From the NCBI RefSeq assembly GCF_012927185.1, contig NZ_JABBGB010000002.1, positions 1,302,001 through 1,366,000 on the forward strand: 64,000 nucleotides of DNA. Direction: 5' to 3'. This DNA is from Pseudoflavitalea sp. G-6-1-2 (GTDB taxonomy: Bacteria; Bacteroidota; Bacteroidia; Chitinophagales; Chitinophagaceae). This document shows positions 1 to 64,000 of the stretch, one piece after another. The position numbers were made by a program, and so were the translations under genes. The notes below the pieces were generated by a model, which did no database searches, was not told the DNA's origin, and saw only the letters and a program-made list of their open reading frames with translations. Position 1 is the stretch's first letter. Every line of letters begins with the position of its first letter.

Positions 1-3000
1 GCATCTACTTTGCCAGACCAGTCTTTCCCATCAGTGAGCGTTCCGGAAACATCCACACCACCTGCATCGCGGGCATTGCCTGCGTTTTTGCTGAATCCAT
101 TCAGATCGAGTTCAGCTTGTGTAAGGCTCATCACCTTGCCACCGAATCTGCCATCGATGAGGAACGAAAGGGTGAATTGTTTGTAGCGGAAGTTGTTGCT
201 CCATCCTGCTGTGAAATCCGGATTGGGGTTGCCAACGATCTCACGTGTTTTGCCATCGTCGCGGATAGGAAGCTTGGTATCTTTATCCAGCAGTATCTTG
301 CCATTCTCAGCTTTCTTCGCAATAAATGAAATGATGTCTCCATAGCTGCCACCTTCGCGAACTACTGTTCCGAATGTGTTATCGAACGGAGCCAGCAGAA
401 ACTGACGGATGGTACCAGGTGCACTGTTCACTCCTTCAGCTTTGAGGTTTACCACTTTGTTCTTGTTGGTAGCGAAGTTCACAGAGGTATTCCACTCGAA
501 ATCTTTCTGCTTCACAGGCGCTGCATTCACCATGATCTCCCATCCTTTGTTCTGGATATGACCCAGGTTGAGGAAGAAGGTGGTGAGCCCCGATACGGCC
601 GCTGCTGTTGTTTCAAAATACTGATCGTAGTTGTCGTTCTTATAGTAAGTAACGTCCACACCTAAGCGACCATTCAGGAAACGCCATTCTGTACCGAATT
701 CCAGCGATCTGTTGTCTTCGGGTTTCAGCACTTTTCCGGGGAAAGGCGCCTGCACCACAATTACAGGAAGACCGGTTTGCGGATCGATGGTATAAGCAGG
801 GCGGTTGGATGCGAATGCACGAACACTGTTACCCACCTTTGCATAAGAGCCTCTTACTTTGGCCAGATCAACAAAGGATGGAAGTTTCAGCAGATCGTTC
901 AGCACCACGGTTGCACCAGCTGAATAATAAAGGAAGCTGTTGCTGTTGGTGTTGGAGAGGGTCGAAGACCAGTCGTTACGCGCTGTAAGATCAAGGAAGA
1001 GGAAGTCTCTGTAACCAAGTGATGCACTTCCCAGCACAGACTGTGTTTGATATCTTACCACAGACTGATTGCGGTTGGAGTTGGTTCCAAGCACATTCTG
1101 CAGGCTGAATACATTGGCGATGCTCAGACCTGTACCTGTTCCGTTCATATCTTTTGCACGATAAGAATCCACTACTGCGAGATCATTTACGCGGGCATCG
1201 TTGATAACACCGCCGAATGTTGCATTGAGGGTGAGATCCTGACTGAGCTCTTTGTTGAAGAGCAGGAGGATATCGCCATAGGCTACTTTGTCTTTGCCTC
1301 TGCTCCATATGTAACGGCCATTCGCATCTGCAATGGAGTTGTGCGTACTGGCGTAGTAACGGCTTTCGTAATCATCCACCGCAAGGTCGTAGTTGCCACG
1401 GGCCTGCACGGAAAGCCATGGAGCCAGTGTGTATTTCAGCGACAGCGATGTGAATGCACGGTCGCGGCTGTCGTCGCGTGTATTGCGGTTGAGGATCCAG
1501 TAAGGGTTCTGAGAGAAGTCGTTCCCCTGCTCATCCGTTTCGTAGTTTACATTCCACCAGTTGTGTACATAGAGTCTGCGTTTGGGAGACAATACTTCGA
1601 ACTGATTTTTGTAGCTGGCGAAATCGAGGTTTCTGGGGAAATAGTACAGACCGATCTGTGGGTTGTTGTAGAAACCAGACACAGGGCGGTTATGCGCCGA
1701 CTGTTTGGTGAGGGTTACAAATCCATCGACACTCAGTTTCTCATCGAAGAACTTTGCAGTTTCTCTGAAAGTAAATGTGTGACGATTGAATTTTGCTGTT
1801 GGAATAACCCCTTTATTGTCGGTATTGCTGTAAGAGAAATAAGTCTGTGCTTTATCGTTACCTGCTGTAAGGGTAAGGCTGTTGATCCAGGTTACTCCTG
1901 TTTTGTAGAAGTCGCTGGTGTAATCGCCTTTACCGTTTTTGGCGCCCCATCCGTCCTGATCACCGGCTTTGCCCTGACCATAACTGAACTGAGCTTCGGG
2001 TTTCAGCATCACATTGTCCATAGTGAGTGAGCTGCTCACATTCACACGGGCAGTTCCTGATCTGCCTTTTTTGGTAGTGATGATGATAGCGCCGTTGGCA
2101 GCCTGACTTCCGTAGAGAGCCGCTGCGGAAGCGCCTTTCAGCACCTGCATGTTTTCGATATCTTCGGGGTTGATGTTGGAGATAGCATCGCCACCATCAC
2201 GGCCGGGACTACCCGATCCGTTGGACTCACCGAAAACGTTGTCTGGTTGTCCCATCTGCCCGTTGTACATGGGAATACCATCGATCACATACAGCGGAGC
2301 GTTGTTCTGTGTAGATTTATTACCGCGCATTACCACTTTCACGGAGCCACCTGCACCTGATGCACTTCTGTTGATGGTTAAACCAGCCACTTTACCGTTG
2401 AGGCTGTTCACCAGGTTGGGATCTTTTACTGTTGTCAGCTGCTCACCACTTACTTTTTGTGTGGCATACGTGATGCTGCGCGAACGGCGATTGATACCGA
2501 GGGCAGTTACCACCACTTCGTTCAGTTGCGCACCTGACGCCACCAGAGTGATATTGATCACATTCTGATCACCTACTACCACTTCTTTCGCTCCATAACC
2601 AACGGCAGAGAACACCAGGGTTTCCCCCTTGTTCACTTCAATGGAAAAGTCACCGGTGGCGCTGGTAGTAGTACCTCTGCGTGTACCCTTCACTGTTACA
2701 CTCACACCATTAACAGGAGCTCCTGTCGAATCGGTTACTGCCCCTTTCACTACTTCCGCTGCCTGAGCTGCAGTGGAATGCCGCTCATTTTCATTGAATG
2801 TAACCGGCGCCAGGTTGTACTCATTTTTTGGGGTTTCCTTCACTGCAAGGATCACGAATGTTTTTTCGTTCACCTTTTTGTATTTGAGACCGGTATTTTC
2901 CAATACCTGCGTCAATATCTTTTCTATGTCTGCGCTTTCGTTCTTAACCGGGTTTACCAGTTTTTCACCAAGGCTCTGATCGGAGAACAGAAAGAATACG

Positions 3001-3215
3001 CCCTTGGTGCGGTTCAGTTCTTTTAATACTTTGAATAAGGTTTGTTGACGACGATTGGTATCGTCCTGATTTCTAATGGCATCGCTTTGCCTGGTGTTGT
3101 TCTTGTGCCTGTCCAGATAGGCATACGACTCCTGCGCTTCCGCAGCAGGTAAACACGCCAGTTGTATGCCAAGCACAATCGCAAGAGATCCAGTTCTTAG
3201 CTGAAAACTTCTCAT
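1..3215 (-). CDS. SusC/RagA-type TonB-dependent receptor with STN signalling domain (partial, 3' end beyond window)
   Basis: This is an outer-membrane receptor that should import a ligand with TonB energy and signal through the adjacent FecR. The frame is open from the ATG at 3215 to the left edge, about 1071 residues, so the C-terminus is missing. In order I read a signal peptide (MRSFQLRTGS... ending near AEAQ), an STN (secretin/TonB N-terminal) domain at about residues 50-120 (FLFSDQSLGEKLV, ILTQVLENTGLKYKK), a carboxypeptidase-like beta-sandwich (GAVTDSTGAPVNGVSV), a TonB box-like segment (LNEVVVTALG) and a plug (LYVIDGIPMYNG, VLKGASAAALYG). The barrel is in frame at the edge (GVDVSGTLTDGKDWSG). 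The STN domain together with fecR 291 bp upstream and an ECF sigma gene is the FecA-FecR-FecI arrangement. The ligand is unknown. Any SusD partner would lie beyond the left edge. Confidence 0.93.
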   Translation of the reverse strand, partial: MRSFQLRTGSLAIVLGIQLACLPAAEAQESYAYLDRHKNNTRQSDAIRNQDDTNRRQQTLFKVLKELNRTKGVFFLFSDQSLGEKLVNPVKNESADIEKILTQVLENTGLKYKKVNEKTFVILAVKETPKNEYNLAPVTFNENERHSTAAQAAEVVKGAVTDSTGAPVNGVSVTVKGTRRGTTTSATGDFSIEVNKGETLVFSAVGYGAKEVVVGDQNVINITLVASGAQLNEVVVTALGINRRSRSITYATQKVSGEQLTTVKDPNLVNSLNGKVAGLTINRSASGAGGSVKVVMRGNKSTQNNAPLYVIDGIPMYNGQMGQPDNVFGESNGSGSPGRDGGDAISNINPEDIENMQVLKGASAAALYGSQAANGAIIITTKKGRSGTARVNVSSSLTMDNVMLKPEAQFSYGQGKAGDQDGWGAKNGKGDYTSDFYKTGVTWINSLTLTAGNDKAQTYFSYSNTDNKGVIPTAKFNRHTFTFRETAKFFDEKLSVDGFVTLTKQSAHNRPVSGFYNNPQIGLYYFPRNLDFASYKNQFEVLSPKRRLYVHNWWNVNYETDEQGNDFSQNPYWILNRNTRDDSRDRAFTSLSLKYTLAPWLSVQARGNYDLAVDDYESRYYASTHNSIADANGRYIWSRGKDKVAYGDILLLFNKELSQDLTLNATFGGVINDARVNDLAVVDSYRAKDMNGTGTGLSIANVFSLQNVLGTNSNRNQSVVRYQTQSVLGSASLGYRDFLFLDLTARNDWSSTLSNTNSNSFLYYSAGATVVLNDLLKLPSFVDLAKVRGSYAKVGNSVRAFASNRPAYTIDPQTGLPVIVVQAPFPGKVLKPEDNRSLEFGTEWRFLNGRLGVDVTYYKNDNYDQYFETTAAAVSGLTTFFLNLGHIQNKGWEIMVNAAPVKQKDFEWNTSVNFATNKNKVVNLKAEGVNSAPGTIRQFLLAPFDNTFGTVVREGGSYGDIISFIAKKAENGKILLDKDTKLPIRDDGKTREIVGNPNPDFTAGWSNNFRYKQFTLSFLIDGRFGGKVMSLTQAELDLNGFSKNAGNARDAGGVDVSGTLTDGKDWSGKVD

Positions 3216-3296
3216 AATGCGGCGTTTTTTTAATAGTGATGTTACTGGTTTTGGGTTTTATGAAAATCCAGATCTCCTCCCGCTCTTTTCACTGAC

Positions 3297-3365
3297 CCGG
3301 ACGGGTGGTGAGGACGTACCACCCATCCCGGATGCCTCACCTGCTGTGTCCCCAACAGCAGGTTT
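3297..3365 (-). other. Two tandem hairpins in the fecR to susC leader
   Basis: In the 291-bp gap between fecR and the receptor gene there are two clean inverted repeats. One has arms GGGTGGT (3303-3309) and ACCACCC (3318-3324). The other has arms CCTGCTGT (3340-3347) and ACAGCAGG (3355-3362). Neither is followed by a T-tract on the minus strand, so neither looks like an ordinary terminator. They could be a partial attenuator, an RNA-processing site that sets different fecR and receptor levels, or a binding site. No other feature is seen in the gap. Confidence 0.45.
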
Positions 3366-3506
3366 GCATCCTTTTGATCTGTGACGAAACCCGTGCTACT
3401 ATCTTCATGGCAATAACTTACTTGTCATTGAAAGAGGTTGTGCTTTCAATGCAATAATGTTGTGCTGTCTGATATGCAAAAGAGAGGGCCTGATCTGTAA
3501 TGTCGC

Positions 3507-4514
3507 CTATTGTGTAATAATGATCTCTCCGTTCTTTCGTATTACATGGAATTCGTAGAGTGCATCCAGTGCATCCAGCAATACATTCAGGTTATCATTG
3601 GGTAAAATACCGCTGATTGGAACATTCCTGCAATTGACGTTGCCGATTGTGACCTTCACACCATAGTGCTCTTCGATCTTTTCCAATGCGATATACAACG
3701 GTGTATTATCGAAAAACAATTTCTTTTCTTTCCATGCCAGTACATTCTCTTCGCGGCCTGCCTTTCTTTCGATCTGCTGCTTGTTCACTTCAACAAAATC
3801 TCCCGGTACCATCTTCATCGATTTGCCATCTGATGTAAGCAGTGTTACACTTCCTTCGGTGAGCATGATATTGGCCTTATCTTCTCTGTTCACCACATTG
3901 AACTGTGTGCCTGTAACTACAATATCAAACTTGCTGGTATGCACTACAAACCTGCTCTTCTCCGGTGTTTTGGCCACATGAAAGAATGCTTCTCCCTTGA
4001 TCCATACTTCACGTTCCTTTCCTTTTTCCCATCCATGCGTATAGGTTACTTCTGTATTGGCATTGAGTGTAACTTTCGATCCATCGGGCAATTGCTGTTC
4101 GCGCATTTCTCCGAATGCAGTCTGCACCAATGCAGGTTTTTCTTCTGTTCTGAACAACCATATCGCCGATACGGCTACTACCACTGCTGCAGCGGCTGTC
4201 CACCACCAGCGGGCCAATCTTCTTACAGGAGCTCTTTCTGCAAATGGCATAGCAGCAATAGTTGTTTCCCACTCTTCAATACTGTTCATCAGTTTTTTTT
4301 CTGCATTGCTCACCTGTGCTTCGGGCACGGTTTCTTCTCTGATTACCAGTTGATCGAGGTACTCCCTGGCTTCTGCCACCAGTGAGGCCTGGTGCGGATT
4401 GGAAGCCAGCCACTGCTCCCATTGTTGACGTCCGGAATTCTCCGACCCGAAATACCAGGCCAGGAACTGTTCGTCTGCGATGATCTCCTCGATATTTGAA
4501 AAGTTTTTATCCAT
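3507..4514 (-). CDS. FecR-family anti-sigma factor
   Basis: This is an inner-membrane anti-sigma factor that should hold the ECF sigma factor encoded next door and release it when the STN domain of the downstream receptor signals ligand. The protein has 335 residues. The N-terminal cytoplasmic part (about 1-100) carries the usual WL..NP segment (EQWLASNPHQASL). One membrane helix follows at about 103-121 (ARWWWTAAAAVVVAVSAIWL). The FecR domain is periplasmic at about 133-235 (DGSKVTLNANTEV, EAFFHVAKTPEKSRFVVHT), and a DUF4974-like C-terminal domain occupies about 267-335 (FFDNTPLYIALEKIEEHYGV). The gene is divergent from the sigma gene and lies upstream of the STN receptor on the same strand, the standard Bacteroidota order. 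Confidence 0.95.
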   Translation of the reverse strand: MDKNFSNIEEIIADEQFLAWYFGSENSGRQQWEQWLASNPHQASLVAEAREYLDQLVIREETVPEAQVSNAEKKLMNSIEEWETTIAAMPFAERAPVRRLARWWWTAAAAVVVAVSAIWLFRTEEKPALVQTAFGEMREQQLPDGSKVTLNANTEVTYTHGWEKGKEREVWIKGEAFFHVAKTPEKSRFVVHTSKFDIVVTGTQFNVVNREDKANIMLTEGSVTLLTSDGKSMKMVPGDFVEVNKQQIERKAGREENVLAWKEKKLFFDNTPLYIALEKIEEHYGVKVTIGNVNCRNVPISGILPNDNLNVLLDALDALYEFHVIRKNGEIIITQ

Positions 4515-4586
4515 AACACAGCGTTATACCGGAAATAAGTGTCCTTACTACCAGATTTGTAATGAAGTTTTTTTTAAATTTTTTTT

Positions 4587-4625
4587 ACCAAAAATTGGTT
4601 TTGAGCATTTTTACCGGTAGGTTTA
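4587..4625 (+). promoter_or_regulatory. Candidate promoter of the ECF sigma gene with an overlapping inverted repeat
   Basis: Upstream of the sigma gene, TTGG at 4595 is followed after 19 bases by TAGGTTTA (4618-4625). This resembles the Bacteroidota TTTG-N19-TAnnTTTG promoter with one mismatch in the -7 box. An inverted repeat, ACCAA-AAA-TTGGT (4587-4599), covers the -33 element. Very A/T-rich DNA lies just upstream. The transcript would start about 15 nt before ATG 4648, which fits that start choice. The call rests on pattern matching only. Confidence 0.35.
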
Positions 4626-4647
4626 CTTGCTTGCTACACCACTACTA

Positions 4648-5232
4648 ATGGACAAAGTGCATATGAAACACCAGCCAGATATTCAGTACTGGCAGAACTT
4701 TATCCAGGGTGACCGTGAGGCGCTGGGCTGGTTATTTCGTGAATACTACCCGGACCTTTACCGATACGGTCACAAGATTTGTCAGGATACAGCGATATTG
4801 GAAGACTGTATTCAGGAGCTTTTTATTGAGTTATGGCAAAGCAAAAACCCACCTCCCACCATTTCAGTAAAGGCCTATCTGCTCAAGGCCATGAAATACA
4901 AGCTGCTCAAAATACTTCGTAAAAAGGGAAATACGCAACTCCATTCAGAAATTTCCGACCATTCGGCATTCGAGATCAGTTATGAAGATTTTATTATAGG
5001 AAAGCAGGAATCGGAAGAAAAAACAGGCAAAGTGGTACAGGCATTGAACCAGTTAACCAATCGCCAGAAGGAGATCGTTTACCTGAAGTTTTACCAGAAT
5101 CTCGGATACGAAGAGATCAGCGAGATCATGAATATCAATTATCAGGTGGCCCGCAACCTGCTCTATCAGGCTGTAAAAGCCATGAAGAAAATTCTGCTCC
5201 GGCACTACTCCCTGCTCGCTTTCCTGCTCTGA
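4648..5232 (+). CDS. ECF RNA polymerase sigma factor (FecI-like)
   Basis: This is a sigma-70-family extracytoplasmic-function factor of 194 residues that should direct transcription of the neighbouring receptor locus. Region 2 is seen at about residues 20-90 (LGWLFREYYPDLYRYGHKI, DCIQELFIELWQ). Region 4, with its helix-turn-helix, lies at about 125-185 (LTNRQKEIVYLKFYQNLGY, EISEIMNINYQVARNLLYQA). The frame extends back to a TTG at 4627, but ATG 4648 gives the usual N-terminus and sits just after a plausible promoter; ATG 4663 is also possible. The gene is divergent from fecR. Confidence 0.93.
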   Translation: MDKVHMKHQPDIQYWQNFIQGDREALGWLFREYYPDLYRYGHKICQDTAILEDCIQELFIELWQSKNPPPTISVKAYLLKAMKYKLLKILRKKGNTQLHSEISDHSAFEISYEDFIIGKQESEEKTGKVVQALNQLTNRQKEIVYLKFYQNLGYEEISEIMNINYQVARNLLYQAVKAMKKILLRHYSLLAFLL

Positions 5233-5327
5233 CACGATCATTCGTTAGCATTGTAATTCAGCACATTCGTATATTTTATGCACTCGTTTGCATGAATTTT
5301 TATTGCCAAAATATTGTAAGAAGCTGC

Positions 5328-5335
5328 TAATTTCG
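5328..5335 (+). promoter_or_regulatory. Candidate -7 box upstream of nagB
   Basis: TAATTTCG differs from TAnnTTTG at one position. It would start the message about 20 nt before ATG 5362. It overlaps the only upstream in-frame start (GTG 5335), which argues that ATG 5362 is the true start. No well-spaced -33 TTG is present; the nearest is 22 bases upstream. Confidence 0.25.
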
Positions 5336-5361
5336 TGCAACTTCTAAAAAACATTTCAAGT

Positions 5362-7263
5362 ATGGTTGATTCATTTGAGAAAATCCCGGTGAACATCCAC
5401 CCGAACCTCAAAGCTGGTTCTGCAGCTGTTGCGCGGGAGATAGCCACCCTCATTCGTAGTAAACAAGCCAGCAAAGAAAACTGTGTTTTGGGTTTGGCTA
5501 CGGGTTCCACCCCGAAATCTTTGTACGCCGAACTGGTTCGCCTGCATAAACAGGAAGGACTCAGCTTCAAAAACGTAATTACTTTCAACCTGGATGAGTA
5601 CTATCCGATCGAACACGATGCATTGCAGAGCTACAACCGCTTCATGCATGTAAATCTTTTCGATCACATCGATATCGACCCTAAAAATATTCATATCCCT
5701 AATGGAGAGATTGCCAAGGAAGGCATCAAAGCACACTGCATTCAGTACGAAGAACTGATCGACAAAGCAGGTGGCATCGATCTCCAGATCCTCGGCATCG
5801 GCAATAACGGACATATCGGATTCAACGAACCCGGCTCCAGCATCTTCAGCAAAACACGCCTGGTTACACTCGATAACTCAACCCGTATTGCCAACTCATA
5901 TGAGTTCGCTACATTCTCTCAGGTACCGCGTCTCGCCATCACCATGGGCATCAGCACCATCATGAAGGCACGCCGCATCATACTCATGGCATGGGGCCCT
6001 GCAAAAGCGCCGGTAGTACAGAAATCAGTAGAAGGCCATGTAGATGAACAGATCCCCGCATCATTGCTGCAACAGCATAACGATTGCTCTTTTGTAGTGG
6101 ACGAAACAGCAGCAGCTGAGCTTACCCGTTATAAGAGCCCATGGCTCACCGGTGAAATGGACTGGACCCCTGCCCTCGTTCGCAAAGCCGTAGTGAATAT
6201 GGCATTGAAAGCCGGCAAACCCATTCTCAGCCTCACCAACAACGATTATCGCGATGCAGGTCTCAGTGAACTGCTGGTGGAAGAAGGCGATGCCTACGAG
6301 ATCAACCTGAAGGTTTACTACATGATGCGCGATACCATCACAGGATGGCCCGGCGGCAAACCCAATGCCAACCTGCCAAATCATCCGGAACGCAGCGAGC
6401 CATATCCAAAACGCTGCGTGATCTTCTCCCCTCACCCTGATGATGATATCATCTCCATGGGTGGCACTTTCCAGCGCCTCCACGATCAGGGACACGATGT
6501 GCATGTAGCTTACCAGACTTCCGGCAACATTGCCGTTACCGATGAGTTTGTTACACGCTTCATGGACTTCGCGGTAGGGTTCGAAGAAATGTTCGGCATC
6601 GATGCTACCAAGTCGAACGAAATTCTCGCACAGGCGAGAGCCTACCTCAAGGATAAAAAAACAAACGAGATCGATACTGCAGATATCCGCGCTATCAAAG
6701 GCCTCATCCGCCGTTGCGAAGCAAAAGCTACCTGCCGTTATGTAGGTCTCAGCGACAATAATTATCATTTCCAGAACCTGCCTTTCTACGAAACAGGTAC
6801 CATCGAAAAGAAACCGATGGGTGAAGAAGATGTGCTGCTCACCATGGAACTGCTTCGCAAACTGCAACCACAGCAGATCTATTGCGCAGGCGACCTGGCC
6901 GATCCGCATGGCACGCACAAAGTTTGTCTGGAGATCGTATTCGAAGCAATGCGCAGACTGAAAGAAGCCAATGAACCATGGGTGAAAGATTGCTGGATGT
7001 GGCTCTACAAAGGCGCATGGCAGGAGTGGGATATTTCTGAGATCGAAATGGCTGTACCAATGAGCCCCGATCAGGTAATGAAGAAACGCCACGGCATTTT
7101 CATCCACCAGAGTCAGAAAGACATGGTTCCGTTCCAGGGATCGGACAGCCGCGAATTCTGGCAGCGTGCCGAAGACCGCAACGCCAATACAGCCGGACTC
7201 TACGCGCAGCTTGGTCTCACCAAGTATGCAGCGATGGAGGCATTTGTAAGATGGCATTACTAA
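5362..7263 (+). CDS. nagB: Glucosamine-6-phosphate deaminase fused to a PIG-L/LmbE-type deacetylase domain
   Basis: The N-terminal half (about residues 1-260) is a NagB deaminase that converts glucosamine 6-phosphate to fructose 6-phosphate and ammonia. It has the phosphate loop GLATGSTPKSLYAEL, the catalytic Asp region FNLDEYYP and the His/Glu segment LGIGNNGHIGFNEPGSS. The C-terminal half (about 350-600) is a PIG-L/LmbE zinc-dependent de-N-acetylase-like domain, with the metal motif SPHPDDDI and a second His site DPHGTHKVCLE. At 633 residues it is more than twice the length of E. coli NagB, but this fusion is known in Bacteroidota. An attractive inference is that the second domain acts on N-acetylated amino sugars before deamination; this has not been shown from the sequence. 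The gene stands alone and ends at a strong terminator. Confidence 0.93.
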   Translation: MVDSFEKIPVNIHPNLKAGSAAVAREIATLIRSKQASKENCVLGLATGSTPKSLYAELVRLHKQEGLSFKNVITFNLDEYYPIEHDALQSYNRFMHVNLFDHIDIDPKNIHIPNGEIAKEGIKAHCIQYEELIDKAGGIDLQILGIGNNGHIGFNEPGSSIFSKTRLVTLDNSTRIANSYEFATFSQVPRLAITMGISTIMKARRIILMAWGPAKAPVVQKSVEGHVDEQIPASLLQQHNDCSFVVDETAAAELTRYKSPWLTGEMDWTPALVRKAVVNMALKAGKPILSLTNNDYRDAGLSELLVEEGDAYEINLKVYYMMRDTITGWPGGKPNANLPNHPERSEPYPKRCVIFSPHPDDDIISMGGTFQRLHDQGHDVHVAYQTSGNIAVTDEFVTRFMDFAVGFEEMFGIDATKSNEILAQARAYLKDKKTNEIDTADIRAIKGLIRRCEAKATCRYVGLSDNNYHFQNLPFYETGTIEKKPMGEEDVLLTMELLRKLQPQQIYCAGDLADPHGTHKVCLEIVFEAMRRLKEANEPWVKDCWMWLYKGAWQEWDISEIEMAVPMSPDQVMKKRHGIFIHQSQKDMVPFQGSDSREFWQRAEDRNANTAGLYAQLGLTKYAAMEAFVRWHY

Positions 7264-7287
7264 ACTGATCATTGCAATCAGCATATA

Positions 7288-7318
7288 TGCACCGGTACAT
7301 CACCGGTGCATTTTTTTT
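7288..7318 (+). terminator. Intrinsic terminator of nagB
   Basis: A perfect 9-bp stem, TGCACCGGT (7288-7296) and ACCGGTGCA (7302-7310), has a 5-nt loop and is followed by eight T residues. It lies 25 nt after the nagB stop. Confidence 0.93.
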
Positions 7319-7340
7319 GCAAGTAATTCTATAGCTTTCC

Positions 7341-7390
7341 ATTACAAAACAATAAAAGAACAACCTCAACTAACCGTTGAGGCGTTCTTT
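7341..7390 (-). terminator. Terminator of the minus-strand ABC/TonB operon
   Basis: The inverted repeat AAAGAAC-AA-CCTCAAC (7355-7370) pairs with GTTGAGG-C-GTTCTTT (7376-7390). On the minus strand it is followed by TTTTATTGTTTTG, so it should end transcripts coming from the permease gene that stops at 7398. Together with the nagB hairpin it insulates the two convergent units. Confidence 0.8.
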
Positions 7391-7397
7391 ATTTAAC

Positions 7398-8753
7398 CTA
7401 CTGCAAAGACGAAATTGATTTGCGGAGCCGCCACCATGCAAGACCGGTAAACAATCCGATGGTGAGCACAAACGGCAACAGCATATTTAACCAGTTCAGA
7501 TTAACTTCTTCAGAAAAATACTCCATGCCAAACCGGTGCCAGTCAACACTCTTCACCGGAGCATTATCGAAGATCAAAGGATAAAAGAACAATCGCTTCT
7601 GCTCATGAAATGCAGCAGCACGCTGCAAAAAGAGCAACTGATTGCGCAGTCCGGAACCCGCAATGGAATTCAGCTGATGCTGTGCATGCAATGATGGGAA
7701 CCATCGTGCAATGGATGCGCTGGCATCTTCGCGCTGATGCAGTTTACGATACATGGCATCAGTGTGTTCACGCGCATCATCATCACCCAGTTGCTGCATC
7801 GCGTAGTACCAGAGCCAGCTGAAAGAAGAATCGGGCTGTCCATATTTTTTGAATTGAGGATAATGCCTGTAGAATTTATCCAGGGTTGGTTGCTGATCCA
7901 TATCCCATTTCTCGTGATAGCCCTCCCGCTGCTCCACAACCGTTGCCATTGCCTCAGGCACTGCATATTTTTTCACCAGAAAATTGTTCACAGCACCGGG
8001 CACCACAAATACCAGCATGATCCAGATTCCCAGCAATGCAGCGGCACTCACATTGGAGTTTTTGCCCAGAGACACAATCCATCCACTGATAGCAAACCAG
8101 CTGAGCAGATACATTAGTGCAATCATCGCTGCGGCAAAAAATGCAGCATCGATCGGAACAGGAACCACCACAGCCGCAAACATTAAAAGTGTAACCAAAG
8201 CACCCGCAACCACAGCAATCCGAACCAGCAGTTTCTGCCACAAAACCCTTACTGGCCTTGAACTTTGAGCCGACACCAATTTCCAGGTGCCAAGCTCCTT
8301 TTCTTCCGACAGCAGATTGTACGTGAATGCAACTATCAGCAAGGGGAACAGATAGATGAGCACAAAATTGAAATCGAGATTGCCCGCCAGCAGGCTGGCC
8401 GGATTGAAGAGATCCGTATCGTATCGCTGGTTCTCCAGTCCACGGATGGTGAGACTCTGAACACCGCTGTTTACATCGCGTTGCCCCATCGACAATGCAT
8501 TCAGTGCCGATGTTTCATTGGCCAGTCCGAAACGCAGGTAATACAACAGCAGGCCCATTTCTTTTTGAAAGAACTGCACATTCCGCTGAATATGCTGTTG
8601 CTGCTGCAATTCGGTCATTGCAACGGATTGCTGCTGCTTTTTCAGATGCTGCCTTCCGGTGAAGATGCTGATGCAGCCTGTGAGCAGAATGATCATCAGT
8701 CCGGCTATCGCCAGCCTCGATCTCAAAAAACTAATGAATTGTAATCTGAACAT
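7398..8753 (-). CDS. ABC-2 type transporter permease, DUF3526-like (second permease)
   Basis: This 451-residue multi-span inner-membrane protein is probably one half of a heteromeric ABC-2 transporter with the permease just upstream and the ATPase at 12.7-13.4 kb. An N-terminal membrane helix (LAIAGLMIILLTGCISIF) is followed by a large extracytoplasmic segment. Four or five helices follow (FNFVLIYLFPLLIVAFTYNL, IAVVAGALVTLLMFAAVVV, AALLGIWIMLVFVVPG), and the last one is near the C-terminus (MLLPFVLTIGLFTGLAWW). The motif LLSEEKELGTWKLVSAQS is typical of ABC-2 membrane proteins. It starts 3 nt after the stop of the preceding permease, so the two are co-transcribed. The transported substrate is not evident. 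Confidence 0.85.
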   Translation of the reverse strand: MFRLQFISFLRSRLAIAGLMIILLTGCISIFTGRQHLKKQQQSVAMTELQQQQHIQRNVQFFQKEMGLLLYYLRFGLANETSALNALSMGQRDVNSGVQSLTIRGLENQRYDTDLFNPASLLAGNLDFNFVLIYLFPLLIVAFTYNLLSEEKELGTWKLVSAQSSRPVRVLWQKLLVRIAVVAGALVTLLMFAAVVVPVPIDAAFFAAAMIALMYLLSWFAISGWIVSLGKNSNVSAAALLGIWIMLVFVVPGAVNNFLVKKYAVPEAMATVVEQREGYHEKWDMDQQPTLDKFYRHYPQFKKYGQPDSSFSWLWYYAMQQLGDDDAREHTDAMYRKLHQREDASASIARWFPSLHAQHQLNSIAGSGLRNQLLFLQRAAAFHEQKRLFFYPLIFDNAPVKSVDWHRFGMEYFSEEVNLNWLNMLLPFVLTIGLFTGLAWWRLRKSISSLQ

Positions 8754-8756
8754 ATG

Positions 8757-10187
8757 CTAAACAGATTTAAACTTTCCGGAAAAAATCAATACCACCAAAG
8801 TCAATCCCAGCACCCAACCGAGTAGTGCAGAAACCGATATCCATTCCTGCCTTAAAACTTCACTGTGCGACAACGGCCTGAAATCCAGCGCAGGCAATGA
8901 TTTCCAGAACTCACGACTGATCTGCTGACTAGCCTTCTTATCGTTGCTGATGAGTTTTATCTGCAACTCATTCATGTGCTGTGCAAGCCTGTATCTGTAG
9001 TCTTCCGCCTGTTGCTGAAAATGCGTGTAACTGATGAAGTCTGTCCCACTCGATGCCATCGAAATATTGCGCAGTGCAATAAACGGATCGATGAAGGAGC
9101 TGATGGCAGATACCCTGTTTTGTTGCGAGTAGATCTGCATCAGGTTTTTCAGATGGCGATTGTAGATCTCAGCACTGATCCTTTCACCTTCTCTCATCTG
9201 AAATCCGCTGTAGTTGAAGCTCAGCTGCTGTACGGAATCGACCTGATTGGCGCGGAGCACAGAATCTTTCAGCGCTTTGTAGTATGGATCATCGGGATCG
9301 TGACTATCACCTTTTTTGATCAGTTCTTTTTCGATGCCCGATTCAAATGCAATGCGCGAGGGCGCAGGATGCAACCATCCTCCAATGGCCTGTGTTGTTC
9401 TGGGAGTGATGATGGTAAACAACAGCCAGATACCGATCAGTGAAACCAGCGACAGTTTTGCTGTTCGGCTGATACCAGAGATCAACACAGCAACCAAACT
9501 CACGATGGCGTAGTAGAGCAGAAAGAACAACATCAGCCAGCCGATTCTGCTCAGCACATCTGCCGATGCTTCACCAATTGCCATGCACACAACCAGCAGC
9601 AGCGCTATCACCGGCAAAAGAAATACCATAGCTACAGCAAGCAGCCCTATGGATTTCCCGAAGATGATCTCTTTCCACGAAGCGCCCTGGGACAGCAATA
9701 TTTTCAATGTGCCGTTTTCTCTGTCGCCCGCAATGGTGCTGAATCCTATGAAGAAGAGGACTAGCGGAAGAAGCACCTGCAAAATCATGGCAATGCTGAT
9801 CTCACCAAACCGGAGCAAACCTGTACTCATACCGGCTTCGGAAAAATTGGCGCTGTTCTGTTTATGCGCTTCCAGAAAAATAATATTACCGGTATAACTT
9901 TCCATCCCCAGATCAAAAAAGCTGAGCGGGTGTTTGGGTCTGATGGCGAGATAACCGTAATGAGCCATCCGGTGCGGATGTTTGTCGGGCATCTTCTCCC
10001 AGTTATGCCGAACCTCACGCTCGTAGGTTTTACGAATTGCTGTTTGCTGCGTGTAGGCTGATAATCCATTCCATGTTGCATACACAATAAGCATGCTTAG
10101 TACACACATCAATACTTTATTCGCCCTGCCTGCAAAGGCTTTTGAAAATCCCTGCCGGGCAAACAGGAACAATGTATTTTTTCGCAT
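8757..10187 (-). CDS. ABC-2 type transporter permease, DUF3526-like (first permease)
   Basis: This 476-residue integral membrane protein is homologous in layout to the next gene: an N-terminal helix (VLMCVLSMLIVYATW), a long extracytoplasmic domain and a membrane block. The membrane block includes ISIAMILQVLLPLVLFFIGF, LLAVAMVFLLPVIALLLVV and VSLVSLIGIWLLFTIITP. The ABC-2 signature TIAGDRENGTLKILLSQG is clear. It lies 11 nt downstream of the TonB receptor and 3 nt upstream of its partner. Permeases of this class pair with a single cytoplasmic ATPase, which the operon supplies. Direction and cargo are inferred only from the receptor in the same operon. Confidence 0.85.
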   Translation of the reverse strand: MRKNTLFLFARQGFSKAFAGRANKVLMCVLSMLIVYATWNGLSAYTQQTAIRKTYEREVRHNWEKMPDKHPHRMAHYGYLAIRPKHPLSFFDLGMESYTGNIIFLEAHKQNSANFSEAGMSTGLLRFGEISIAMILQVLLPLVLFFIGFSTIAGDRENGTLKILLSQGASWKEIIFGKSIGLLAVAMVFLLPVIALLLVVCMAIGEASADVLSRIGWLMLFFLLYYAIVSLVAVLISGISRTAKLSLVSLIGIWLLFTIITPRTTQAIGGWLHPAPSRIAFESGIEKELIKKGDSHDPDDPYYKALKDSVLRANQVDSVQQLSFNYSGFQMREGERISAEIYNRHLKNLMQIYSQQNRVSAISSFIDPFIALRNISMASSGTDFISYTHFQQQAEDYRYRLAQHMNELQIKLISNDKKASQQISREFWKSLPALDFRPLSHSEVLRQEWISVSALLGWVLGLTLVVLIFSGKFKSV

Positions 10188-10198
10188 ACAAATGTTTA

Positions 10199-12682
10199 TC
10201 AGAATTTATAAGTGGCCGTGAACATCAGGCTCCGCGGAGATCCGGGGAAAAGACGCAGATAACTTTGTGCGCCCAGCCACCAGGTTTCGTTGAGCAGATT
10301 ATTTACATTCAATGCCAGCTGGATATTGCTTTTCGCCGGCTGATAGTACAAAGCCATATCGAGCAATGTATACGCAGGCACAGTAAACGCGCGGGTAAAC
10401 CAGGGAACTTTATTGCCGCTGTATTGCAGTCCAAGCCCGATACCCAGGTCTTTGAACAAACTATTGCCGGAGAAATTATAGCGCGTCCAGAGATTGCCGC
10501 TATGGAATGGTGTGTTCTGTTTGCGTGCACCTTCGAGCGCAGCATCTTTTTCTTTGATGATCCGTGCATCGATATAGCTGTAGCTCGCGTTCACCTGCCA
10601 TCCGGGTAAAACAAATCCAGCAACTTCAATTTCGAATCCACGACTTCTCTCCTCCCCCCGCGTTATGAGAGAATCAGGATATGCAGGTATGTTCGCATTG
10701 ATGAGAATATTCTGCTGCCCGATCTCATACACAGCCGCACTTACACTGATGGTATTATCGAAGAGTTGTGCTTTTGTTCCGAACTCTTTCAGTTCGCTGA
10801 GTAATGGCTCAAAACGTGCACCAGGCTTGAGACTCCCGGTGTTTGGCATCAGCGTAACCGTGTTGGATTGTGGTTGAAACCCTTTCATAAAACTGGCATA
10901 GAAGTTCAAGTCTCTGGTGGCTGACCATGTGAGCCCCACTCTCGGCAGCAACGCAGTGTTGCTGGCTTTGATGGTATTGGGAGATTTGTAATTGGTGATA
11001 TCTTCAAACCATTCTTTACGCAGGCTCAGCAATAAGGTAAAAGGTTTCCATTGCAACATCTCCTGCACATATACAGCCTGTGTAGTTGTCAGCGCAGCCG
11101 GCAATGCTGTTCTGTTATTGAATACATAATCGCTGCTATTGCGAATGAAATAATCGGACCTGTTCAGATCGAAATGTGGTACGTTCGGTTTGGGCAATGT
11201 AAGATTTCCGTATGCGACAGTTTGATACTCTGAAGCACGTACGGGGTCGAATGCTGCGGCCACCTGCCCGTTCTTTAGCATAAATCCTCGTGCTGCGTTT
11301 TGTCCTCCGCCTTTTAGCTTTTGCCATCGATGCAGATCGTAGCCAAACAGCAATGTATGTGTGATGGGACCGGTAGAGAAACGAAAACTGATATAACTGT
11401 TAAGATTATCCGTATTCCATGTTTGCCGTCTTTGAACGAATTGCATTGCAGCCAAAGAAGACACCGGGTTATTGTTGATATCGGGACCAAATGCATTGGT
11501 GGTGCGGTGTTCCTGCAAATCCTCTTTCCATGTTTGTTTCATGTACGAGAGGTTCAGTGCGATGCGATCGCTGAATTTATGCGAGAAGTTCCCCATCAGT
11601 ATCAATTCTTTTGAAATGAAATGATCATCCGCACCTGCGAGGTTGAGGCTGATGGGCGTACTTTTCAGATCTGTTGCGCCTGCTACTGCTCCGAAGATGG
11701 GTTGACCTCTGTCCAGATTTCCATTCATGCTGCTGATGATCAGCTCGGTGTTCAGCGAGGTTCGCGCATCGGGCACCCACGAAAAAGAAGGAGAAAGCAG
11801 GAACGATTTATTGCCCACCAGATCGCGGTAACTTTTTGCTTCCTGATAAGCGCCGTTCAATCTGTAGAGTAATTTCCTGTCTTTGCTCAGCGGTCCTGTA
11901 AAGTCAAGCGCACCGCGAATAGTGCTGAAACTTCCGGCCGATAAACTGATCTCTCTTCGTGCAACCGGTAATGGTTTCTTTGTAACGATATTGATGCTGC
12001 CTCCGGGATCAACACTGGAGAATGTGGCGCTGGCCGGACCTTTCACCACTTCCACCCTGTCGATATTTGCAGTGAGTGGTTGCAGAAAATAATACTGGCG
12101 CGTACGCATGCCATTCACAATTTGTCCTTCCTCATTCTGACTGATGCCTCTTATCGAAAACTGATTGTAGTAACTCGATGGGATCACTCCACTCGCCATC
12201 TTCGCTGCATCGGACAATTGAAATGCATTGCGATCGGCAATCAGTTCTTTGGTGATCGACGATACTGCCTGCGGTATCTCTCTGTTCGGAACCGCGAATT
12301 TTGTAGCGCTGAAAGAATAGTCACTGCTGTATTTGCGGGATGTTCTGCCCACCACTTCGATGGCCTGCAGTTCTTTGGGAATCGACGTAAGCCTTATCAG
12401 CATTGAATCCTGTTCAGTCGAAGCAACAACAATTCCACTCCATGTTTCAAATCCCATGGCAGATACCTGCAACCTGCAGTTCGATCTGGCGGATATTGTC
12501 AGTTGAAAATACCCTTGTTCATCGCTCACAGTTTTAAGTTCTTGCTTCTTTTGCAGCATTAAGATGATGGCTCCGGGAACCGGTTCGCCGCTTTCTGCAA
12601 CCACACGTCCTGCAAGCGGAGTTTGTGCCCTTGATGCAAAACTGATCAGCCAGCAACTGATAACGCAGAAAAAATATTTCAT
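10199..12682 (-). CDS. TonB-dependent siderophore-type receptor
   Basis: This 827-residue outer-membrane receptor probably imports a metal chelate. After a signal peptide (MKYFFCVISCWLISFASRAQ) comes a carboxypeptidase-like domain at about 22-110 (GRVVAESGEPVPGAIILML). The plug domain follows at about 130-240 (AVSSITKELIADRNAFQLSD, FSIRGIS, VEVVKGPASATFSSVDPGG, INIVTKK). The 22-strand-type barrel ends in the aromatic-terminated ...FTATYKF. The plug resembles ferri-siderophore receptors rather than SusC: it is shorter and has no SusD partner. It sits 15 nt downstream of the ABC ATPase and 11 nt upstream of the first permease. Placing an outer-membrane importer between an ATPase and ABC-2 permeases suggests one system for a metal or metallophore. 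Iron or copper are the obvious candidates. Confidence 0.92.
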   Translation of the reverse strand: MKYFFCVISCWLISFASRAQTPLAGRVVAESGEPVPGAIILMLQKKQELKTVSDEQGYFQLTISARSNCRLQVSAMGFETWSGIVVASTEQDSMLIRLTSIPKELQAIEVVGRTSRKYSSDYSFSATKFAVPNREIPQAVSSITKELIADRNAFQLSDAAKMASGVIPSSYYNQFSIRGISQNEEGQIVNGMRTRQYYFLQPLTANIDRVEVVKGPASATFSSVDPGGSINIVTKKPLPVARREISLSAGSFSTIRGALDFTGPLSKDRKLLYRLNGAYQEAKSYRDLVGNKSFLLSPSFSWVPDARTSLNTELIISSMNGNLDRGQPIFGAVAGATDLKSTPISLNLAGADDHFISKELILMGNFSHKFSDRIALNLSYMKQTWKEDLQEHRTTNAFGPDINNNPVSSLAAMQFVQRRQTWNTDNLNSYISFRFSTGPITHTLLFGYDLHRWQKLKGGGQNAARGFMLKNGQVAAAFDPVRASEYQTVAYGNLTLPKPNVPHFDLNRSDYFIRNSSDYVFNNRTALPAALTTTQAVYVQEMLQWKPFTLLLSLRKEWFEDITNYKSPNTIKASNTALLPRVGLTWSATRDLNFYASFMKGFQPQSNTVTLMPNTGSLKPGARFEPLLSELKEFGTKAQLFDNTISVSAAVYEIGQQNILINANIPAYPDSLITRGEERSRGFEIEVAGFVLPGWQVNASYSYIDARIIKEKDAALEGARKQNTPFHSGNLWTRYNFSGNSLFKDLGIGLGLQYSGNKVPWFTRAFTVPAYTLLDMALYYQPAKSNIQLALNVNNLLNETWWLGAQSYLRLFPGSPRSLMFTATYKF

Positions 12683-12697
12683 GTTGATGAATCGGTT

Positions 12698-13399
12698 TTA
12701 GATGGTGCGGAGATAGAGTTGCTGCAATTCGCTGGCGGAAATATCGTGTGTAGCCACAGTGTGCACAAGCGTTCCCTGACGCATGATGCCGATTCTCGCA
12801 CCCACATTCACCGCATTGAAAATATCGTGTGTTGCCATGAAGATGGTTTTACCATCGGCTGCCAGTTCTTTGCAGATCTGCGTAAAACCATCAGTAGCCT
12901 GCGGATCGAGACCGGATGTAGGTTCGTCCATCAGAATGGCATCTGCATTCTTTGCCAAAGCAATGGCGATGCCTACTTTCTGCCGCATGCCTTTGGAGTA
13001 GGCTCCAAGTTTTTTCGCCTGCGCATCCTGCTGTAATCCGGCTTTCAGCAGAAAGGCGCGCAGCTCATCTTCCGTATACCTGAATCCTGCAATGCGGCTG
13101 AAGAAATCGAGGTTTTCGATACCTGAAAGATTTCCATACAACTGTACTACTTCGGGTATGTAGGCCAGTGCCCGCCTCACCTCCGCATCACTGCGGGAGA
13201 TCTCTCTTCCATTGATCAATGCCGATCCTGAACTTGGTTCAATGAAACCCAGAAACAAATTGATGGTGGTGGATTTTCCTGCGCCATTCTGGCCAAGCAG
13301 ACAAAATACTTCCCCCTTCTCAACCGATAAGTTGAGATTGCTCAGCGCAGCAATACCATTGTACTGCCTGCCAAGCGAGATCGCTTGCAATACTGCCAT
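12698..13399 (-). CDS. ABC transporter ATP-binding protein
   Basis: This 233-residue cytoplasmic ATPase energises the two ABC-2 permeases of the operon. Walker A is GQNGAGKST, the signature is YSKGMRQKVGIA, Walker B is ADAILMDEPTSGLD and the H-loop is FMATHD. The family resembles NosF, CcmA and other ABC-2 ATPases. The gene lies between the small Cys/His protein upstream (gap 86 nt) and the TonB receptor downstream (gap 15 nt). The substrate cannot be read from the ATPase itself. Confidence 0.94.
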   Translation of the reverse strand: MAVLQAISLGRQYNGIAALSNLNLSVEKGEVFCLLGQNGAGKSTTINLFLGFIEPSSGSALINGREISRSDAEVRRALAYIPEVVQLYGNLSGIENLDFFSRIAGFRYTEDELRAFLLKAGLQQDAQAKKLGAYSKGMRQKVGIAIALAKNADAILMDEPTSGLDPQATDGFTQICKELAADGKTIFMATHDIFNAVNVGARIGIMRQGTLVHTVATHDISASELQQLYLRTI

Positions 13400-13485
13400 G
13401 ATGTTTTGATTTTGAAATGTATCAGGTAGAAAGCAATACAGGCAGACGGATCGCCTGCTGCATGTTGCTCAGAAAAGAAAATGCA

Positions 13486-13830
13486 TTATGCCACCGAAGG
13501 AGGCCCTTTGTTGGAAAGCCAGTACCAGAGCGGATCAGCAACCGTGAGCTGATCAAATGCTTTCAGTACCGCATATTGTTGTGGAAAGAAAACAACGGAG
13601 AAAGATGCATCATCTGCGTACACAGAATAATGATGCGAACAAACAGAACAATCACCTCCTTCAGCATCCACCACTGTTTTCGAAATTGCAGCAAATGGTG
13701 AAGTAAGTTTTTCGGTACGCAACTGCCTGTCTGCATGATGATGCCATAACTGTACCGGCGTTGCAATGAACGCATACAACGCAGTGAGAAAAACTGCAAG
13801 AAGGAACCGGTATCGTTTGCGGATGTTCAA
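13486..13830 (-). CDS. Small membrane-anchored Cys/His protein, DUF2946-like, first gene of the metal-transport operon
   Basis: This 114-residue protein has a hydrophobic N-terminal signal or anchor (about residues 8-27) followed by LWHHHADR (His30-32). A CSVCSHHY motif follows (Cys61, Cys64, His66, His67) and the C-terminus ends NKGPPSVA. The layout resembles the small DUF2946-type proteins often found with copper or other metal genes; that assignment is by recollection of the pattern and is not certain. The only plausible start is TTG 13830: an in-frame TAA lies 6 nt upstream and no Met is available nearby. A strong promoter ends about 17-20 nt upstream of this TTG. It heads the ABC/TonB operon, so a metal-binding or metal-sensing role is inferred. 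Confidence 0.7.
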   Translation of the reverse strand: MNIRKRYRFLLAVFLTALYAFIATPVQLWHHHADRQLRTEKLTSPFAAISKTVVDAEGGDCSVCSHHYSVYADDASFSVVFFPQQYAVLKAFDQLTVADPLWYWLSNKGPPSVA

Positions 13831-13837
13831 ATTTTAT

Positions 13838-13856
13838 TTTGCATCAATGTTGCAAA
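13838..13856. promoter_or_regulatory. Candidate operator overlapping the start of the metal-transport operon
   Basis: TTTGCA-N7-TGCAAA is a perfect 6-bp inverted repeat. It covers the end of the -7 box and the predicted transcription start of the small Cys/His protein operon, where a repressor would block polymerase. No regulator gene is adjacent, so the binding protein is unknown. Confidence 0.4.
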
Positions 13857-13882
13857 TATAGAGGTAATCAGTATTCCTCCAA
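13853..13882 (-). promoter_or_regulatory. Promoter of the ABC/TonB metal-transport operon
   Basis: On the minus strand, TTG (13882-13880) is followed by exactly 19 bases and then TATATTTG (13860-13853). This matches the Bacteroidota housekeeping promoter TTTG-N19-TAnnTTTG at the -7 box and spacing. It supports the TTG start of the small protein, leaving a leader of about 17 nt. Confidence 0.72.
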
Positions 13883-13920
13883 CACCCGTTCAGATATTTT
13901 TTAGAATTGCATACATCATC

Positions 13921-13958
13921 AAAAAAAAACAGGACTGCCTCTTCCGAAACAGTCCTGT
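13921..13958 (-). terminator. Intrinsic terminator of the SDR gene
   Basis: A 9-bp perfect stem, ACAGGACTG (13929-13937) and CAGTCCTGT (13950-13958), has a 12-nt loop. The run of A at 13921-13929 gives a T-tract on the minus strand. It lies about 20 nt after the SDR stop. Confidence 0.9.
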
Positions 13959-13978
13959 GCTTTTCATGACTATTATTC

Positions 13979-14719
13979 TTATACATTGTTGCCGCTATCC
14001 ACCAGCATGCCGGCTCCAGTGATATTGCCGCTTTCAGGTCCGGCGAGGAATGCAACCATTGCTGCAACATCTTCTACAGAACCAAAACTTCCGAGTGCAT
14101 TCATGGATCGCTGCCAGTCAGCACCTACACCGTCCGCAGGATTCATGTCGGTATCTGTTGGTCCGGGATGAACCAGGTTCACGGTGATTCCTTTGGGGCC
14201 GAGATCGCGCGCCATTCCTTTGGTGAGACCGATCAATGCACTTTTGCTCATGGCATACACAGAACCACCGGGACCAGCAACACGTTCTGCCATACAACTG
14301 CCGATAGTGATGATGCGTCCGCCACGGGGCAGATGTTTGATCGCCGCCTGTGAACCCGCAAACACTGCACGGATATTTACTGAAGTGTGCAGATCGAAAT
14401 CTTCCAGAGTAAAATCCTCCACCGATTTCAGCATGGCGATGCCTGCGTTGTTCACCAGCACATGCAATCCTCCGAATGTTTCAGCTGTTTTGTCAACCGC
14501 TGCCTTCACTGCATTGGGATCGGAACTGTCTGCCTTGATGGCAATGGCTTTACCGCCTGCTGCTTCGATCTCTTTTACTACTGCTTCGGCGCGATCCGGT
14601 GAGGAATTATATGTGATGGCAACGTTCGCACCTTCTCTTGCCAGTCTTTTTGCAATGGCCGCTCCTATTCCGCGGCTTGCTCCTGTTACCAGGGCTGTTT
14701 TGTTTGATAAATTTTTCAT
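13979..14719 (-). CDS. SDR-family oxidoreductase (3-oxoacyl-ACP reductase-like)
   Basis: This 246-residue classical short-chain dehydrogenase has the NAD(P)-binding motif TGASRGIGAAIA, the structural motif NNAG, a catalytic Ser in IGSC and the Tyr/Lys pair YAMSK. It also ends in the usual loop LVDSGNN. The Arg after the glycine motif (SRG) and the NSS segment favour NADPH. The substrate is unknown. It is divergent from an HxlR-family regulator 74 bp away, an arrangement common for quinone or aldehyde stress reductases under HxlR control. A perfect -7 box ends only 4 nt before its ATG, so the message may be leaderless. Confidence 0.9.
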   Translation of the reverse strand: MKNLSNKTALVTGASRGIGAAIAKRLAREGANVAITYNSSPDRAEAVVKEIEAAGGKAIAIKADSSDPNAVKAAVDKTAETFGGLHVLVNNAGIAMLKSVEDFTLEDFDLHTSVNIRAVFAGSQAAIKHLPRGGRIITIGSCMAERVAGPGGSVYAMSKSALIGLTKGMARDLGPKGITVNLVHPGPTDTDMNPADGVGADWQRSMNALGSFGSVEDVAAMVAFLAGPESGNITGAGMLVDSGNNV

Positions 14720-14723
14720 ACCG

Positions 14724-14731
14724 CAAATCTA
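14724..14731 (-). promoter_or_regulatory. Candidate -7 box of the SDR gene
   Basis: TAGATTTG on the minus strand matches TAnnTTTG exactly and ends 4 nt before the ATG at 14719. No clear -33 TTG is visible 19-20 bases upstream. Confidence 0.42.
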
Positions 14732-14743
14732 AAATGCTGTTGG

Positions 14744-14751
14744 TATATTTG
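14744..14751 (+). promoter_or_regulatory. Candidate -7 box of the HxlR gene
   Basis: TATATTTG on the plus strand matches TAnnTTTG exactly, about 42 nt before ATG 14794. The -33 region is weak, as expected for a regulated promoter. Confidence 0.48.
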
Positions 14752-14768
14752 CAGGTACAGCTAAAATT

Positions 14769-14781
14769 GTTAAGTACTAAC
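14769..14781. promoter_or_regulatory. Candidate HxlR operator
   Basis: GTTA-N5-TAAC forms an inverted repeat between the predicted hxlR transcription start and its ATG. A nearby AGTAAGTA repeat (14788-14795) could be a second half site. Location and symmetry are suggestive of autoregulation, but the match is not to a known box I can quote. Confidence 0.3.
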
Positions 14782-14793
14782 AAAAAAGTAAGT

Positions 14794-15228
14794 ATGCGTA
14801 AGAAAAACTCCACCAATTCCATCAACGAAGAAGCCCTGAAACACGGATGTGGCATGAGTTACACGCTTTCCGTGCTTGGTGGAAGATGGAAACCAGCTAT
14901 CCTTTTTACCCTGCTGAAAGGAAAAATGCGGTATAGCGAACTGAGGAAAAACATTGCCGGAGTATCAGAAAGGATGCTTGTAGCGCAGCTTCGCGAACTG
15001 GAAGACGATGGAATGGTAAAACGCATCATTTATCCTGAAGTACCACCCCGAGTGGAATATGAACTTACTACCATGGGCATGGAAACTGCACCGATGCTCC
15101 GTCATATGAGCGCATGGGGTAACAAGCACCGCCAGATAATACAATCAGACGATTCGGAATCGGTACACAATCTGCCTGCTGTTGGTGTAAAAAAAACAAC
15201 AGCCTCCAAAAAGGAAGCTGTCGCCTAA
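14794..15228 (+). CDS. HxlR-family winged-helix transcriptional regulator
   Basis: This 144-residue MarR/HxlR-type regulator has the classic N-terminal segment with a single Cys (CGMSYTLSVLGGRWKPAIL). The winged helix follows (MRYSELRKNIAGVSERMLVA, ELTTMGMETAPML). HxlR proteins commonly sense electrophiles through that N-terminal Cys. ATG 14794 was chosen because the longer frame upstream runs through the divergent promoter and reads as non-protein. The C-terminal tail (VKKTTASKKEAVA) is low in complexity; its codons contain a transcription terminator for the convergent uxuA gene. The divergent SDR is the likely target. Confidence 0.9.
   Translation: MRKKNSTNSINEEALKHGCGMSYTLSVLGGRWKPAILFTLLKGKMRYSELRKNIAGVSERMLVAQLRELEDDGMVKRIIYPEVPPRVEYELTTMGMETAPMLRHMSAWGNKHRQIIQSDDSESVHNLPAVGVKKTTASKKEAVA
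15189..15221 (-). terminator. Intrinsic terminator of uxaA-uxuA, inside the 3' end of the hxlR coding sequence
   Basis: On the minus strand, ACAGCTTCC-TTTTT-GGAGGCTGT forms a 9-bp stem (one G-U pair). It is followed by TGT and eight T residues (15196-15189). It lies 30 nt after the uxuA stop, entirely inside the last codons of the convergent hxlR gene. Confidence 0.85.
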
Positions 15229-15250
15229 TCAATGCTTGATGTCAGAGAAA

Positions 15251-16423
15251 CTATTGTAGTCCGCGGGCAATGCCGAGTTCGAGACCTCTCAGTTCGGCTA
15301 ACCCTCTCAGCCTTCCGATGGCCGAGTAACCCGGATTTGTTTTCTTTTTCAGATCGTCCAGCATCTGATGTCCATGATCCGGACGCATAGGAATTGACGC
15401 CTTACGACTGCGCATCACTGTTATGATATTCTTTACCACACTGTACATATCTACATCTCCTTCGAGGTGATTGGCTTCGTAGAAATTGCCGGCTTCATCA
15501 CGCTGCGTACTGCGCAGGTGAATGAAGTGTATGCGGCTGCCCAGTCGCGCTACCATGCCCGCCAGATCATTATCGGCACGTACGCCGAAAGATCCCGTAC
15601 AGAAGCACAATCCGTTTGCCTTTGATGGCACGGCTTCGAACAAAGCATTCACATCGGCTTCGGTACTCACTACGCGTGGCAATCCGAAGATGGGATACGG
15701 AGGATCATCCGGATGGATAGCCAGCTGTACGCCCGCTTCTTCCGCAGCAGGTGCGATCTGCTGCAAAAAGAAGATCAGATTGGAACGAAGTTTTGCCGCA
15801 TCAATTCCCTCGTACTGATCCAGCGCGCTTTGAAACTGTTGCAGCGTAAAGCTTTCCTCAGATCCGGGAAGTCCGGCAATGATGTTGCGTTGCAGCAACT
15901 GTTTTTCTTCGGAACTCATACTGTCCATACGCGCTGCAGCAGCAGCCAGTTCAGCGGCTGAATATTCGTCTTTGCTTCCTTTACGTTGCAGCATCAGTGT
16001 ATCGAACGCAACATAGGCGGCGCGTTCAAAGCGGAGTGCCTTTGATCCGTCCTCCACTTCATATGCCAGATCGGTGCGCGTCCAATCGAGCACAGGCATG
16101 AAGTTATATGTAACGATATGTATGCCGCATTCCGCCAGATTGCGGATGCTCTGCTGATAGTTCTGAATATATTGCAGGTACTCTCCCTGCTGTGTTTTGA
16201 TATGTTCGTGTACAGGAATGCTTTCCACTACATTCCAGATGAGGCCTGCCTCCTCGATCACTTTCTTACGCGCGAGTATTTCCTCTTTCGTCCATACCAC
16301 TCCGTTAGGGATATGATGCAGCGCCGTAACGATCCCTGTAGCTCCTGCCTGTCTGATATCCGCGAGGCTTACCGGGTCTGAAGGACCGAACCAGCGGAAT
16401 GATTGCTCCATTGCAACGTTCAT
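15251..16423 (-). CDS. uxuA: Mannonate dehydratase
   Basis: This 390-residue enzyme dehydrates D-mannonate to 2-keto-3-deoxy-D-gluconate in D-glucuronate catabolism. The sequence follows UxuA throughout: [34 protein letters not shown], metal-site segments [16 protein letters not shown] and [16 protein letters not shown], and the C-terminal MRPDHGHQM. It lies 41 nt downstream of altronate dehydratase in the same operon, so the pair covers both arms of hexuronate breakdown. Isomerase and reductase genes are not in the window. The start could also be the Met at residue 5. Confidence 0.95.
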
Positions 16424-16464
16424 AGAAGAATGTTGATTGAATTATTTAGAAGTTCTGATGAAAA

Positions 16465-18129
16465 TTAAAGTGATACGCCTCTTCTCCATGGAATGAAATC
16501 ATCCTGGCCAAGCTTTACTGCTTTGGGTTCTGCATTGCCACTGGCCACATCGATGATATAGTCCATTATTCTGGAAGCTGTTTCGGGTATGGTTTCTGTG
16601 CCTTCGATAATTGTTCCGCAGTCGATGTCGAGAATATCCGGCATGCGTTTGTACAAAGCTGTATTGGTACTGAGTTTTACTACAGGAGCAACAGGATTGC
16701 CGGTGGGTGTTCCCAGCCCCGTAGTGAACAAAACAATGTTGGCGCCTGAACCCACTTCAGCTGTTGTGCTTTCCACATCGTTACCGGGAGTGCAAAGCAG
16801 ATTGAGTCCGGGCTTGGTTACTCTTTCCGGATAATCCAGTACATCCGCTACCGGTGATGTGCCGCCTTTTTTGGCTGCACCTGCCGATTTGATGGCATCG
16901 GTGATGAGTCCGTCACGCACATTGCCTGGCGAGGGGTTGGCGTAAAAGCCCGAACCCGCAGCCTCCGCACGGGCATTGTAGGTACGCATCAGATCCATGA
17001 ACTTCTGTGCTGTAGGAGCATCCACACAACGATCGCTCAACTCCTGCTCTACGCCGCAAAGCTCAGGGAATTCGGAAAGGATCACAGACGATCCCAGTGT
17101 AACAAGTATATCAGAAACATAACCAACTGCAGGATTGGCGGAGATGCCGGAGAACCCGTCTGAGCCTCCGCATTCCAAACCGATGCACAATTTGCTCAGG
17201 GGAGCGGGCTTGCGCTCGTTCTTATTGGCCTGCATCAGGCCTGCGAATGTTTTTTTGATGGCTTTCGTCAGCAGCTGGCTTTCGGTGCCCTCTTTCTGCT
17301 GTTCCAGCAAAATGAAGGGTTTGCTGAAATTGGGATCACGTTTCATGATCTCTTTTTTCAGAATGCTCGCCTGCGCGTGCTGACAGCCAAGGCTGAGTAT
17401 GGTAGCTCCTGCAACGTTGGGATGCGTAACATAACCGGCAAGCAGTCCGCATAAAGCTTCTGCATCCATCTTGGTACCGCCGCAACCCATTTCGTGATTG
17501 AGGAATTTAATGCCGTCGATATTTTTGAAGATCTTCTTATTGTTTACAACAGCAGGTTTTTCGGTGAATTCAAGGTTCAGGATCTCTTCTTCCGAAACGC
17601 CCTGCTGGTACATATTTACGAGGGTTTCCACATCGCTCTCAAATGCTTTCACTTTGCTGTAACCGAGCTTTTCGATCAGGGCTTCTTTCAGCACTTCCAC
17701 GTTTCTGTTCTCACAGAATACGAGTGGAATAACTACCCAGTAGTTGGCAGTACCAACTGATCCGTCGGCACGGTGATAGCCCATGAACTGTTTATTCTTC
17801 CACTGACTAACATCGGGTTGTTTCCACTGAAGCTTTCTTTCGCCCAATGTAAAATCGTTGGTAGCGTGGTGGATATTTTCTGTTGTGATGGCAGCGCCCT
17901 GCGGAATGGGTTTATCGGCCTTTCCTACCAGTACGCCATACATATAAATTTCATCACCGGGAGCCAGATCGCTCATAGTGAATTTATGTTTGCCGGCAAC
18001 TTTTTCCACGAGAGAAAATTCCTTGCCATTGTGTTGAACCGGAGTGCCCTGTGGAAGATCCTGTAATGCAACGAGGATATTGTCATCGGGGTGTATCTGA
18101 AGATATTTGTAAGTAGCCTGCATAATCAT
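16465..18129 (-). CDS. uxaA: Altronate dehydratase
   Basis: This 554-residue enzyme dehydrates D-altronate, derived from D-galacturonate, to 2-keto-3-deoxy-D-gluconate. The N-terminal SAF-type domain (about 1-95) ends near DEIYMYGVLVGKADKPIPQG. The large catalytic domain shows HEMGCGGT, LSLGCQHAQ, GLECGGSDGFSGISANPA and LLCTPGNDVESTTAEVGSGA. Length and order match UxaA/GarD-type enzymes. It is the first gene of an operon with uxuA. Galacturonate released by the pectin enzymes at 38.8-43 kb is the expected source. ATG at 18129 or the second Met (18123) are both possible. Confidence 0.95.
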   Translation of the reverse strand: MIMQATYKYLQIHPDDNILVALQDLPQGTPVQHNGKEFSLVEKVAGKHKFTMSDLAPGDEIYMYGVLVGKADKPIPQGAAITTENIHHATNDFTLGERKLQWKQPDVSQWKNKQFMGYHRADGSVGTANYWVVIPLVFCENRNVEVLKEALIEKLGYSKVKAFESDVETLVNMYQQGVSEEEILNLEFTEKPAVVNNKKIFKNIDGIKFLNHEMGCGGTKMDAEALCGLLAGYVTHPNVAGATILSLGCQHAQASILKKEIMKRDPNFSKPFILLEQQKEGTESQLLTKAIKKTFAGLMQANKNERKPAPLSKLCIGLECGGSDGFSGISANPAVGYVSDILVTLGSSVILSEFPELCGVEQELSDRCVDAPTAQKFMDLMRTYNARAEAAGSGFYANPSPGNVRDGLITDAIKSAGAAKKGGTSPVADVLDYPERVTKPGLNLLCTPGNDVESTTAEVGSGANIVLFTTGLGTPTGNPVAPVVKLSTNTALYKRMPDILDIDCGTIIEGTETIPETASRIMDYIIDVASGNAEPKAVKLGQDDFIPWRRGVSL

Positions 18130-18244
18130 GGTTGTAGTAAACTTAATACAAATAAATAACTATCAAGCTGTTGAAAAACCCATGCAATTATCCTAATTAT
18201 AAGCTGAATTGGCAGCAGCCTGATCAATCGTTTGCGTAATGCAA

Positions 18245-18256
18245 AATTACCCAATT
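18245..18256. promoter_or_regulatory. Shared 12-bp motif AATTACCCAATT (copy 1)
   Basis: The identical 12-mer occurs at 28515-28526, also in a divergent intergenic region and also preceded by ATGCA. Here it lies about 120 nt upstream of the uxaA start. It has AATT-N4-AATT symmetry. Confidence 0.4.
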
Positions 18257-18511
18257 GCAGCGAAGCTCGGAACTATTGCAGAACAGCACTTGAAACATCA
18301 CACTAACCCATATACACAACCGAATCTGTTTTTAACCTCAATTGTTCATTTATTAACCTACTGTTTCTATCATTTTTCTTGTCCGATGGGGTTAATAGTT
18401 GCGATTGTTTTCTTCTCCCAAAAATTGCGAAAATGGGCATGTTTCCGAAAACCTGCAAGCCCAAACAAAGCCTACCGTCAAGGTTTTGAACGTTTTATGC
18501 ACATTTGGTAC

Positions 18512-18523
18512 GAAAACGTTTGC
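18512..18523. promoter_or_regulatory. LacI-family-type operator
   Basis: GAAAACGTTTGC is centred on CG and, with its flanks (ACGAAAACGTTTGCAT), differs at only two positions from the 16-bp PurR-type consensus ACGCAAACGTTTGCGT. LacI proteins with a hinge Leu, like the one encoded at 31.4 kb, favour such CG-centred sites. Which regulator binds is unknown. Confidence 0.45.
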
Positions 18524-18804
18524 ATAAATAAAGAGGAGGCAAACTGACTATCTCTGGCAAAAAAAATTTCAATTTGTAGGGAGAGATTATTACATCGACC
18601 AGCATCAAACCGTCTTGCCATGCAACGAGAAAAATTACAGACGGAAACCATCGCGAAAACCTGCTTCAGCCACCCGGCAACCGGGACTGCTTTGGTATCC
18701 CCATTTATTCTCCCCTCCTGCTCCACTTACGGACCAGCAGACTGCTCAACGGCAATTCGGGTCTGGCATTCACCAAACTGGTTTAACCACTAAACCCTTT
18801 TGAA

Positions 18805-19671
18805 ATGAGACCTCAACTACTGAAAGTATCAAAAGCGCCACGGCACTCATTCAGCGTAAGACAAGACATTGTTCCTTATGTGAACAACCGCTGGCATTAC
18901 CATCCAGAAATTGAACTGATCCATTTTAAGAAGGGTGAAGGCACCCAGTTCATCGGTGACAATATCAAAAGGTTCAAATCCGGCGATATTGTGATGGTGG
19001 GTGCACAGCTTCCCCACTACTGGCGTTTCGACGACACCTATTTCGAAGAAGGCAATACCCTGCAGGCAGATGTTCGCGTAGTGCATTTCTGCGAGAACTT
19101 CTGGGGAGATCAGTTTCTGCAACTGCCGGAGAACACCAATATCAAAACCCTGCTCGAAAAAGCGAGACGCGGTTTGCAGATCTCCGGCAAAACCCGCCAG
19201 CACGTGGGCGAATTGCTCGAAGCATTGCTCAACACCGACGGCACCATGCGCATCATGCTGCTGATGGAAGCACTCAATACCATCGCAGAATGCAAGCAGC
19301 TCGACTCGCTCTCTTCCATCGGATTCAAGCAGGAACTGGTAGAAGCGGAAAGCGACCGCGTAAACGCCATCTACGATTACAGTCTCAAGAACTTCAAAAG
19401 AAAAATACAGCTGGAAGAAATTGCTGCTGTAGCGAATATCAGTCCCAATTCGTTCTGCCGCTACTTCAAATCGAGAACCCGCAAAACCTACTCACAGTTT
19501 CTGATTGAGATCAGAGTGGGCCAGGCCTGCAAACTGCTGATCGAAAACAACCTCAGCATCAAGCAGCTCTGCTATGAAAGCGGCTTCAATAATTTCACGA
19601 GCTTCCATAAATATTTCAAGATGATCACCGGCAAGAGTCCGCTGAACTATCAGAAAGAATTTATGGCCTAA
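18805..19671 (+). CDS. AraC-family transcriptional regulator
   Basis: This 288-residue regulator has an N-terminal cupin sugar-sensing domain (about 15-160: NNRWHYHPEIELIHFKKGEG, GDIVMVGAQLPHYW). A C-terminal double helix-turn-helix lies at about 190-286 (IQLEEIAAVANISPNSFCRY, FKSRTRKTYSQFLIEIRVG, CYESGFNNFTSFHKYFKMI, GKSPLNYQKEF). It lies 13 bp upstream of the GH36 gene on the same strand and probably controls that operon, and perhaps the divergent uxaA operon. Family members usually activate sugar genes. The inducer is not known; a galactoside or uronate would fit the neighbours. Confidence 0.93.
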   Translation: MRPQLLKVSKAPRHSFSVRQDIVPYVNNRWHYHPEIELIHFKKGEGTQFIGDNIKRFKSGDIVMVGAQLPHYWRFDDTYFEEGNTLQADVRVVHFCENFWGDQFLQLPENTNIKTLLEKARRGLQISGKTRQHVGELLEALLNTDGTMRIMLLMEALNTIAECKQLDSLSSIGFKQELVEAESDRVNAIYDYSLKNFKRKIQLEEIAAVANISPNSFCRYFKSRTRKTYSQFLIEIRVGQACKLLIENNLSIKQLCYESGFNNFTSFHKYFKMITGKSPLNYQKEFMA

Positions 19672-19684
19672 CTAACTATCCCTT

Positions 19685-21835
19685 ATGATCAGATTTCCGG
19701 TATTGTTGCTGGCTGCATTCACCTGCATCCGGCTCCAGGCTCAACGCATTGCACCTATCGTAATTGAAACTCAAAATGCCAGCCTGGTGCTTACAGTATC
19801 CGGGAACCAGCGCGTGCAGCAGGCATATCTGGGCAAAAAAATCAACCAGCCGATCATCGACAAACTCGGCGGAGGACGCGAGGCCTACCTCACCGCAGGG
19901 ATGGAAAACCAGTTCGAACCCGCTATCCGCATGGTGCATAACGATGGCAATCCTTCGCTGGAACTGCGTTACGTTTCTCATAGCTCACAAACCAACGGCA
20001 ATGTAATTACTACGGATGTGGTGATGCGCGATCCCGTGTATCCTGTGGATGTAACACTCCACTATACCGCCTACAAAGCTGAAGACGTTTTCAGTTGCCA
20101 GGCCATCATCAAACATCAGGAGAAAAAACCAGTGATGCTTACGCAGTATGCATCCAGCATGCTTCACTTCAATGCCGATGAATACTGGCTTACACAGTTT
20201 CATGGCGACTGGGCACGCGAAGTGAATATGGTGGACGAAAAACTTACGCACGGCATCAAATCGCTCGACAGCAAGCTGGGTGCCAGAACAAATTTCTATC
20301 AAACCCAGTTCTTCTTTCTCTCCCTCAACAAACCTTCCGACGAAAATAACGGAGAGCTGATCGCCGGAACCCTTAACTGGACCGGCAATTTCCAGTTCAC
20401 CTTCGAAGTAGATCAGCGCAATGCATTACGCGTTCGCAGTGGCATCAACCCCTATGCCTCCGAATACTACCTTGCTCCCAATGAAATTTTCACCACTCCC
20501 GAAATGGTGTTCACCTGGAGCAGCAACGGAAAAGGACAGGCAAGCCGCAATCTCCACCGATGGGCGCGCAACTATGCCGTACTCGACGGAAAAGGCGAAC
20601 GCATGGTGCTGCTCAACAACTGGGAAGCCACCCATACCAGCTTCGACGAAAAACGCCTGACAGAATTATTCGACGAAGGCAAAAAACTCGGCGTTGATCT
20701 CTTCCTGCTCGACGATGGCTGGTTCGGAAATACCTTTCCCCGCAACGACGACAAAACCGGTCTCGGCGACTGGCAGCCCGATAAAACCAAACTTCCCAGC
20801 GGCATCGGTTACCTCGTAAACGAAGCTGAAAAAAGAGGCATCCATTTCGGCATCTGGCTCGAACCAGAAATGGTGAACCCCAAAAGCGATCTCTACAAAG
20901 CGCATCCCGACTGGATCCTGAAGCTTCCCAACCGCGAAGAGAACTACGGAAGAAACCAGCTGGTGCTCGATCTCACCAACCCCAAAGTGCAGGATTTCAT
21001 TTACAATCTCGTGAACGACCTCCTCACTCAGAACCCTAAACTGGCGTATATCAAATGGGATTGCAATCGCAGCATGACCAATGCCTATGCTCCTTACCTC
21101 AAAGAAAAACAATCGCATCTCTACATCGAGTACACCAGATCGCTGTACAAAATTCTGGAGCGCATCCGCGCCAAATACCCGAAGCTGCCGATTATGTTAT
21201 GCGCAGGCGGTGGCGGCAGAACAGATTACGGCGCCATGAAATATTTCACGGAGTTCTGGCCCAGCGACAATACCGATGCACTCGAAAGAATATTCATTCA
21301 ATGGGGATATTCTTACTTCTTCCCTGCCAACACCATCTCTGCGCATGTAACCAGCATGGGCAAGAACCAATCCCTGAAATTCAGAACAGATGTGGCTATG
21401 ATGGGAAGACTCGGATACGATATCCGCACCAACAATTTCACCAAAGAAGATATCGAGTTCACCAACAACGCCATCAAAACCTACAAGCAGATTTCACCGG
21501 TTATTCAGCAGGGAGACCAATACAGACTGGTATCTCCTTACGAAGAAGATCGTGCCGTGGTGATGTACGCAGAAGAAAAGAAAGAAAAAGCTATCCTGTT
21601 CCAGTACTTCACTACACCGAGAAGAAAGAATATATTTACCAATGTGAAACTGCAGGGGCTTGATGGAGGGAAAAACTATCGCATTCGCGAGATCAATCTT
21701 TATCCCGGTACAAAGAGCAATAACCCTGAGAACGATAAAACCTATTCGGGCGAATACCTGATGAGCATTGGCCTGAATATTGCGCCGAGAGGATTAGCAA
21801 TGACCAGCAACGTGTTTGAGATCATTGCACAATAG
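19685..21835 (+). CDS. GH36 alpha-galactosidase, secreted
   Basis: This 716-residue glycosidase has a signal peptide (MIRFPVLLLAAFTCIRLQAQ) and is predicted to be periplasmic. The GH36 hallmarks are all there: LLDDGWFG, GIWLEPEMVNPKSDLYKAHP, the nucleophile Asp459 in KWDCNR, CAGGGGRTDYG, and the acid/base Asp528 in WPSDNTD. Length matches the usual ~700-residue bacterial GH36. It should remove terminal alpha-galactose from oligosaccharides. It follows araC by 13 nt and precedes a beta-propeller protein and GH3, so it is part of one operon. Confidence 0.94.
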   Translation: MIRFPVLLLAAFTCIRLQAQRIAPIVIETQNASLVLTVSGNQRVQQAYLGKKINQPIIDKLGGGREAYLTAGMENQFEPAIRMVHNDGNPSLELRYVSHSSQTNGNVITTDVVMRDPVYPVDVTLHYTAYKAEDVFSCQAIIKHQEKKPVMLTQYASSMLHFNADEYWLTQFHGDWAREVNMVDEKLTHGIKSLDSKLGARTNFYQTQFFFLSLNKPSDENNGELIAGTLNWTGNFQFTFEVDQRNALRVRSGINPYASEYYLAPNEIFTTPEMVFTWSSNGKGQASRNLHRWARNYAVLDGKGERMVLLNNWEATHTSFDEKRLTELFDEGKKLGVDLFLLDDGWFGNTFPRNDDKTGLGDWQPDKTKLPSGIGYLVNEAEKRGIHFGIWLEPEMVNPKSDLYKAHPDWILKLPNREENYGRNQLVLDLTNPKVQDFIYNLVNDLLTQNPKLAYIKWDCNRSMTNAYAPYLKEKQSHLYIEYTRSLYKILERIRAKYPKLPIMLCAGGGGRTDYGAMKYFTEFWPSDNTDALERIFIQWGYSYFFPANTISAHVTSMGKNQSLKFRTDVAMMGRLGYDIRTNNFTKEDIEFTNNAIKTYKQISPVIQQGDQYRLVSPYEEDRAVVMYAEEKKEKAILFQYFTTPRRKNIFTNVKLQGLDGGKNYRIREINLYPGTKSNNPENDKTYSGEYLMSIGLNIAPRGLAMTSNVFEIIAQ

Positions 21836-21861
21836 TCTGGGTTAACCATAAACACCTTTAT

Positions 21862-22680
21862 ATGAAAAAGCTCTTATTCCTTGCGATCACATCTATTTCC
21901 CTGACCGCATCTGCACAGCAAAAGCTGGAGAAGATCTGGGAGACCGATACAATCGTTGCCATTCCCGAATCTGTATATCCTGATTTCACCAGAAAAACAA
22001 TGTTTGTGTCGCTCATCGACGGACCCGGCTGGGTGGCCGACGGCAAGGGCGGCGTAGGCAAGCTGAGTTTCGACGGAAAGAAATACGACGGCAACTGGAT
22101 CACCGGCCTGAACGCTCCCAAAGGCATGGGCATTTCCGGCAATCGTCTCTTCGTAGCAGACATCAACGATGTGGTGATCATCGATATCAAAAAAGGAGCC
22201 GTTGAAAAGAAGATCAGAATCGACAGCGCCAAAGCGCTCAACGACATAACCGTGAACGATAAAGGCATCGTATTCATCTCCGACTCCCGTGCCGGAAACA
22301 TCTACAAACTGGAGAATGATGTTGCTACTCTCTATCTCGAAAATCAGAAAGGGGTGAACGGATTGAAAGCAATCGGCAGTGATCTCTACATCGCAGCCGG
22401 AAAGAATTTCGTGAAGGCAGATGCCAGCAAACAAATCACTCCCATAGCAGAACTTCCACAAAGCGGTGATGGCGTAGAACCTGTTGGCAACGGGGATTTC
22501 ATCGTAACAGCATGGGCCGGATATATTTTCTACGTGCACAAAGATGGCAAGGTAGATACCCTGCTCGAAACGCATCCACAGAAAAAGAACACAGCAGATA
22601 TCGGTTACGATCCACTTAAAAAAATAGTGTACGTACCCACTTTCAACGGAAAAACCGTTGCTGCTTACCAATTGAAATAA
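21862..22680 (+). CDS. Secreted SMP-30/gluconolactonase-like beta-propeller protein
   Basis: This 272-residue protein has a signal peptide (MKKLLFLAITSISLTASAQ) followed by repeated blades with the pattern of SMP-30/YncE-type propellers (GISGNRLFVADINDVVIID, DITVNDKGIVFISDSRAGNI, GLKAIGSDLYIAAGKNF, DIGYDPLKKIVYVPTF). A lactonase role on sugar lactones is possible, but the metal ligands of true gluconolactonases cannot be confirmed here. A binding function is equally likely. It sits between GH36 (26 nt) and GH3 (18 nt) in the same operon. Confidence 0.75.
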   Translation: MKKLLFLAITSISLTASAQQKLEKIWETDTIVAIPESVYPDFTRKTMFVSLIDGPGWVADGKGGVGKLSFDGKKYDGNWITGLNAPKGMGISGNRLFVADINDVVIIDIKKGAVEKKIRIDSAKALNDITVNDKGIVFISDSRAGNIYKLENDVATLYLENQKGVNGLKAIGSDLYIAAGKNFVKADASKQITPIAELPQSGDGVEPVGNGDFIVTAWAGYIFYVHKDGKVDTLLETHPQKKNTADIGYDPLKKIVYVPTFNGKTVAAYQLK

Positions 22681-22698
22681 TCATCAATTCAAGTTATT

Positions 22699-25104
22699 GT
22701 GAAGAAACATTTGTTCGCGATGGTACTGCCTTTGATTGCAGTACCATTTTTTTTGCAGGCGCAGACTGGTTCCATCTATCACCAGGGCTGGATCGATTTC
22801 AACAAGAACGGAAAACGCGATGTGTATGAAGATCAGCTGCAACCCATCGAGAAACGGATTGCCGATCTCATTAGTCAGATGAATGTAGAAGAAAAGACCT
22901 GCCAGATGATCACGCTGTATGGGTTCGGTCGTGTGTTGAAAGACGAACTGCCTACCGACGCATGGAAGCAAAGTCTCTGGAAAGATGGCATCGCCAATAT
23001 CGACGAACACCTCAACAGTCTGCCTTACAACAAAAAAGCAGTTTCACAATATTCTTATCCGCAGAGCAAACATGCCAATGCCATCAATACTGTTCAGCGC
23101 TGGTTCATCGAAGAAACACGTCTGGGCATTCCGGTTGATTTCACCAATGAGGGCATTCATGGTCTCAACCACGACAGAGCCACGCTCCTTCCTGCACCGA
23201 TTGCCATCGGCAGCTGCTGGAACAAAGAACTCGTATTCCGTGCAGGACAAACCGTAGGCCGCGAAGCAGCAGCCACTGGCTACACCAATGTATACGCGCC
23301 TATTCTCGATCTGGCCCGCGATCCGCGCTGGGGGCGGGTTGTAGAGTGCTACGGAGAAGATCCGTTCCATATAGCGGAGCTCGGCAAACAAATGGCGCTG
23401 GGCATCCAAAGCCAGGGAGTTGCCAGCACAGTAAAACATTTTGCTGCTTACAGCATGCCCAAAGGTGGCCGCGATGGTGATGCCAGAACAGATCCGCATA
23501 TTGCTCCACGTGAGCTGCATCAGATGCATCTCTACCCTTTCCGCCGGGTAATTGAAGAAGCCCATGTACTTGGTGTGATGAGCAGTTACAACGATTACGA
23601 TGGTGTTCCCGTCTCCGGCAGTCATTACTTTCTCACCGAATTGCTGCGCCAGCAATATGGGTTTAACGGATACGTAGTTTCTGACAGCCGTGCTGTGGAA
23701 TTCCTGTACAAGAAACATAAGGTGGCAGCGGATTACAAAGAAGCCATCAGACAGGTAGTGGAAGCAGGTCTCGATGTAAGAACCGATTTCACCAAACCCG
23801 AAGATTATGTATTGCCGCTTCGCGAACTGATCCGCGAAGGATCGTTGAGCATGCAGACCATCGATCAGCGCGTAGCGAGTGTATTGCGTGTAAAATTCAA
23901 ACTGGGATTGTTCGATCATCCATATGTGGCAAACCCTGCAGATGCCGACAAAATTGTTTTTAATGATGCAGCCAAAGCCATGCAGGAGCAGCTTTCCAGA
24001 GAAGTGCTGGTATTGCTGAAGAATGACAACAACACCTTACCACTCGATGTAAAGAAAATTAAGAATCTGCTGGTAACCGGTCCGCTTGCAGCGGAGACGA
24101 ATCATTCCATCAGTCGTTATGGTCCGTCGAACGTGCATGTGATCTCTGTTCTCGAAGGATTGCAGCAATATGCCGGCAACAAATTCAAAGTGCAGTTTGC
24201 AAGAGGTTGCGACATCACAGATCCTAACTGGCCGGAAAGCGAAATACTTCCTTCTCCGATTACAAAATCAGAACAGGCAACGATTGATTCTGCCGTTGCA
24301 CTTGCGAAAAAGTCAGATGCCATTGTGGTAGCGTTAGGCGAGAACGAACAAATGGTGGGAGAAAGCAAAACCCGAACGGGACTTGATCTTCCAGCCCGTC
24401 AGCTGCAACTGTTGCAGGCCATGCAGGCAACAGGCAAGCCGGTAATTCTGGTACTGATCAATGGTCGCCCACTCACAGTAAACTGGGCGCAGAAGTATAC
24501 ACCGGCCATTATCGAAGCATGGTTCCCCGGCGCAACCGGAGGAAAGGCCATTGCTGAATCGATCTTCGGAGATTACAATCCCGGAGGAAAACTCGCAGTC
24601 ACTTTTCCGAAAACGATCGGACAAATAGAACTGAACTTCCCTTACAAACCCGGCTCGCATGCGGGTCAACCCGGAGATGGGCCGAATGGCTACGGAAAAA
24701 CAGCTGTCAATGGTCCCCTCTATCCGTTCGGCCACGGTCTAAGCTATACCAGTTTCGGTTACAGCAATCTGGTGATCACGCCAGATAGCCCGCGTACTCA
24801 ACAAGGCATTTCAGTTTCTGTCGATATCACCAATACCGGAAAAAGAAAAGGAGATGAAGTGGTACAGCTTTACCTCAAAGACGTTGTAAGCAGTGTAACG
24901 CAGTACGAAATGCTGCTTCGCGGGTTCGAACGGATTACATTGGAGCCGGGAGAAACAAAGAAGGTTAGTTTTCAATTGAAGCCTTCAGATCTGGCGCTGC
25001 TCGATAAGAACATGAACTTTGTGGTGGAACCCGGAGAGTTTGAAATACAGATGGGAAGCAGTTCTGCGGACATTCGAATCAAAAAAAGTTTTCTGGTGAA
25101 ATAA
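22699..25104 (+). CDS. GH3 glycosidase (beta-glucosidase/beta-xylosidase type), secreted
   Basis: This 801-residue GH3 enzyme has an N-terminal barrel (about 40-390), an alpha/beta sandwich (about 420-640) and a C-terminal fibronectin-III-like domain (about 690-800, LLRGFERITLEPGETKK). The nucleophile is Asp329 in GYVVSDSRAVEF, with the family motifs YAPILDLARDPRWGR and TVKHFAAYS. The start is GTG 22699, which alone gives a proper signal peptide (MKKHLFAMVLPLIAVPFFLQ). The codons for that signal peptide contain a strong terminator hairpin with a T-tract (22720-22754), so expression relative to the upstream genes may depend on translation. Substrate could be beta-glucoside, xyloside or galactoside. 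It follows the propeller gene by 18 nt. Confidence 0.93.
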   Translation: MKKHLFAMVLPLIAVPFFLQAQTGSIYHQGWIDFNKNGKRDVYEDQLQPIEKRIADLISQMNVEEKTCQMITLYGFGRVLKDELPTDAWKQSLWKDGIANIDEHLNSLPYNKKAVSQYSYPQSKHANAINTVQRWFIEETRLGIPVDFTNEGIHGLNHDRATLLPAPIAIGSCWNKELVFRAGQTVGREAAATGYTNVYAPILDLARDPRWGRVVECYGEDPFHIAELGKQMALGIQSQGVASTVKHFAAYSMPKGGRDGDARTDPHIAPRELHQMHLYPFRRVIEEAHVLGVMSSYNDYDGVPVSGSHYFLTELLRQQYGFNGYVVSDSRAVEFLYKKHKVAADYKEAIRQVVEAGLDVRTDFTKPEDYVLPLRELIREGSLSMQTIDQRVASVLRVKFKLGLFDHPYVANPADADKIVFNDAAKAMQEQLSREVLVLLKNDNNTLPLDVKKIKNLLVTGPLAAETNHSISRYGPSNVHVISVLEGLQQYAGNKFKVQFARGCDITDPNWPESEILPSPITKSEQATIDSAVALAKKSDAIVVALGENEQMVGESKTRTGLDLPARQLQLLQAMQATGKPVILVLINGRPLTVNWAQKYTPAIIEAWFPGATGGKAIAESIFGDYNPGGKLAVTFPKTIGQIELNFPYKPGSHAGQPGDGPNGYGKTAVNGPLYPFGHGLSYTSFGYSNLVITPDSPRTQQGISVSVDITNTGKRKGDEVVQLYLKDVVSSVTQYEMLLRGFERITLEPGETKKVSFQLKPSDLALLDKNMNFVVEPGEFEIQMGSSSADIRIKKSFLVK
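22720..22754 (+). terminator. Near-perfect intrinsic terminator inside the signal-peptide codons of the GH3 gene
   Basis: ATGGTACTGC (22720-22729) pairs perfectly with GCAGTACCAT (22738-22747) around an 8-nt loop, followed by an unbroken T-run to 22754. It begins 21 nt into the GH3 frame. It may end the GH36-propeller transcript, act as an attenuator released by a translating ribosome, or both. Confidence 0.8.
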
Positions 25105-25125
25105 ACACTTCGTTAACTGTTTGTC

Positions 25126-25166
25126 AACAGCCGGGCCATCGTGAACAAATCGCGGGTCCGGCTGTT
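25126..25166 (+). terminator. Possible terminator after GH3
   Basis: AACAGCCGG (25126-25134) pairs with CCGGCTGTT (25158-25166) around a long loop, followed by CTTCTTCC, a poor T-tract. It lies about 20 nt after the GH3 stop and would separate GH3 from the oxidoreductase at 25211. Confidence 0.45.
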
Positions 25167-25210
25167 CTTCTTCCCACCTGCTCCAATATTAACCAAAAAC
25201 GTATTCCAAT

Positions 25211-26296
25211 ATGAGCATTTTATTATCTCCTTATCAAAAGAATGGGCTTTCGCTCAGCAACCGCATGGTAATGGCGCCGATGACACGCAACCGCGCTATC
25301 GGCAGTATTCCGAATGCACTGATGGCAGAATATTACGGGCAGCGCGCAACTGCGGGATTGATTGTAACCGAAGGAACTTCGCCTGCACCTGAAGGACTGG
25401 GTTACCAGCGTATCCCCGGCATCTTCACCAAGGAGCAGGTTGAAGGCTGGAAATTGGTTACCGACAAAGTACACGCCAACGGAGGAAAGATCTTTGTTCA
25501 ACTGATGCACACCGGGCGCGTATCGCATCAGGATAATCTTCCGGCAGGTGCACAGGTGGTGGGGCCTTCAACTATCGGCATGTCCGGGCAGATCCATACA
25601 TTAAACGGAGCCTTTAACTATTCTACGCCTGTTGCACTCAGCGCAGAAGCAATAAAGCAAACGATAAAACAACATGCAATAGCCGCAGAGCTGGCAATGG
25701 AAGCAGGTTTCGACGGAGTGGAATTGCATGGTGCACATGGCTATCTGATTGAGCAATTCCTCAATCCGCATGTGAACAACCGCACAGATGTTTATGGAGG
25801 CAACCATATCAACCGAAGCCGGTTTGCTATCGAAACAGCTATTGCAACCATTGCTGCTATCGGGAAAGAAAGAACCGCCATCCGCATCTCCCCATTCTCT
25901 ACACTGAATGATATGCATGCGTATGAAGAAGCCGAAGTGGATGCAACGTATCAGTACCTGGTGAGAGAGCTGAGCAAACTCGAACTCACGTACCTGCATA
26001 TTTCCAGAAATCCGATGACGACGCCAGAGCGATTGAAATTCTTCAGAGAAACTTTCAAGGGCACCATCATTGTCTGCAATGGATTCGATGCCGCAAGCGC
26101 TGAACAATTACTCGAAGAAGGAACTGCCGACCTCATAGGATTCGGAAAACCATTCCTTGCAAATGCAGACCTGCCGCAGCGTTTCGCACATCAGGCTCCG
26201 CTGAATCCGGTTGATTTCAAAACCATGTACGGCAATTCAGCTGTTGGATACACCGACTATCCATTGATGAACGAAATGCCTCAGCCACAACAATAA
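25211..26296 (+). CDS. Old Yellow Enzyme family alkene reductase
   Basis: This 361-residue FMN-dependent ene-reductase (NemA/XenB type) reduces activated C=C bonds with NAD(P)H. Typical segments are NRMVMAPMTRNRA, GLIVTEGTSPAPEGLGY, KIFVQLMHTGRVSHQ, the barrel motif FDGVELHGAHGYLIEQFLNP and the phosphate-binding end ADLIGFGKPFLANADLP. There is no signal peptide, so it is cytoplasmic. It lies 106 bp after GH3, convergent with the gene at 26367, and is not obviously tied to polysaccharide breakdown. Confidence 0.93.
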   Translation: MSILLSPYQKNGLSLSNRMVMAPMTRNRAIGSIPNALMAEYYGQRATAGLIVTEGTSPAPEGLGYQRIPGIFTKEQVEGWKLVTDKVHANGGKIFVQLMHTGRVSHQDNLPAGAQVVGPSTIGMSGQIHTLNGAFNYSTPVALSAEAIKQTIKQHAIAAELAMEAGFDGVELHGAHGYLIEQFLNPHVNNRTDVYGGNHINRSRFAIETAIATIAAIGKERTAIRISPFSTLNDMHAYEEAEVDATYQYLVRELSKLELTYLHISRNPMTTPERLKFFRETFKGTIIVCNGFDAASAEQLLEEGTADLIGFGKPFLANADLPQRFAHQAPLNPVDFKTMYGNSAVGYTDYPLMNEMPQPQQ

Positions 26297-26302
26297 AAAC
26301 AA

Positions 26303-26348
26303 ACGCTGCTGCAGTCGGAACGATACTCCGTTCTTTCTGCAACAGCGT
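26303..26348 (-). terminator. Terminator of the minus-strand glycosidase-like gene
   Basis: A long hairpin with outer arms ACGCTG-TGCAG (26303-26314) and CTGCA-CAGCGT (26337-26348) contains an inner GGAACG/CGTTCT stem. On the minus strand it is followed by TTGTTTTTATTG. It lies 18 nt after the stop at 26367. Confidence 0.62.
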
Positions 26349-26366
26349 GCTGTAGTGTAAATATTC

Positions 26367-28424
26367 TTAGAGAACGACTCTTACAGTAGCGCCATCTTTG
26401 ATGGCGTATTTTTTTTCCTGACCGTTCTGTGTTACGATTATCTGCAATTTGCCTGCACCTGCCCTCATCACTTTCAGATCGAATACATGCCCGAAGGAGT
26501 GGATATTCTTCAAAGACATTGTGTTCCATTCAGCAGGTAATTTGGGGCTGCAATCGAAGCTGTTGAACCCTGCAGGACGCATACCGAATACACCTTCCGT
26601 GAAGATGCGGCAATATAATCCGCTCTCTGCTGAAAGATGGCGCTGATTCCCTTCGGGAAAAGCTTCCACCGGATAGGGCACGTGCTCTCCCAGCAATCTT
26701 CTTCTTGAATAATACTGTAAGAACTCAAGCGCCTTCTGTGTTTCGCCGGCAGCAAATACACCACGAAGCGCATAGAGCGTAGACCGGTCCCAGAATGTTT
26801 TGTTGCCTGCAAGTGAAGCGAGCCCGTCTTCCGTCCAGAGGCGTTTAGAGAAAAGCGCCGCAATGGTTCCCTCTTTTCTGTCGAAGATGTCAACAGTGAG
26901 AGGCCCGCAGATCCAGGCGCGGAGCGTATCATTTCCTTTGTAGTAACGATAGGTATTGAAGCCTTCCACAGTTGCACCAAAATATTTTTCGATATTGGCG
27001 CGGATATTCTTCTCACGAATTGCGTATTCTTTCAGTTGCTTCGCTGGAAGTGAAAGTGATTTGCCGAGCATACCTGCGGAACGCAATGCATCGTAATACA
27101 AAATGCTTGTGTGAAGGTTGGCATCACCTGCGGGAAATCTTCCTTCCAGTTCATCGCTGTTGCTCGCAACAACACCATCTGCGTTGATCTGACGATGCAG
27201 GTATTCGAGACACCATTCGATCAATGGCCATAGAACCTTTGCCGAGTCTGCATTTCCGTTGGCAAGCGCGTAGCGGCCTGCGCCGTAAGCGATCATTGCC
27301 ATATCCCCCCTGTCGCGCCTTCCATGCCAGATGCCATCTCCTTCTGCAATGATGGAACTGGGGATTGGTTTGTAATCAGGATTCATATACTTCGCAAACC
27401 AGCGGTATGCATTCATCGCAGATTTGTTGCCTACATCATCCCCCAGAAACGAAAAGAATGGATTGATGTACTCCGCCTGATCATTCGCCCAGATAGCGGC
27501 ATAGTAGCGCAATCCACCGGGACCATGCATGTAACCTCCTTTGGTGAGAAAAATGCTTTCAGTGCCACGGAGTTTAGCAAAATCAAATGCTGTGTTCAGC
27601 AAAGGATCGGGTGTTTCCAGTATCAGCTTTGAAGAGATCTCTTTCACTCTCGCTTTTCTTGCAGCGAGCTCATCATCGGCGGAGAATTTCACTTCGGGTC
27701 TGTCTGCACTTGCTGCAGAATAGGCAATCACGAATGTAACGGACTCGCCGGGTTGCAATGTTTTCAATCCTTCATTCACTGTTGTTATGAAGAAGCTATG
27801 CTGATCGGGTGTGTTGCGTTCTTTGGCAGGTTTCACTTCGCGGCGCAGATACTCCATCTCCACTTTCAATGGCTGCTTGCCTGCATTGGTGAATTCCCAC
27901 TGCTCCAGCGCAAGCGGCTGCTTCACCGATGGGAACAGGGTTCTGCGCAATTTCACGCCCTGATCTTTTCCGATGGTGCTGTTCACCTGCATAATGCCAT
28001 GCTGGCTGATGCTGGTCACCTGCTCCTGCATGGGCGTGTTTATGCTTGCATTATACACGCCGTACCGGAAGAGTTTATCGTTGATGAGAAATCGAGGAAG
28101 ATCATTGTCGGTTACGTTGTAGGTCATGCTGGCGAGCGTGCGCACAGGCAGTAACCTGAATGTAGGGAACACCATGGTGCGATCGAGAGTAGCGCGGCCG
28201 GAAGTATCCACGCCGTATTGCACCCAGAGCGAAACTTTCTCCCCGCTCATCTCGATATGATCGTTGTGCGGAAGACGGTTATCGATGGTCCAGTTGATGC
28301 TGCCATCGGGTTGAATCGCCCATCTGTCCTGTTGTACAGCAATCGGCGGCTGGGATTGAGCAAAGAGGGCAGCCGGAAATAAAAAGGACAACCCCAGTAA
28401 TTTCAGTGAATTGGTTTTCGTCAT
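26367..28424 (-). CDS. Secreted six-hairpin glycosidase-like protein, family not assigned
   Basis: This 685-residue protein has a signal peptide (MTKTNSLKLLGLSFLFPAAL ... AQS). It then has a beta-sandwich region (about 30-260) and an (alpha/alpha)6-barrel-like region (about 270-600) with RYYAAIWANDQAEYINPFFS, GDGIWHGRRDRGDMAM and SVLWPLIEW-like helices. The segment DGVVASNSDELEGRFPAGDA and the Trp-rich C-terminal part fit the six-hairpin glycosidase superfamily, where GH15, GH63, GH65, GH78 and GH95 lie. I cannot assign a CAZy family. An exo-acting role on a pectic side chain is inferred from its divergent partners, a beta-helix protein and GH105. Its 3' codons contain the terminator of the convergent OYE gene. 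Confidence 0.72.
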   Translation of the reverse strand: MTKTNSLKLLGLSFLFPAALFAQSQPPIAVQQDRWAIQPDGSINWTIDNRLPHNDHIEMSGEKVSLWVQYGVDTSGRATLDRTMVFPTFRLLPVRTLASMTYNVTDNDLPRFLINDKLFRYGVYNASINTPMQEQVTSISQHGIMQVNSTIGKDQGVKLRRTLFPSVKQPLALEQWEFTNAGKQPLKVEMEYLRREVKPAKERNTPDQHSFFITTVNEGLKTLQPGESVTFVIAYSAASADRPEVKFSADDELAARKARVKEISSKLILETPDPLLNTAFDFAKLRGTESIFLTKGGYMHGPGGLRYYAAIWANDQAEYINPFFSFLGDDVGNKSAMNAYRWFAKYMNPDYKPIPSSIIAEGDGIWHGRRDRGDMAMIAYGAGRYALANGNADSAKVLWPLIEWCLEYLHRQINADGVVASNSDELEGRFPAGDANLHTSILYYDALRSAGMLGKSLSLPAKQLKEYAIREKNIRANIEKYFGATVEGFNTYRYYKGNDTLRAWICGPLTVDIFDRKEGTIAALFSKRLWTEDGLASLAGNKTFWDRSTLYALRGVFAAGETQKALEFLQYYSRRRLLGEHVPYPVEAFPEGNQRHLSAESGLYCRIFTEGVFGMRPAGFNSFDCSPKLPAEWNTMSLKNIHSFGHVFDLKVMRAGAGKLQIIVTQNGQEKKYAIKDGATVRVVL
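26390..26416 (+). terminator. Intrinsic terminator of the OYE gene, inside the 3' end of the convergent gene
   Basis: CGCCATC (26390-26396), a TTT loop and GATGGCG (26400-26406) form a perfect 7-bp stem followed by TA and eight T residues. It lies 94 nt past the OYE stop, within the last codons (YAIKDGATVRVVL) of the minus-strand gene 26367-28424. Confidence 0.82.
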
Positions 28425-28487
28425 ACAGTTGAGTTGCAGTGATAGTAGCAGGTTTCAGTAACTTTTGCTAAATTATCTGATTAACAC

Positions 28488-28526
28488 TGCATATGATCAG
28501 GGTATCCTTGATGCAATTACCCAATT
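28488..28526. promoter_or_regulatory. Candidate operator plus shared motif in the divergent 26367/28579 promoter region
   Basis: A 28-bp imperfect inverted repeat starts TGCAT (28488-28492) and ends ATGCA (28511-28515), with inner arms ATCAGGG and CCTTGAT around TAT. It abuts AATTACCCAATT (28515-28526), the same 12-mer found upstream of uxaA. Both could serve the two divergent genes. Confidence 0.42.
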
Positions 28527-28578
28527 ATTCAACAATTCTGGCATAGGGGTGCAAGGCATCATTTTTTGTTGGAATATT

Positions 28579-30150
28579 ATGCAAAGAAGTAAACTCTTTC
28601 AGCTCATGAAATCCTTGCCATTGACCACCTCACTGCTTGCCGGTTTAGCTGCAACAGCTACAACTGCCGCCATTGTTTTTTCCATCGCTGCCGGCCCAAT
28701 GCCTGCATGGGAATCGAAGTTTGTAAAACAATTGCCGAACGGATCACTCGAATATGCTCCGGATCAGCAGGGCAATATCATTCCCGACTTCAGTGCAGTT
28801 GGTTTTTATCACGGTGATAAAGCCATTCCTGTTATTCCTGTTGTGACAACTATCAGTCCTTCGGATAATGCCATGCAGCAGATCCAGGAAGCCATCGACA
28901 AACTATCTGCCAGGCAACCCGATGCCAACGGATACCGTGGCGCTATTCTGCTGAAACGCGGCACCTACAATATCCCCGGATCGATCTTCATCAACGCCAG
29001 TGGCATTGTGCTGCGCGGAGAAGGCAATACGGAAGACGGAACAAAACTGATTGCACTGGCTCCCACTCAGAAACCACTGATCGATGTAGCAGGGAAAGGT
29101 ATGCTGAAAGAAATTGCCCGTTCACGCGTAGCCATCACAGACAACTATGTTCCTACAGGCGCTAAAAGTTTCAACGTGGAGGACGGATCCAAATTCGCCA
29201 AAGGCGATAAAGTGATCATCTATCAACCTGCCAATGATCAGCTGATCACCGATCTTAAAATGGATCAGATCGTTGAAAGGCCCGGCACCAAACAGTGGAG
29301 CGCCAATCAATACAATCTCAGCTTCCAGCGCGAAGTGGTGAGTGTGAAAGGAAATACCATCGAACTGGATAACCCCGTGATGCTGGCCATCGACAGCAAA
29401 TACGGAGGTGGCTATCTTTACAAATATACTTTCGACGGACGCATTCAGCATGTAGGCATCGAGAACATCTACTGCGAATCGCCCGCCAGTTCCGACACTG
29501 CGGAGAATCATGCATGGGATGCAGTATCGTTCGACAAAATCGAGAATGGCTGGATCACTAAAGTAACCGCTCGTTACTTTTCTTATTCCTGCGTTAATCT
29601 CAGCGGATGGGCAAAGAACATAACAGTATCGGACAGCCGCTGCTTCGATCACAAAAGCAAAATCACGGGAGGCCGCCGTTATTCGTTCAACAACGATGGA
29701 CAGCAGAACCTCATCATGAACTGCACCACTTCCGATGGACGTCACGATTACGTAACCGGCGCCAAAACACTCGGTCCGAATGTATTCACCAATTGCTCCT
29801 CAGACATCACGCATGCAGATATCGGCCCGCACCATCGCTGGGCTGTTGGAACGCTGTACGACAATATCACTACAGACGGAGAGATCAATGTGCAGGATCG
29901 CGGAAACTATGGAAGCGGCCATGGTTGGGCAGGCGTAACGCAGGTGCTCTGGAACTGCAAAGTGAAAGCAGCTGCTGTGCAGAGCCCATGGGTAGCCGGA
30001 AAGAATTACAGCATCGGTACCACCGGCCGTCAGGCAGAAGGTCGATTCAAAGACAGACTGCCGGGAGAATGGGAAGGGCTGAACAAGAGCGGACTTCAAC
30101 CTCCATCATTGTACAAGGCACAGCTGGAAGCAAGACAGAAAAAGAAGTAA
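28579..30150 (+). CDS. Secreted right-handed beta-helix (pectate-lyase-like) protein
   Basis: This protein has 523 residues from ATG 28579; ATG 28606 is an alternative and both give a signal peptide around LTTSLLAGLAATATTAAIVF. Upstream sequence in frame does not read as protein. A long beta-helix covers about 100-480, with turn-like Asn/Asp repeats: GAILLKRGTYNIPGSIFIN, GIVLRGEGNTEDGTK, VGIENIYCES, HAWDAVSFDKIENGWITKV, CVNLSGWAKNITVSDSRCFD and DITHADIGPHHRWAVGTLYD. This fold is shared by pectate lyases and rhamnogalacturonases. Catalytic residues cannot be assigned, so lyase or hydrolase is open. A GH105 hydrolase follows 32 nt downstream and would act on unsaturated products, which favours a lyase. 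Confidence 0.78.
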   Translation: MQRSKLFQLMKSLPLTTSLLAGLAATATTAAIVFSIAAGPMPAWESKFVKQLPNGSLEYAPDQQGNIIPDFSAVGFYHGDKAIPVIPVVTTISPSDNAMQQIQEAIDKLSARQPDANGYRGAILLKRGTYNIPGSIFINASGIVLRGEGNTEDGTKLIALAPTQKPLIDVAGKGMLKEIARSRVAITDNYVPTGAKSFNVEDGSKFAKGDKVIIYQPANDQLITDLKMDQIVERPGTKQWSANQYNLSFQREVVSVKGNTIELDNPVMLAIDSKYGGGYLYKYTFDGRIQHVGIENIYCESPASSDTAENHAWDAVSFDKIENGWITKVTARYFSYSCVNLSGWAKNITVSDSRCFDHKSKITGGRRYSFNNDGQQNLIMNCTTSDGRHDYVTGAKTLGPNVFTNCSSDITHADIGPHHRWAVGTLYDNITTDGEINVQDRGNYGSGHGWAGVTQVLWNCKVKAAAVQSPWVAGKNYSIGTTGRQAEGRFKDRLPGEWEGLNKSGLQPPSLYKAQLEARQKKK

Positions 30151-30182
30151 CACATCCATACTCATCAAGAATACAAGTTTAC

Positions 30183-31433
30183 ATGAAACGTTTTCTATTA
30201 TCAGGGCTTGCCGCTCTTTCAACATGCAGCGCTGCGATTGCGCAAACCACTCCTGCACAGACAGAAGCTATTGTGCGGAAGGTGGCGGACAATATCATTC
30301 GCAGTACCAGCTTTAAATTCGTGAACAGCAAAACCGGTGAAACCTTTGCCAGCACTAAAGGGAAGGATACATCGGGAAACGTAAAAGCAGACAGCAAATT
30401 CAATAAATGGATGTATGTGAATGGCGTACTTACCGTAGGCATGGTACGCATGACTGAGGTACTGAAAGATCAGGCCTATCTCGATTATTCGAAGAAGAAT
30501 TTCAGTTTCATTTTCGATAACCTCGATTATTTCAAAAAACAATACGATGCAGGAAACAAGAATGTAGAGTATCGTCCGGTTTTCAGAATGGGTTCACTGG
30601 ATGATTGCGGTGCAATGGCGGCCGGTCTGCTCGACCTCTACCCTGCCGACAAGCGTGCAGATTACATGGCTTATCTCAAACGTGTATCAACGCATATCAT
30701 CGAAAAGCAATCTAAATTTCCTGACGGAACCCTCGCCCGTACTGGCCCGCGCAACATGACCCTCTGGGCAGATGATCTCTACATGAGCGTTCCCTACATT
30801 GCGCGCATGGGCAAGTTCACCGGAGAACAATCCTATTTCGACTTCGCCATCAAACAGGTTGAACAGTTCAACAAATACATTTACGATTCTGCCACTGGTC
30901 TCTACTTCCATACATTTTACAATGATGAGAACATGAATGGCGTTGCACATTGGGGCCGCTGCAATGGATGGGTAGCGCTGGCGCAGGTGGAGCTGCTGAA
31001 CAATCTCCCTGCGAATCATCCGAAACGTCCGGAGCTGATCAGATTGCTGCAAAGGCAGATCGTTGGATTCTCCCGTTACCAGGATATCGATGGCATGTGG
31101 CATCAGCTGGTAGACAAACCGGATTCTTATGCAGAAGCATCCGTAACGGCGATGTATGTGTATGCAGTAGCGAAAGCAGTGAATGAAGGATGGATCAACA
31201 AGCGATTCATCTCCATTGCACAGAACGGCTGGGATGCACTGGCAAAGAAGGTTACAGCAGATGGACAGGTAGAAGATATCTGTATCGGCACTTCGGTGGA
31301 AGAAGATATCCGTTATTACTACACCCGTCCCAAAGAAACGAATGATACGCATGGGCTCGGCGCCTTCCTGATGGCAGGTGCAGAAATGCTTCGTGCAAAA
31401 GATAAGCTGGTCGACATCAACAAACGTCGCTAG
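30183..31433 (+). CDS. GH105 unsaturated rhamnogalacturonyl hydrolase, secreted
   Basis: This 416-residue (alpha/alpha)6-barrel enzyme removes the 4,5-unsaturated uronic acid left by pectic lyases. A signal peptide (MKRFLLSGLAALSTCSAAIA) is followed by RMGSLDDCGAMAAGLLDLYP and the catalytic-Asp segment LWADDLYMSVPYIARMG. The loop is HWGRCNGWVALAQVELL; here the usual RGNGW reads RCNGW. ATG 30183 was chosen because the longer frame upstream overlaps the beta-helix gene in another frame. The gene is convergent with lacI and shares a CTAG with it: both stop codons overlap. Its terminator lies inside lacI. Confidence 0.9.
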   Translation: MKRFLLSGLAALSTCSAAIAQTTPAQTEAIVRKVADNIIRSTSFKFVNSKTGETFASTKGKDTSGNVKADSKFNKWMYVNGVLTVGMVRMTEVLKDQAYLDYSKKNFSFIFDNLDYFKKQYDAGNKNVEYRPVFRMGSLDDCGAMAAGLLDLYPADKRADYMAYLKRVSTHIIEKQSKFPDGTLARTGPRNMTLWADDLYMSVPYIARMGKFTGEQSYFDFAIKQVEQFNKYIYDSATGLYFHTFYNDENMNGVAHWGRCNGWVALAQVELLNNLPANHPKRPELIRLLQRQIVGFSRYQDIDGMWHQLVDKPDSYAEASVTAMYVYAVAKAVNEGWINKRFISIAQNGWDALAKKVTADGQVEDICIGTSVEEDIRYYYTRPKETNDTHGLGAFLMAGAEMLRAKDKLVDINKRR

Positions 31434-32446
31434 TTCCCGGTAGATTTTCGAACAATCAATTTTGAGTTGAGCATGATTTTTTCATCTGAAAAATTCATGC
31501 TCTTTTTTTCGAGTGTTTTGAAGAGCAGCGCTGCTGCTTCTTTTCCGATCTCGAATGCGGGTTGCGTGATGGTGGTGAGTGATGGATTCAGCCAGGCAGC
31601 TGTTTCGAGATTGGAGAAACCCAGTATTTTGATGTCTTCAGGAATCTTCAGTTTCAATTCTTCGCAGGCCTGATAGCTAAGAATGGCGAGCTTTTCAACA
31701 GATGCGAATATTCCGTCGGGTCTGTTCTTCTTCTTCAGCAGGTTTACAATGGCTTTGTAATTGGCTTCATTGTCGTTGGCGCTGCATTGCAGCACCAGTT
31801 TCGGATCGTGTGGTACACCTGCTTTTTCGAGGGCTTTCAGATATCCATCCATGCGTTTGCTGGCAATGGAAAGATTATTGGAGATACTCAGGTAAGCGAT
31901 CTTTCGGCATCCTCTTTCTACCAGGTGTTCGGCAGCCACCATGCCACTCTCGAAATCGTTGGTGGTTACTCTTCCGCTGTTCAACGTTTCACAAACACGA
32001 TCGAAGAATACGATGGGCACACCGGTTTGCTTGAGATCGTTGAGGTGATCGAAACTGCTGGTTTCCCCTGAAAGGCTTACCAGTGCTCCGTCTACGCGAC
32101 CACTCTGCAAGTGCCGGGCAATAGATTCTTCTCTGCTGAATTGTTCGTGAGTAAGATAAATGAGCACATGATATCCTTTTTCCTGCGCAATGCTTTCGAT
32201 GCCATTGATGGCCAGTGCAAAAAAGTTATTGGCGATTTCGGGAACCACCACAGCAATGGTTTTGCTTTTCTGTTTACGCAGACTGCTGGCGTAAGGATTG
32301 GGCACATAATTGAGTTTACGTGCCAGCTCAAAAACCCGCTGTTTGGTTTCGGCACTGATCTCGTAGCTGTCGCGCAGCGCACGGGAAACAGTGGAAACTG
32401 CGAGGTTGAGTTCTTTCGCCAGTCTTTTCAGGTCAACATTTGGCAT
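31430..32446 (-). CDS. LacI-family transcriptional regulator
   Basis: This 338-residue repressor has an N-terminal helix-turn-helix (LKRLAKELNLAVSTVSRALR), the hinge helix (NPYASSLRKQKSKTIAVVVP, with the intercalating Leu) and a periplasmic-binding-like sugar domain (IANNFFALAINGIESIAQEK, GVPIVFFDRV, KILGFSN). ATG 32446 was chosen over the longer frame because it yields the standard HTH start MPNVDLKRLA and follows a perfect -7 box. It lies between the beta-helix/GH105 operon and the pectin utilization locus, and is the best candidate regulator of one or both. Palindromes in its own promoter suggest autoregulation. Its stop codon overlaps that of the convergent GH105 gene. Confidence 0.93.
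   Translation of the reverse strand: MPNVDLKRLAKELNLAVSTVSRALRDSYEISAETKQRVFELARKLNYVPNPYASSLRKQKSKTIAVVVPEIANNFFALAINGIESIAQEKGYHVLIYLTHEQFSREESIARHLQSGRVDGALVSLSGETSSFDHLNDLKQTGVPIVFFDRVCETLNSGRVTTNDFESGMVAAEHLVERGCRKIAYLSISNNLSIASKRMDGYLKALEKAGVPHDPKLVLQCSANDNEANYKAIVNLLKKKNRPDGIFASVEKLAILSYQACEELKLKIPEDIKILGFSNLETAAWLNPSLTTITQPAFEIGKEAAALLFKTLEKKSMNFSDEKIMLNSKLIVRKSTGN
31469..31509 (+). terminator. Strong intrinsic terminator of the beta-helix/GH105 operon, inside the lacI coding sequence
   Basis: Arms GAGCATGATTTTTTC (31469-31483) and GAAAAATTCATGCTC (31488-31502) pair over 15 bp with one mismatch and a 4-nt loop, followed by seven T residues. It lies 36 nt past the GH105 stop, within codons for the lacI C-terminus (KKSMNFSDEKIMLNSK). 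Confidence 0.88.
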
Positions 32447-32472
32447 GGTAACAATCGTTGAAATGGTTGTTC

Positions 32473-32480
32473 CAAATATA
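32473..32480 (-). promoter_or_regulatory. -7 promoter box of lacI
   Basis: TATATTTG on the minus strand matches TAnnTTTG exactly and would start the message about 20 nt before ATG 32446. GTTT lies 19 bases upstream as a -33 element and falls inside a palindrome. Confidence 0.6.
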
Positions 32481-32493
32481 AAAAATTGGGCGG

Positions 32494-32522
32494 TTTCGGA
32501 AACGATTCCGGAAAATTTCCGG
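32494..32522. promoter_or_regulatory. Overlapping palindromes at the lacI promoter (candidate LacI operators)
   Basis: GGAAACGATTCC (32498-32509) is a CG-centred imperfect palindrome of the LacI-operator type and covers the -33 element. CCGGAAA-A-TTTCCGG (32508-32522) is a perfect 7-bp inverted repeat that overlaps it. Their position implies autorepression. Confidence 0.5.
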
Positions 32523-32532
32523 CAGACAGGCA

Positions 32533-32572
32533 TAAAAACAGCCTGTCGGAAACATAAAGTTTCTGACAGGCT
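32533..32572 (-). terminator. Terminator at the end of the minus-strand GH28-SusC-SusD-GH105 block
   Basis: Arms 32540-32553 (AGCCTGTC-GGAAAC) and 32559-32572 pair over 14 bp with one mismatch and a 5-nt loop. On the minus strand they are followed by TGTTTTTATG. It lies 28 nt past the GH105 stop. Confidence 0.8.
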
Positions 32573-32599
32573 TCGAATTACACATTAGCAATATTTGGC

Positions 32600-33742
32600 C
32601 TATCTCAGCAATGCGGTGGCGCACCAAAGAATGGGTGCCTGCCCGTGCATATCGCCGGTGATCCTTTTACGGTCGAGATAGTATTGGCGATCGTTCTTTT
32701 TATTGGTGCCTTCGCACACTTCGGTGATCTCTCCTTTTTCGTTGAGGTAGCTGATCAGTCCTAGCCATGCTTTGCGGGCTGCTGCCTTGTAAGCGGGGTC
32801 GGTGAGCCATCCTTCCTTCACGCCGGTGATCATCGCAAAGGCGAACATGCCGGTTCCGGATGTTTCAGACCAGGAGTCTTCGCCGTCGATCAGCTGACGC
32901 CAGGTACCGTTGGGAGCCTGGTACTGCAACAGCGATTTCATCATGGTGAGGTATCCTTTCATGATGCGTTCGCGGTTTGGATTGTTCTTCGGCAAAGAGC
33001 GAAGCAGTTCGGCCATACCAACAGCCATCCATCCATTACCACGACTCCAGTAGTAAGGCACATCGGGAGCATGATAAAAAAGTCCATTTGGTTTCTGCAA
33101 AGAATCGAGGTACATCACCATTTCATTGGCGGCCCTGTCGATATATTTTTGATCGCCGGTAGCACGATAGGCCTGTGCCTGCACTGCCGTGATCATGAAC
33201 ATATCGTCGATCCACATGCGCGTTTGCCAGGTAAACCCTTTTGCATAGAAATTATGACTTTCAGGTTTTACCCTTGGTCCTTCGGGAGGCCCCCATTGTT
33301 TGTCGGCAAAATGCTTTCCCATATCGAGGTAGCGCGCTTCTTTGGTTTGCATGTACAGTTCAAAAGGAACAGCGCCGAACACCGTATGATCTACGTGATC
33401 GGGTATGGGAACCAATGAATCTTCATTGCCGAACAAAGGCTCAAAGCGGATGGCCAGCTTTTGGGTCAGCTCCTTGTCTTTACTCACTTTGGCAAAAGTG
33501 AGAGAGCCATACCATGCGCAGATCTCCGGATAAGAGATCCGCACCGGCGGTGTTGGTTTGCCGAAATTAGGATGCGGGGTTACCACAAACAGCCCGGCAA
33601 CTTTTTTACCGACCTCCCTGGGTGATGCGCCCTTCGGCCAATTCTTCAAATCGGTATCCTTGCCGGATTGTGCAGCCAGGGGACCGGCCGCAGCAATGCC
33701 AAGCAAAGAAATCATCAGGTACCTTGAAATACTTTTTCGCAT
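32600..33742 (-). CDS. GH105 unsaturated rhamnogalacturonyl hydrolase (second copy), secreted
   Basis: This 380-residue (alpha/alpha)6-barrel enzyme has a signal peptide (MRKSISRYLMISLLGIAAAG). It has WQTRMWIDDMFMITAVQAQA, bearing the catalytic Asp, and the canonical YYWSRGNGWMAVGMAELL; the C-terminal ITGDMHGQAPILWCATALLR also fits YteR/YesR-type enzymes. It is the last gene of the SusC-SusD block, 18 nt after SusD. It would remove unsaturated galacturonosyl residues from rhamnogalacturonan oligosaccharides. It differs clearly from the other GH105 at 30.2 kb, so the two are not recent duplicates. Confidence 0.92.
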   Translation of the reverse strand: MRKSISRYLMISLLGIAAAGPLAAQSGKDTDLKNWPKGASPREVGKKVAGLFVVTPHPNFGKPTPPVRISYPEICAWYGSLTFAKVSKDKELTQKLAIRFEPLFGNEDSLVPIPDHVDHTVFGAVPFELYMQTKEARYLDMGKHFADKQWGPPEGPRVKPESHNFYAKGFTWQTRMWIDDMFMITAVQAQAYRATGDQKYIDRAANEMVMYLDSLQKPNGLFYHAPDVPYYWSRGNGWMAVGMAELLRSLPKNNPNRERIMKGYLTMMKSLLQYQAPNGTWRQLIDGEDSWSETSGTGMFAFAMITGVKEGWLTDPAYKAAARKAWLGLISYLNEKGEITEVCEGTNKKNDRQYYLDRKRITGDMHGQAPILWCATALLR

Positions 33743-33760
33743 AATCGTATAGTTTAAAAA

Positions 33761-35482
33761 CTAGTTCCATCCGGGGAAGTAGATACTGTTGTTGTACTTC
33801 TCTCCTTTTGTATTGTCGATCTGGCTTTGCGGAATCGGCCTCACCATATGTTTGGCCTCGATATTTTTCGCTGCATCGTTGTTGTGAAGCGCGATGCGCG
33901 GGATCAATGTTTTGGTTCTCACCAGATCCCACCAGCGGGTGTTTTCTCCCAGCAGTTCGCGCGTACGCTCATCGAGCAGGAAATCCATGGTAGCCTGTGC
34001 TGCCGTGATCTCCATTGCTGCTGCATTGCCCGAGGGATAAGCAGCTCTTCTTCTTACCACATTGATGTAGTCTGCTGCCTCCTGCGGCCTGCCGGTGAGT
34101 ATGGCAGCTTCTGCTGCCAGCAGATAGGTTTCTGCAAAGCGGAATACGATCACTGGTCTCACAGACTGATCGTTCAGATCTGCACGTTTGTTATCGAAGT
34201 ATTTTTTTACTGTTGGTCCGAGTGCGGCATCCCAGTTTCCTTCGCCGAGCAACAAATAAGGCGCTGCTGCAATCTCAGCCGCTGTTACTTTTCTGCCGGG
34301 CATGTAGATGGATGTATCGCCTTTCTGCCTGATCCTTGGCTGACCGGGCTGTGCCCATGCCGGAGCACCGGCAGGTAACGGATTCGGCCATACGAATTTC
34401 TGATAATCAGGTGCACTAGGAGAATTTGCATACCATACCGTCTGGAATGTTTTCGCATAGCGGGTATCGTTGGTTCTCTCTTTGAATGCCGTATCGGTTG
34501 TCCATTTTGTTGGGATCACACGGATGTACGGGCGGCCATAGGCCATGCTTCTGATCATGGTCGGGCGTCTTTCGTACTGTCCCACAAACATATGGTTCAT
34601 CACATTGTCACCGAGTGTGCTGTTGTTTGGCCCATTGTAAGTGTAGTTGGATGTATGTTGTACATTCCAGAGTACTTCCTGATTATTCTCATTGCCTTCT
34701 TTGAAAACATCACCAAAATCCTGCAGCAGATCAACACCTGCGGCATTGCGATCGTCGATCACAGCTTTCAGTGTGAGATAAGCATTCTCGTTATCGTCTG
34801 GTTTTGCAGCAGTAGTGGATGCGCGATATAACAGCATTCTTCCTTTCAGATGGCGGGCCGCTGCTGCATTGGCTTTGCCGGGAAGCAGGCCTGTGCTTTT
34901 GGGGCCGGGTTGAAGATGCGGAATGGCTTCGTCGAGGTCTTTGAAAATAAGATCAAATGCCTGAGCCAGGGGATGGCGCGTTGCTGTGGTAAGTGCTTCC
35001 GTATTGAAATTGGTAGTTACCGTAACATCGCGGAAGAACTGAACCAGGGTGGAGTAATAGAGTGCGCGCAGAAATTTAGTTTCGGCCTTTACCCTGTCTT
35101 TATCTTCCTGCGGCATATCAACTTCGTCTACGAACGAAAGTACACCATTGGCTGCATTGATATAACGGTAGCATTCTCTCCAGACCGTAAGGCAATTGCC
35201 CTGGCTTGAAGTATAACCGCTGGCGTAGTTGTTGATATCGGCATTTCCATCCTGCCCTTTTCTGAATTCGTCTGTACCGCCTACCAGCAGCACAAAGAGA
35301 TCCTGGCTTCCCCATACATATCGGGTACCGCCATATACTGCATCGAGCCCTTTCTTGACACCTTTTTCCGTTTTGAGAAATTCCGGAGTGAGAAAAGACT
35401 TGGGCTCTTCATCCAGCATTTTGTTGCAACCGGCACCCAGCATAGAAGCCGCGAGGCAACCGGCTATGATATATTTTTTCAT
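33761..35482 (-). CDS. SusD/RagB-family surface glycan-binding lipoprotein
   Basis: This 573-residue lipoprotein (lipobox LGAGC near residue 17) pairs with SusC to capture oligosaccharides at the cell surface. Typical segments are DEEPKSFLTPEFLKTEKGV, GLDAVYGGTRYVWGS, AETKFLRALYYSTLVQFF, PVIVFRFAETYLLAAEAAIL, YINVVRRRAAYP and DFLLDERTRELLGENTRWWD. ATG 35482 was chosen because it gives the lipoprotein signal MKKYIIAGCLAASML; the upstream extension overlaps susC. It lies 17 nt downstream of susC. The ligand is inferred to be a pectic glycan from the surrounding enzymes. Confidence 0.95.
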   Translation of the reverse strand: MKKYIIAGCLAASMLGAGCNKMLDEEPKSFLTPEFLKTEKGVKKGLDAVYGGTRYVWGSQDLFVLLVGGTDEFRKGQDGNADINNYASGYTSSQGNCLTVWRECYRYINAANGVLSFVDEVDMPQEDKDRVKAETKFLRALYYSTLVQFFRDVTVTTNFNTEALTTATRHPLAQAFDLIFKDLDEAIPHLQPGPKSTGLLPGKANAAAARHLKGRMLLYRASTTAAKPDDNENAYLTLKAVIDDRNAAGVDLLQDFGDVFKEGNENNQEVLWNVQHTSNYTYNGPNNSTLGDNVMNHMFVGQYERRPTMIRSMAYGRPYIRVIPTKWTTDTAFKERTNDTRYAKTFQTVWYANSPSAPDYQKFVWPNPLPAGAPAWAQPGQPRIRQKGDTSIYMPGRKVTAAEIAAAPYLLLGEGNWDAALGPTVKKYFDNKRADLNDQSVRPVIVFRFAETYLLAAEAAILTGRPQEAADYINVVRRRAAYPSGNAAAMEITAAQATMDFLLDERTRELLGENTRWWDLVRTKTLIPRIALHNNDAAKNIEAKHMVRPIPQSQIDNTKGEKYNNSIYFPGWN

Positions 35483-35499
35483 AACTCTTTTTTTGTGTT

Positions 35500-38400
35500 T
35501 TAGAATGAAACCCTGAGACCAAAGATGATTGACCAACTTGGAGGCGTATCTACATTGAGTTGCCCGCCAGTAGCCGGATTATCTGCACCACCACCGGTTT
35601 CGGGATCCAGTCCGCCGTACGTATTACGAACAAACGGAGAGAAGAAGATGAACGGATCTTCAACGGTGCTGTAGAGTTTCAGGCTTTTCAGTCCGAATCT
35701 TTTCAGCAGGTTGGGTGCAAAAGAGTAACCCAGTGAAATGGTTCTGATCTTCAGATAACTTCCGTCGAAAATGCCCAGCAGTGCATTGTTCTGGGTATTG
35801 GTTCTGTCGGCATTGGGTTTGGGATATTCATTCTCCCCATTGAAAGGCGTCCAGTAACGTTGCTTCAGGTTGTTGTATGTTCCCTGATAGGTATTGGCAA
35901 ATCCGCCACCATGCAATGTGCTTCTGAACAGGCTGCCCCATCTTGCAAATGCAACAACGGTGAGATCCCATCCGCCGTATCCGATACGGTTGGTGATACC
36001 GCCCTGCCATTTAGGTTGGCTGGAGCCAAGGATCACGCGGTCATTGTCGTCCAGTTTACCATCACCATTCACATCTGCTGTGCGGATGGTACCGATCACG
36101 GAACCTGAACCTGTGAGCGTTTGTTTCAGGCGTGCTGCTTCGGCAGAATCGCCTTTGGTATTTTGCCAGATGCCGAGTTTCACTCTGTCGTAGATCACAC
36201 CGATCGGCTCACCTACAAACCAGTTGTTGCTCACATCTTTCGTAACACCTTCATTCAGTTTCGTGATCTTGCCACGGTTGATGAAGAAGTTGAGATCGGT
36301 TGACCAGCTGAATGAATTTCTCGATTTGGCAATGATATTATTGGTGCTGATGGTGATATCGATACCCTTGTTCTCGGTTGCACCTACGTTGCTCAGAGAA
36401 ACGTTCTGAATGCCTGATGTAGGAGGAAGCGTCTGAGGCAGCAACAGGTCGCTGGTCATCTGCTTGTACAGGCTCACTGTACCGCTGATCCGATTATTGA
36501 GGATACCGAAGTCCACCGCCACTTCAGCAGTAGCCGTGTATTCCCATGAGAGATTGGGATTTTTTACACCTGCGAGATAAGCGCCGGTTGTGAATACGTC
36601 GCCGAAGTTGGTAAGCAATGGATTCAGCCTTGCCATTGTCTGGTATGGACTGATCGATGCATTACCAACCTGACCATAAGATGCGCGGAGACGCAGGTTG
36701 TTGATGGCATTCACTTTGAAGAATTTCTCGTTGTGGATATTCCATGCAACGGCAACAGAAGGGAATGTCTTGAATTTATTGCCCGGTGCGAGTCTCGATG
36801 ATCCGTCTGTACGAACCGTACCGGTGATGAGATAACGATCGTCGTAGCTGTAGTTCAGCCGCCCCATGTAGCTCACGAGTGCCCACTGGCTCCAGCTTCC
36901 GTCGCCGGCAGTGTTGATGCCATACACGGGATTGAAATATTCGAGCGCATCATCGAGTACATCGTCGTAGGCGAAGTCTGTGCTCTGACTTTTTTGTTCC
37001 TGCACACTGTACAGACCGGTGAACTGAATTTTATGTTTGTCCGAAAAAGTGCGGTCGTAGTTGAGGATATGCTCCAGCGTGAAGTTGGTGCGCTGATCGG
37101 TTTCATTGGCAGCTGAAGATGGACCACCCGAATTGTTGGTGGTTTTGCTGGCAGCGAAACTACCGTAGGTTTCATTCATCAGCTCGGCACCGGCATTGAA
37201 ACGGTAACGAAGACCCTTTACCAGTTTGTTGAGGTTTACATCGAGGTAAAAAGTGTTGAATGAATTGAGGCGTTTTCTTCTTTCAGATTTTGCGCCGGGA
37301 AGAAAATCGGCCAGCGGATTCCACACCTGTGCTGCACTTCCGGGAACGAAATCATTGCGGAGTTTTCCGTTCTCATCGTAAGGAGAAACCATTGGCGAAG
37401 CACGAAGTGCCTGTCCCATCGGGTTGATGCTTCCTCCCATTGTATTGGCAAAAGTGTTCAGTGAGCTGAGCCCGATCTTGAAGTTCTTGCTGAGTTGCTG
37501 ATCTACACTCGCTTTGAGTGAGTAACGATCGAAACCCTGACCTGGATATACACCGGTCTCTCTGAAGAAACCACCGCTGAGTGCATATTGTGTCTGTTCT
37601 GAACCGCCGGTAACACCTAACTGATGTTCGGTGGTCATACCGTTCTTGTACACAAGATCCTGCCAATCTACCGTACCACCTCTTTTAATGATGTCGAGCT
37701 CTTCTTTGCTGAATTCTTTCTCGATGATCATGGGATCATCCGGACCAGAATAAATGCGATTGCTCTTATCGTCGAAACGGCCGTTGTAGTAAGCCCATTT
37801 TTTGAAGTCGTAGAACTCCTGAGCGTTCATCATTTTGTAATCGCCACGGCGACGCGATGTTCCGGCGTAGCCGCTGTAACTGATCACAGGCTTACCTGTT
37901 TTACCACGATGTGTACTGATGAGGATAACGCCGTTTGCACCACGCGATCCGTAGATGGCAGTGGCAGATGCATCTTTCAGCACTTCCACTGAACTTACAT
38001 CGTTCTGGTTGATATCGTTGAAGCCGCCACTGAACGGAATTCCATCCACTACAATCAATGGCTCGTTACCTGCACGTACAGAACGGGCGCCACGGATGAG
38101 GATGCTCACACCTGCACCGGGTTTGCTGTTGCCGTTGATCTTCTGGATATCGATACCGGCAGCGCGGCCCTGCAGCGCCTGTGCGAGGTTGGCAGTAGGA
38201 ATGTCTTTGATGCTTTGCTCGTTCACAGAAACCATCGAACCGGTAACTTCAGATTTACGGCGTGTACCGTAACCAACCACTACCACTTCATCGAGGTCTT
38301 TTTTATTCTGCATTTCGATCTTCAACGCCTGTGCGTTCTGACCGATTTTTATTTTCTGTTCAACGAACCCTGTGTAGGAAAATGAAACAGTGGAGCCGGC

Positions 38401-38655
38401 AGGCGCTTCAAAACTGAAGCTTCCGTCAGTGCCGGTGATTACTGATTTCTCTCCGATGAGAATAGTTACGCCTTGCAGCGGTTCGCCGCGCTGGCTGGTA
38501 ACCACCCCTTTAACGGTGACCATTTTTTGCTCCTGAGCCAGCATAGGCTGCGAAAGCAGCAGTGCCGTCAGAAAGCAGGTGAGGGCAATCACATGCCGGA
38601 GCATGTTCTGCCACTGCATTCCGGATCTGTCCGGATAAGAATTTTGACGATTCAT
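35500..38655 (-). CDS. SusC/RagA-family TonB-dependent glycan importer
   Basis: This 1051-residue outer-membrane receptor has a signal peptide ending PMLAQ and a carboxypeptidase-like domain at about 45-120 (GVVTSQRGEPLQGVTILIG). A TonB box-like DLDEVVVVGYGT is followed by a plug (PLIVVDGIPFSGGFNDINQN, VEVLKDASATAIYGSRGANG) and a barrel ending in IFGLRVSF. There is no STN domain, unlike the receptor at the left edge, so it is not expected to signal through a FecR protein. Control by LacI or another regulator is more likely. It is followed by susD after 17 nt. No TAnnTTTG box is visible in the 126 bp between it and GH28, suggesting co-transcription with GH28. Confidence 0.95.
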   Translation of the reverse strand: MNRQNSYPDRSGMQWQNMLRHVIALTCFLTALLLSQPMLAQEQKMVTVKGVVTSQRGEPLQGVTILIGEKSVITGTDGSFSFEAPAGSTVSFSYTGFVEQKIKIGQNAQALKIEMQNKKDLDEVVVVGYGTRRKSEVTGSMVSVNEQSIKDIPTANLAQALQGRAAGIDIQKINGNSKPGAGVSILIRGARSVRAGNEPLIVVDGIPFSGGFNDINQNDVSSVEVLKDASATAIYGSRGANGVILISTHRGKTGKPVISYSGYAGTSRRRGDYKMMNAQEFYDFKKWAYYNGRFDDKSNRIYSGPDDPMIIEKEFSKEELDIIKRGGTVDWQDLVYKNGMTTEHQLGVTGGSEQTQYALSGGFFRETGVYPGQGFDRYSLKASVDQQLSKNFKIGLSSLNTFANTMGGSINPMGQALRASPMVSPYDENGKLRNDFVPGSAAQVWNPLADFLPGAKSERRKRLNSFNTFYLDVNLNKLVKGLRYRFNAGAELMNETYGSFAASKTTNNSGGPSSAANETDQRTNFTLEHILNYDRTFSDKHKIQFTGLYSVQEQKSQSTDFAYDDVLDDALEYFNPVYGINTAGDGSWSQWALVSYMGRLNYSYDDRYLITGTVRTDGSSRLAPGNKFKTFPSVAVAWNIHNEKFFKVNAINNLRLRASYGQVGNASISPYQTMARLNPLLTNFGDVFTTGAYLAGVKNPNLSWEYTATAEVAVDFGILNNRISGTVSLYKQMTSDLLLPQTLPPTSGIQNVSLSNVGATENKGIDITISTNNIIAKSRNSFSWSTDLNFFINRGKITKLNEGVTKDVSNNWFVGEPIGVIYDRVKLGIWQNTKGDSAEAARLKQTLTGSGSVIGTIRTADVNGDGKLDDNDRVILGSSQPKWQGGITNRIGYGGWDLTVVAFARWGSLFRSTLHGGGFANTYQGTYNNLKQRYWTPFNGENEYPKPNADRTNTQNNALLGIFDGSYLKIRTISLGYSFAPNLLKRFGLKSLKLYSTVEDPFIFFSPFVRNTYGGLDPETGGGADNPATGGQLNVDTPPSWSIIFGLRVSF

Positions 38656-38781
38656 AATAAGGCAAGTTTTACTGGAACAATAGGTTTGAGAGCAGTCATA
38701 AAGCAGGTTGTGCAGGTGCTCTTAATTCATGGCGGACGTTTACAGTGATTACTAAGTTGGTTTTTGGGCATACAGCATACA

Positions 38782-40347
38782 TTAATGGTGAATATATTTT
38801 ACCGGTGAAGTAGCGCTGAACCGGTTTTGGGAAACTTTTATTTTTTTGCCATCACTCTTTTCTACCCGCACGAGTGCAGCAGCGTTTCCTTCCACTTTGT
38901 TTCCGGTGATGGTGGCTTTGTTCACCTGTTCGAGCCTGATAACCGCTTCTGCTCCGGTGGTGGAAGGGATATCGCAATTGGTGATGGAAATAGCATCGCC
39001 GTCTTCGCAGATGATGGCCGGGCGAACATCATTACTATCAAGCGTAAACGAAATTCTGTTCAGCTTTAATCCTTTTACATGCCTTGCCCAGATACCGTAG
39101 GCAGGTACGAGCGGACCGAAAGTTTTTACCTCAGGATATTTGTCGATGGCTTCGGGCACTACCTGCCTCGAATGGGCAGCATTGCCGCCTCCGGCCAGTT
39201 TGATGGAGATATTGTCGAGCGTAACATTGGAGATGTAATGTCCGGGAACACCCGTGATGAGTATACCCGATGGCGGTTTCAGTTGAGCATCCGCAGCGGC
39301 TTCAGCCTTCACATTTCTGATCACCACATTTTCAAAAGTGCCGGTTGGCTGCTGTACATCTTTCCCTTTTCGGAAAACACTCAATCTGGAACCGAGCCTC
39401 AGCAGAATAGGAGTTTTCACATTCACCATGGTGATATCGCTGATCTCCACATTGCGCAGGTGCGCTCCATCAACGGTAAGCAGTTTGATGCCACCATTGT
39501 TAGTGTTGTAGATATGGCAGTTGCTGATCTTGATGTTCTCGAAAGGCGCCATGGATTCGGTGCCCATCTTGATGGCGCCGTGCCCGCTCTTCAACCGCAA
39601 ACCCGTAACTACAATGTCTTTGCAGGCCATGGTGCTGCTGGTTGTTTTGAAGCAGAGCGCATCGTCTCCGCTTTCGATATCGCAATTGCTGATGCGCACA
39701 TTCTGACATCCGTCGATATCCATTCCGTCGTTGTGTGCTACACCATGACTGATGATTTTTACATCCTCAATGTGCAATCGATTGCACTGAAAGTAATGAG
39801 AAGTCCATGCTGCAGAGAACATTAATTTTACGCCCTGCACCCTCACATTTTCACAACGAACCACGCGAAGCAGGAAAGGTCTCCTGCCCCATCGTTCTCC
39901 TTCGGGACGTGTATCGGTTGCAATCTGTACTTCTTTCAATTGTTTGCCCTGCCCGTCGATAGCGCCTTCGCCTTCGATGGCAATATTTTTTGCATCAACG
40001 GCTACCACCAATGCCCAACCGACATCCACACCCAACCCATCGGTGAACGGATCGAGGTTTCTGTAATCGTTTACATTGGTACTGCCGACAATAACAGCAT
40101 CACGTTCCAGCATCAGTGTAACATTGCTTTTCAGCGCGATGGTACCGGTAAGGAACCTTCCAGCAGGAACAATTACTTTTCCTCCGCCTGCGGAAGAACA
40201 ACTGTCTATTGCACGTTGAATGAATGTTGAATTGAGCGTAGTTCCGTCACCGGTAGCTCCAAAAGATTTGATGTTAACAGCGAGTTGCCGGGCATGCAAA
40301 AGATGGCCCAGGCATATGGCAGCAATCACTAAAATGGCAGTTCTCAT
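38782..40347 (-). CDS. GH28 polygalacturonase-type enzyme, secreted
   Basis: This 521-residue right-handed beta-helix glycosidase cleaves galacturonosyl linkages in pectin. A signal peptide (MRTAILVIAAICLGHLLHAR) is followed by FGATGDGTTLNSTFIQRAID. The GH28 catalytic block is complete: NDGMDIDGCQNVRISNCDIE, SGDDALCFK and SGHGAIKMGTES, giving the three Asp and the His of the family. The presence of only exo-type neighbours does not settle endo versus exo action. It is the first gene after the terminator at 40542-40566 and heads the susC-susD-GH105 block. Confidence 0.93.
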   Translation of the reverse strand: MRTAILVIAAICLGHLLHARQLAVNIKSFGATGDGTTLNSTFIQRAIDSCSSAGGGKVIVPAGRFLTGTIALKSNVTLMLERDAVIVGSTNVNDYRNLDPFTDGLGVDVGWALVVAVDAKNIAIEGEGAIDGQGKQLKEVQIATDTRPEGERWGRRPFLLRVVRCENVRVQGVKLMFSAAWTSHYFQCNRLHIEDVKIISHGVAHNDGMDIDGCQNVRISNCDIESGDDALCFKTTSSTMACKDIVVTGLRLKSGHGAIKMGTESMAPFENIKISNCHIYNTNNGGIKLLTVDGAHLRNVEISDITMVNVKTPILLRLGSRLSVFRKGKDVQQPTGTFENVVIRNVKAEAAADAQLKPPSGILITGVPGHYISNVTLDNISIKLAGGGNAAHSRQVVPEAIDKYPEVKTFGPLVPAYGIWARHVKGLKLNRISFTLDSNDVRPAIICEDGDAISITNCDIPSTTGAEAVIRLEQVNKATITGNKVEGNAAALVRVEKSDGKKIKVSQNRFSATSPVKYIHH

Positions 40348-40541
40348 GAAAGCAAATAATTTGTCTCCGGAATTTTAACCAGTTCAGCAAGCAACTAACA
40401 CAATAATCCGCCTCACGGATGTAACCGGATTGACCTTTTATTAAGCTTTATTAGCAGGGGACTGCACTCCGCGCGCCAAAAACAGTCAAAAATCAATATA
40501 TGAGCCGCAATAAGCCGCAGGAAATGTTGCTTGTACGCAAT

Positions 40542-40566
40542 AAAAAACCGCTCCCGGAGGAGCGGT
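40542..40566 (-). terminator. Intrinsic terminator ending the upstream enzyme block of the utilization locus
   Basis: ACCGCTCC (40547-40554) pairs perfectly with GGAGCGGT (40559-40566) around CGGA, and the A-run at 40542-40547 gives a T-tract on the minus strand. It lies 29 nt past the stop at 40596 and separates the six-enzyme block from GH28-SusCD. Confidence 0.9.
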
Positions 40567-40595
40567 CAATAATATTGGCGTCTGTTGTAGATGGA

Positions 40596-43166
40596 CTATT
40601 TCGATGCTGGTCCGGCCCAGTTATCAGTACGGAATGGTGCCACCGGTAATCCATCCAGATTATACAGATTGGTGATCACATAATCTTTGAACGCATAACG
40701 GATAGCCACAGGTTTTTTCACCTGCTCTGCTTTTGCATGAACACCATCAGGCGCAAGCCATGCTGTAGCCGGATAAAACTGCTGATCATCCCCTGCTATT
40801 TCAAATCCTTTGATGGCTTCATTGTAAGACGTGAGCCCCATCGGTGCATTGTCGAAATTCAGTTTCACTGTATCGGCTGCAATTTTCATGGCTTTGTAAA
40901 CAGGGTTGGCATAAGAGATGCCGGATACCTTGTAAGTCTTGCCCAGCGCGAGATACGCCAACCTCCTGCCTACTACGGATTTATTGGCAGGATGGATGGT
41001 AGTGGAATCACCTGCATCCATGCACACCGCCATTCCTGCATCAGGAATATTCTTCAAAGCCAATTCCTGCGCTTCGCGCATATAAGGAACAGTCTCACCT
41101 GCTTTCGGATATTTGAATGGCGCCAGTTGTACAAAATAAAATGCCCATGGATTGCCTTTCCATTCTGAACGCCAGCTGCGCACCATCGATGGCATCAGCT
41201 TTTCGTAACGCGCATATTCTTCCTTGTTAGATTCTCCCTGATACCAGAGCATACCTTTGATGGCAAAGCCTGCCAATGGATGGATCATGCCATTGTACAA
41301 TACCGCCGGATGATTTTTTGTGATCACAGTTCTATGCGGAGCCCATTTCGTTTCCGGGAATTCCTGCAGATTTTCTTTACTCATCCAGCCCTGGATCGGA
41401 GTTCCGCCCCATGTTGCCTGAATAATGCCTACGGGCACTTTCAGTTGCTTTTGCAGGATCTTCGCAAACTCATATCCCACTGCACTGAATTCACGTGCGC
41501 CCTGTGGCGCTGATGCTTCCCAGTTCGCCTGCACATCACTCACGGGTTCGATTGTATTGGTGCGCTCTACACGAAAGAGCCGAAGGTTCGGAATATCAGA
41601 TTCAAGCACTGTCTGCTCTGCACCAATGATGGGTTGATTTCTGAACCCTTTCACCGGCATTTCCATATTGCTCTGTCCAGAGCAGAACCAAACCTCTCCG
41701 ATGAGTACATTGGTTAACGTTACAGGTTTGCCATCGCTGATAGTAACAGTATACGGACCACCGGCTTTCGGCGTCTGCACTTCTACTCTCCACTGCCCGC
41801 CTGCATTGGCGCGTGTCTGATAAACTTTTTTATCCCAGCTGGTTGTTACAGTGATCGCAGCATTGCCAGCTGCTGTTCCCCAAAGCGGCGCTTTTGTCTG
41901 CTGCTGCAATACCATATTGCTGCCAATGATGGCCGGCAGTTTCAATGCAACTTTCGGCAGCGCAAACATTTTATCGTGCATATGTTTGCTTCTGATCAGC
42001 GCTTCGAGGTAGTAATAATCTGCATAGTTGAGCGGCACATCCACTTCACTGTTGCCGGGTTTTGATCCGGTGCTGTGCAGCAGCAAAAATCCTTTGGCCT
42101 CACCGATTGGAGCGCGATAACTGTTGGTAAGGCTTGCGAGAATAGTATTGGCAGCAGCCGTATATGTCGCTGCATTTTTGCTGTAGTTGCTCAATTCGTA
42201 CAACCCTGATGCAATCACGCCTGCAGCCGATGCATCTCTCGGTTCATTTGGAATGCCCGGTGCATCGAAATCGTAATAAGGCACTTTATCTTTCGGCAGT
42301 CGCGGATGATCGAGAATATATTTCGCGATATGCTCAGCCTGTTCCAGATATTTCTTATCGCGTGTAAAGCGATAACACATCGCGTAGCCATACAGTCCCC
42401 AGGCCTGTCCACGGCTCCATGCAGATTCGTGGCTGTATCCCTGATGCGTATTCTTTTTCACCACATTGCCGGTTGTTGAATCATAGGCAATCACGTGATA
42501 AGAACTATAGTCGGGTCTGAAATGATTTTTCATAGTGGTATTCGCATGCGACACGGCAATGCGATAGTAAGCCGAGTCTCCGGTGAGTTGCGTAGCAGCG
42601 AAGAGCAGCTCGAGGTTCATCATGTTATCGATGATCACTGGGAAGTCCCACTTGTCTTTGCTGTGATCCCAAGAGCGGATACATCCAACAGTGGGATTGA
42701 AGCGGCTGGCAAGGGTTCTGGCCGATTCGATGATCACTTCTCTGTAATGCGGATCGTTGTTGAGCCGGTACCCCTGTCCGAATGAACAGTACACCTTGAA
42801 TCCCATATCGTGTGTTCCTGCATTGGTCTTTTCTCTTTCGATCAGTGCAGTATATTCCGTTGCTCGATCTTTCCATTGCTGTTTGCCGGTATACTCATAG
42901 AGAAACCAGAGAACGCCGGGCCAGAAGCCGCTGGTCCAGTCGCGGCTCGCCACCATTTTCAACTGGCCATGCTCAAGCGTTCGTGGCGATACCAATTCAG
43001 ACTTGCCATTTCTTGCAGCAGGAATTTCCCTGAGCATCACTTCCGTTTGTTTTTCTGCATCAGCAAACACAGTGCTCACATTTACGCTCTGTGCCTGCGT
43101 TGCAGCGCATATGGCCATACCTGCCAGCAGACTGCTTACGTGTTTCATGATTCGGGTTTTAGTCAT
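40596..43166 (-). CDS. Fusion of GH88-type unsaturated uronyl hydrolase and SGNH-type acetylesterase
   Basis: This 856-residue secreted bifunctional protein has a signal peptide followed by residues about 30-400 that match GH88 unsaturated glucuronyl hydrolases (RDWTSGFWPGVLWFLYEYTG, THDMGFKVYCSFGQGYRL, DNMMNLELLFAATQL, HESAWSRGQAWGLYGYAMCY). Residues about 410-850 are a sialate O-acetylesterase-like SGNH domain: the nucleophile Ser near residue 495 in FCSGQSNMEMPVKGF, then VGIIQATWGGTPIQGW, GMLWYQGESN and a His in APDGVHAKAEQ. The enzyme would deacetylate and then remove a terminal unsaturated uronic acid. Both domains look intact. It starts 9 nt after the GH29 gene. The start may also be Met7 (MKHVSSLLAG). 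Confidence 0.9.
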   Translation of the reverse strand: MTKTRIMKHVSSLLAGMAICAATQAQSVNVSTVFADAEKQTEVMLREIPAARNGKSELVSPRTLEHGQLKMVASRDWTSGFWPGVLWFLYEYTGKQQWKDRATEYTALIEREKTNAGTHDMGFKVYCSFGQGYRLNNDPHYREVIIESARTLASRFNPTVGCIRSWDHSKDKWDFPVIIDNMMNLELLFAATQLTGDSAYYRIAVSHANTTMKNHFRPDYSSYHVIAYDSTTGNVVKKNTHQGYSHESAWSRGQAWGLYGYAMCYRFTRDKKYLEQAEHIAKYILDHPRLPKDKVPYYDFDAPGIPNEPRDASAAGVIASGLYELSNYSKNAATYTAAANTILASLTNSYRAPIGEAKGFLLLHSTGSKPGNSEVDVPLNYADYYYLEALIRSKHMHDKMFALPKVALKLPAIIGSNMVLQQQTKAPLWGTAAGNAAITVTTSWDKKVYQTRANAGGQWRVEVQTPKAGGPYTVTISDGKPVTLTNVLIGEVWFCSGQSNMEMPVKGFRNQPIIGAEQTVLESDIPNLRLFRVERTNTIEPVSDVQANWEASAPQGAREFSAVGYEFAKILQKQLKVPVGIIQATWGGTPIQGWMSKENLQEFPETKWAPHRTVITKNHPAVLYNGMIHPLAGFAIKGMLWYQGESNKEEYARYEKLMPSMVRSWRSEWKGNPWAFYFVQLAPFKYPKAGETVPYMREAQELALKNIPDAGMAVCMDAGDSTTIHPANKSVVGRRLAYLALGKTYKVSGISYANPVYKAMKIAADTVKLNFDNAPMGLTSYNEAIKGFEIAGDDQQFYPATAWLAPDGVHAKAEQVKKPVAIRYAFKDYVITNLYNLDGLPVAPFRTDNWAGPASK

Positions 43167-43175
43167 TATTACCGA

Positions 43176-45047
43176 TTATTTTCCGGGTACGATTTTTTCC
43201 AGTTGAATTTCGAGCAGCTTCATTAGTTCTGCCCTTTGTACATCTTTAGCGCGAATGCGCATCTCATGCCATCCGGGATGAGCAATGATGGTTCCCACCT
43301 CTTCCGACACCACTCCTTTACCAGTACTCACCGGTTTTTCAAACAGGCTCTTATCCATGGTAACAACATAATTGCCACCACCGGCGATATACCTGATCTT
43401 TATTTTGTAACTGGCTTTCTCCGTTGTTTTGAATTGCCAGCTTACCGACTGATCCGCATCTTTCCATCCTTCCACATAGAACTTATCTGTTTTTCCATCG
43501 CCATACTTCCATCCTTTTCCTTCCAGCTTTCCGTCGAAAGCCAGCAGGCGGGTGAGTTTCACGTCGGGAGCAAGATACATCACAGAATCAGCAGTTGCTT
43601 TTCCGGTTGTTTCCAGCACTATCACGGTGTTCACAGAATCAGGAGCATTCACCGGGACAGTTACCTGCAAAACATCTTTCAATTGCTGAACGGGTAATGC
43701 GCGTTTTGTGGGATCTGCGAGGAAATAAGCTTTGCTTACTTTCACATTCACTCCGCCGAGTTTTACTTTTTTGTCGGCAGGCCAATCGAATACATGCAGA
43801 AAGATTGTATTCTTCTTCTCCGTTATCACGCCCCAGTTCTGCTTCGGCAGCGCAGTGCCACTGCTTCCGTAAATGGATGCACCATTTGTTTTCATCCATT
43901 TTCCGATGCCCTGCAATATCTGCTGATCGCGCGTATCGATGGTACCATCTCCTTTCGGGCCGATATTCATCAGCAGGTTTCCTCCGCGTGATGCAGCATT
44001 CGCCATCAGCCTTATGAAATGCGAAACCGGTTTATGACTGAGATCATATTTTGAATAACCGTAAGATTCATTGGTAGTGGGAATCGCTTCCCAGTTGCCT
44101 GTTACAGGAAAAAATTCTGCAGGCCTGTCGGCTGTATTCTTGTAATCGCCCAACTCCGCGCCGGAGCCACGCACGAGCCTCCCATTCACTACTACAGCAG
44201 GATCAGTTTCGCGAATGGCTTTGAGGATCCTGATGTTTTCAGACAAAGGCAGTTTGCTCGGCGTATCGAACCAGAGAATATCAGGATGATATTTATTGAG
44301 CAGTTCTTTGATCTGCGGGATCGCTTTTTCATCTACATATTTCTGTGCCTTCGGCAATAATTCCGGATGTACATCGAACCAGTTTACGCCTCCGTGCAAT
44401 TGTTTATCACCTCCCGGATTGTTGTATTCCCAGTCGTTTCCCGGCGCATCGGGATGCTCCCAGTCGAACGCATGCGAGTAATAAAATCCGAATTTCATTC
44501 CGAGCTTTTTGCAGGCTGCTGCGAGCTCGGCCATGGGATCGCGTTTGAATGGCGATTGTTGTATGATATTGAAATCAGACACTTTCGAGTCGAACATCGC
44601 AAACCCATCGTGGTGTTTGGATGTGATGATGAAATATTTCATGCCTGCCTGCTGCGCCTGTCTGATCCATTCTTCTGCATTGAATTTTTCAGGATTGAAC
44701 TGATGGGCCAGTTCGAGATATTCTGCACGACTGATCTTTTCTTTCCGCATCAGGTGTTCGGCATAGCCGCTTACTTTTTGCCCTTTCCATTCACCGCCGG
44801 GCAGCGAGTAGATACCCCAGTGAACGAACATGCCGAAGCGGGCATCCTGCCACCAGGCGATGCGTTCATTCAGATTCCTCTGCGATGCAGTCCACCAGCC
44901 ATTCTTCGCTTCATCGATTGCCTGTTTGTCGCGCATTTTTGCGCGGATCACCAGATCGGTATCTTCGTCGCCTTTGCTTTGTGCTTTCAGATCTGCCCAT
45001 ATGAGGCTGCTGATCAGAGCTGTGGTATAGATGATTGACTTTCTCAT
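43176..45047 (-). CDS. GH29 alpha-L-fucosidase, secreted, with C-terminal beta-sandwich
   Basis: This 623-residue enzyme has a signal peptide (MRKSIIYTTALISSLIWADL). The GH29 barrel lies at about 55-380: RFGMFVHWGIYSLPGGEW, YFIITSKHHDGFAMFDS, KLGMKFGFYYSHAFDWEH, the nucleophile Asp261 in PDILWFDTPSKL and NLLMNIGPKGDG. Residues about 480-620 form a carbohydrate-binding-like sandwich (SVSWQFKTTEKASYKIKI). It should release terminal alpha-L-fucose. It sits between the GH31 fusion (44 nt) and the GH88 fusion (9 nt) in the enzyme block. Confidence 0.93.
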   Translation of the reverse strand: MRKSIIYTTALISSLIWADLKAQSKGDEDTDLVIRAKMRDKQAIDEAKNGWWTASQRNLNERIAWWQDARFGMFVHWGIYSLPGGEWKGQKVSGYAEHLMRKEKISRAEYLELAHQFNPEKFNAEEWIRQAQQAGMKYFIITSKHHDGFAMFDSKVSDFNIIQQSPFKRDPMAELAAACKKLGMKFGFYYSHAFDWEHPDAPGNDWEYNNPGGDKQLHGGVNWFDVHPELLPKAQKYVDEKAIPQIKELLNKYHPDILWFDTPSKLPLSENIRILKAIRETDPAVVVNGRLVRGSGAELGDYKNTADRPAEFFPVTGNWEAIPTTNESYGYSKYDLSHKPVSHFIRLMANAASRGGNLLMNIGPKGDGTIDTRDQQILQGIGKWMKTNGASIYGSSGTALPKQNWGVITEKKNTIFLHVFDWPADKKVKLGGVNVKVSKAYFLADPTKRALPVQQLKDVLQVTVPVNAPDSVNTVIVLETTGKATADSVMYLAPDVKLTRLLAFDGKLEGKGWKYGDGKTDKFYVEGWKDADQSVSWQFKTTEKASYKIKIRYIAGGGNYVVTMDKSLFEKPVSTGKGVVSEEVGTIIAHPGWHEMRIRAKDVQRAELMKLLEIQLEKIVPGK

Positions 45048-45091
45048 TTTTTAGTCAGGGTTTTGGCAGCATGAGTTAATTGTTTGGTTGA

Positions 45092-48000
45092 TCAGTTCAG
45101 CCAGATGATGGGATTGCGTACCGGCAGATTGCGGATCACTTCATCCACTTTGGGGAAATGTTCCAACTTTCGCCATGTTCCGAACCATGCCGGCTGATTA
45201 AACTGTTGCGCGCCGAACAACAGTGCGGGTTGCGCTACAGGCCAGTTCTCCCAGTACATCACATCCGGCTTCAAAGGCCAGCTGTTTTTGTTTGCAATGA
45301 AAGGATGCATGTATGCGATGCCCTTCTGCATATTGCGGCCATCGCTGGTAGTATAGTTCCAGAGATCGTTTTTAGAATCGGATAAGATCTCGCAGGTCAT
45401 GGTCATGGCATCGAGATTGAACAGCGCATACCCGTATGGTTTAGTGCGTTTCATTTCGCGGGGGAAACTGCCATCGGCAGCCATCTGATCCGGCAGCAGT
45501 ACGTTCTTGTAGCGATCTCTGCAGAAATCGAGTATCTGCTGATTGCCGGTGAACTTCGCGAATGCAGATACCTGCATCACCCAGCATGTGCCGTGGTTAT
45601 TGGCTGCATTCATTTCATCCTTCCCGTATTGATGCGTAGTAAGCCATTGCAGGTAGGCTTCGAACCACTTTCTGATCTGATCGATCAGCTCGCGATCCGC
45701 GCCGGACACAGTATCCATGCGCATCAGCGCCTGCACCACTTCCAGCAGCTGAATGGTATCGATGATGCCGATGCCACGCCCTGTTGCCCTGCCTTTGATG
45801 GCTTGCGCATAGAGCAGGTTCGGATTCATTTTGGTGGCCTCATCTACAAACCATGCTTTGCAATGCAGCAGTGCATGGTTGCGGTATTCGGGGTTTCCGG
45901 TGATCAGCCAGGCGGAAGCAAGTGTGCCAACGAGCTGACTGAGACGGATCATTGCATGGCGGTGTGCAGTGAAATTATCAGGATTGGTCATGCCATCTTT
46001 CTGCACATAGGGACTATCTGCGGACCGGCTATCGGGCCACCAGTAGTCCCCCTCAGAAAAAAAATCGTGCAATCCTCCTGCACTGCGTGGTGAACTGGAA
46101 GCGGTAACTGTAATGGGTTGCTCTTTCAACGCTTTCGCAGCATCGATCAATACCTGCTCACGCAACACCTCGATGGCCTGTTGTTTTATGGATGCATTCG
46201 ACGCGGGCTGCGTCATAAATTTGAAACTAACTTTTCCGATGGTATTGGGCTTTCCTTTTTCAGCAGCAGAGATCGCGCCCTGCAACTGACCGGCAGCATT
46301 GCGGCTTACGTTGATGGTTCGCCAGCTGTAAGATCCTTTTTCGTAATCGAAGGTTTCACCATCATCGTCGTAGAGTTTGTAGACAGCTGGTTTGGTTCCG
46401 TAATGTCTTACTTCCAGGACTACCATTTCTCCTTTCGCCGGTGTGTGCAAACGTGGAGCCATCATCGGAATGATGCCACCATCTTTCACATACACAGGAA
46501 TTTTATCGAGACCGGGAGTAACAGTGATCACTTCTCCATCACCGGCAAGTTCACCGGTGTAGAAATCGTACCATTTTCCTTTGGGCAGAATCACTTTGCG
46601 GGTGGTCTGTCCTGCAAAAAGCGGCGCTACCAGCAGGTATTCACCAGCCATGTACTGATCTTTACATTCCTTTGAAAGCGCCTCTGCGTATGGGTTCTGT
46701 TCGAGGTTATGATCCACTTTCTCTTCTTTGATCTCCTGAGAGAAACCTTCTTCGAGGTTCATGGCGCGGAACACCGGCGTACCTTCAAAATGATAACGCG
46801 CGAAAGAAGAATACCAGTAAGGCATCATCTGCATGCGCAGTTGCGAATATTGTTTCACCTGCTCTGCCACTTCGGGATAAGACCATGGCTTGGTGCCGCT
46901 GGCCCATGCGTTGATCATCGCCATAGGTGAGAATACCACCGTCTGGAAACGGCGGAGCCATTCTTCTCCTGATTTGCTGGCGCGTACTTCGGGCGTCCAG
47001 AGTACACCTGCAAATCCACTATTGATAAGGGCTGTGATAAAGTCTTCGTGGTTGTAGTAATCGTTGTAGATCACATAAGGGAAGCGGCTGCCGCCTCCGT
47101 TGGATGCGCGCACCAGTCCAAATGTGCGCTGATTGAGCTCGCGGTACATATCGGTGCTGTAGCGTTGCATCAGCAGTCCGTAGGTCTGGCGTTCCTGCTC
47201 GGCTGCAAGCCCCGAAGGGAAGGTTGCCACATCCGGCCACAGATAATGATCATAGCCATCCACCTCATCTATTTTGTATCCGCTAACGCCGATAGACACC
47301 TGATCTTTTTTGAATTGATCGAACAGCAGCTTGCGTGCCTGCGGTGTATTGAGATCGGGCACCGCTCCTACCCAAACCGTGTGAGATCCGGTATAGGGAA
47401 GTATCTTTTTGTAAATAGGGCTCGATGGCGATACATATGGATTGATCCACAGATTCAATCGGATTCCCTGTTTGCGCATATCAGCAACAAACTTAGCTGA
47501 TTGCGGAAAGCGGGTGCTATCCCACTCAAATGTGCAGGGGTAAGATTTGCTCTGCCATCCTGGTTCGAGACCGATGAAATCGAGCGGGTATCCTTTTTCT
47601 TCAAACTGATCGGCTTCTTTTTTTACATCATCAGCATTGTACAAACGCTGCACGCGTTGCGTGAAACCCAATCCCCATCTGGGCGGCAGACATCCGCCAC
47701 CATTATAGAGATTGAAACGACGAACAGCATCGAGGGTATTGGGGCCACCAAATACATAGATCTCCACTCCTGCTGCCGGAACCAGAATTTCCACTGCATC
47801 GGAATACGGACGCGCCTGCCAGCTTTTATCGAGATTACGGTCTCTGGCTTCCGGCGGATTTTTGCTATCCTTTCTCACCGCCGATCCTGCATATACATTC
47901 AGATAGCGGGCTGAGTTGATGAATACGCCATAGCCCTGGCTGCTCACATAGAACGGAGTAGGCGCATGATTTCTGCCATTGTCTTTTCCGCCGAAGTGAT

Positions 48001-48352
48001 CGACATGCAGTTGTAAGATCTTTCCGCGCTGATGCACTGTCTGAAAATTCAGTCCGAAGCCATACAGCTGCTCCTGTTTTGCAAGCGGAAAACGCAGATA
48101 GGTTTTTCCATCGCGCACAAAAGCGTTGATCTCTGTTTGTGGCAAAGGAAATTTCGCATTGCTCATCTTACCTAATGCAGCTGCATTGGGTGTTGTGCCT
48201 GCGGCATTCAATAAGTTATAGGCTTCGGGTTTGCCGATTACGGCTTTCCATACGCCGGGAGCTACCTGCTGAAACATAGGCTGCTGGCTGAATGCAGCCA
48301 GCTGAACAACCAGCAGAACAAGAACGGAGAGATATCGTGAAAACATTTTCAT
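45092..48352 (-). CDS. GH31 glycosidase fused to an alginate-lyase-like (PF05426-type) domain
   Basis: This 1086-residue secreted protein has residues about 25-735 that are GH31: EQLYGFGLNFQTVHQRGK, GPNTLDAVRRFNLYNGGG, PPRWGLGFTQRVQRLYN, the putative nucleophile Asp362 in SGYKIDEVDGYD, SGFAGVLWTPEVR, and the proximal and distal beta domains (LYDDDGETFDYEKGSYSWR). From about residue 760 a second catalytic-type domain begins: HDFFSEGDYWWPDSRSADSP, RHAMIRLSQLVGTLASAWLI, GRGIGIIDTIQLLEVVQAL, NNHGTCWVMQVSAFAKFTGN and DGSFPREMKRTKPYGYALFN. This matches the alginate-lyase superfamily (alpha/alpha)-barrel, possibly a PL38-like uronan lyase. The subfamily substrate (alpha-galactose or alpha-xylose, and which uronan) is unknown. 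It belongs to the enzyme block, 6 nt after GH95. Confidence 0.88.
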   Translation of the reverse strand: MKMFSRYLSVLVLLVVQLAAFSQQPMFQQVAPGVWKAVIGKPEAYNLLNAAGTTPNAAALGKMSNAKFPLPQTEINAFVRDGKTYLRFPLAKQEQLYGFGLNFQTVHQRGKILQLHVDHFGGKDNGRNHAPTPFYVSSQGYGVFINSARYLNVYAGSAVRKDSKNPPEARDRNLDKSWQARPYSDAVEILVPAAGVEIYVFGGPNTLDAVRRFNLYNGGGCLPPRWGLGFTQRVQRLYNADDVKKEADQFEEKGYPLDFIGLEPGWQSKSYPCTFEWDSTRFPQSAKFVADMRKQGIRLNLWINPYVSPSSPIYKKILPYTGSHTVWVGAVPDLNTPQARKLLFDQFKKDQVSIGVSGYKIDEVDGYDHYLWPDVATFPSGLAAEQERQTYGLLMQRYSTDMYRELNQRTFGLVRASNGGGSRFPYVIYNDYYNHEDFITALINSGFAGVLWTPEVRASKSGEEWLRRFQTVVFSPMAMINAWASGTKPWSYPEVAEQVKQYSQLRMQMMPYWYSSFARYHFEGTPVFRAMNLEEGFSQEIKEEKVDHNLEQNPYAEALSKECKDQYMAGEYLLVAPLFAGQTTRKVILPKGKWYDFYTGELAGDGEVITVTPGLDKIPVYVKDGGIIPMMAPRLHTPAKGEMVVLEVRHYGTKPAVYKLYDDDGETFDYEKGSYSWRTINVSRNAAGQLQGAISAAEKGKPNTIGKVSFKFMTQPASNASIKQQAIEVLREQVLIDAAKALKEQPITVTASSSPRSAGGLHDFFSEGDYWWPDSRSADSPYVQKDGMTNPDNFTAHRHAMIRLSQLVGTLASAWLITGNPEYRNHALLHCKAWFVDEATKMNPNLLYAQAIKGRATGRGIGIIDTIQLLEVVQALMRMDTVSGADRELIDQIRKWFEAYLQWLTTHQYGKDEMNAANNHGTCWVMQVSAFAKFTGNQQILDFCRDRYKNVLLPDQMAADGSFPREMKRTKPYGYALFNLDAMTMTCEILSDSKNDLWNYTTSDGRNMQKGIAYMHPFIANKNSWPLKPDVMYWENWPVAQPALLFGAQQFNQPAWFGTWRKLEHFPKVDEVIRNLPVRNPIIWLN

Positions 48353-48358
48353 ACCAGA

Positions 48359-50911
48359 TTATTTAGGAACAACAGTGTAGGTTTTGCCTTTTACTGTAGG
48401 GAATTCAATCACATATTCAGTTACGGTTGCAAGTGGTGTAATGGCAGATTTGTTCACCACTTCGTAAGGAGGTAATCCGTATGCGGTGTTAAGCATATTC
48501 GCATTTTCACCGGCAGCTGGTTTTGCATTCACTTCCACTACTTTCACAGGGATGGTGGTGCGGATTCTGCAATTGCCTCCTGATCCCGAAAGAATGGTGG
48601 CCTTAGCCAGCTTTCCATCTGCCCAGTTGATGGACAAAGTGAAATTGCCTCTGGCTTTGATTCCGCGTACAGATCCTGTAGGCCATGCAGCAGGAAGCGC
48701 AGGCAGCAGGCTGATGCGGCCATCATGGCTCTGCAGCAGCATTTCAGTCATGCCCGCAGTTGCACCATAATTGCCATCGATCTGAAACGGAGGATGCGCA
48801 TCGAAGAGATTGGGATAGGTTCCGCCACCGCCCATCACTTCCCGCACTTCGCGGGGATTGATGTAGGTGAACGCATCGCTGAGTATTTTGTATGCATGTT
48901 CTCCATCCTGCAATCTCGCCCACCAGTTCACCTTCCATGCCATCGACCATCCTGTACTCACATCACCTCTGTGAATAAGGCTTTGCTTTGCAGCTGCCGC
49001 CAGTTCCGGTGTGCGGTTCAGAGTGATCTGACTTCCGGGATACAATCCAAACAGATGTGAAAGATGGCGATGCTTATCGGTCGGCTGATCCCAGTCTTTG
49101 AACCATTCCTGCAACTGGCCATACTGGCCGATATGATAGGGATAGAGTTTTGCTTTTGCTGCAACGAGTTTTGCTTTGAAACCTGCATCGGTCTTCAACA
49201 GATCCGATGCTGTGATCAATGCTGTGAACAGTTCTCTGATGAGCGACATATCCATAGTGGTGGCCATGCTCACCTGATATTCCTGTCCGTCTTTCTTCAG
49301 CGTATTCTCCGGAGAAGTAGAAGGATTGGTGATGAGGAAACCACTCTGCGGATCATTGATGAGCCACTGCAACTGAAACTGTGCGGCGCCTTTCATGAGC
49401 GGATACGCGGTCTCTCTCAGAAATTTCAGATCACCTGTGTAGAGATAATGTTCCCAGAGGTGCGTGCTGAACCAAACACCGGCCATCGGCCAGCAACTCC
49501 AGCGGGGCATGCCTTTCTCGTCCCATTCCCATCCGCCGGGTGGCGATGTCTTAGCCCAGAGATCGGAGTTGTGGTGCACCGTCCAGCCTTCGTTGATATT
49601 GTAATTCACCTTTGCTGTTACTGCACCGTTTATTGAAAGCTCTTTGATGAAATTGAACAATGGCTGATGACATTCGGAGAGATTGGTATTCTCTGCAAGC
49701 CAGTAGTTCATTTCTGTATTGATATTGGTGGTGTAGTTGCTGCCCCATGGTGGCTGCACATGCTCGTTCCAGATGCCCTGCAGATTGGTAGGTCTCGATC
49801 CCGGACGTGATGCCGCAATCATCAGATACCTTCCGAACTGATAGTAGAGAGATTGCAGTGCATTATCACCCTTATGAGAAACAAATTGCTTCAAACGCTC
49901 ATCTGTAGGCTGTTTCAGCAGCTCATCATTCTTACCGAGATTAAGTTGAACACGTTTGAAGAGCGACTGATAATCGTTCACATGCAGTTTCTTCAAATGA
50001 TCGAATGGCAGCGGAAATACCTTGGTCATATTGGACCTGGCTTCGACAGTTGGATTTTTTCCTTCCGATACCGGTGAGCGATTGAATCCGTTGAAACTGG
50101 TTGCTTCTGTGAGATAGATCACTGCAACATCGGCATTGCTTACTTTCAGTTGATTGCCCTCGGCATACACTGAACCACCATTGGTTGTTACTCTCACCTG
50201 AATTTCGAAGGTCATGCCCTCTCCTTTCGGATCATCGGCATACTCCACCTGTTTCGGTTCGTATGGACGATTGGCAACAAACTTCGGCGCCTTTCCCTTC
50301 AACACCAGCAGGTTGGCTGGATCTGTACTGGTTTCGAAATGCAGCTTACTGGTGAGCCCCACGTTGAAATTCAGTGCACCTTTCTTGTTGGCTGAAATGC
50401 GCACCACCATTGTTCTTGAAGGAAAACTCACGAATGTTTCTCGGGTATACGCCACGCCGTCTTTTGTATAACGAACAGTAGAAATGGCGTTATTGAGATC
50501 GAGATCGCGATAATACTGAGTGGCTGTAGAATCTTTGTGATTGAACTCCAGCCAGAGGTCTCCGAGCGGAAGATAACGAGCAGAATAGGGTCCCTGCATT
50601 TTTTTCCAGAGAGCCGCTGCTTTGAGATAGTCTCCATCAAACACTGCCTGTCTTACCTGTGGCAAAACAGTTGGGCCATTGGGATTATTGCCGGGATCGG
50701 GAAATCCGCTCCAGAGCGTATTGTCGTTAAGCTGATAATGTTCTTTCTGCACGCCACCGAAAACCATGGCGCCGGTTTTTCCATTGCCCAGCGGAAGAGC
50801 TTCTTCCCAGGCAGTAGCCGGTTGATTGTACCAGAGCTTCAACGCAGGATCCTGCTGCGCTGCAGCACCGAGTGCAGAAAAAATAAAAAAGGATAGAACG
50901 AAGTGTTTCAT
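48359..50911 (-). CDS. GH95 alpha-L-fucosidase or alpha-L-galactosidase, secreted
   Basis: This 850-residue (alpha/alpha)6 enzyme has the GH95 layout: an N-terminal sandwich (KLWYNQPATAWEEALPLGNG), GAMVFGGVQKEHYQLNDNTL, the catalytic-Asn segment NINTEMNYWLAENTNLSECH, the Trp/Glu region around SPPGGWEWDEKGMPRW, HRHLSHLFGLYPGSQITL and the base region DAHPPFQIDGNYGATAGM. GH95 removes alpha-1,2-linked L-fucose or L-galactose, both found on plant cell-wall glycans. ATG 50911 gives a clean signal peptide (MKHFVLSFFIFSALGAAA). An ATG at 50959 overlaps the GH2 stop (TAATG) and could provide coupled initiation with 16 extra residues. Confidence 0.94.
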   Translation of the reverse strand: MKHFVLSFFIFSALGAAAQQDPALKLWYNQPATAWEEALPLGNGKTGAMVFGGVQKEHYQLNDNTLWSGFPDPGNNPNGPTVLPQVRQAVFDGDYLKAAALWKKMQGPYSARYLPLGDLWLEFNHKDSTATQYYRDLDLNNAISTVRYTKDGVAYTRETFVSFPSRTMVVRISANKKGALNFNVGLTSKLHFETSTDPANLLVLKGKAPKFVANRPYEPKQVEYADDPKGEGMTFEIQVRVTTNGGSVYAEGNQLKVSNADVAVIYLTEATSFNGFNRSPVSEGKNPTVEARSNMTKVFPLPFDHLKKLHVNDYQSLFKRVQLNLGKNDELLKQPTDERLKQFVSHKGDNALQSLYYQFGRYLMIAASRPGSRPTNLQGIWNEHVQPPWGSNYTTNINTEMNYWLAENTNLSECHQPLFNFIKELSINGAVTAKVNYNINEGWTVHHNSDLWAKTSPPGGWEWDEKGMPRWSCWPMAGVWFSTHLWEHYLYTGDLKFLRETAYPLMKGAAQFQLQWLINDPQSGFLITNPSTSPENTLKKDGQEYQVSMATTMDMSLIRELFTALITASDLLKTDAGFKAKLVAAKAKLYPYHIGQYGQLQEWFKDWDQPTDKHRHLSHLFGLYPGSQITLNRTPELAAAAKQSLIHRGDVSTGWSMAWKVNWWARLQDGEHAYKILSDAFTYINPREVREVMGGGGTYPNLFDAHPPFQIDGNYGATAGMTEMLLQSHDGRISLLPALPAAWPTGSVRGIKARGNFTLSINWADGKLAKATILSGSGGNCRIRTTIPVKVVEVNAKPAAGENANMLNTAYGLPPYEVVNKSAITPLATVTEYVIEFPTVKGKTYTVVPK

Positions 50912-50958
50912 GAGCGTATGATTATTTAACCAAACGATGATCAAATGCTGATGCATCA

Positions 50959-53412
50959 TTAGAATTCTATAAATGCCGAAGGCACTGTTTCAACCGTTGC
51001 ACTGACTACAGATTTTCCGCCATTCGTTTTTACACGGATAATGGCTCTTCCATTATAGAGTTGCACATAGTTTGAACCGGAAGATGTTCCGAGGTTATCG
51101 ATCAGCTTGCCATCTCCTGCCAGTTTGAAACGGATCCAGTTGGCTGCATCCAGACAATTGACGCCGCTTGCATCGAGCAGGTTGGCTTCGAGTGTAACAA
51201 CCCCGTCGCGTTCTGAAACTTTCTGCAGGCTGAGCTTTGCAGGCTTGCTCCATTTCTCTGTCTGATAACGGAATGAAACAGTATCTGCAACAGTGATCTT
51301 TCCTTTCTTAGCGATTACACGAATTTCATTCTGACCCTTGCTGAAAACGGCCGTCCACCTGAGTCCCGCTGCAGGGAAATCCTGACTGCTGCGTTTTTTC
51401 ACTCCCAGACTTTTTCCGTTGAGGAAGAGTTCGGCTTCATCGCAGTTCGAATAAACCTTGATCATTTTTTCTTCTCCTTCGGCACCCCATCTTACGGGCC
51501 AGTTATGTCCGTAGATATGCGCCATTGGAGTGGTTGTCCAGTATGATTGAAAAACGTAGTAGGCTTCTTTCTTAGTGAAGTCGCGCTCCACCACTCCTTT
51601 TTGATTCATGTAAGGCACAGGGTTATCCGGACGAACAGGCGTAGAGAAATCTTTGAACGGCCATTGTGCTGTGCCGGTGAGCCAGCTCATGGTTTCCTGT
51701 TCTTTCAGATGCCAGTCTACGAGATTGCAGATATAAGACTCGCTCCAGTCCCCATCTTTTGAAACGCGCGCTGCGCCGCCATAGAGCGATGCATCACCTG
51801 CGCGCTCATCTGCGCCACCACCTGATTTTATTTTTATCAAAGCATTATCCGGACTTTCAGAATGACGGCCTGCATGAGAATCACCGCCCCACTCCACGTG
51901 CAGAAAATGTTTCACGCGTTTCATTTCCATTTCCGACACGGACTTGTATTCCGTATAGATCCCGCGATACCAACCTGCCCAGATCGAAGGAGAATACACA
52001 TCCACAATGTCTTTACAGAAATCGCATCGGCGGATGGCCGTCTTGCGTGTAGGATCAAGTTTATGGCTGAGGTCATTGAGTTCGCTCATGAAAGCACGGA
52101 TCAGTTCCTTATCGAAAGTGGGAAAATCGCCGGGCCAGTCGTTCTCATTGCCCAATCCCCAGAGGATTACTGCAGGATGATTGTAATGCTGTTCAATCAT
52201 ATTCACCAGCATCCGGCGTGCCTGATCTTTGTAAATATTTCCTCCGAGACCGCCGCGGCACCAGGGAATTTCTTCCCATACAAGAATACCGAGACTATCG
52301 CAGAGATCAAGTATGATGCGGCTTTGCTGATAATGGCCGAGTCGGATGAAGTTTACACCCATCTCCTTCATCATCACCATTTCTTTGCGCATCATGTCTT
52401 CCGTCATGGCAGCAGCAACGCCGGCATGATCTTCATGACGATGCGTACCGCGCAGCAAAAGCCTCTTTCCATTAAGCATGAATGGTCCATTCTCCACAAA
52501 CTCAAAATGACGGAAACCAACTTTGCTGATTTCTTTTGCTTCACCAGCGGAAGATTTCACAACAGCTTCTACGGTGTACAACACCGGCGTTTCGGTTGTC
52601 CATACACGCGGTTTCCTGATCTCGAAATTGGCGATTTGCTGATCTCCTGTTGCTGATACATTCACTGATTTTTGCTGAACCAGTTTACCAGAAGGATCGA
52701 TCAGTTTCAGTTCAACAGTCGCATCATTTATTCCGGCTGGATTGTAGAAACGCGCTCTCACACTGAGTTTCCCGGTCTTACCATCTTTATCTGTTTCTGG
52801 CAGCACAAAGAGTTTATCTACACTCAGTGCAGGTGTATATACCAGATTAAGGTAACGATAGATACCTCCGTAAATATTGAAATCAGACAAACTGGAAGGG
52901 ATCATTTCCAGATCTCTTGAATTGTCTGTACGGATTGAAATGGGAATCTTTCCCTTGAATTGTTTTATGCAAACAGAGTCTTTTTGAAACTTCGCCACTG
53001 CCTCTGTGATATCGGCAGTGAACTCATCATAACCACCAACATGTGTTGTGATCAGCGTGTTGTACACGTACACAGAGGTTTTCTGTCCTGAGCCTTCGAA
53101 ATGCAGCAGGGTTCTGCCATTGGCGTAAGGATTACTGATAACCATTTGCGTGCGATACCAAGCCGGACCCTGATAATAATTCTGATCAGGATCTACACCA
53201 TCGATGGCATTCACGCAATGTGGCAATGTTACCGTTTGCCAGAGCGGCACACTTTCAGGATTACCTTTGCCCACCGGGCGAACTGCCTCCCAGATACCTC
53301 CGAGATCCTGTCTCAGGAACTCCCATTGATTAGTTAAACGTGTTACCTGTTGTGCAGCGGCGGGGATGCTGCATATCAGCAGTGTCATCCCCATCAAAAA
53401 GTGCCTGTTCAT
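50959..53412 (-). CDS. GH2 beta-galactosidase/beta-glucuronidase-type enzyme, secreted
   Basis: This 817-residue enzyme has a signal peptide (MNRHFLMGMTLLICSIPAAA), a jelly-roll domain (WQTVTLPHCVNA, PAWYRTQMV, FEGSGQKTSVYVYN), an immunoglobulin-like domain and the TIM barrel. In the barrel, GFRHFEFVENGPFMLNGKRL, LLRGTHRHEDHAGV and IRLGHYQQSRIILDLCDSLG are clear. The acid/base Glu is in WGLGNENDW and the nucleophile Glu in FLHVEWGGDSHAG. Two C-terminal domains follow (ELFLNGKSLGVK and beyond). Specificity within GH2 (galactose, glucuronate or arabinopyranose) cannot be read. It lies 28 nt after the GH95-like gene. Confidence 0.93.
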   Translation of the reverse strand: MNRHFLMGMTLLICSIPAAAQQVTRLTNQWEFLRQDLGGIWEAVRPVGKGNPESVPLWQTVTLPHCVNAIDGVDPDQNYYQGPAWYRTQMVISNPYANGRTLLHFEGSGQKTSVYVYNTLITTHVGGYDEFTADITEAVAKFQKDSVCIKQFKGKIPISIRTDNSRDLEMIPSSLSDFNIYGGIYRYLNLVYTPALSVDKLFVLPETDKDGKTGKLSVRARFYNPAGINDATVELKLIDPSGKLVQQKSVNVSATGDQQIANFEIRKPRVWTTETPVLYTVEAVVKSSAGEAKEISKVGFRHFEFVENGPFMLNGKRLLLRGTHRHEDHAGVAAAMTEDMMRKEMVMMKEMGVNFIRLGHYQQSRIILDLCDSLGILVWEEIPWCRGGLGGNIYKDQARRMLVNMIEQHYNHPAVILWGLGNENDWPGDFPTFDKELIRAFMSELNDLSHKLDPTRKTAIRRCDFCKDIVDVYSPSIWAGWYRGIYTEYKSVSEMEMKRVKHFLHVEWGGDSHAGRHSESPDNALIKIKSGGGADERAGDASLYGGAARVSKDGDWSESYICNLVDWHLKEQETMSWLTGTAQWPFKDFSTPVRPDNPVPYMNQKGVVERDFTKKEAYYVFQSYWTTTPMAHIYGHNWPVRWGAEGEEKMIKVYSNCDEAELFLNGKSLGVKKRSSQDFPAAGLRWTAVFSKGQNEIRVIAKKGKITVADTVSFRYQTEKWSKPAKLSLQKVSERDGVVTLEANLLDASGVNCLDAANWIRFKLAGDGKLIDNLGTSSGSNYVQLYNGRAIIRVKTNGGKSVVSATVETVPSAFIEF

Positions 53413-53440
53413 GCTTACTTATAGGTTTTCATTTACGTAC

Positions 53441-55690
53441 TCAGTTGCTGTGAAGTCCCCAGTAATTTTTGCGGCCGTATGTAGCTACAGGTTTTACTGT
53501 GAGATCTTCCGGTGTCGATCCGGTGAAGATGGTCACTTCTTCGCCTTTTTTGAGGTCGATAGCAGTGATGCCATTTTTAGTTTCAATATGGAATGCACGG
53601 GCTCCTTTCGTTCTGATTTTTCCATTCCATCCGGTTCTGATGCGGCAGGGCGCACCTGCTTTGCTTTTGATGCGGATGAAACTGGTTTGTCCGTTCTTTC
53701 TAACAGCGCTTACTTCAAATCCCCCCTGCGCAAGCAGTTTATCGAATGATGCATCTTTCCATGTATCAGGCACAGCCGGAAAAACACGGATGATATCTCC
53801 CCAGCTCTGCAACAGCATTTCATTGATGGAAGTTACGGCAGACAGCGGTGTTTCAATCACAGGACCGGCTTCGAGATACATGGTATTGGGCTTGATGGCA
53901 AACCGGCCTTTATCGAACATATCATTCAGCAGCTGTAAAGATTTATTGCCATTGCCCATAGTGGCGTAGATGCTGGCAGCACCGCTGTAGCTGTATCCGC
54001 GCCAGGCGCTGTTATTGTTTTCCCACTGTTCGAGGGATGTTCTGATCAGTTTTTGATTTTCCGGCTGCTCCCAGTTGATCTCGTGCAAAGGATAGATCAT
54101 CAGCAGATGCGAGTAATGCCGGTGAGAAAGCGTAAAGCTGGCGTCGCGGCCGATCTTCAGTCCGTATTCGTCCTGCGGATATGGTGTGAGGTCTCTTAGC
54201 ACTGTACTCCATTGCTCAGCAGTGTTATCCTTCAAATTCAGTTGCCCGTTGATGAAGAGCAGCGTTTTGCATCCCCAGCGAAGCAGCGACAGATCGTAAT
54301 TGGCATCGCGTGTAACACCTTTGGGATATTCGGGAGAATAGGTGTAAGGAAGATGGAATTTGCCATCCGACTCCTTTTCCATGATGTTCAGATAATATTG
54401 TATGCTGCGTTTCAGTACGGGAAAAAGTTGTTGCATGATGCGTGGATCACGCGTGTACTCATAAGCCTGCCAGCAAACGTGCAGCAGCCAGGTGAGATTT
54501 CCCAGTTCGAGTGAAGCAGACCCGCTGTTATTGCCGGTGCTGTCGTTTCCTTTCACCACTTTAATGCCGCCGGTCATTTCGTAAGGCCCTGAACGGCCCA
54601 ATGCTGCTGCATTGTGGCGATATTGCTCCGGCGCATTGTTTGCGAGATTATCGAGATGAGTGGTCACCATGTTCAGCAATGGAATAGCCAGATCGATCTG
54701 ATTGGAACTGAATACGGGGTAATAGGTAAGCTGAATATTGAGGTTCCACCAGTACTTCGGCCATGGAGTGATGCGATACCATGGGCCCATTAGATCGATG
54801 GGATAATTGTTCCGGCCGGTAGCTGCATTCAGTTTGTATTGCTGCGTATACCAGAAACTTTGCAGCCGTGCATCAGGGATTGAAATAAAACTTCTGGTTG
54901 CTGTCTCCTCAGATATCTTCTTGTGTTCTGTCCAGATATTTTTGATGCTGTTCTGTGTAAGTTGGAGCAATGGCCTAACTGCCAGATTTTGTGAATGGCC
55001 ATCCGGATACGAATTGGCGATAGTCACCGCCAGCAATTGTTCATCCTCAGCTTTCAACTGTTTCCATGCGGTAGTATAATTGCCCCCTACCAGCAAAGGT
55101 TGAATGTAGAAATGAAGATCTCCGCTAACAGAATCCCTTCCCGGAGGGTTGGGCTGATACGTTCCGGCTGAATCGCGCAAAGTGGCAAAGGGACTTTTGG
55201 ATGGCTCAGGTTTCCACTCCCAGTTAAAAAGCCCGTCTGTACTGGTTTGTGTGGCAAATAACATTGCCTCTACAGATTTCGCAGCAATTGCTCTGAGCCG
55301 GATACTTCCCTTTTCTGTAGTGATGGTTCCGGTCAGTTCTGCACCAAGCAGATGGAGTTCTAATTTGATATGGGTGATGGGGCTGCTGGAATTGAGGAGG
55401 AACTTCCCGATGGGCAGGCGGCATCTTCCCAGTGAAGGATTGATGCCTTCGCGATGGTCCACCACATCAGTACGGCCGAGATCGAATCTGATGGAATTGG
55501 CAGATTCCCGATAGATCATCACTCCCAGCAATCCGTTTCCGAGGGGAACACCCTCTTCCCATTTGGTGCTGAGACTGTCCCATACCATGTTTTGATCCAC
55601 CATAAAACTCTGCCACCCGGCTTTATTCAGCTGGGCGAAGGAGAATTTTGAAAGCAATAAAGTGAGCAGAAAAAAACAGAACCTTGCCAT
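53441..55690 (-). CDS. GH95-like (alpha/alpha)6-barrel glycosidase, secreted
   Basis: This 749-residue protein has a signal peptide (MARFCFFLLTLLLSKFSFA) and an overall GH95-like order: WEEGVPLGNGLLGVMIYRES, an N-terminal sandwich, then WPKYWWNLNIQLTYYPVFSS in place of the usual NINTEMNYW segment. TLSHRHYSHLLMIYPLHEIN and LYLEAGPVIETPLSAVTSINEMLLQSWG-type C-terminal elements follow (the last seen around residue 630). It is shorter than the GH95 at 48.4-50.9 kb and diverged at the catalytic-Asn region, so its specificity may differ or it may belong to a sister family. It is the first gene of the six-enzyme block and has a 374-bp upstream region with inverted repeats. Confidence 0.78.
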   Translation of the reverse strand: MARFCFFLLTLLLSKFSFAQLNKAGWQSFMVDQNMVWDSLSTKWEEGVPLGNGLLGVMIYRESANSIRFDLGRTDVVDHREGINPSLGRCRLPIGKFLLNSSSPITHIKLELHLLGAELTGTITTEKGSIRLRAIAAKSVEAMLFATQTSTDGLFNWEWKPEPSKSPFATLRDSAGTYQPNPPGRDSVSGDLHFYIQPLLVGGNYTTAWKQLKAEDEQLLAVTIANSYPDGHSQNLAVRPLLQLTQNSIKNIWTEHKKISEETATRSFISIPDARLQSFWYTQQYKLNAATGRNNYPIDLMGPWYRITPWPKYWWNLNIQLTYYPVFSSNQIDLAIPLLNMVTTHLDNLANNAPEQYRHNAAALGRSGPYEMTGGIKVVKGNDSTGNNSGSASLELGNLTWLLHVCWQAYEYTRDPRIMQQLFPVLKRSIQYYLNIMEKESDGKFHLPYTYSPEYPKGVTRDANYDLSLLRWGCKTLLFINGQLNLKDNTAEQWSTVLRDLTPYPQDEYGLKIGRDASFTLSHRHYSHLLMIYPLHEINWEQPENQKLIRTSLEQWENNNSAWRGYSYSGAASIYATMGNGNKSLQLLNDMFDKGRFAIKPNTMYLEAGPVIETPLSAVTSINEMLLQSWGDIIRVFPAVPDTWKDASFDKLLAQGGFEVSAVRKNGQTSFIRIKSKAGAPCRIRTGWNGKIRTKGARAFHIETKNGITAIDLKKGEEVTIFTGSTPEDLTVKPVATYGRKNYWGLHSN

Positions 55691-55871
55691 CGTATTATTT
55701 TGAATAAGTTACTTCCCTGAAATGCTGGATGGAAAAGCTTGTGGTTTTGCAATAGCGGGAAGTACTGACGAATATCAGCTGTACGCCCGCCCAGGCAAGG
55801 GATGGGAATGCCGGTGTAAAAGCAGGGCAGATCTTTTTCATACAGCAGTCGCAATTTAGGTGAATGAGAAC

Positions 55872-55922
55872 AAACTTTTCCGGCTTCAGTAACCCGTCGA
55901 AAATCAATACCGGAAAAGGTTT
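55872..55922. promoter_or_regulatory. Long inverted repeat upstream of the enzyme block
   Basis: Twelve-base arms AAACTTTTCCGG and CCGGAAAA(G)GTTT flank 26 nt. The CCGGAAAA word also occurs in the perfect palindrome at the lacI promoter (32508-32522), and CCGGAATTTT lies 20 nt upstream of GH28 (40367-40376). Confidence 0.42.
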
Positions 55923-55993
55923 AAATTTAGTCTGTTGCAAGATAAGTTACTATTTAATTGAGCAGATTTGCTGCAATTGCCATTGTAGTAAAC

Positions 55994-56030
55994 TATTTTG
56001 GCAATGGGTATTATTATATCCCAAAATGTA
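55994..56030. promoter_or_regulatory. Inverted repeat with promoter-like boxes upstream of the deoxysugar operon
   Basis: ATTTTGG and CCAAAAT arms, 19 nt apart, include TATTTTGG on the plus strand and TACATTTTG on the minus strand, each close to TAnnTTTG. This could be a back-to-back regulated promoter serving the mutarotase operon and the enzyme block. Confidence 0.35.
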
Positions 56031-56064
56031 TGAATATTGAGGTTAGAAAATCCTGAAACACTGC

Positions 56065-56403
56065 ATGAAAATGAGCCACAGATATTGCTTTGCGCTTGAT
56101 CTCAAAAATGAACCCGATCTCATCATTGCATATGAGACTTACCATCAGGCGGTGTGGCCTGAGATCATTACATCTATAAAGAATTCCGGTATTGAAGATC
56201 TGCAGATCTATCGTGTGGAGAACAGACTGTTCATGATCATGGAAGTGAACGAGCATTTTTCGTTCGAAGAAAAAGGAAAAGCCGATGCAGCAGATCCGGT
56301 GGTGCAGAAATGGGAGACGCTGATGTGGAATTATCAGCAGGCGCTTCCCACTGCAAAGCCCGGAGAGAAATGGATGCTGATGAATAAAATATTTCAACTC
56401 TAA
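56065..56403 (+). CDS. L-rhamnose/L-fucose mutarotase family protein (RhaM-like)
   Basis: This 112-residue cytoplasmic protein of the RhaM/DUF718 fold interconverts sugar anomers. The segment IIAYETYHQAVWPEIITSIK carries the conserved His and WPE, and VEDLQIYRVENRLFMIMEV-type core strands and KWETLMWNYQQALP follow. Family members serve L-rhamnose in enterobacteria and L-fucose in several dehydrogenase-type fucose clusters. The FucP-type transporter 12 nt downstream favours fucose. ATG 56065 and ATG 56071 are both possible. First gene of the operon. Confidence 0.87.
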   Translation: MKMSHRYCFALDLKNEPDLIIAYETYHQAVWPEIITSIKNSGIEDLQIYRVENRLFMIMEVNEHFSFEEKGKADAADPVVQKWETLMWNYQQALPTAKPGEKWMLMNKIFQL

Positions 56404-56415
56404 ACCCACCCATAC

Positions 56416-57654
56416 ATGGCGATTGCTTCACCCACACAACAAACCAATATCAGCGCAGGCACAGGAAAGAAACTGCTGCTTCCATTTATTCTGGTAACCA
56501 GTCTTTTCTTCCTTTGGGGATTTGCATACGGATTATTGGATGTTCTCAACAAGCATTTTCAAGAGGCATTGAACATCACCAAAATGAGGTCCACTCTATT
56601 ACAGGGAGCCTATTTCGGGGCTTACTTTCTGATGGCTCTACCAGCAGGATGGGTAATGAAAAAGCGGGGATACAAATTTGGGATTATCATGGGACTTTGC
56701 ATGTATGCCTTGGGAGCATTGCTCTTCTACCCTGCTGCTGTAGTAAGAAACTTTGACTGGTTCCTGATCGCATTGTTTATCCTTGCAGCCGGATTGACCT
56801 TTCTTGAAACGGCTGCGAACCCCTATGTTACTGTATTGGGTCCCCCATCAAGCTCTACCTTCAGATTAAATCTTTCACAGTCTTTCAATGGAGTTGGTTC
56901 ATTCTTCGGACCTATAATCGGAGGAAAGCTGTTCTTTAATGAAGGCGGCAACACTGGTGGTGACCTTTCCAATGTGAGTTTTGTTTATCTGGTGATCACA
57001 TTTGTGGTGCTGGCAATAGCGCTGATGTTTTATCTCACCAAACTTCCTGAAATCAGAGAAGAAGGAGAAACAGCAGGGAACAATTCAGTCCCTGTGAGAA
57101 AACTCTGGTCTTATTCTCATTTCACATGGTCAGTTGTTGCTCAATTCTTCTATGTTGCCGCACAAGTAGGCGTAGGAGCTCTGTTCATCAATTATGCTAC
57201 TCATTACGGAAAAGATATTACGAATGCACAGGCAGCCTATTTACTTAGCATAGCGTTGCTGCTGTTCACCATCGGTAGATTTGTCGGAACTGCACTCATG
57301 AAAAGGATTCCAGCTAATGTATTGCTGACTGTGTATGCTATCATCAATATTTTGCTTTGTGCGGTTATTGTGTATATGCCCGGACAAACGGCGGTGTACG
57401 CATTAATGGTTGTATTCTTCTTTATGTCAATCATGTTCCCTACAATTTTCGCACTGGGAGTAAAAGATCTGGGAGCTCATACCAAAAGGGCATCAGGTTT
57501 TATCATCATGTCAATTGTAGGCGGCGCATTAGTTCCACCTGTGATGGGATTGATTTCAGAGAAATCACTTGCCACCTCTTTTATCGTACCGCTTCTCTGT
57601 TTCGCAGTAGTAGCGTTATTCGGATGGAAAGGATACAAAGTGAAGTCTGTGTAA
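56416..57654 (+). CDS. fucP: FucP-type sugar/proton symporter (MFS)
   Basis: This 412-residue integral membrane protein has about 12 helices and resembles L-fucose permease: LPFILVTSLFFLWGFAYGLL, DVLNKHFQEALNITKMRSTL, GAYFGAYFLMALPAGWVMKK, FLETAANPYVTVLGPPSSST, NLSQSFNGVGSFFGPIIGG and VVAQFFYVAAQVGVGALFIN. It should carry fucose or a related sugar across the inner membrane with protons. The FucP group also holds glucose/galactose carriers, so the sugar is inferred from the mutarotase, SDR and FAH genes around it. Confidence 0.88.
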   Translation: MAIASPTQQTNISAGTGKKLLLPFILVTSLFFLWGFAYGLLDVLNKHFQEALNITKMRSTLLQGAYFGAYFLMALPAGWVMKKRGYKFGIIMGLCMYALGALLFYPAAVVRNFDWFLIALFILAAGLTFLETAANPYVTVLGPPSSSTFRLNLSQSFNGVGSFFGPIIGGKLFFNEGGNTGGDLSNVSFVYLVITFVVLAIALMFYLTKLPEIREEGETAGNNSVPVRKLWSYSHFTWSVVAQFFYVAAQVGVGALFINYATHYGKDITNAQAAYLLSIALLLFTIGRFVGTALMKRIPANVLLTVYAIINILLCAVIVYMPGQTAVYALMVVFFFMSIMFPTIFALGVKDLGAHTKRASGFIIMSIVGGALVPPVMGLISEKSLATSFIVPLLCFAVVALFGWKGYKVKSV

Positions 57655-57722
57655 CAAAGGCTACTACATAGCAGTTCAATAACAACATCATACTAATTTC
57701 AGGCTTACATCAAATACATATC

Positions 57723-58487
57723 ATGTTCTCATTACAAAACAAACAGGCAGTAATCACAGGCGGCGGAAGCGGAATCGGAAGAGCAATCGCCACCCTGTTT
57801 GCGAAACAGGGCGCTACTGTGCACATCATCGAACTGAGCGAAGCGAGTGGCGCCGATGCACTGCAAGCCATTACCGACGCAGGTGGAAAAGCATTCGTGC
57901 ATGCCTGCAACGTAACCAGTCAGCAGGAAGTATTGCAGACATTCGAAAAGATCGGACCACATCATATTCTCGTGAACAATGCCGGCATTGCGCATATCGG
58001 CAAAGCCGACAACACACAGGAAGCCGACTTCGACCGTGTAATGAACGTAAACGTGAAAGGCGTGTACAACTGCCTCTACTCCTCCATTCCACAGATAAAA
58101 GCTGCCGGTGGCGGCGTTATCGTTAACATGGCCAGCATCGCTGCATGGGTTGGATTGGCAGATCGTTTTGTGTACTCCACTGCAAAAGGCGCTGTAATGG
58201 CAATGACCCTTTCCGTAGCCAAAGACTATATCAAAGACAATATCCGTTGCAACTCCGTATCGCCTGCAAGAGTGCATACGCCGTTCGTGGACGGATTCCT
58301 CAAAAATAATTACGCGGGTCAGGAAGCAGAGATGTTCGAAAAACTCTCCAAGACCCAGCCCATCGGCCGCATGGCGCATCCCGATGAAATCGCGGCGCTG
58401 GTGCTGTATCTCGTGAGCGATGAAGCAGGATTCATCACCGGTTGCGATTATCCTATCGACGGTGGTTTCATTAAACTGAACAACTGA
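57723..58487 (+). CDS. SDR oxidoreductase, probable 2-keto-3-deoxy-L-fuconate dehydrogenase
   Basis: This 254-residue SDR has TGGGSGIGRAIATLF, an Asp/Glu after beta-2 (HIIELSEA) that favours NAD, NNAGIAH, a Ser in VNMASIAAW, and the intact Tyr-Lys pair YSTAK. In the non-phosphorylative deoxysugar route a dehydrogenase of this kind oxidises 2-keto-3-deoxy-L-fuconate at C4 to the 2,4-diketo acid cleaved by the FAH-family enzyme encoded at 61.2 kb. Position between transporter and LutABC fits. The same role in L-rhamnose catabolism is possible. Its stop overlaps the next start as TGATG. Confidence 0.8.
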   Translation: MFSLQNKQAVITGGGSGIGRAIATLFAKQGATVHIIELSEASGADALQAITDAGGKAFVHACNVTSQQEVLQTFEKIGPHHILVNNAGIAHIGKADNTQEADFDRVMNVNVKGVYNCLYSSIPQIKAAGGGVIVNMASIAAWVGLADRFVYSTAKGAVMAMTLSVAKDYIKDNIRCNSVSPARVHTPFVDGFLKNNYAGQEAEMFEKLSKTQPIGRMAHPDEIAALVLYLVSDEAGFITGCDYPIDGGFIKLNN

Positions 58488-59224
58488 TGCGCGTTGCCCT
58501 ATTTGTTCCCTGTTATGTAGATCAGTTCTATCCCAATGTGGCCATCGCAACCATGCAGCTATTGCAGAATCTGGGAGTGGACGTGGATTTCCCCGAACAG
58601 CAAACCTGTTGCGGGCAACCCATGGCCAACGGAGGATTTGAAGATTATACCGCAGGATGCAACAAGAATTTCATCCGCAGCTTCACTGGTTACGATTATG
58701 TGGTGAGCCCATCCGGCAGCTGTGTGCTGCATGTGAAAGATCATTTACACGATGCATCCAACGAAGCAGCAGCTACCACTGTTCGCACGCGTGTATACGA
58801 GCTTTGCGAATTTCTCACAGACGTGCTGAAAGTAAAACAACTCGATGTATCGTTCCGCGGAAGAGTGGCGCTGCATCAGGGTTGCCACGGACAACGCGGC
58901 TTACAGCTCGGCAGCAGCAGCGAACGCATGCTTCCGTTTTTTTCCAAACCCATGCAATTGCTGCAAATGGTGAAGGATATCGAAATGGTTCCCCTGCTTC
59001 GTGGCGATGAATGCTGCGGATTCGGCGGAACTTTCTGTGTTACGGAAGAAGCAGTATCTGCAGCTATGGGTAATTCAAAGATCAGCGACTACATGCAACA
59101 CAATGCTCAGGTGCTTACCGGTACCGACATGAGTTGCCTCATGCATCAGGAAGGTTTGATCAGAAGACAGCGACTCCCCATCAGGGTTTTGCATATTGCA
59201 GAGATACTTTGCGGCAACAGTTAA
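58487..59224 (+). CDS. lutA: L-lactate utilization protein LutA (Fe-S oxidoreductase subunit)
   Basis: This 245-residue subunit of the LutABC/YkgEFG L-lactate dehydrogenase complex has two CCG-type cysteine-rich motifs, QQTCCGQPMANGGFEDY and GDECCGFGGTFCVTEE, plus SPSGSCVLHVKDHL and VALHQGCHGQRGL. With LutB and LutC it oxidises L-lactate to pyruvate. It overlaps the SDR stop by one base (TGATG), so translation is probably coupled. Its placement inside a deoxysugar operon, not alone, matters: the predicted pathway makes L-lactate. Confidence 0.93.
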   Translation: MRVALFVPCYVDQFYPNVAIATMQLLQNLGVDVDFPEQQTCCGQPMANGGFEDYTAGCNKNFIRSFTGYDYVVSPSGSCVLHVKDHLHDASNEAAATTVRTRVYELCEFLTDVLKVKQLDVSFRGRVALHQGCHGQRGLQLGSSSERMLPFFSKPMQLLQMVKDIEMVPLLRGDECCGFGGTFCVTEEAVSAAMGNSKISDYMQHNAQVLTGTDMSCLMHQEGLIRRQRLPIRVLHIAEILCGNS

Positions 59225-59235
59225 GATTTAGCAGC

Positions 59236-60621
59236 ATGTCATTCACTCATACATCACATCCCAAAGCAGCGGCAGAATTTGTGCAGAACACCAACCGGAT
59301 GAACTGGCACGATGAAGCCCTCTGGTTCATCAGAACCAAGCGGGATCGCATTGCTCAGACAGTTCCCGACTGGGAATTGCTTCGCCAGCAGGCTTCTGAG
59401 ATCAAAGCACATACGCTCTCGAAACTAGATACCTACCTGCAGCAATTCGAAGAAAATGCCATTGCCAACGGCGTTACCGTACACTGGGCAGCCGATGCCG
59501 CAGAGCACAACGCCATTGTATTGAAGCTGCTGCAAAAAGTGGGCGCTACAAAAATTGTGAAAAGCAAGAGCATGCTCACAGAAGAATGCCACCTCAATCC
59601 CTTTCTCGAAAAGCAGGGCATTGAAGTGGTGGATACCGATCTCGGTGAACGCATTGTTCAACTGAGGAACGAACCACCGAGCCATATTGTTCTTCCTGCC
59701 ATCCATATTAAAAAAGAAGAAGTGGGTCAGTTGTTCCATGAACACCTCGGAACAAAAAAAGGATCTGCAGATCCGCAATACCTCACCAATGCTGCGCGCG
59801 AACACCTGCGTCAGAAATTTCTGGCAGCCGATGCCGCCATCACCGGCGTTAATTTCGCTGTCGCAGAGACGGGTGGTTTTGTGGTGTGTACCAACGAAGG
59901 CAATGCAGACCTCGGCGCACATCTGGCCAAACTGCATATCGCCTGCATGGGCATCGAGAAAGTGATTCCGCAGACAAAGGATCTCGGAGTTTTTCTGCGA
60001 TTGCTGGCACGCAGTGCAACGGGACAGGCCATCACCACTTATTCCAGTCATTTTGTAAAACCCGCGCCGGGCGCAGAAATGCACATAGTGATCGTAGACA
60101 ACGGTCGCAGTACACAGCTCGGCAGAGAAGACTTTCGCAATTCGCTGAAGTGCATCCGATGCGGTGCGTGCATGAATACCTGTCCGGTTTACCGCCGAAG
60201 CGGCGGACATAGCTACCACAATGCCGTTGCCGGTCCCATCGGTGCGATACTCGCTCCGAATATCGACATGAAAGAATACGCCGATCTTCCCTTCGCATCT
60301 ACGCTCTGCGGCAGTTGCACAGATGTATGTCCGGTGAAGATCGATATCCATAATCAGCTCTACAAATGGCGTCAGGTGCTCACGCGCGAAGGCCATGCAC
60401 CGGCAGCCAAGAAAGCGGGAATGAAGATGATGGCTTCCGTACTGGCCAGTCCGAAAAAATTTTCGTTCTCCGGAAAGATGGCCCGCAGAATGCTTCGCTG
60501 GTTCCCCAAACTCGCCGTGAACGGCACACTCAATCCATGGGGCCGTCAGCGCGAGCTTCCTAAGGTACCCGATCAGAGTTTCAGAGAATGGTACAAACAA
60601 CATAAAAAAGAAACGAAGTGA
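59236..60621 (+). CDS. lutB: L-lactate utilization iron-sulfur protein LutB
   Basis: This 461-residue subunit has two [4Fe-4S] ferredoxin motifs, CIRCGACMNTCPVYRRSGG and CGSCTDVCPVKIDIHNQLYK. The large N-terminal LUD domain precedes them (KVGATKIVKSKSMLTEE, FAVAETGGFVVCTNEGN, KVIPQTKDLGVFLRLLARSA). ATG 59236 was chosen because the longer frame overlaps lutA and the chosen start gives the typical N-terminus. The stop overlaps lutC by 4 nt (GTGA). Confidence 0.95.
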   Translation: MSFTHTSHPKAAAEFVQNTNRMNWHDEALWFIRTKRDRIAQTVPDWELLRQQASEIKAHTLSKLDTYLQQFEENAIANGVTVHWAADAAEHNAIVLKLLQKVGATKIVKSKSMLTEECHLNPFLEKQGIEVVDTDLGERIVQLRNEPPSHIVLPAIHIKKEEVGQLFHEHLGTKKGSADPQYLTNAAREHLRQKFLAADAAITGVNFAVAETGGFVVCTNEGNADLGAHLAKLHIACMGIEKVIPQTKDLGVFLRLLARSATGQAITTYSSHFVKPAPGAEMHIVIVDNGRSTQLGREDFRNSLKCIRCGACMNTCPVYRRSGGHSYHNAVAGPIGAILAPNIDMKEYADLPFASTLCGSCTDVCPVKIDIHNQLYKWRQVLTREGHAPAAKKAGMKMMASVLASPKKFSFSGKMARRMLRWFPKLAVNGTLNPWGRQRELPKVPDQSFREWYKQHKKETK

Positions 60622-61181
60622 GCAGGCAATCCATACTCGAAGCTATCCGTAAGAATAAGCCCGAAACCATTGCGGCGCCTGCGCCCTATAGTTCGGTTAA
60701 ATCTGATACAGATACCATCACTGCATTCAGAACATCCGTTGAAAGAGCGGGAGGAACAGTGCAGCAGTTAAGCAGCAGGAACGAGATCGCAGCAGCAGTG
60801 CAGCAACATTATCCGCAGGCCAGTATCGTTGCAGACTTTGTGCATCATCCCAGCAACAGCCATCAGAATCTGTTGCACGATGCTGCCAGTATCGAAGTAA
60901 CGGTCCTCGAAGGACAACTCGGTGTAGCCGAGAACGGCGCCATCTTTCTGCACGAATCGGATTGTGTGAACAGGGCGCTGCCTTTCATCACACATAATCT
61001 TGTACTGGTGCTGGACAAAAGCAAACTGGTACATGATATGCACGATGCATATGCCACCATCGATACCATGAAAGAAGGATTCGGTGTATTTATTGCCGGT
61101 CCGTCAAAAACTGCCGATATTGAGCAGTCGCTCGTAATCGGCGCACACGGCGCAAAGAGCCTGCTGGTATTGCTGGCATAA
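60618..61181 (+). CDS. lutC: L-lactate utilization protein LutC
   Basis: This 187-residue LUD-domain protein starts with GTG inside the lutB stop (GTGA overlap). Segments: SRQSILEAIRKNKPE, EVTVLEGQLGVAENGAIFL, RALPFITHNLVLVLDKSKLV and the C-terminal VFIAGPSKTADIEQSLVIGA HGA loop typical of LutC/YkgG. It completes the complex with lutA and lutB. It is the last of the three coupled lut genes; the FAH gene follows 33 nt later in the same operon. Confidence 0.93.
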   Translation: MSRQSILEAIRKNKPETIAAPAPYSSVKSDTDTITAFRTSVERAGGTVQQLSSRNEIAAAVQQHYPQASIVADFVHHPSNSHQNLLHDAASIEVTVLEGQLGVAENGAIFLHESDCVNRALPFITHNLVLVLDKSKLVHDMHDAYATIDTMKEGFGVFIAGPSKTADIEQSLVIGAHGAKSLLVLLA

Positions 61182-61214
61182 CAAATACGTAAACATTCTC
61201 AAAAAATAATCTAC

Positions 61215-62069
61215 ATGAAACTGATCAGATTCGGAGAGCCAGGCAAAGAAAAACCGGGCGTTGTGATCAACAATAAACGTTATGATGTAAGCCATCTGGT
61301 GAAAGAATTCGACGAAGATTTCTTTGCAGGCAACGGCATTCAGTTGTTGCAGGATGCATTGAGCAAAAACCCAACACTCACAGAAGTGGCGGACAATATC
61401 CGCTGGGGATGCCCTGTGCACAGGCCTTCCAAGATCGTATGCATTGGTCTCAACTATGCAGACCACGCCAGAGAAAGCAATATGGAGCCTCCCAAGGAGC
61501 CGGTAGTATTCTTCAAATCTACCAGCGCAATCGTTGGCCCGAATGATCCGCTGGTGATTCCACGCAACAGCACCAAAACCGACTGGGAAGTAGAACTCGG
61601 TGTAGTGATCGGAAAGAAAGCCAGCTATGTGGAAGAAGCCGACGCACTCGACCATGTGGCCGGATACTGTCTCCACAACGATTACAGCGAACGCGCATTC
61701 CAGCTCGAAAGAGGTGGACAATGGGTGAAAGGCAAAAGCTGCGACACCTTCGCTCCTATCGGACCATGGATCGCTACCAAAGACGAAGTGGCCGACGTGC
61801 ACAATCTTCGTTTGTGGCTCTCCGTGAATGGAAAGATGATGCAGGACGGCAACACCAGCAACCTCATTTTCAACATCCCATTCCTGATACATTATCTCAG
61901 CCAGTTCATGACCCTCATGCCCGGAGATGTGATCTCCACAGGAACCCCTGCAGGCGTAGGTCTCGGCCAGAAGCCGGAACCATGGTACATCAAGCCGGGT
62001 GATGTAATGGAACTGGGCATCGACGGACTCGGCACCAGCACTCAGACCGCACAGGCATGGAAACCATAA
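61215..62069 (+). CDS. FAH-family hydrolase, probable 2,4-diketo-3-deoxy-L-fuconate hydrolase
   Basis: This 284-residue fumarylacetoacetate-hydrolase-fold enzyme has an N-terminal small domain (KLIRFGEPGKEKPGVVINNK) and the catalytic domain with KIVCIGLNYADHARESNM. The metal-binding acidic residues are in DWEVELGVVIGKKA, then YCLHNDYSERAFQLERGGQW, KSCDTFAPIGPWI and GDVISTGTPAGVGLG. In this pathway it should hydrolyse a 2,4-diketo-3-deoxy sugar acid to pyruvate and L-lactate, which LutABC then uses. An L-rhamnonate-derived substrate is the alternative. Confidence 0.85.
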   Translation: MKLIRFGEPGKEKPGVVINNKRYDVSHLVKEFDEDFFAGNGIQLLQDALSKNPTLTEVADNIRWGCPVHRPSKIVCIGLNYADHARESNMEPPKEPVVFFKSTSAIVGPNDPLVIPRNSTKTDWEVELGVVIGKKASYVEEADALDHVAGYCLHNDYSERAFQLERGGQWVKGKSCDTFAPIGPWIATKDEVADVHNLRLWLSVNGKMMQDGNTSNLIFNIPFLIHYLSQFMTLMPGDVISTGTPAGVGLGQKPEPWYIKPGDVMELGIDGLGTSTQTAQAWKP

Positions 62070-62102
62070 GTCAGCTATTCTTTATTCAAAAATTGTTACG
62101 CT

Positions 62103-62882
62103 ATGGATCTCCAGTTGCAAAATAAAGTGATCCCCGTTACAGGGGGCGCCAAAGGAATCGGTGAAGGCATTGCGCTTGTACTTGCAAAAGAAGGCGCTAT
62201 TCCTGTGATCATCGGAAGAAAAGCTGCCGATAACCTGAAAGTGGTGCAGGCCATCGAAGCCGAAGGAGGAAAAGCATGGCAGGTGGAAGCGGAACTCACC
62301 GATCCTGCATCGAGCGAAGCCGCCATCAAAGCCATCCTCGAAAAATTCGGCCGCATAGACGGACTGGTGAACAATGCCGGAGTGAACGATGGTGTAAACC
62401 TCGAACACGGCAGCTACGAAGCATTCATGGCTTCTCTTCACAAGAATTTAGTGCATTATTATCTTATGGCGCACTACGCATTGCCGGCACTGAAAGCCAG
62501 CAAGGGCGCCATTGTGAATATTAGTTCGAAGACAGCGGAAACCGGACAGGGCGGCACTTCTGCCTATGCAGCCTCCAACGGTGGCCGCAACGCGCTCACG
62601 CGCGAGTGGGCAGTAGAATTGCTGCCATATGGCATCCGTGTGAACGCCATTGTAGTAGCCGAATGTTATACGCCGCTCTACGAAACCTGGATCAAAAGCC
62701 TGCCCAATCCCGAAGAAAAACTGGCCAGCATTGTGCAGAAGATCCCGCTGGGCAATCGCATGACAACGGCCGAAGAGATCGCCAACACCACCGCATTCCT
62801 GTTATCGGAACGCAGCAGCCATACCACCGGCCAGCTGATTCATGTGGATGGCGGTTATGTGCATCTCGACAGATCACTCTGA
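62103..62882 (+). CDS. SDR oxidoreductase, probable L-fucose dehydrogenase, with Asn replacing the YxxxK lysine
   Basis: This 259-residue SDR has TGGAKGIGEGIALVL, NNAGVNDG and a Ser in VNISSKTAE. Its active-site motif reads YAASN: Tyr155 is present but the expected Lys159 is Asn (codon AAC at 62577-62579). The following GGRNALTREWAVELLPYGI and HVDGGYVHLD are well conserved SDR elements, so the gene is not decayed. By position it would oxidise L-fucose (or L-rhamnose) to the lactone, the first step of the pathway. Altered catalysis or loss of dehydrogenase activity must be considered. Confidence 0.78.
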   Translation: MDLQLQNKVIPVTGGAKGIGEGIALVLAKEGAIPVIIGRKAADNLKVVQAIEAEGGKAWQVEAELTDPASSEAAIKAILEKFGRIDGLVNNAGVNDGVNLEHGSYEAFMASLHKNLVHYYLMAHYALPALKASKGAIVNISSKTAETGQGGTSAYAASNGGRNALTREWAVELLPYGIRVNAIVVAECYTPLYETWIKSLPNPEEKLASIVQKIPLGNRMTTAEEIANTTAFLLSERSSHTTGQLIHVDGGYVHLDRSL

Positions 62883-62941
62883 TGAGCATGCTGCAATGAA
62901 GCCACAATGATGGTATCTTGCGCTGAATAAAACTGAATGGT

Positions 62942-63991
62942 ATGCAAATGATCCGCACAGCAATCTGTTCTTTCGGAATGAGTGGAAAGGTTTTCCATGC
63001 TCCTTTCATCGACCTGCATCCGGGCTTTCAGCTCTATGCAGTATGGGAAAGAAGCAAAAAAGCCGCAGCAGCAATCTATCCCAACATCATCAGTTACGAC
63101 AGCTATGAAGCCATGCTGGCAGACAGCAACATCGATCTGGTGGTAGTGAACACGCCGAATGTAACGCATTACGAACATGCTAAACAGGCACTGCTGGCTG
63201 GCAAGCATGTGGTAGTGGAAAAACCATTCACAGCAACAGTAGCCGAGGCTTTCGAGCTGGAGCAACTGGCCGACAAACAGGACAGGATCATTTCTGTTTA
63301 TCACAACCGCCGGTTCGACAGCGGATTCAAAACATTGCAACGCATCATCGAAAGTGGTGTACTGGGCGAGATCAAGGAAGCAGAGTTCCATTTCGACAGA
63401 TACAACCTCAATATCAGTCCCAAGTTGCACAAAGAAACCGCTGTGAAAGGAACGGGTATCGTGTACGATCTCGGATCGCATATCATCGATCAGGCCTTAA
63501 CGTTATTCGGAATGCCGGAAGCAGTATTTGGCGATATTCAGATACAACGCAGCATTTCGCAGGTAGACGATTACTTTGAGATACTGCTCTTCTACCCTCA
63601 TATGCGTGTGCGGCTCAAAGGTGGTTATCTTATTGTTGAACCTGTGCCTGCGCATGTATTGCATGGCACCAAAGGATCTTTCCTGAAATCACATGCCGAT
63701 GTGCAGGAGGCTATGCTGATTGCGGGTCACAAGCCCGAAGGCAGCGACTGGGGTACCGAACCGGCATCAGCAAAGGGTTTGCTCGTGCTCATGGAAAACG
63801 GACAACCGAAGAAAGAGCTTGTGCCTTCCGAACAGGGCAATTACATGGAATTCTATGATGGCCTGTACAATGCCATCAGCTCAAATATTTACGACGGACA
63901 TTTTGTGCCTGCCGGCGACGGCGCCAATGTGATCCGCATCATTGAAGCGGCCTACCAGAGCCGCGACGAAAAAAAGATCGTAGAACTATAA
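62942..63991 (+). CDS. Gfo/Idh/MocA-family oxidoreductase
   Basis: This 349-residue cytoplasmic NAD(P)-dependent enzyme has a Rossmann domain at about 1-120 (RTAICSFGMSGKVFHAPFID, VVNTPNVTHYEHAKQALLAG, KHVVVEKPF with the Lys-Pro of the family). The alpha/beta substrate domain follows (VYHNRRFDSGFKTLQRIIES, GTGIVYDLGSHIIDQALTLF). It resembles YdgJ/YhhX-type members with unknown sugar substrates. It lies 59 nt after the SDR gene. Operon membership is likely but its step in the pathway is not clear. The window ends 9 nt after its stop. Confidence 0.9.
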   Translation: MQMIRTAICSFGMSGKVFHAPFIDLHPGFQLYAVWERSKKAAAAIYPNIISYDSYEAMLADSNIDLVVVNTPNVTHYEHAKQALLAGKHVVVEKPFTATVAEAFELEQLADKQDRIISVYHNRRFDSGFKTLQRIIESGVLGEIKEAEFHFDRYNLNISPKLHKETAVKGTGIVYDLGSHIIDQALTLFGMPEAVFGDIQIQRSISQVDDYFEILLFYPHMRVRLKGGYLIVEPVPAHVLHGTKGSFLKSHADVQEAMLIAGHKPEGSDWGTEPASAKGLLVLMENGQPKKELVPSEQGNYMEFYDGLYNAISSNIYDGHFVPAGDGANVIRIIEAAYQSRDEKKIVEL

Positions 63992-64000
63992 ACAAGCAGC

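Follow-up and report, generated by a model that had tools for sequence, protein, structure and literature searches.

Terminators placed inside operons that set gene ratios are known from rpsU-dnaG-rpoD (T1) and rplL-rpoB. Internal operon termination sites are also described for an archaeon (PMC10450193). In the pyrBI leader, a terminator system is linked to translation (discussed in PMC4824070). Measurements of terminator position relative to open reading frames in Escherichia coli gave an efficiency of about 0.9 when the distance from stop codon to hairpin exceeded 30 bp, and terminators lying up to 100 bp into an ORF also worked efficiently (Li et al. 2015; PMC4824070). For a terminator located 30 bp after the AUG and 48 bp past the upstream stop, local translation cut efficiency by only ~10%, and the reach of a terminating ribosome was 27 nt. 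Transcripts terminated early in the ORF were non-stop mRNAs that drew trans-translation, and upstream expression was roughly halved in the construct (PMC4824070).

The site described here lies in a window of 64,000 nt (the whole stretch of DNA that was analysed) and belongs to a run of four genes transcribed in one direction (+ strand) with gaps of 13, 26 and 18 nt. The run opens with an AraC-family regulator gene (18805..19671), followed by a GH36 alpha-galactosidase gene (19685..21835) and a secreted beta-propeller-like gene with a weak Arylesterase match (21862..22680; TAA at 22678-22680). After the 18-nt stop-to-start gap (22681..22698) comes the last gene, a GH3 exo-glycosidase (22699..25104; Pfam PF00933/PF01915/PF14310) with a GTG start at 22699 and a regular signal peptide, MKKHLFAMVLPLIAVPFFLQAQ, at its N-terminus. 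Read directly from the sequence, the signal-peptide codons contain a left arm ATGGTACTGC (22720-22729, + strand), a loop CTTTGATT of 8 nt (22730-22737, +) and a right arm GCAGTACCAT (22738-22747, +). These are followed by a T8 tract (22747-22754, +) that encodes Phe17-Phe18 and the first part of the Leu19 codon. The 10-bp perfect stem, 8-nt loop and T-run reported in the earlier note are hence present as described. The stem comprises 11 bp when a G-U pair at its foot is counted. The geometry given there (21-55 nt inside the GH3 frame, ~40 nt after the preceding stop codon) was also right when checked on the sequence, the distance from the propeller-gene stop being 39 nt.

The isolated hairpin has a predicted free energy of -16.5 kcal/mol (z = -6.2), and 0 of 200 shuffled sequences were equally stable. 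With 10-11 bp, this stability and a U8 tract, it has the form of an intrinsic (Rho-independent) terminator, a hairpin followed by a U-rich tract, and in a terminator consensus scan it ranked near the top among 24 terminator-like sites in 17 kb. Counting against a terminator, no more than half of the stem is G-C, with A-U at the foot. From the position of the T8, the transcript 3' end is predicted at about 22752-22756 (+). Intrinsic terminator 3' ends lie at a median of 37-57 nt from the upstream coding sequence in several bacteria (PMC12207403), and the spacing of the GH3 hairpin after the propeller stop fits these medians. Rfam gave no match above the gathering score to a known structured RNA family anywhere in the window.

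Like the internal operon terminators, the GH3 element sits at the border of two operon genes, where it would lower the downstream gene; they are located in the spacer, whereas this one is inside the coding sequence of the downstream gene. As in the pyrBI leader and in pil1 of Streptococcus gallolyticus (PMC3894217), ribosomes translating through the hairpin could permit readthrough. Those two systems, however, use a separate short leader ORF and their regulation has been shown, while the ORF here is the structural gene GH3 itself, and any regulation of it would be putative. In the engineered construct W48 (tR2, E. coli; PMC4824070) the terminator likewise lies just inside an ORF, at 30 and 48 bp from start and upstream stop as against 21 and 39 nt for GH3. 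W48 is a synthetic reporter in E. coli, whereas the GH3 site is natural and conserved in its genus.

The placement of the hairpin within the gene depends on the GH3 start. The frame from the GTG at 22699 is very likely right, since GH3 orthologues across the family carry a signal-peptide-like leader ahead of the same mature start. An upstream stop codon lies a few codons before the start in genomes G000 and G001. No start 3' of the hairpin can be used if the signal peptide is to be kept. A start at the codon-8 Met, itself part of the stem, would lack the Lys n-region, and G004 has Val (GTG) at this codon. The GTG start of G004 adjoins an ATG on its 5' side, so that the weak GTG start, to which the earlier note had tied GH3 expression, is not conserved as the only start.

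Six genomes were sampled from the genus (Chitinophagaceae; the genus includes Pseudoflavitalea rhizosphaerae), four of which have GH3. The earlier note had proposed conservation in relatives as a check, and at genus level the hairpin and T8 were found at identical codons in all four. All 10 pairs are kept in each, the sole stem change being A to G in G004, which turns an A-U into a G-U pair. The T8 is fixed at eight and both Phe codons are TTT in 4/4. The four GH3 proteins are 87-96% identical, and 30% of codons for the same residue are identical in all four. The seven degenerate codons of the stem and T-run (V9, L10, A14, V15, P16, F17 and F18) are all identical in the four genomes, with a residue-specific chance of about 4e-5. 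Variation falls in the loop (codons 11-13) and in most of codons 2-8, and the signal-peptide residues themselves diverge at codons 2-8 and 12-13. Among bases, 26 of 27 are invariant in the stem and T-run versus 20 of 36 in the rest of the signal peptide (Fisher p = 2e-4). Although this 27-nt footprint falls in a signal peptide, no other stretch of GH3 is as well conserved. Across four genes, 26/27 invariance in this pattern occurs in 5 of 2431 codon-phase windows, namely this site and four in mature GH36. Conservation by itself is therefore strong yet not unparalleled, and the telling part is its confinement to the stem and T-run within the signal peptide. The four genomes, two of them close (G001 and G004), represent few independent lineages. 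Compensatory changes were not seen among them; 9 of the 10 pairs never vary, and their invariance therefore says nothing by itself for pairing.

Outside the genus, none of 32 GH3 orthologues had a terminator-like element between 260 nt upstream and 60 nt downstream of the mature start. The order araC-GH36-propeller-GH3 is common to G001, G002 (where the contig ends before araC), G004 and G034. The last of these is outside the genus and has the same four-gene operon without the hairpin and T8. The element is hence not required for operon function, and, because G034 keeps the gene order without it, it appears to have arisen in the genus or to have been kept only there. At the corresponding locus of G034 (L040), the propeller-GH3 spacer is longer and has a hairpin-forming stretch, CCGGATCTGAGATCCCGG, without a T-run.

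Val, Leu, Ala, Pro and Phe are frequent in signal peptides, and we therefore recoded the same peptide synonymously 300,000 times, weighted by the codon usage of this genome. In 153 recodings (~0.05%, 5e-4) a perfect stem of 10 bp or more ran into six or more T; the hairpin and T8 in GH3 are not a product of chance. In the genomic background, 1.2 Mb of the same contig was scanned together with the window for strong terminators, defined as a perfect stem of at least 8 bp with T6 or more. The 34 strong sites in the 1.2 Mb were distributed as 31 intergenic, one antisense and two inside frames. These two other early-ORF candidates fall in frames judged to be over-extended, whose sequence and translation suggest true starts downstream of the hairpins. 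The GH3 site is the sole convincing early-ORF terminator in the ~1.26 Mb of this genome that were scanned. Its hairpin arms occur once in the genome. Elsewhere in the window the strong sites were likewise intergenic or antisense; a similar perfect 10-bp stem with T8 (7287-7318, +) lies just 3' of a glucosamine-6-phosphate isomerase/PIG-L fusion gene as an ordinary intergenic terminator.

We consider it probable that the element is an internal operon terminator overlapping the coding sequence of the next gene, in the signal-peptide codons of GH3. RNA polymerase moving along araC-GH36-propeller would make the hairpin and U8 out of these codons; most transcripts would end there, and a minority would read through into GH3. 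The three-gene mRNA would thereby receive its 3' end at the hairpin, which would also set GH3 below its operon partners. Since the GH3 start lies upstream of the hairpin, any transcript carrying that start must read through, and GH3 would be attenuated by construction. From the beginning of the operon sequence considered, as far as 4 kb upstream, down to the GH3 stop, no terminator-like site other than the hairpin occurs on the sense strand in any of the four genomes. In the ~1.9 kb that precede GH3, a scan for TAnnTTTG, the Bacteroidota-type -7 motif, found no copy in the four genomes, so that there is no sign of a GH3-only promoter, although so simple a scan could miss one. Conservation in 4/4 genus members makes it probable that the element cuts most operon transcripts short and so holds the GH3 enzyme at a low level, and selection for stoichiometry may have retained it. 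The efficiency of such termination in Bacteroidota is our assumption, extrapolated from E. coli. The earlier note had offered as its simpler reading that the hairpin ends the araC-GH36-propeller transcript and lowers GH3 output, and this reading is the best supported.

Transcripts terminated at this site would have the GH3 start without a stop codon, and initiating ribosomes would therefore need tmRNA-type rescue. A tmRNA gene is present in this genome, and a trans-translation cost similar to that in the E. coli construct may thus be expected unless GTG initiation is weak; by that analogy, we infer that a weak GTG start would spare the operon the non-stop cost.

The stem could be melted by a ribosome that starts on GH3 early enough, or by one that trails RNA polymerase closely from the propeller gene. 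In the strong form of this idea, initiation at the GH3 GTG or re-initiation from the propeller stop before the end of the T-run would mainly decide readthrough, and conditions altering initiation would switch GH3. The layout is compatible with such a gate: the GH3 frame crosses the stem 21 nt past its start, so that a translated ORF overlaps the stem as in an attenuator, and a ribosome two to three codons in would cover the left arm. The gap from propeller stop to GH3 start is short (about 18-20 nt) in 4/4 genus members. Ribosome-melted terminators are established, as in the pil1 leader of S. gallolyticus (PMC3894217), and intrinsic terminators can be repressed by coupled ribosomes (PMC7858274). 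However, the nearest measured geometry, near-identical to this one, lost only ~10% of its efficiency to local translation, and the stop-to-hairpin distance here is longer than the 27 nt over which a terminating ribosome reached (PMC4824070). No conserved antiterminator was recognised upstream, and no alternative antiterminator pairing was evident in folds of the four leaders. Both parts of the strong form, a gate that mainly decides readthrough and a switch of GH3 by initiation conditions, are unlikely; ribosome melting is probably a modest correction to internal termination and not the main switch. Of the translation-dependent attenuator proposed in the earlier note, the terminator-like element inside signal-peptide codons stands, while a strong gate is made unlikely by the E. 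coli analogy (PMC4824070).

The same note had suggested that termination might respond to engagement of the signal peptide with the secretion machinery, which is implausible. By the time RNA polymerase clears the T-run, 56 nt past the GTG, the first ribosome has made fewer than ~18 residues. The ribosome exit tunnel holds roughly 30-40 residues. All of the nascent peptide is thus still inside the tunnel and cannot yet have met the secretion machinery, and later ribosomes are too late to matter for that polymerase. A further reading has GH3 serve as its own leader peptide, its signal-peptide codons forming a ribosome-sensitive terminator so that the mRNA is completed only if GH3 translation begins promptly; this we regard as quite unlikely. 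Equally doubtful is its second element, in which each failed attempt would produce a non-stop end by which the three-gene mRNA is marked for rescue and decay. If true, a structural gene would double as a leader peptide.

It is improbable that the hairpin is a conserved but non-terminating mRNA structure, acting as a 3'-end stabiliser after processing or as a brake on early GH3 elongation, with the T8 incidental to Phe-Phe-Leu. Conservation of the stem alone would look alike, and TTT accounts for 38% of Phe codons, so that two TTT codons are not rare in one genome. In all four genomes, however, the T8 stands directly at the stem foot and both Phe codons are TTT, and the terminator scan matched the element exactly. 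It is highly improbable that the element serves as a palindromic DNA site for a regulator, for instance the AraC protein of the operon: an inverted repeat in an araC-led operon would suit it, but the site is unique in the genome, the T8 is left unexplained, and the element is absent from G034, where the operon is the same and its AraC gene is kept (82% identical). Matches to the same 8-mer arms are scattered through the family in unrelated contexts, and an operator of a wider regulon was rejected on the same two grounds of genomic uniqueness and unrelated contexts. Productive transcriptional slippage on the T8 was likewise rejected, as any slip exits the GH3 frame and the tract is always eight in 4/4. 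Chance combined with residue constraint in the signal peptide is the least credible account, for although the peptide V-L-P...A-V-P-F-F eases part of the complementarity and GH3 has another invariant 20-nt run, the recoding frequency is 5e-4, synonymous positions are conserved in the stem and T-run and not in the loop, and the residues of codons 2-8 and 12-13 diverge.

The mechanism is a known one, a familiar device in an unusual position, and what is new is that position together with its conservation. A literature search on premature termination combined with polysaccharide utilization in Bacteroides found no paper, and the part of the B. thetaiotaomicron atlas considered here has terminator annotation and nothing on early-ORF termination. 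If the site terminates as predicted, it would be a natural, conserved terminator in the first 100 nt of a structural gene, for which the E. coli precedent is synthetic (PMC4824070), and it would offer a simple test of transcription-translation coupling in Bacteroidota. Change-tolerant signal-peptide codons could then carry a regulatory RNA signal, and non-stop mRNA would be an expected product of normal operon expression.

Several neighbouring genes were also noted. An OYE-type flavin oxidoreductase gene (25211-26296, +) follows GH3 in G000 and G001 (59% identity); none was seen at this position in G002 or G004. On the opposite strand, the gene at 26367-28424 (-) encodes a protein of 685 aa whose start resembles a signal peptide and for which neither Pfam, even with a loose cut-off, nor NCBIfam gave a match. 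It is kept in the genus (~76% identity) and in G034 next to the same operon, and possibly represents an undescribed glycoside-hydrolase-like family. A 521-aa protein (28585-30147, +), encoded upstream of a GH88-type gene, has only sub-threshold Pfam matches (Ice_binding-like, DUF4955) and may be a pectin-active protein of beta-helix type. Genes for mannonate and altronate dehydratases (uxuA, uxaA; 15251-18129, -) lie near the galactoside operon; together with the GH88 gene and a LacI regulator at 30180-32533, they look like a uronate/pectin utilisation region.
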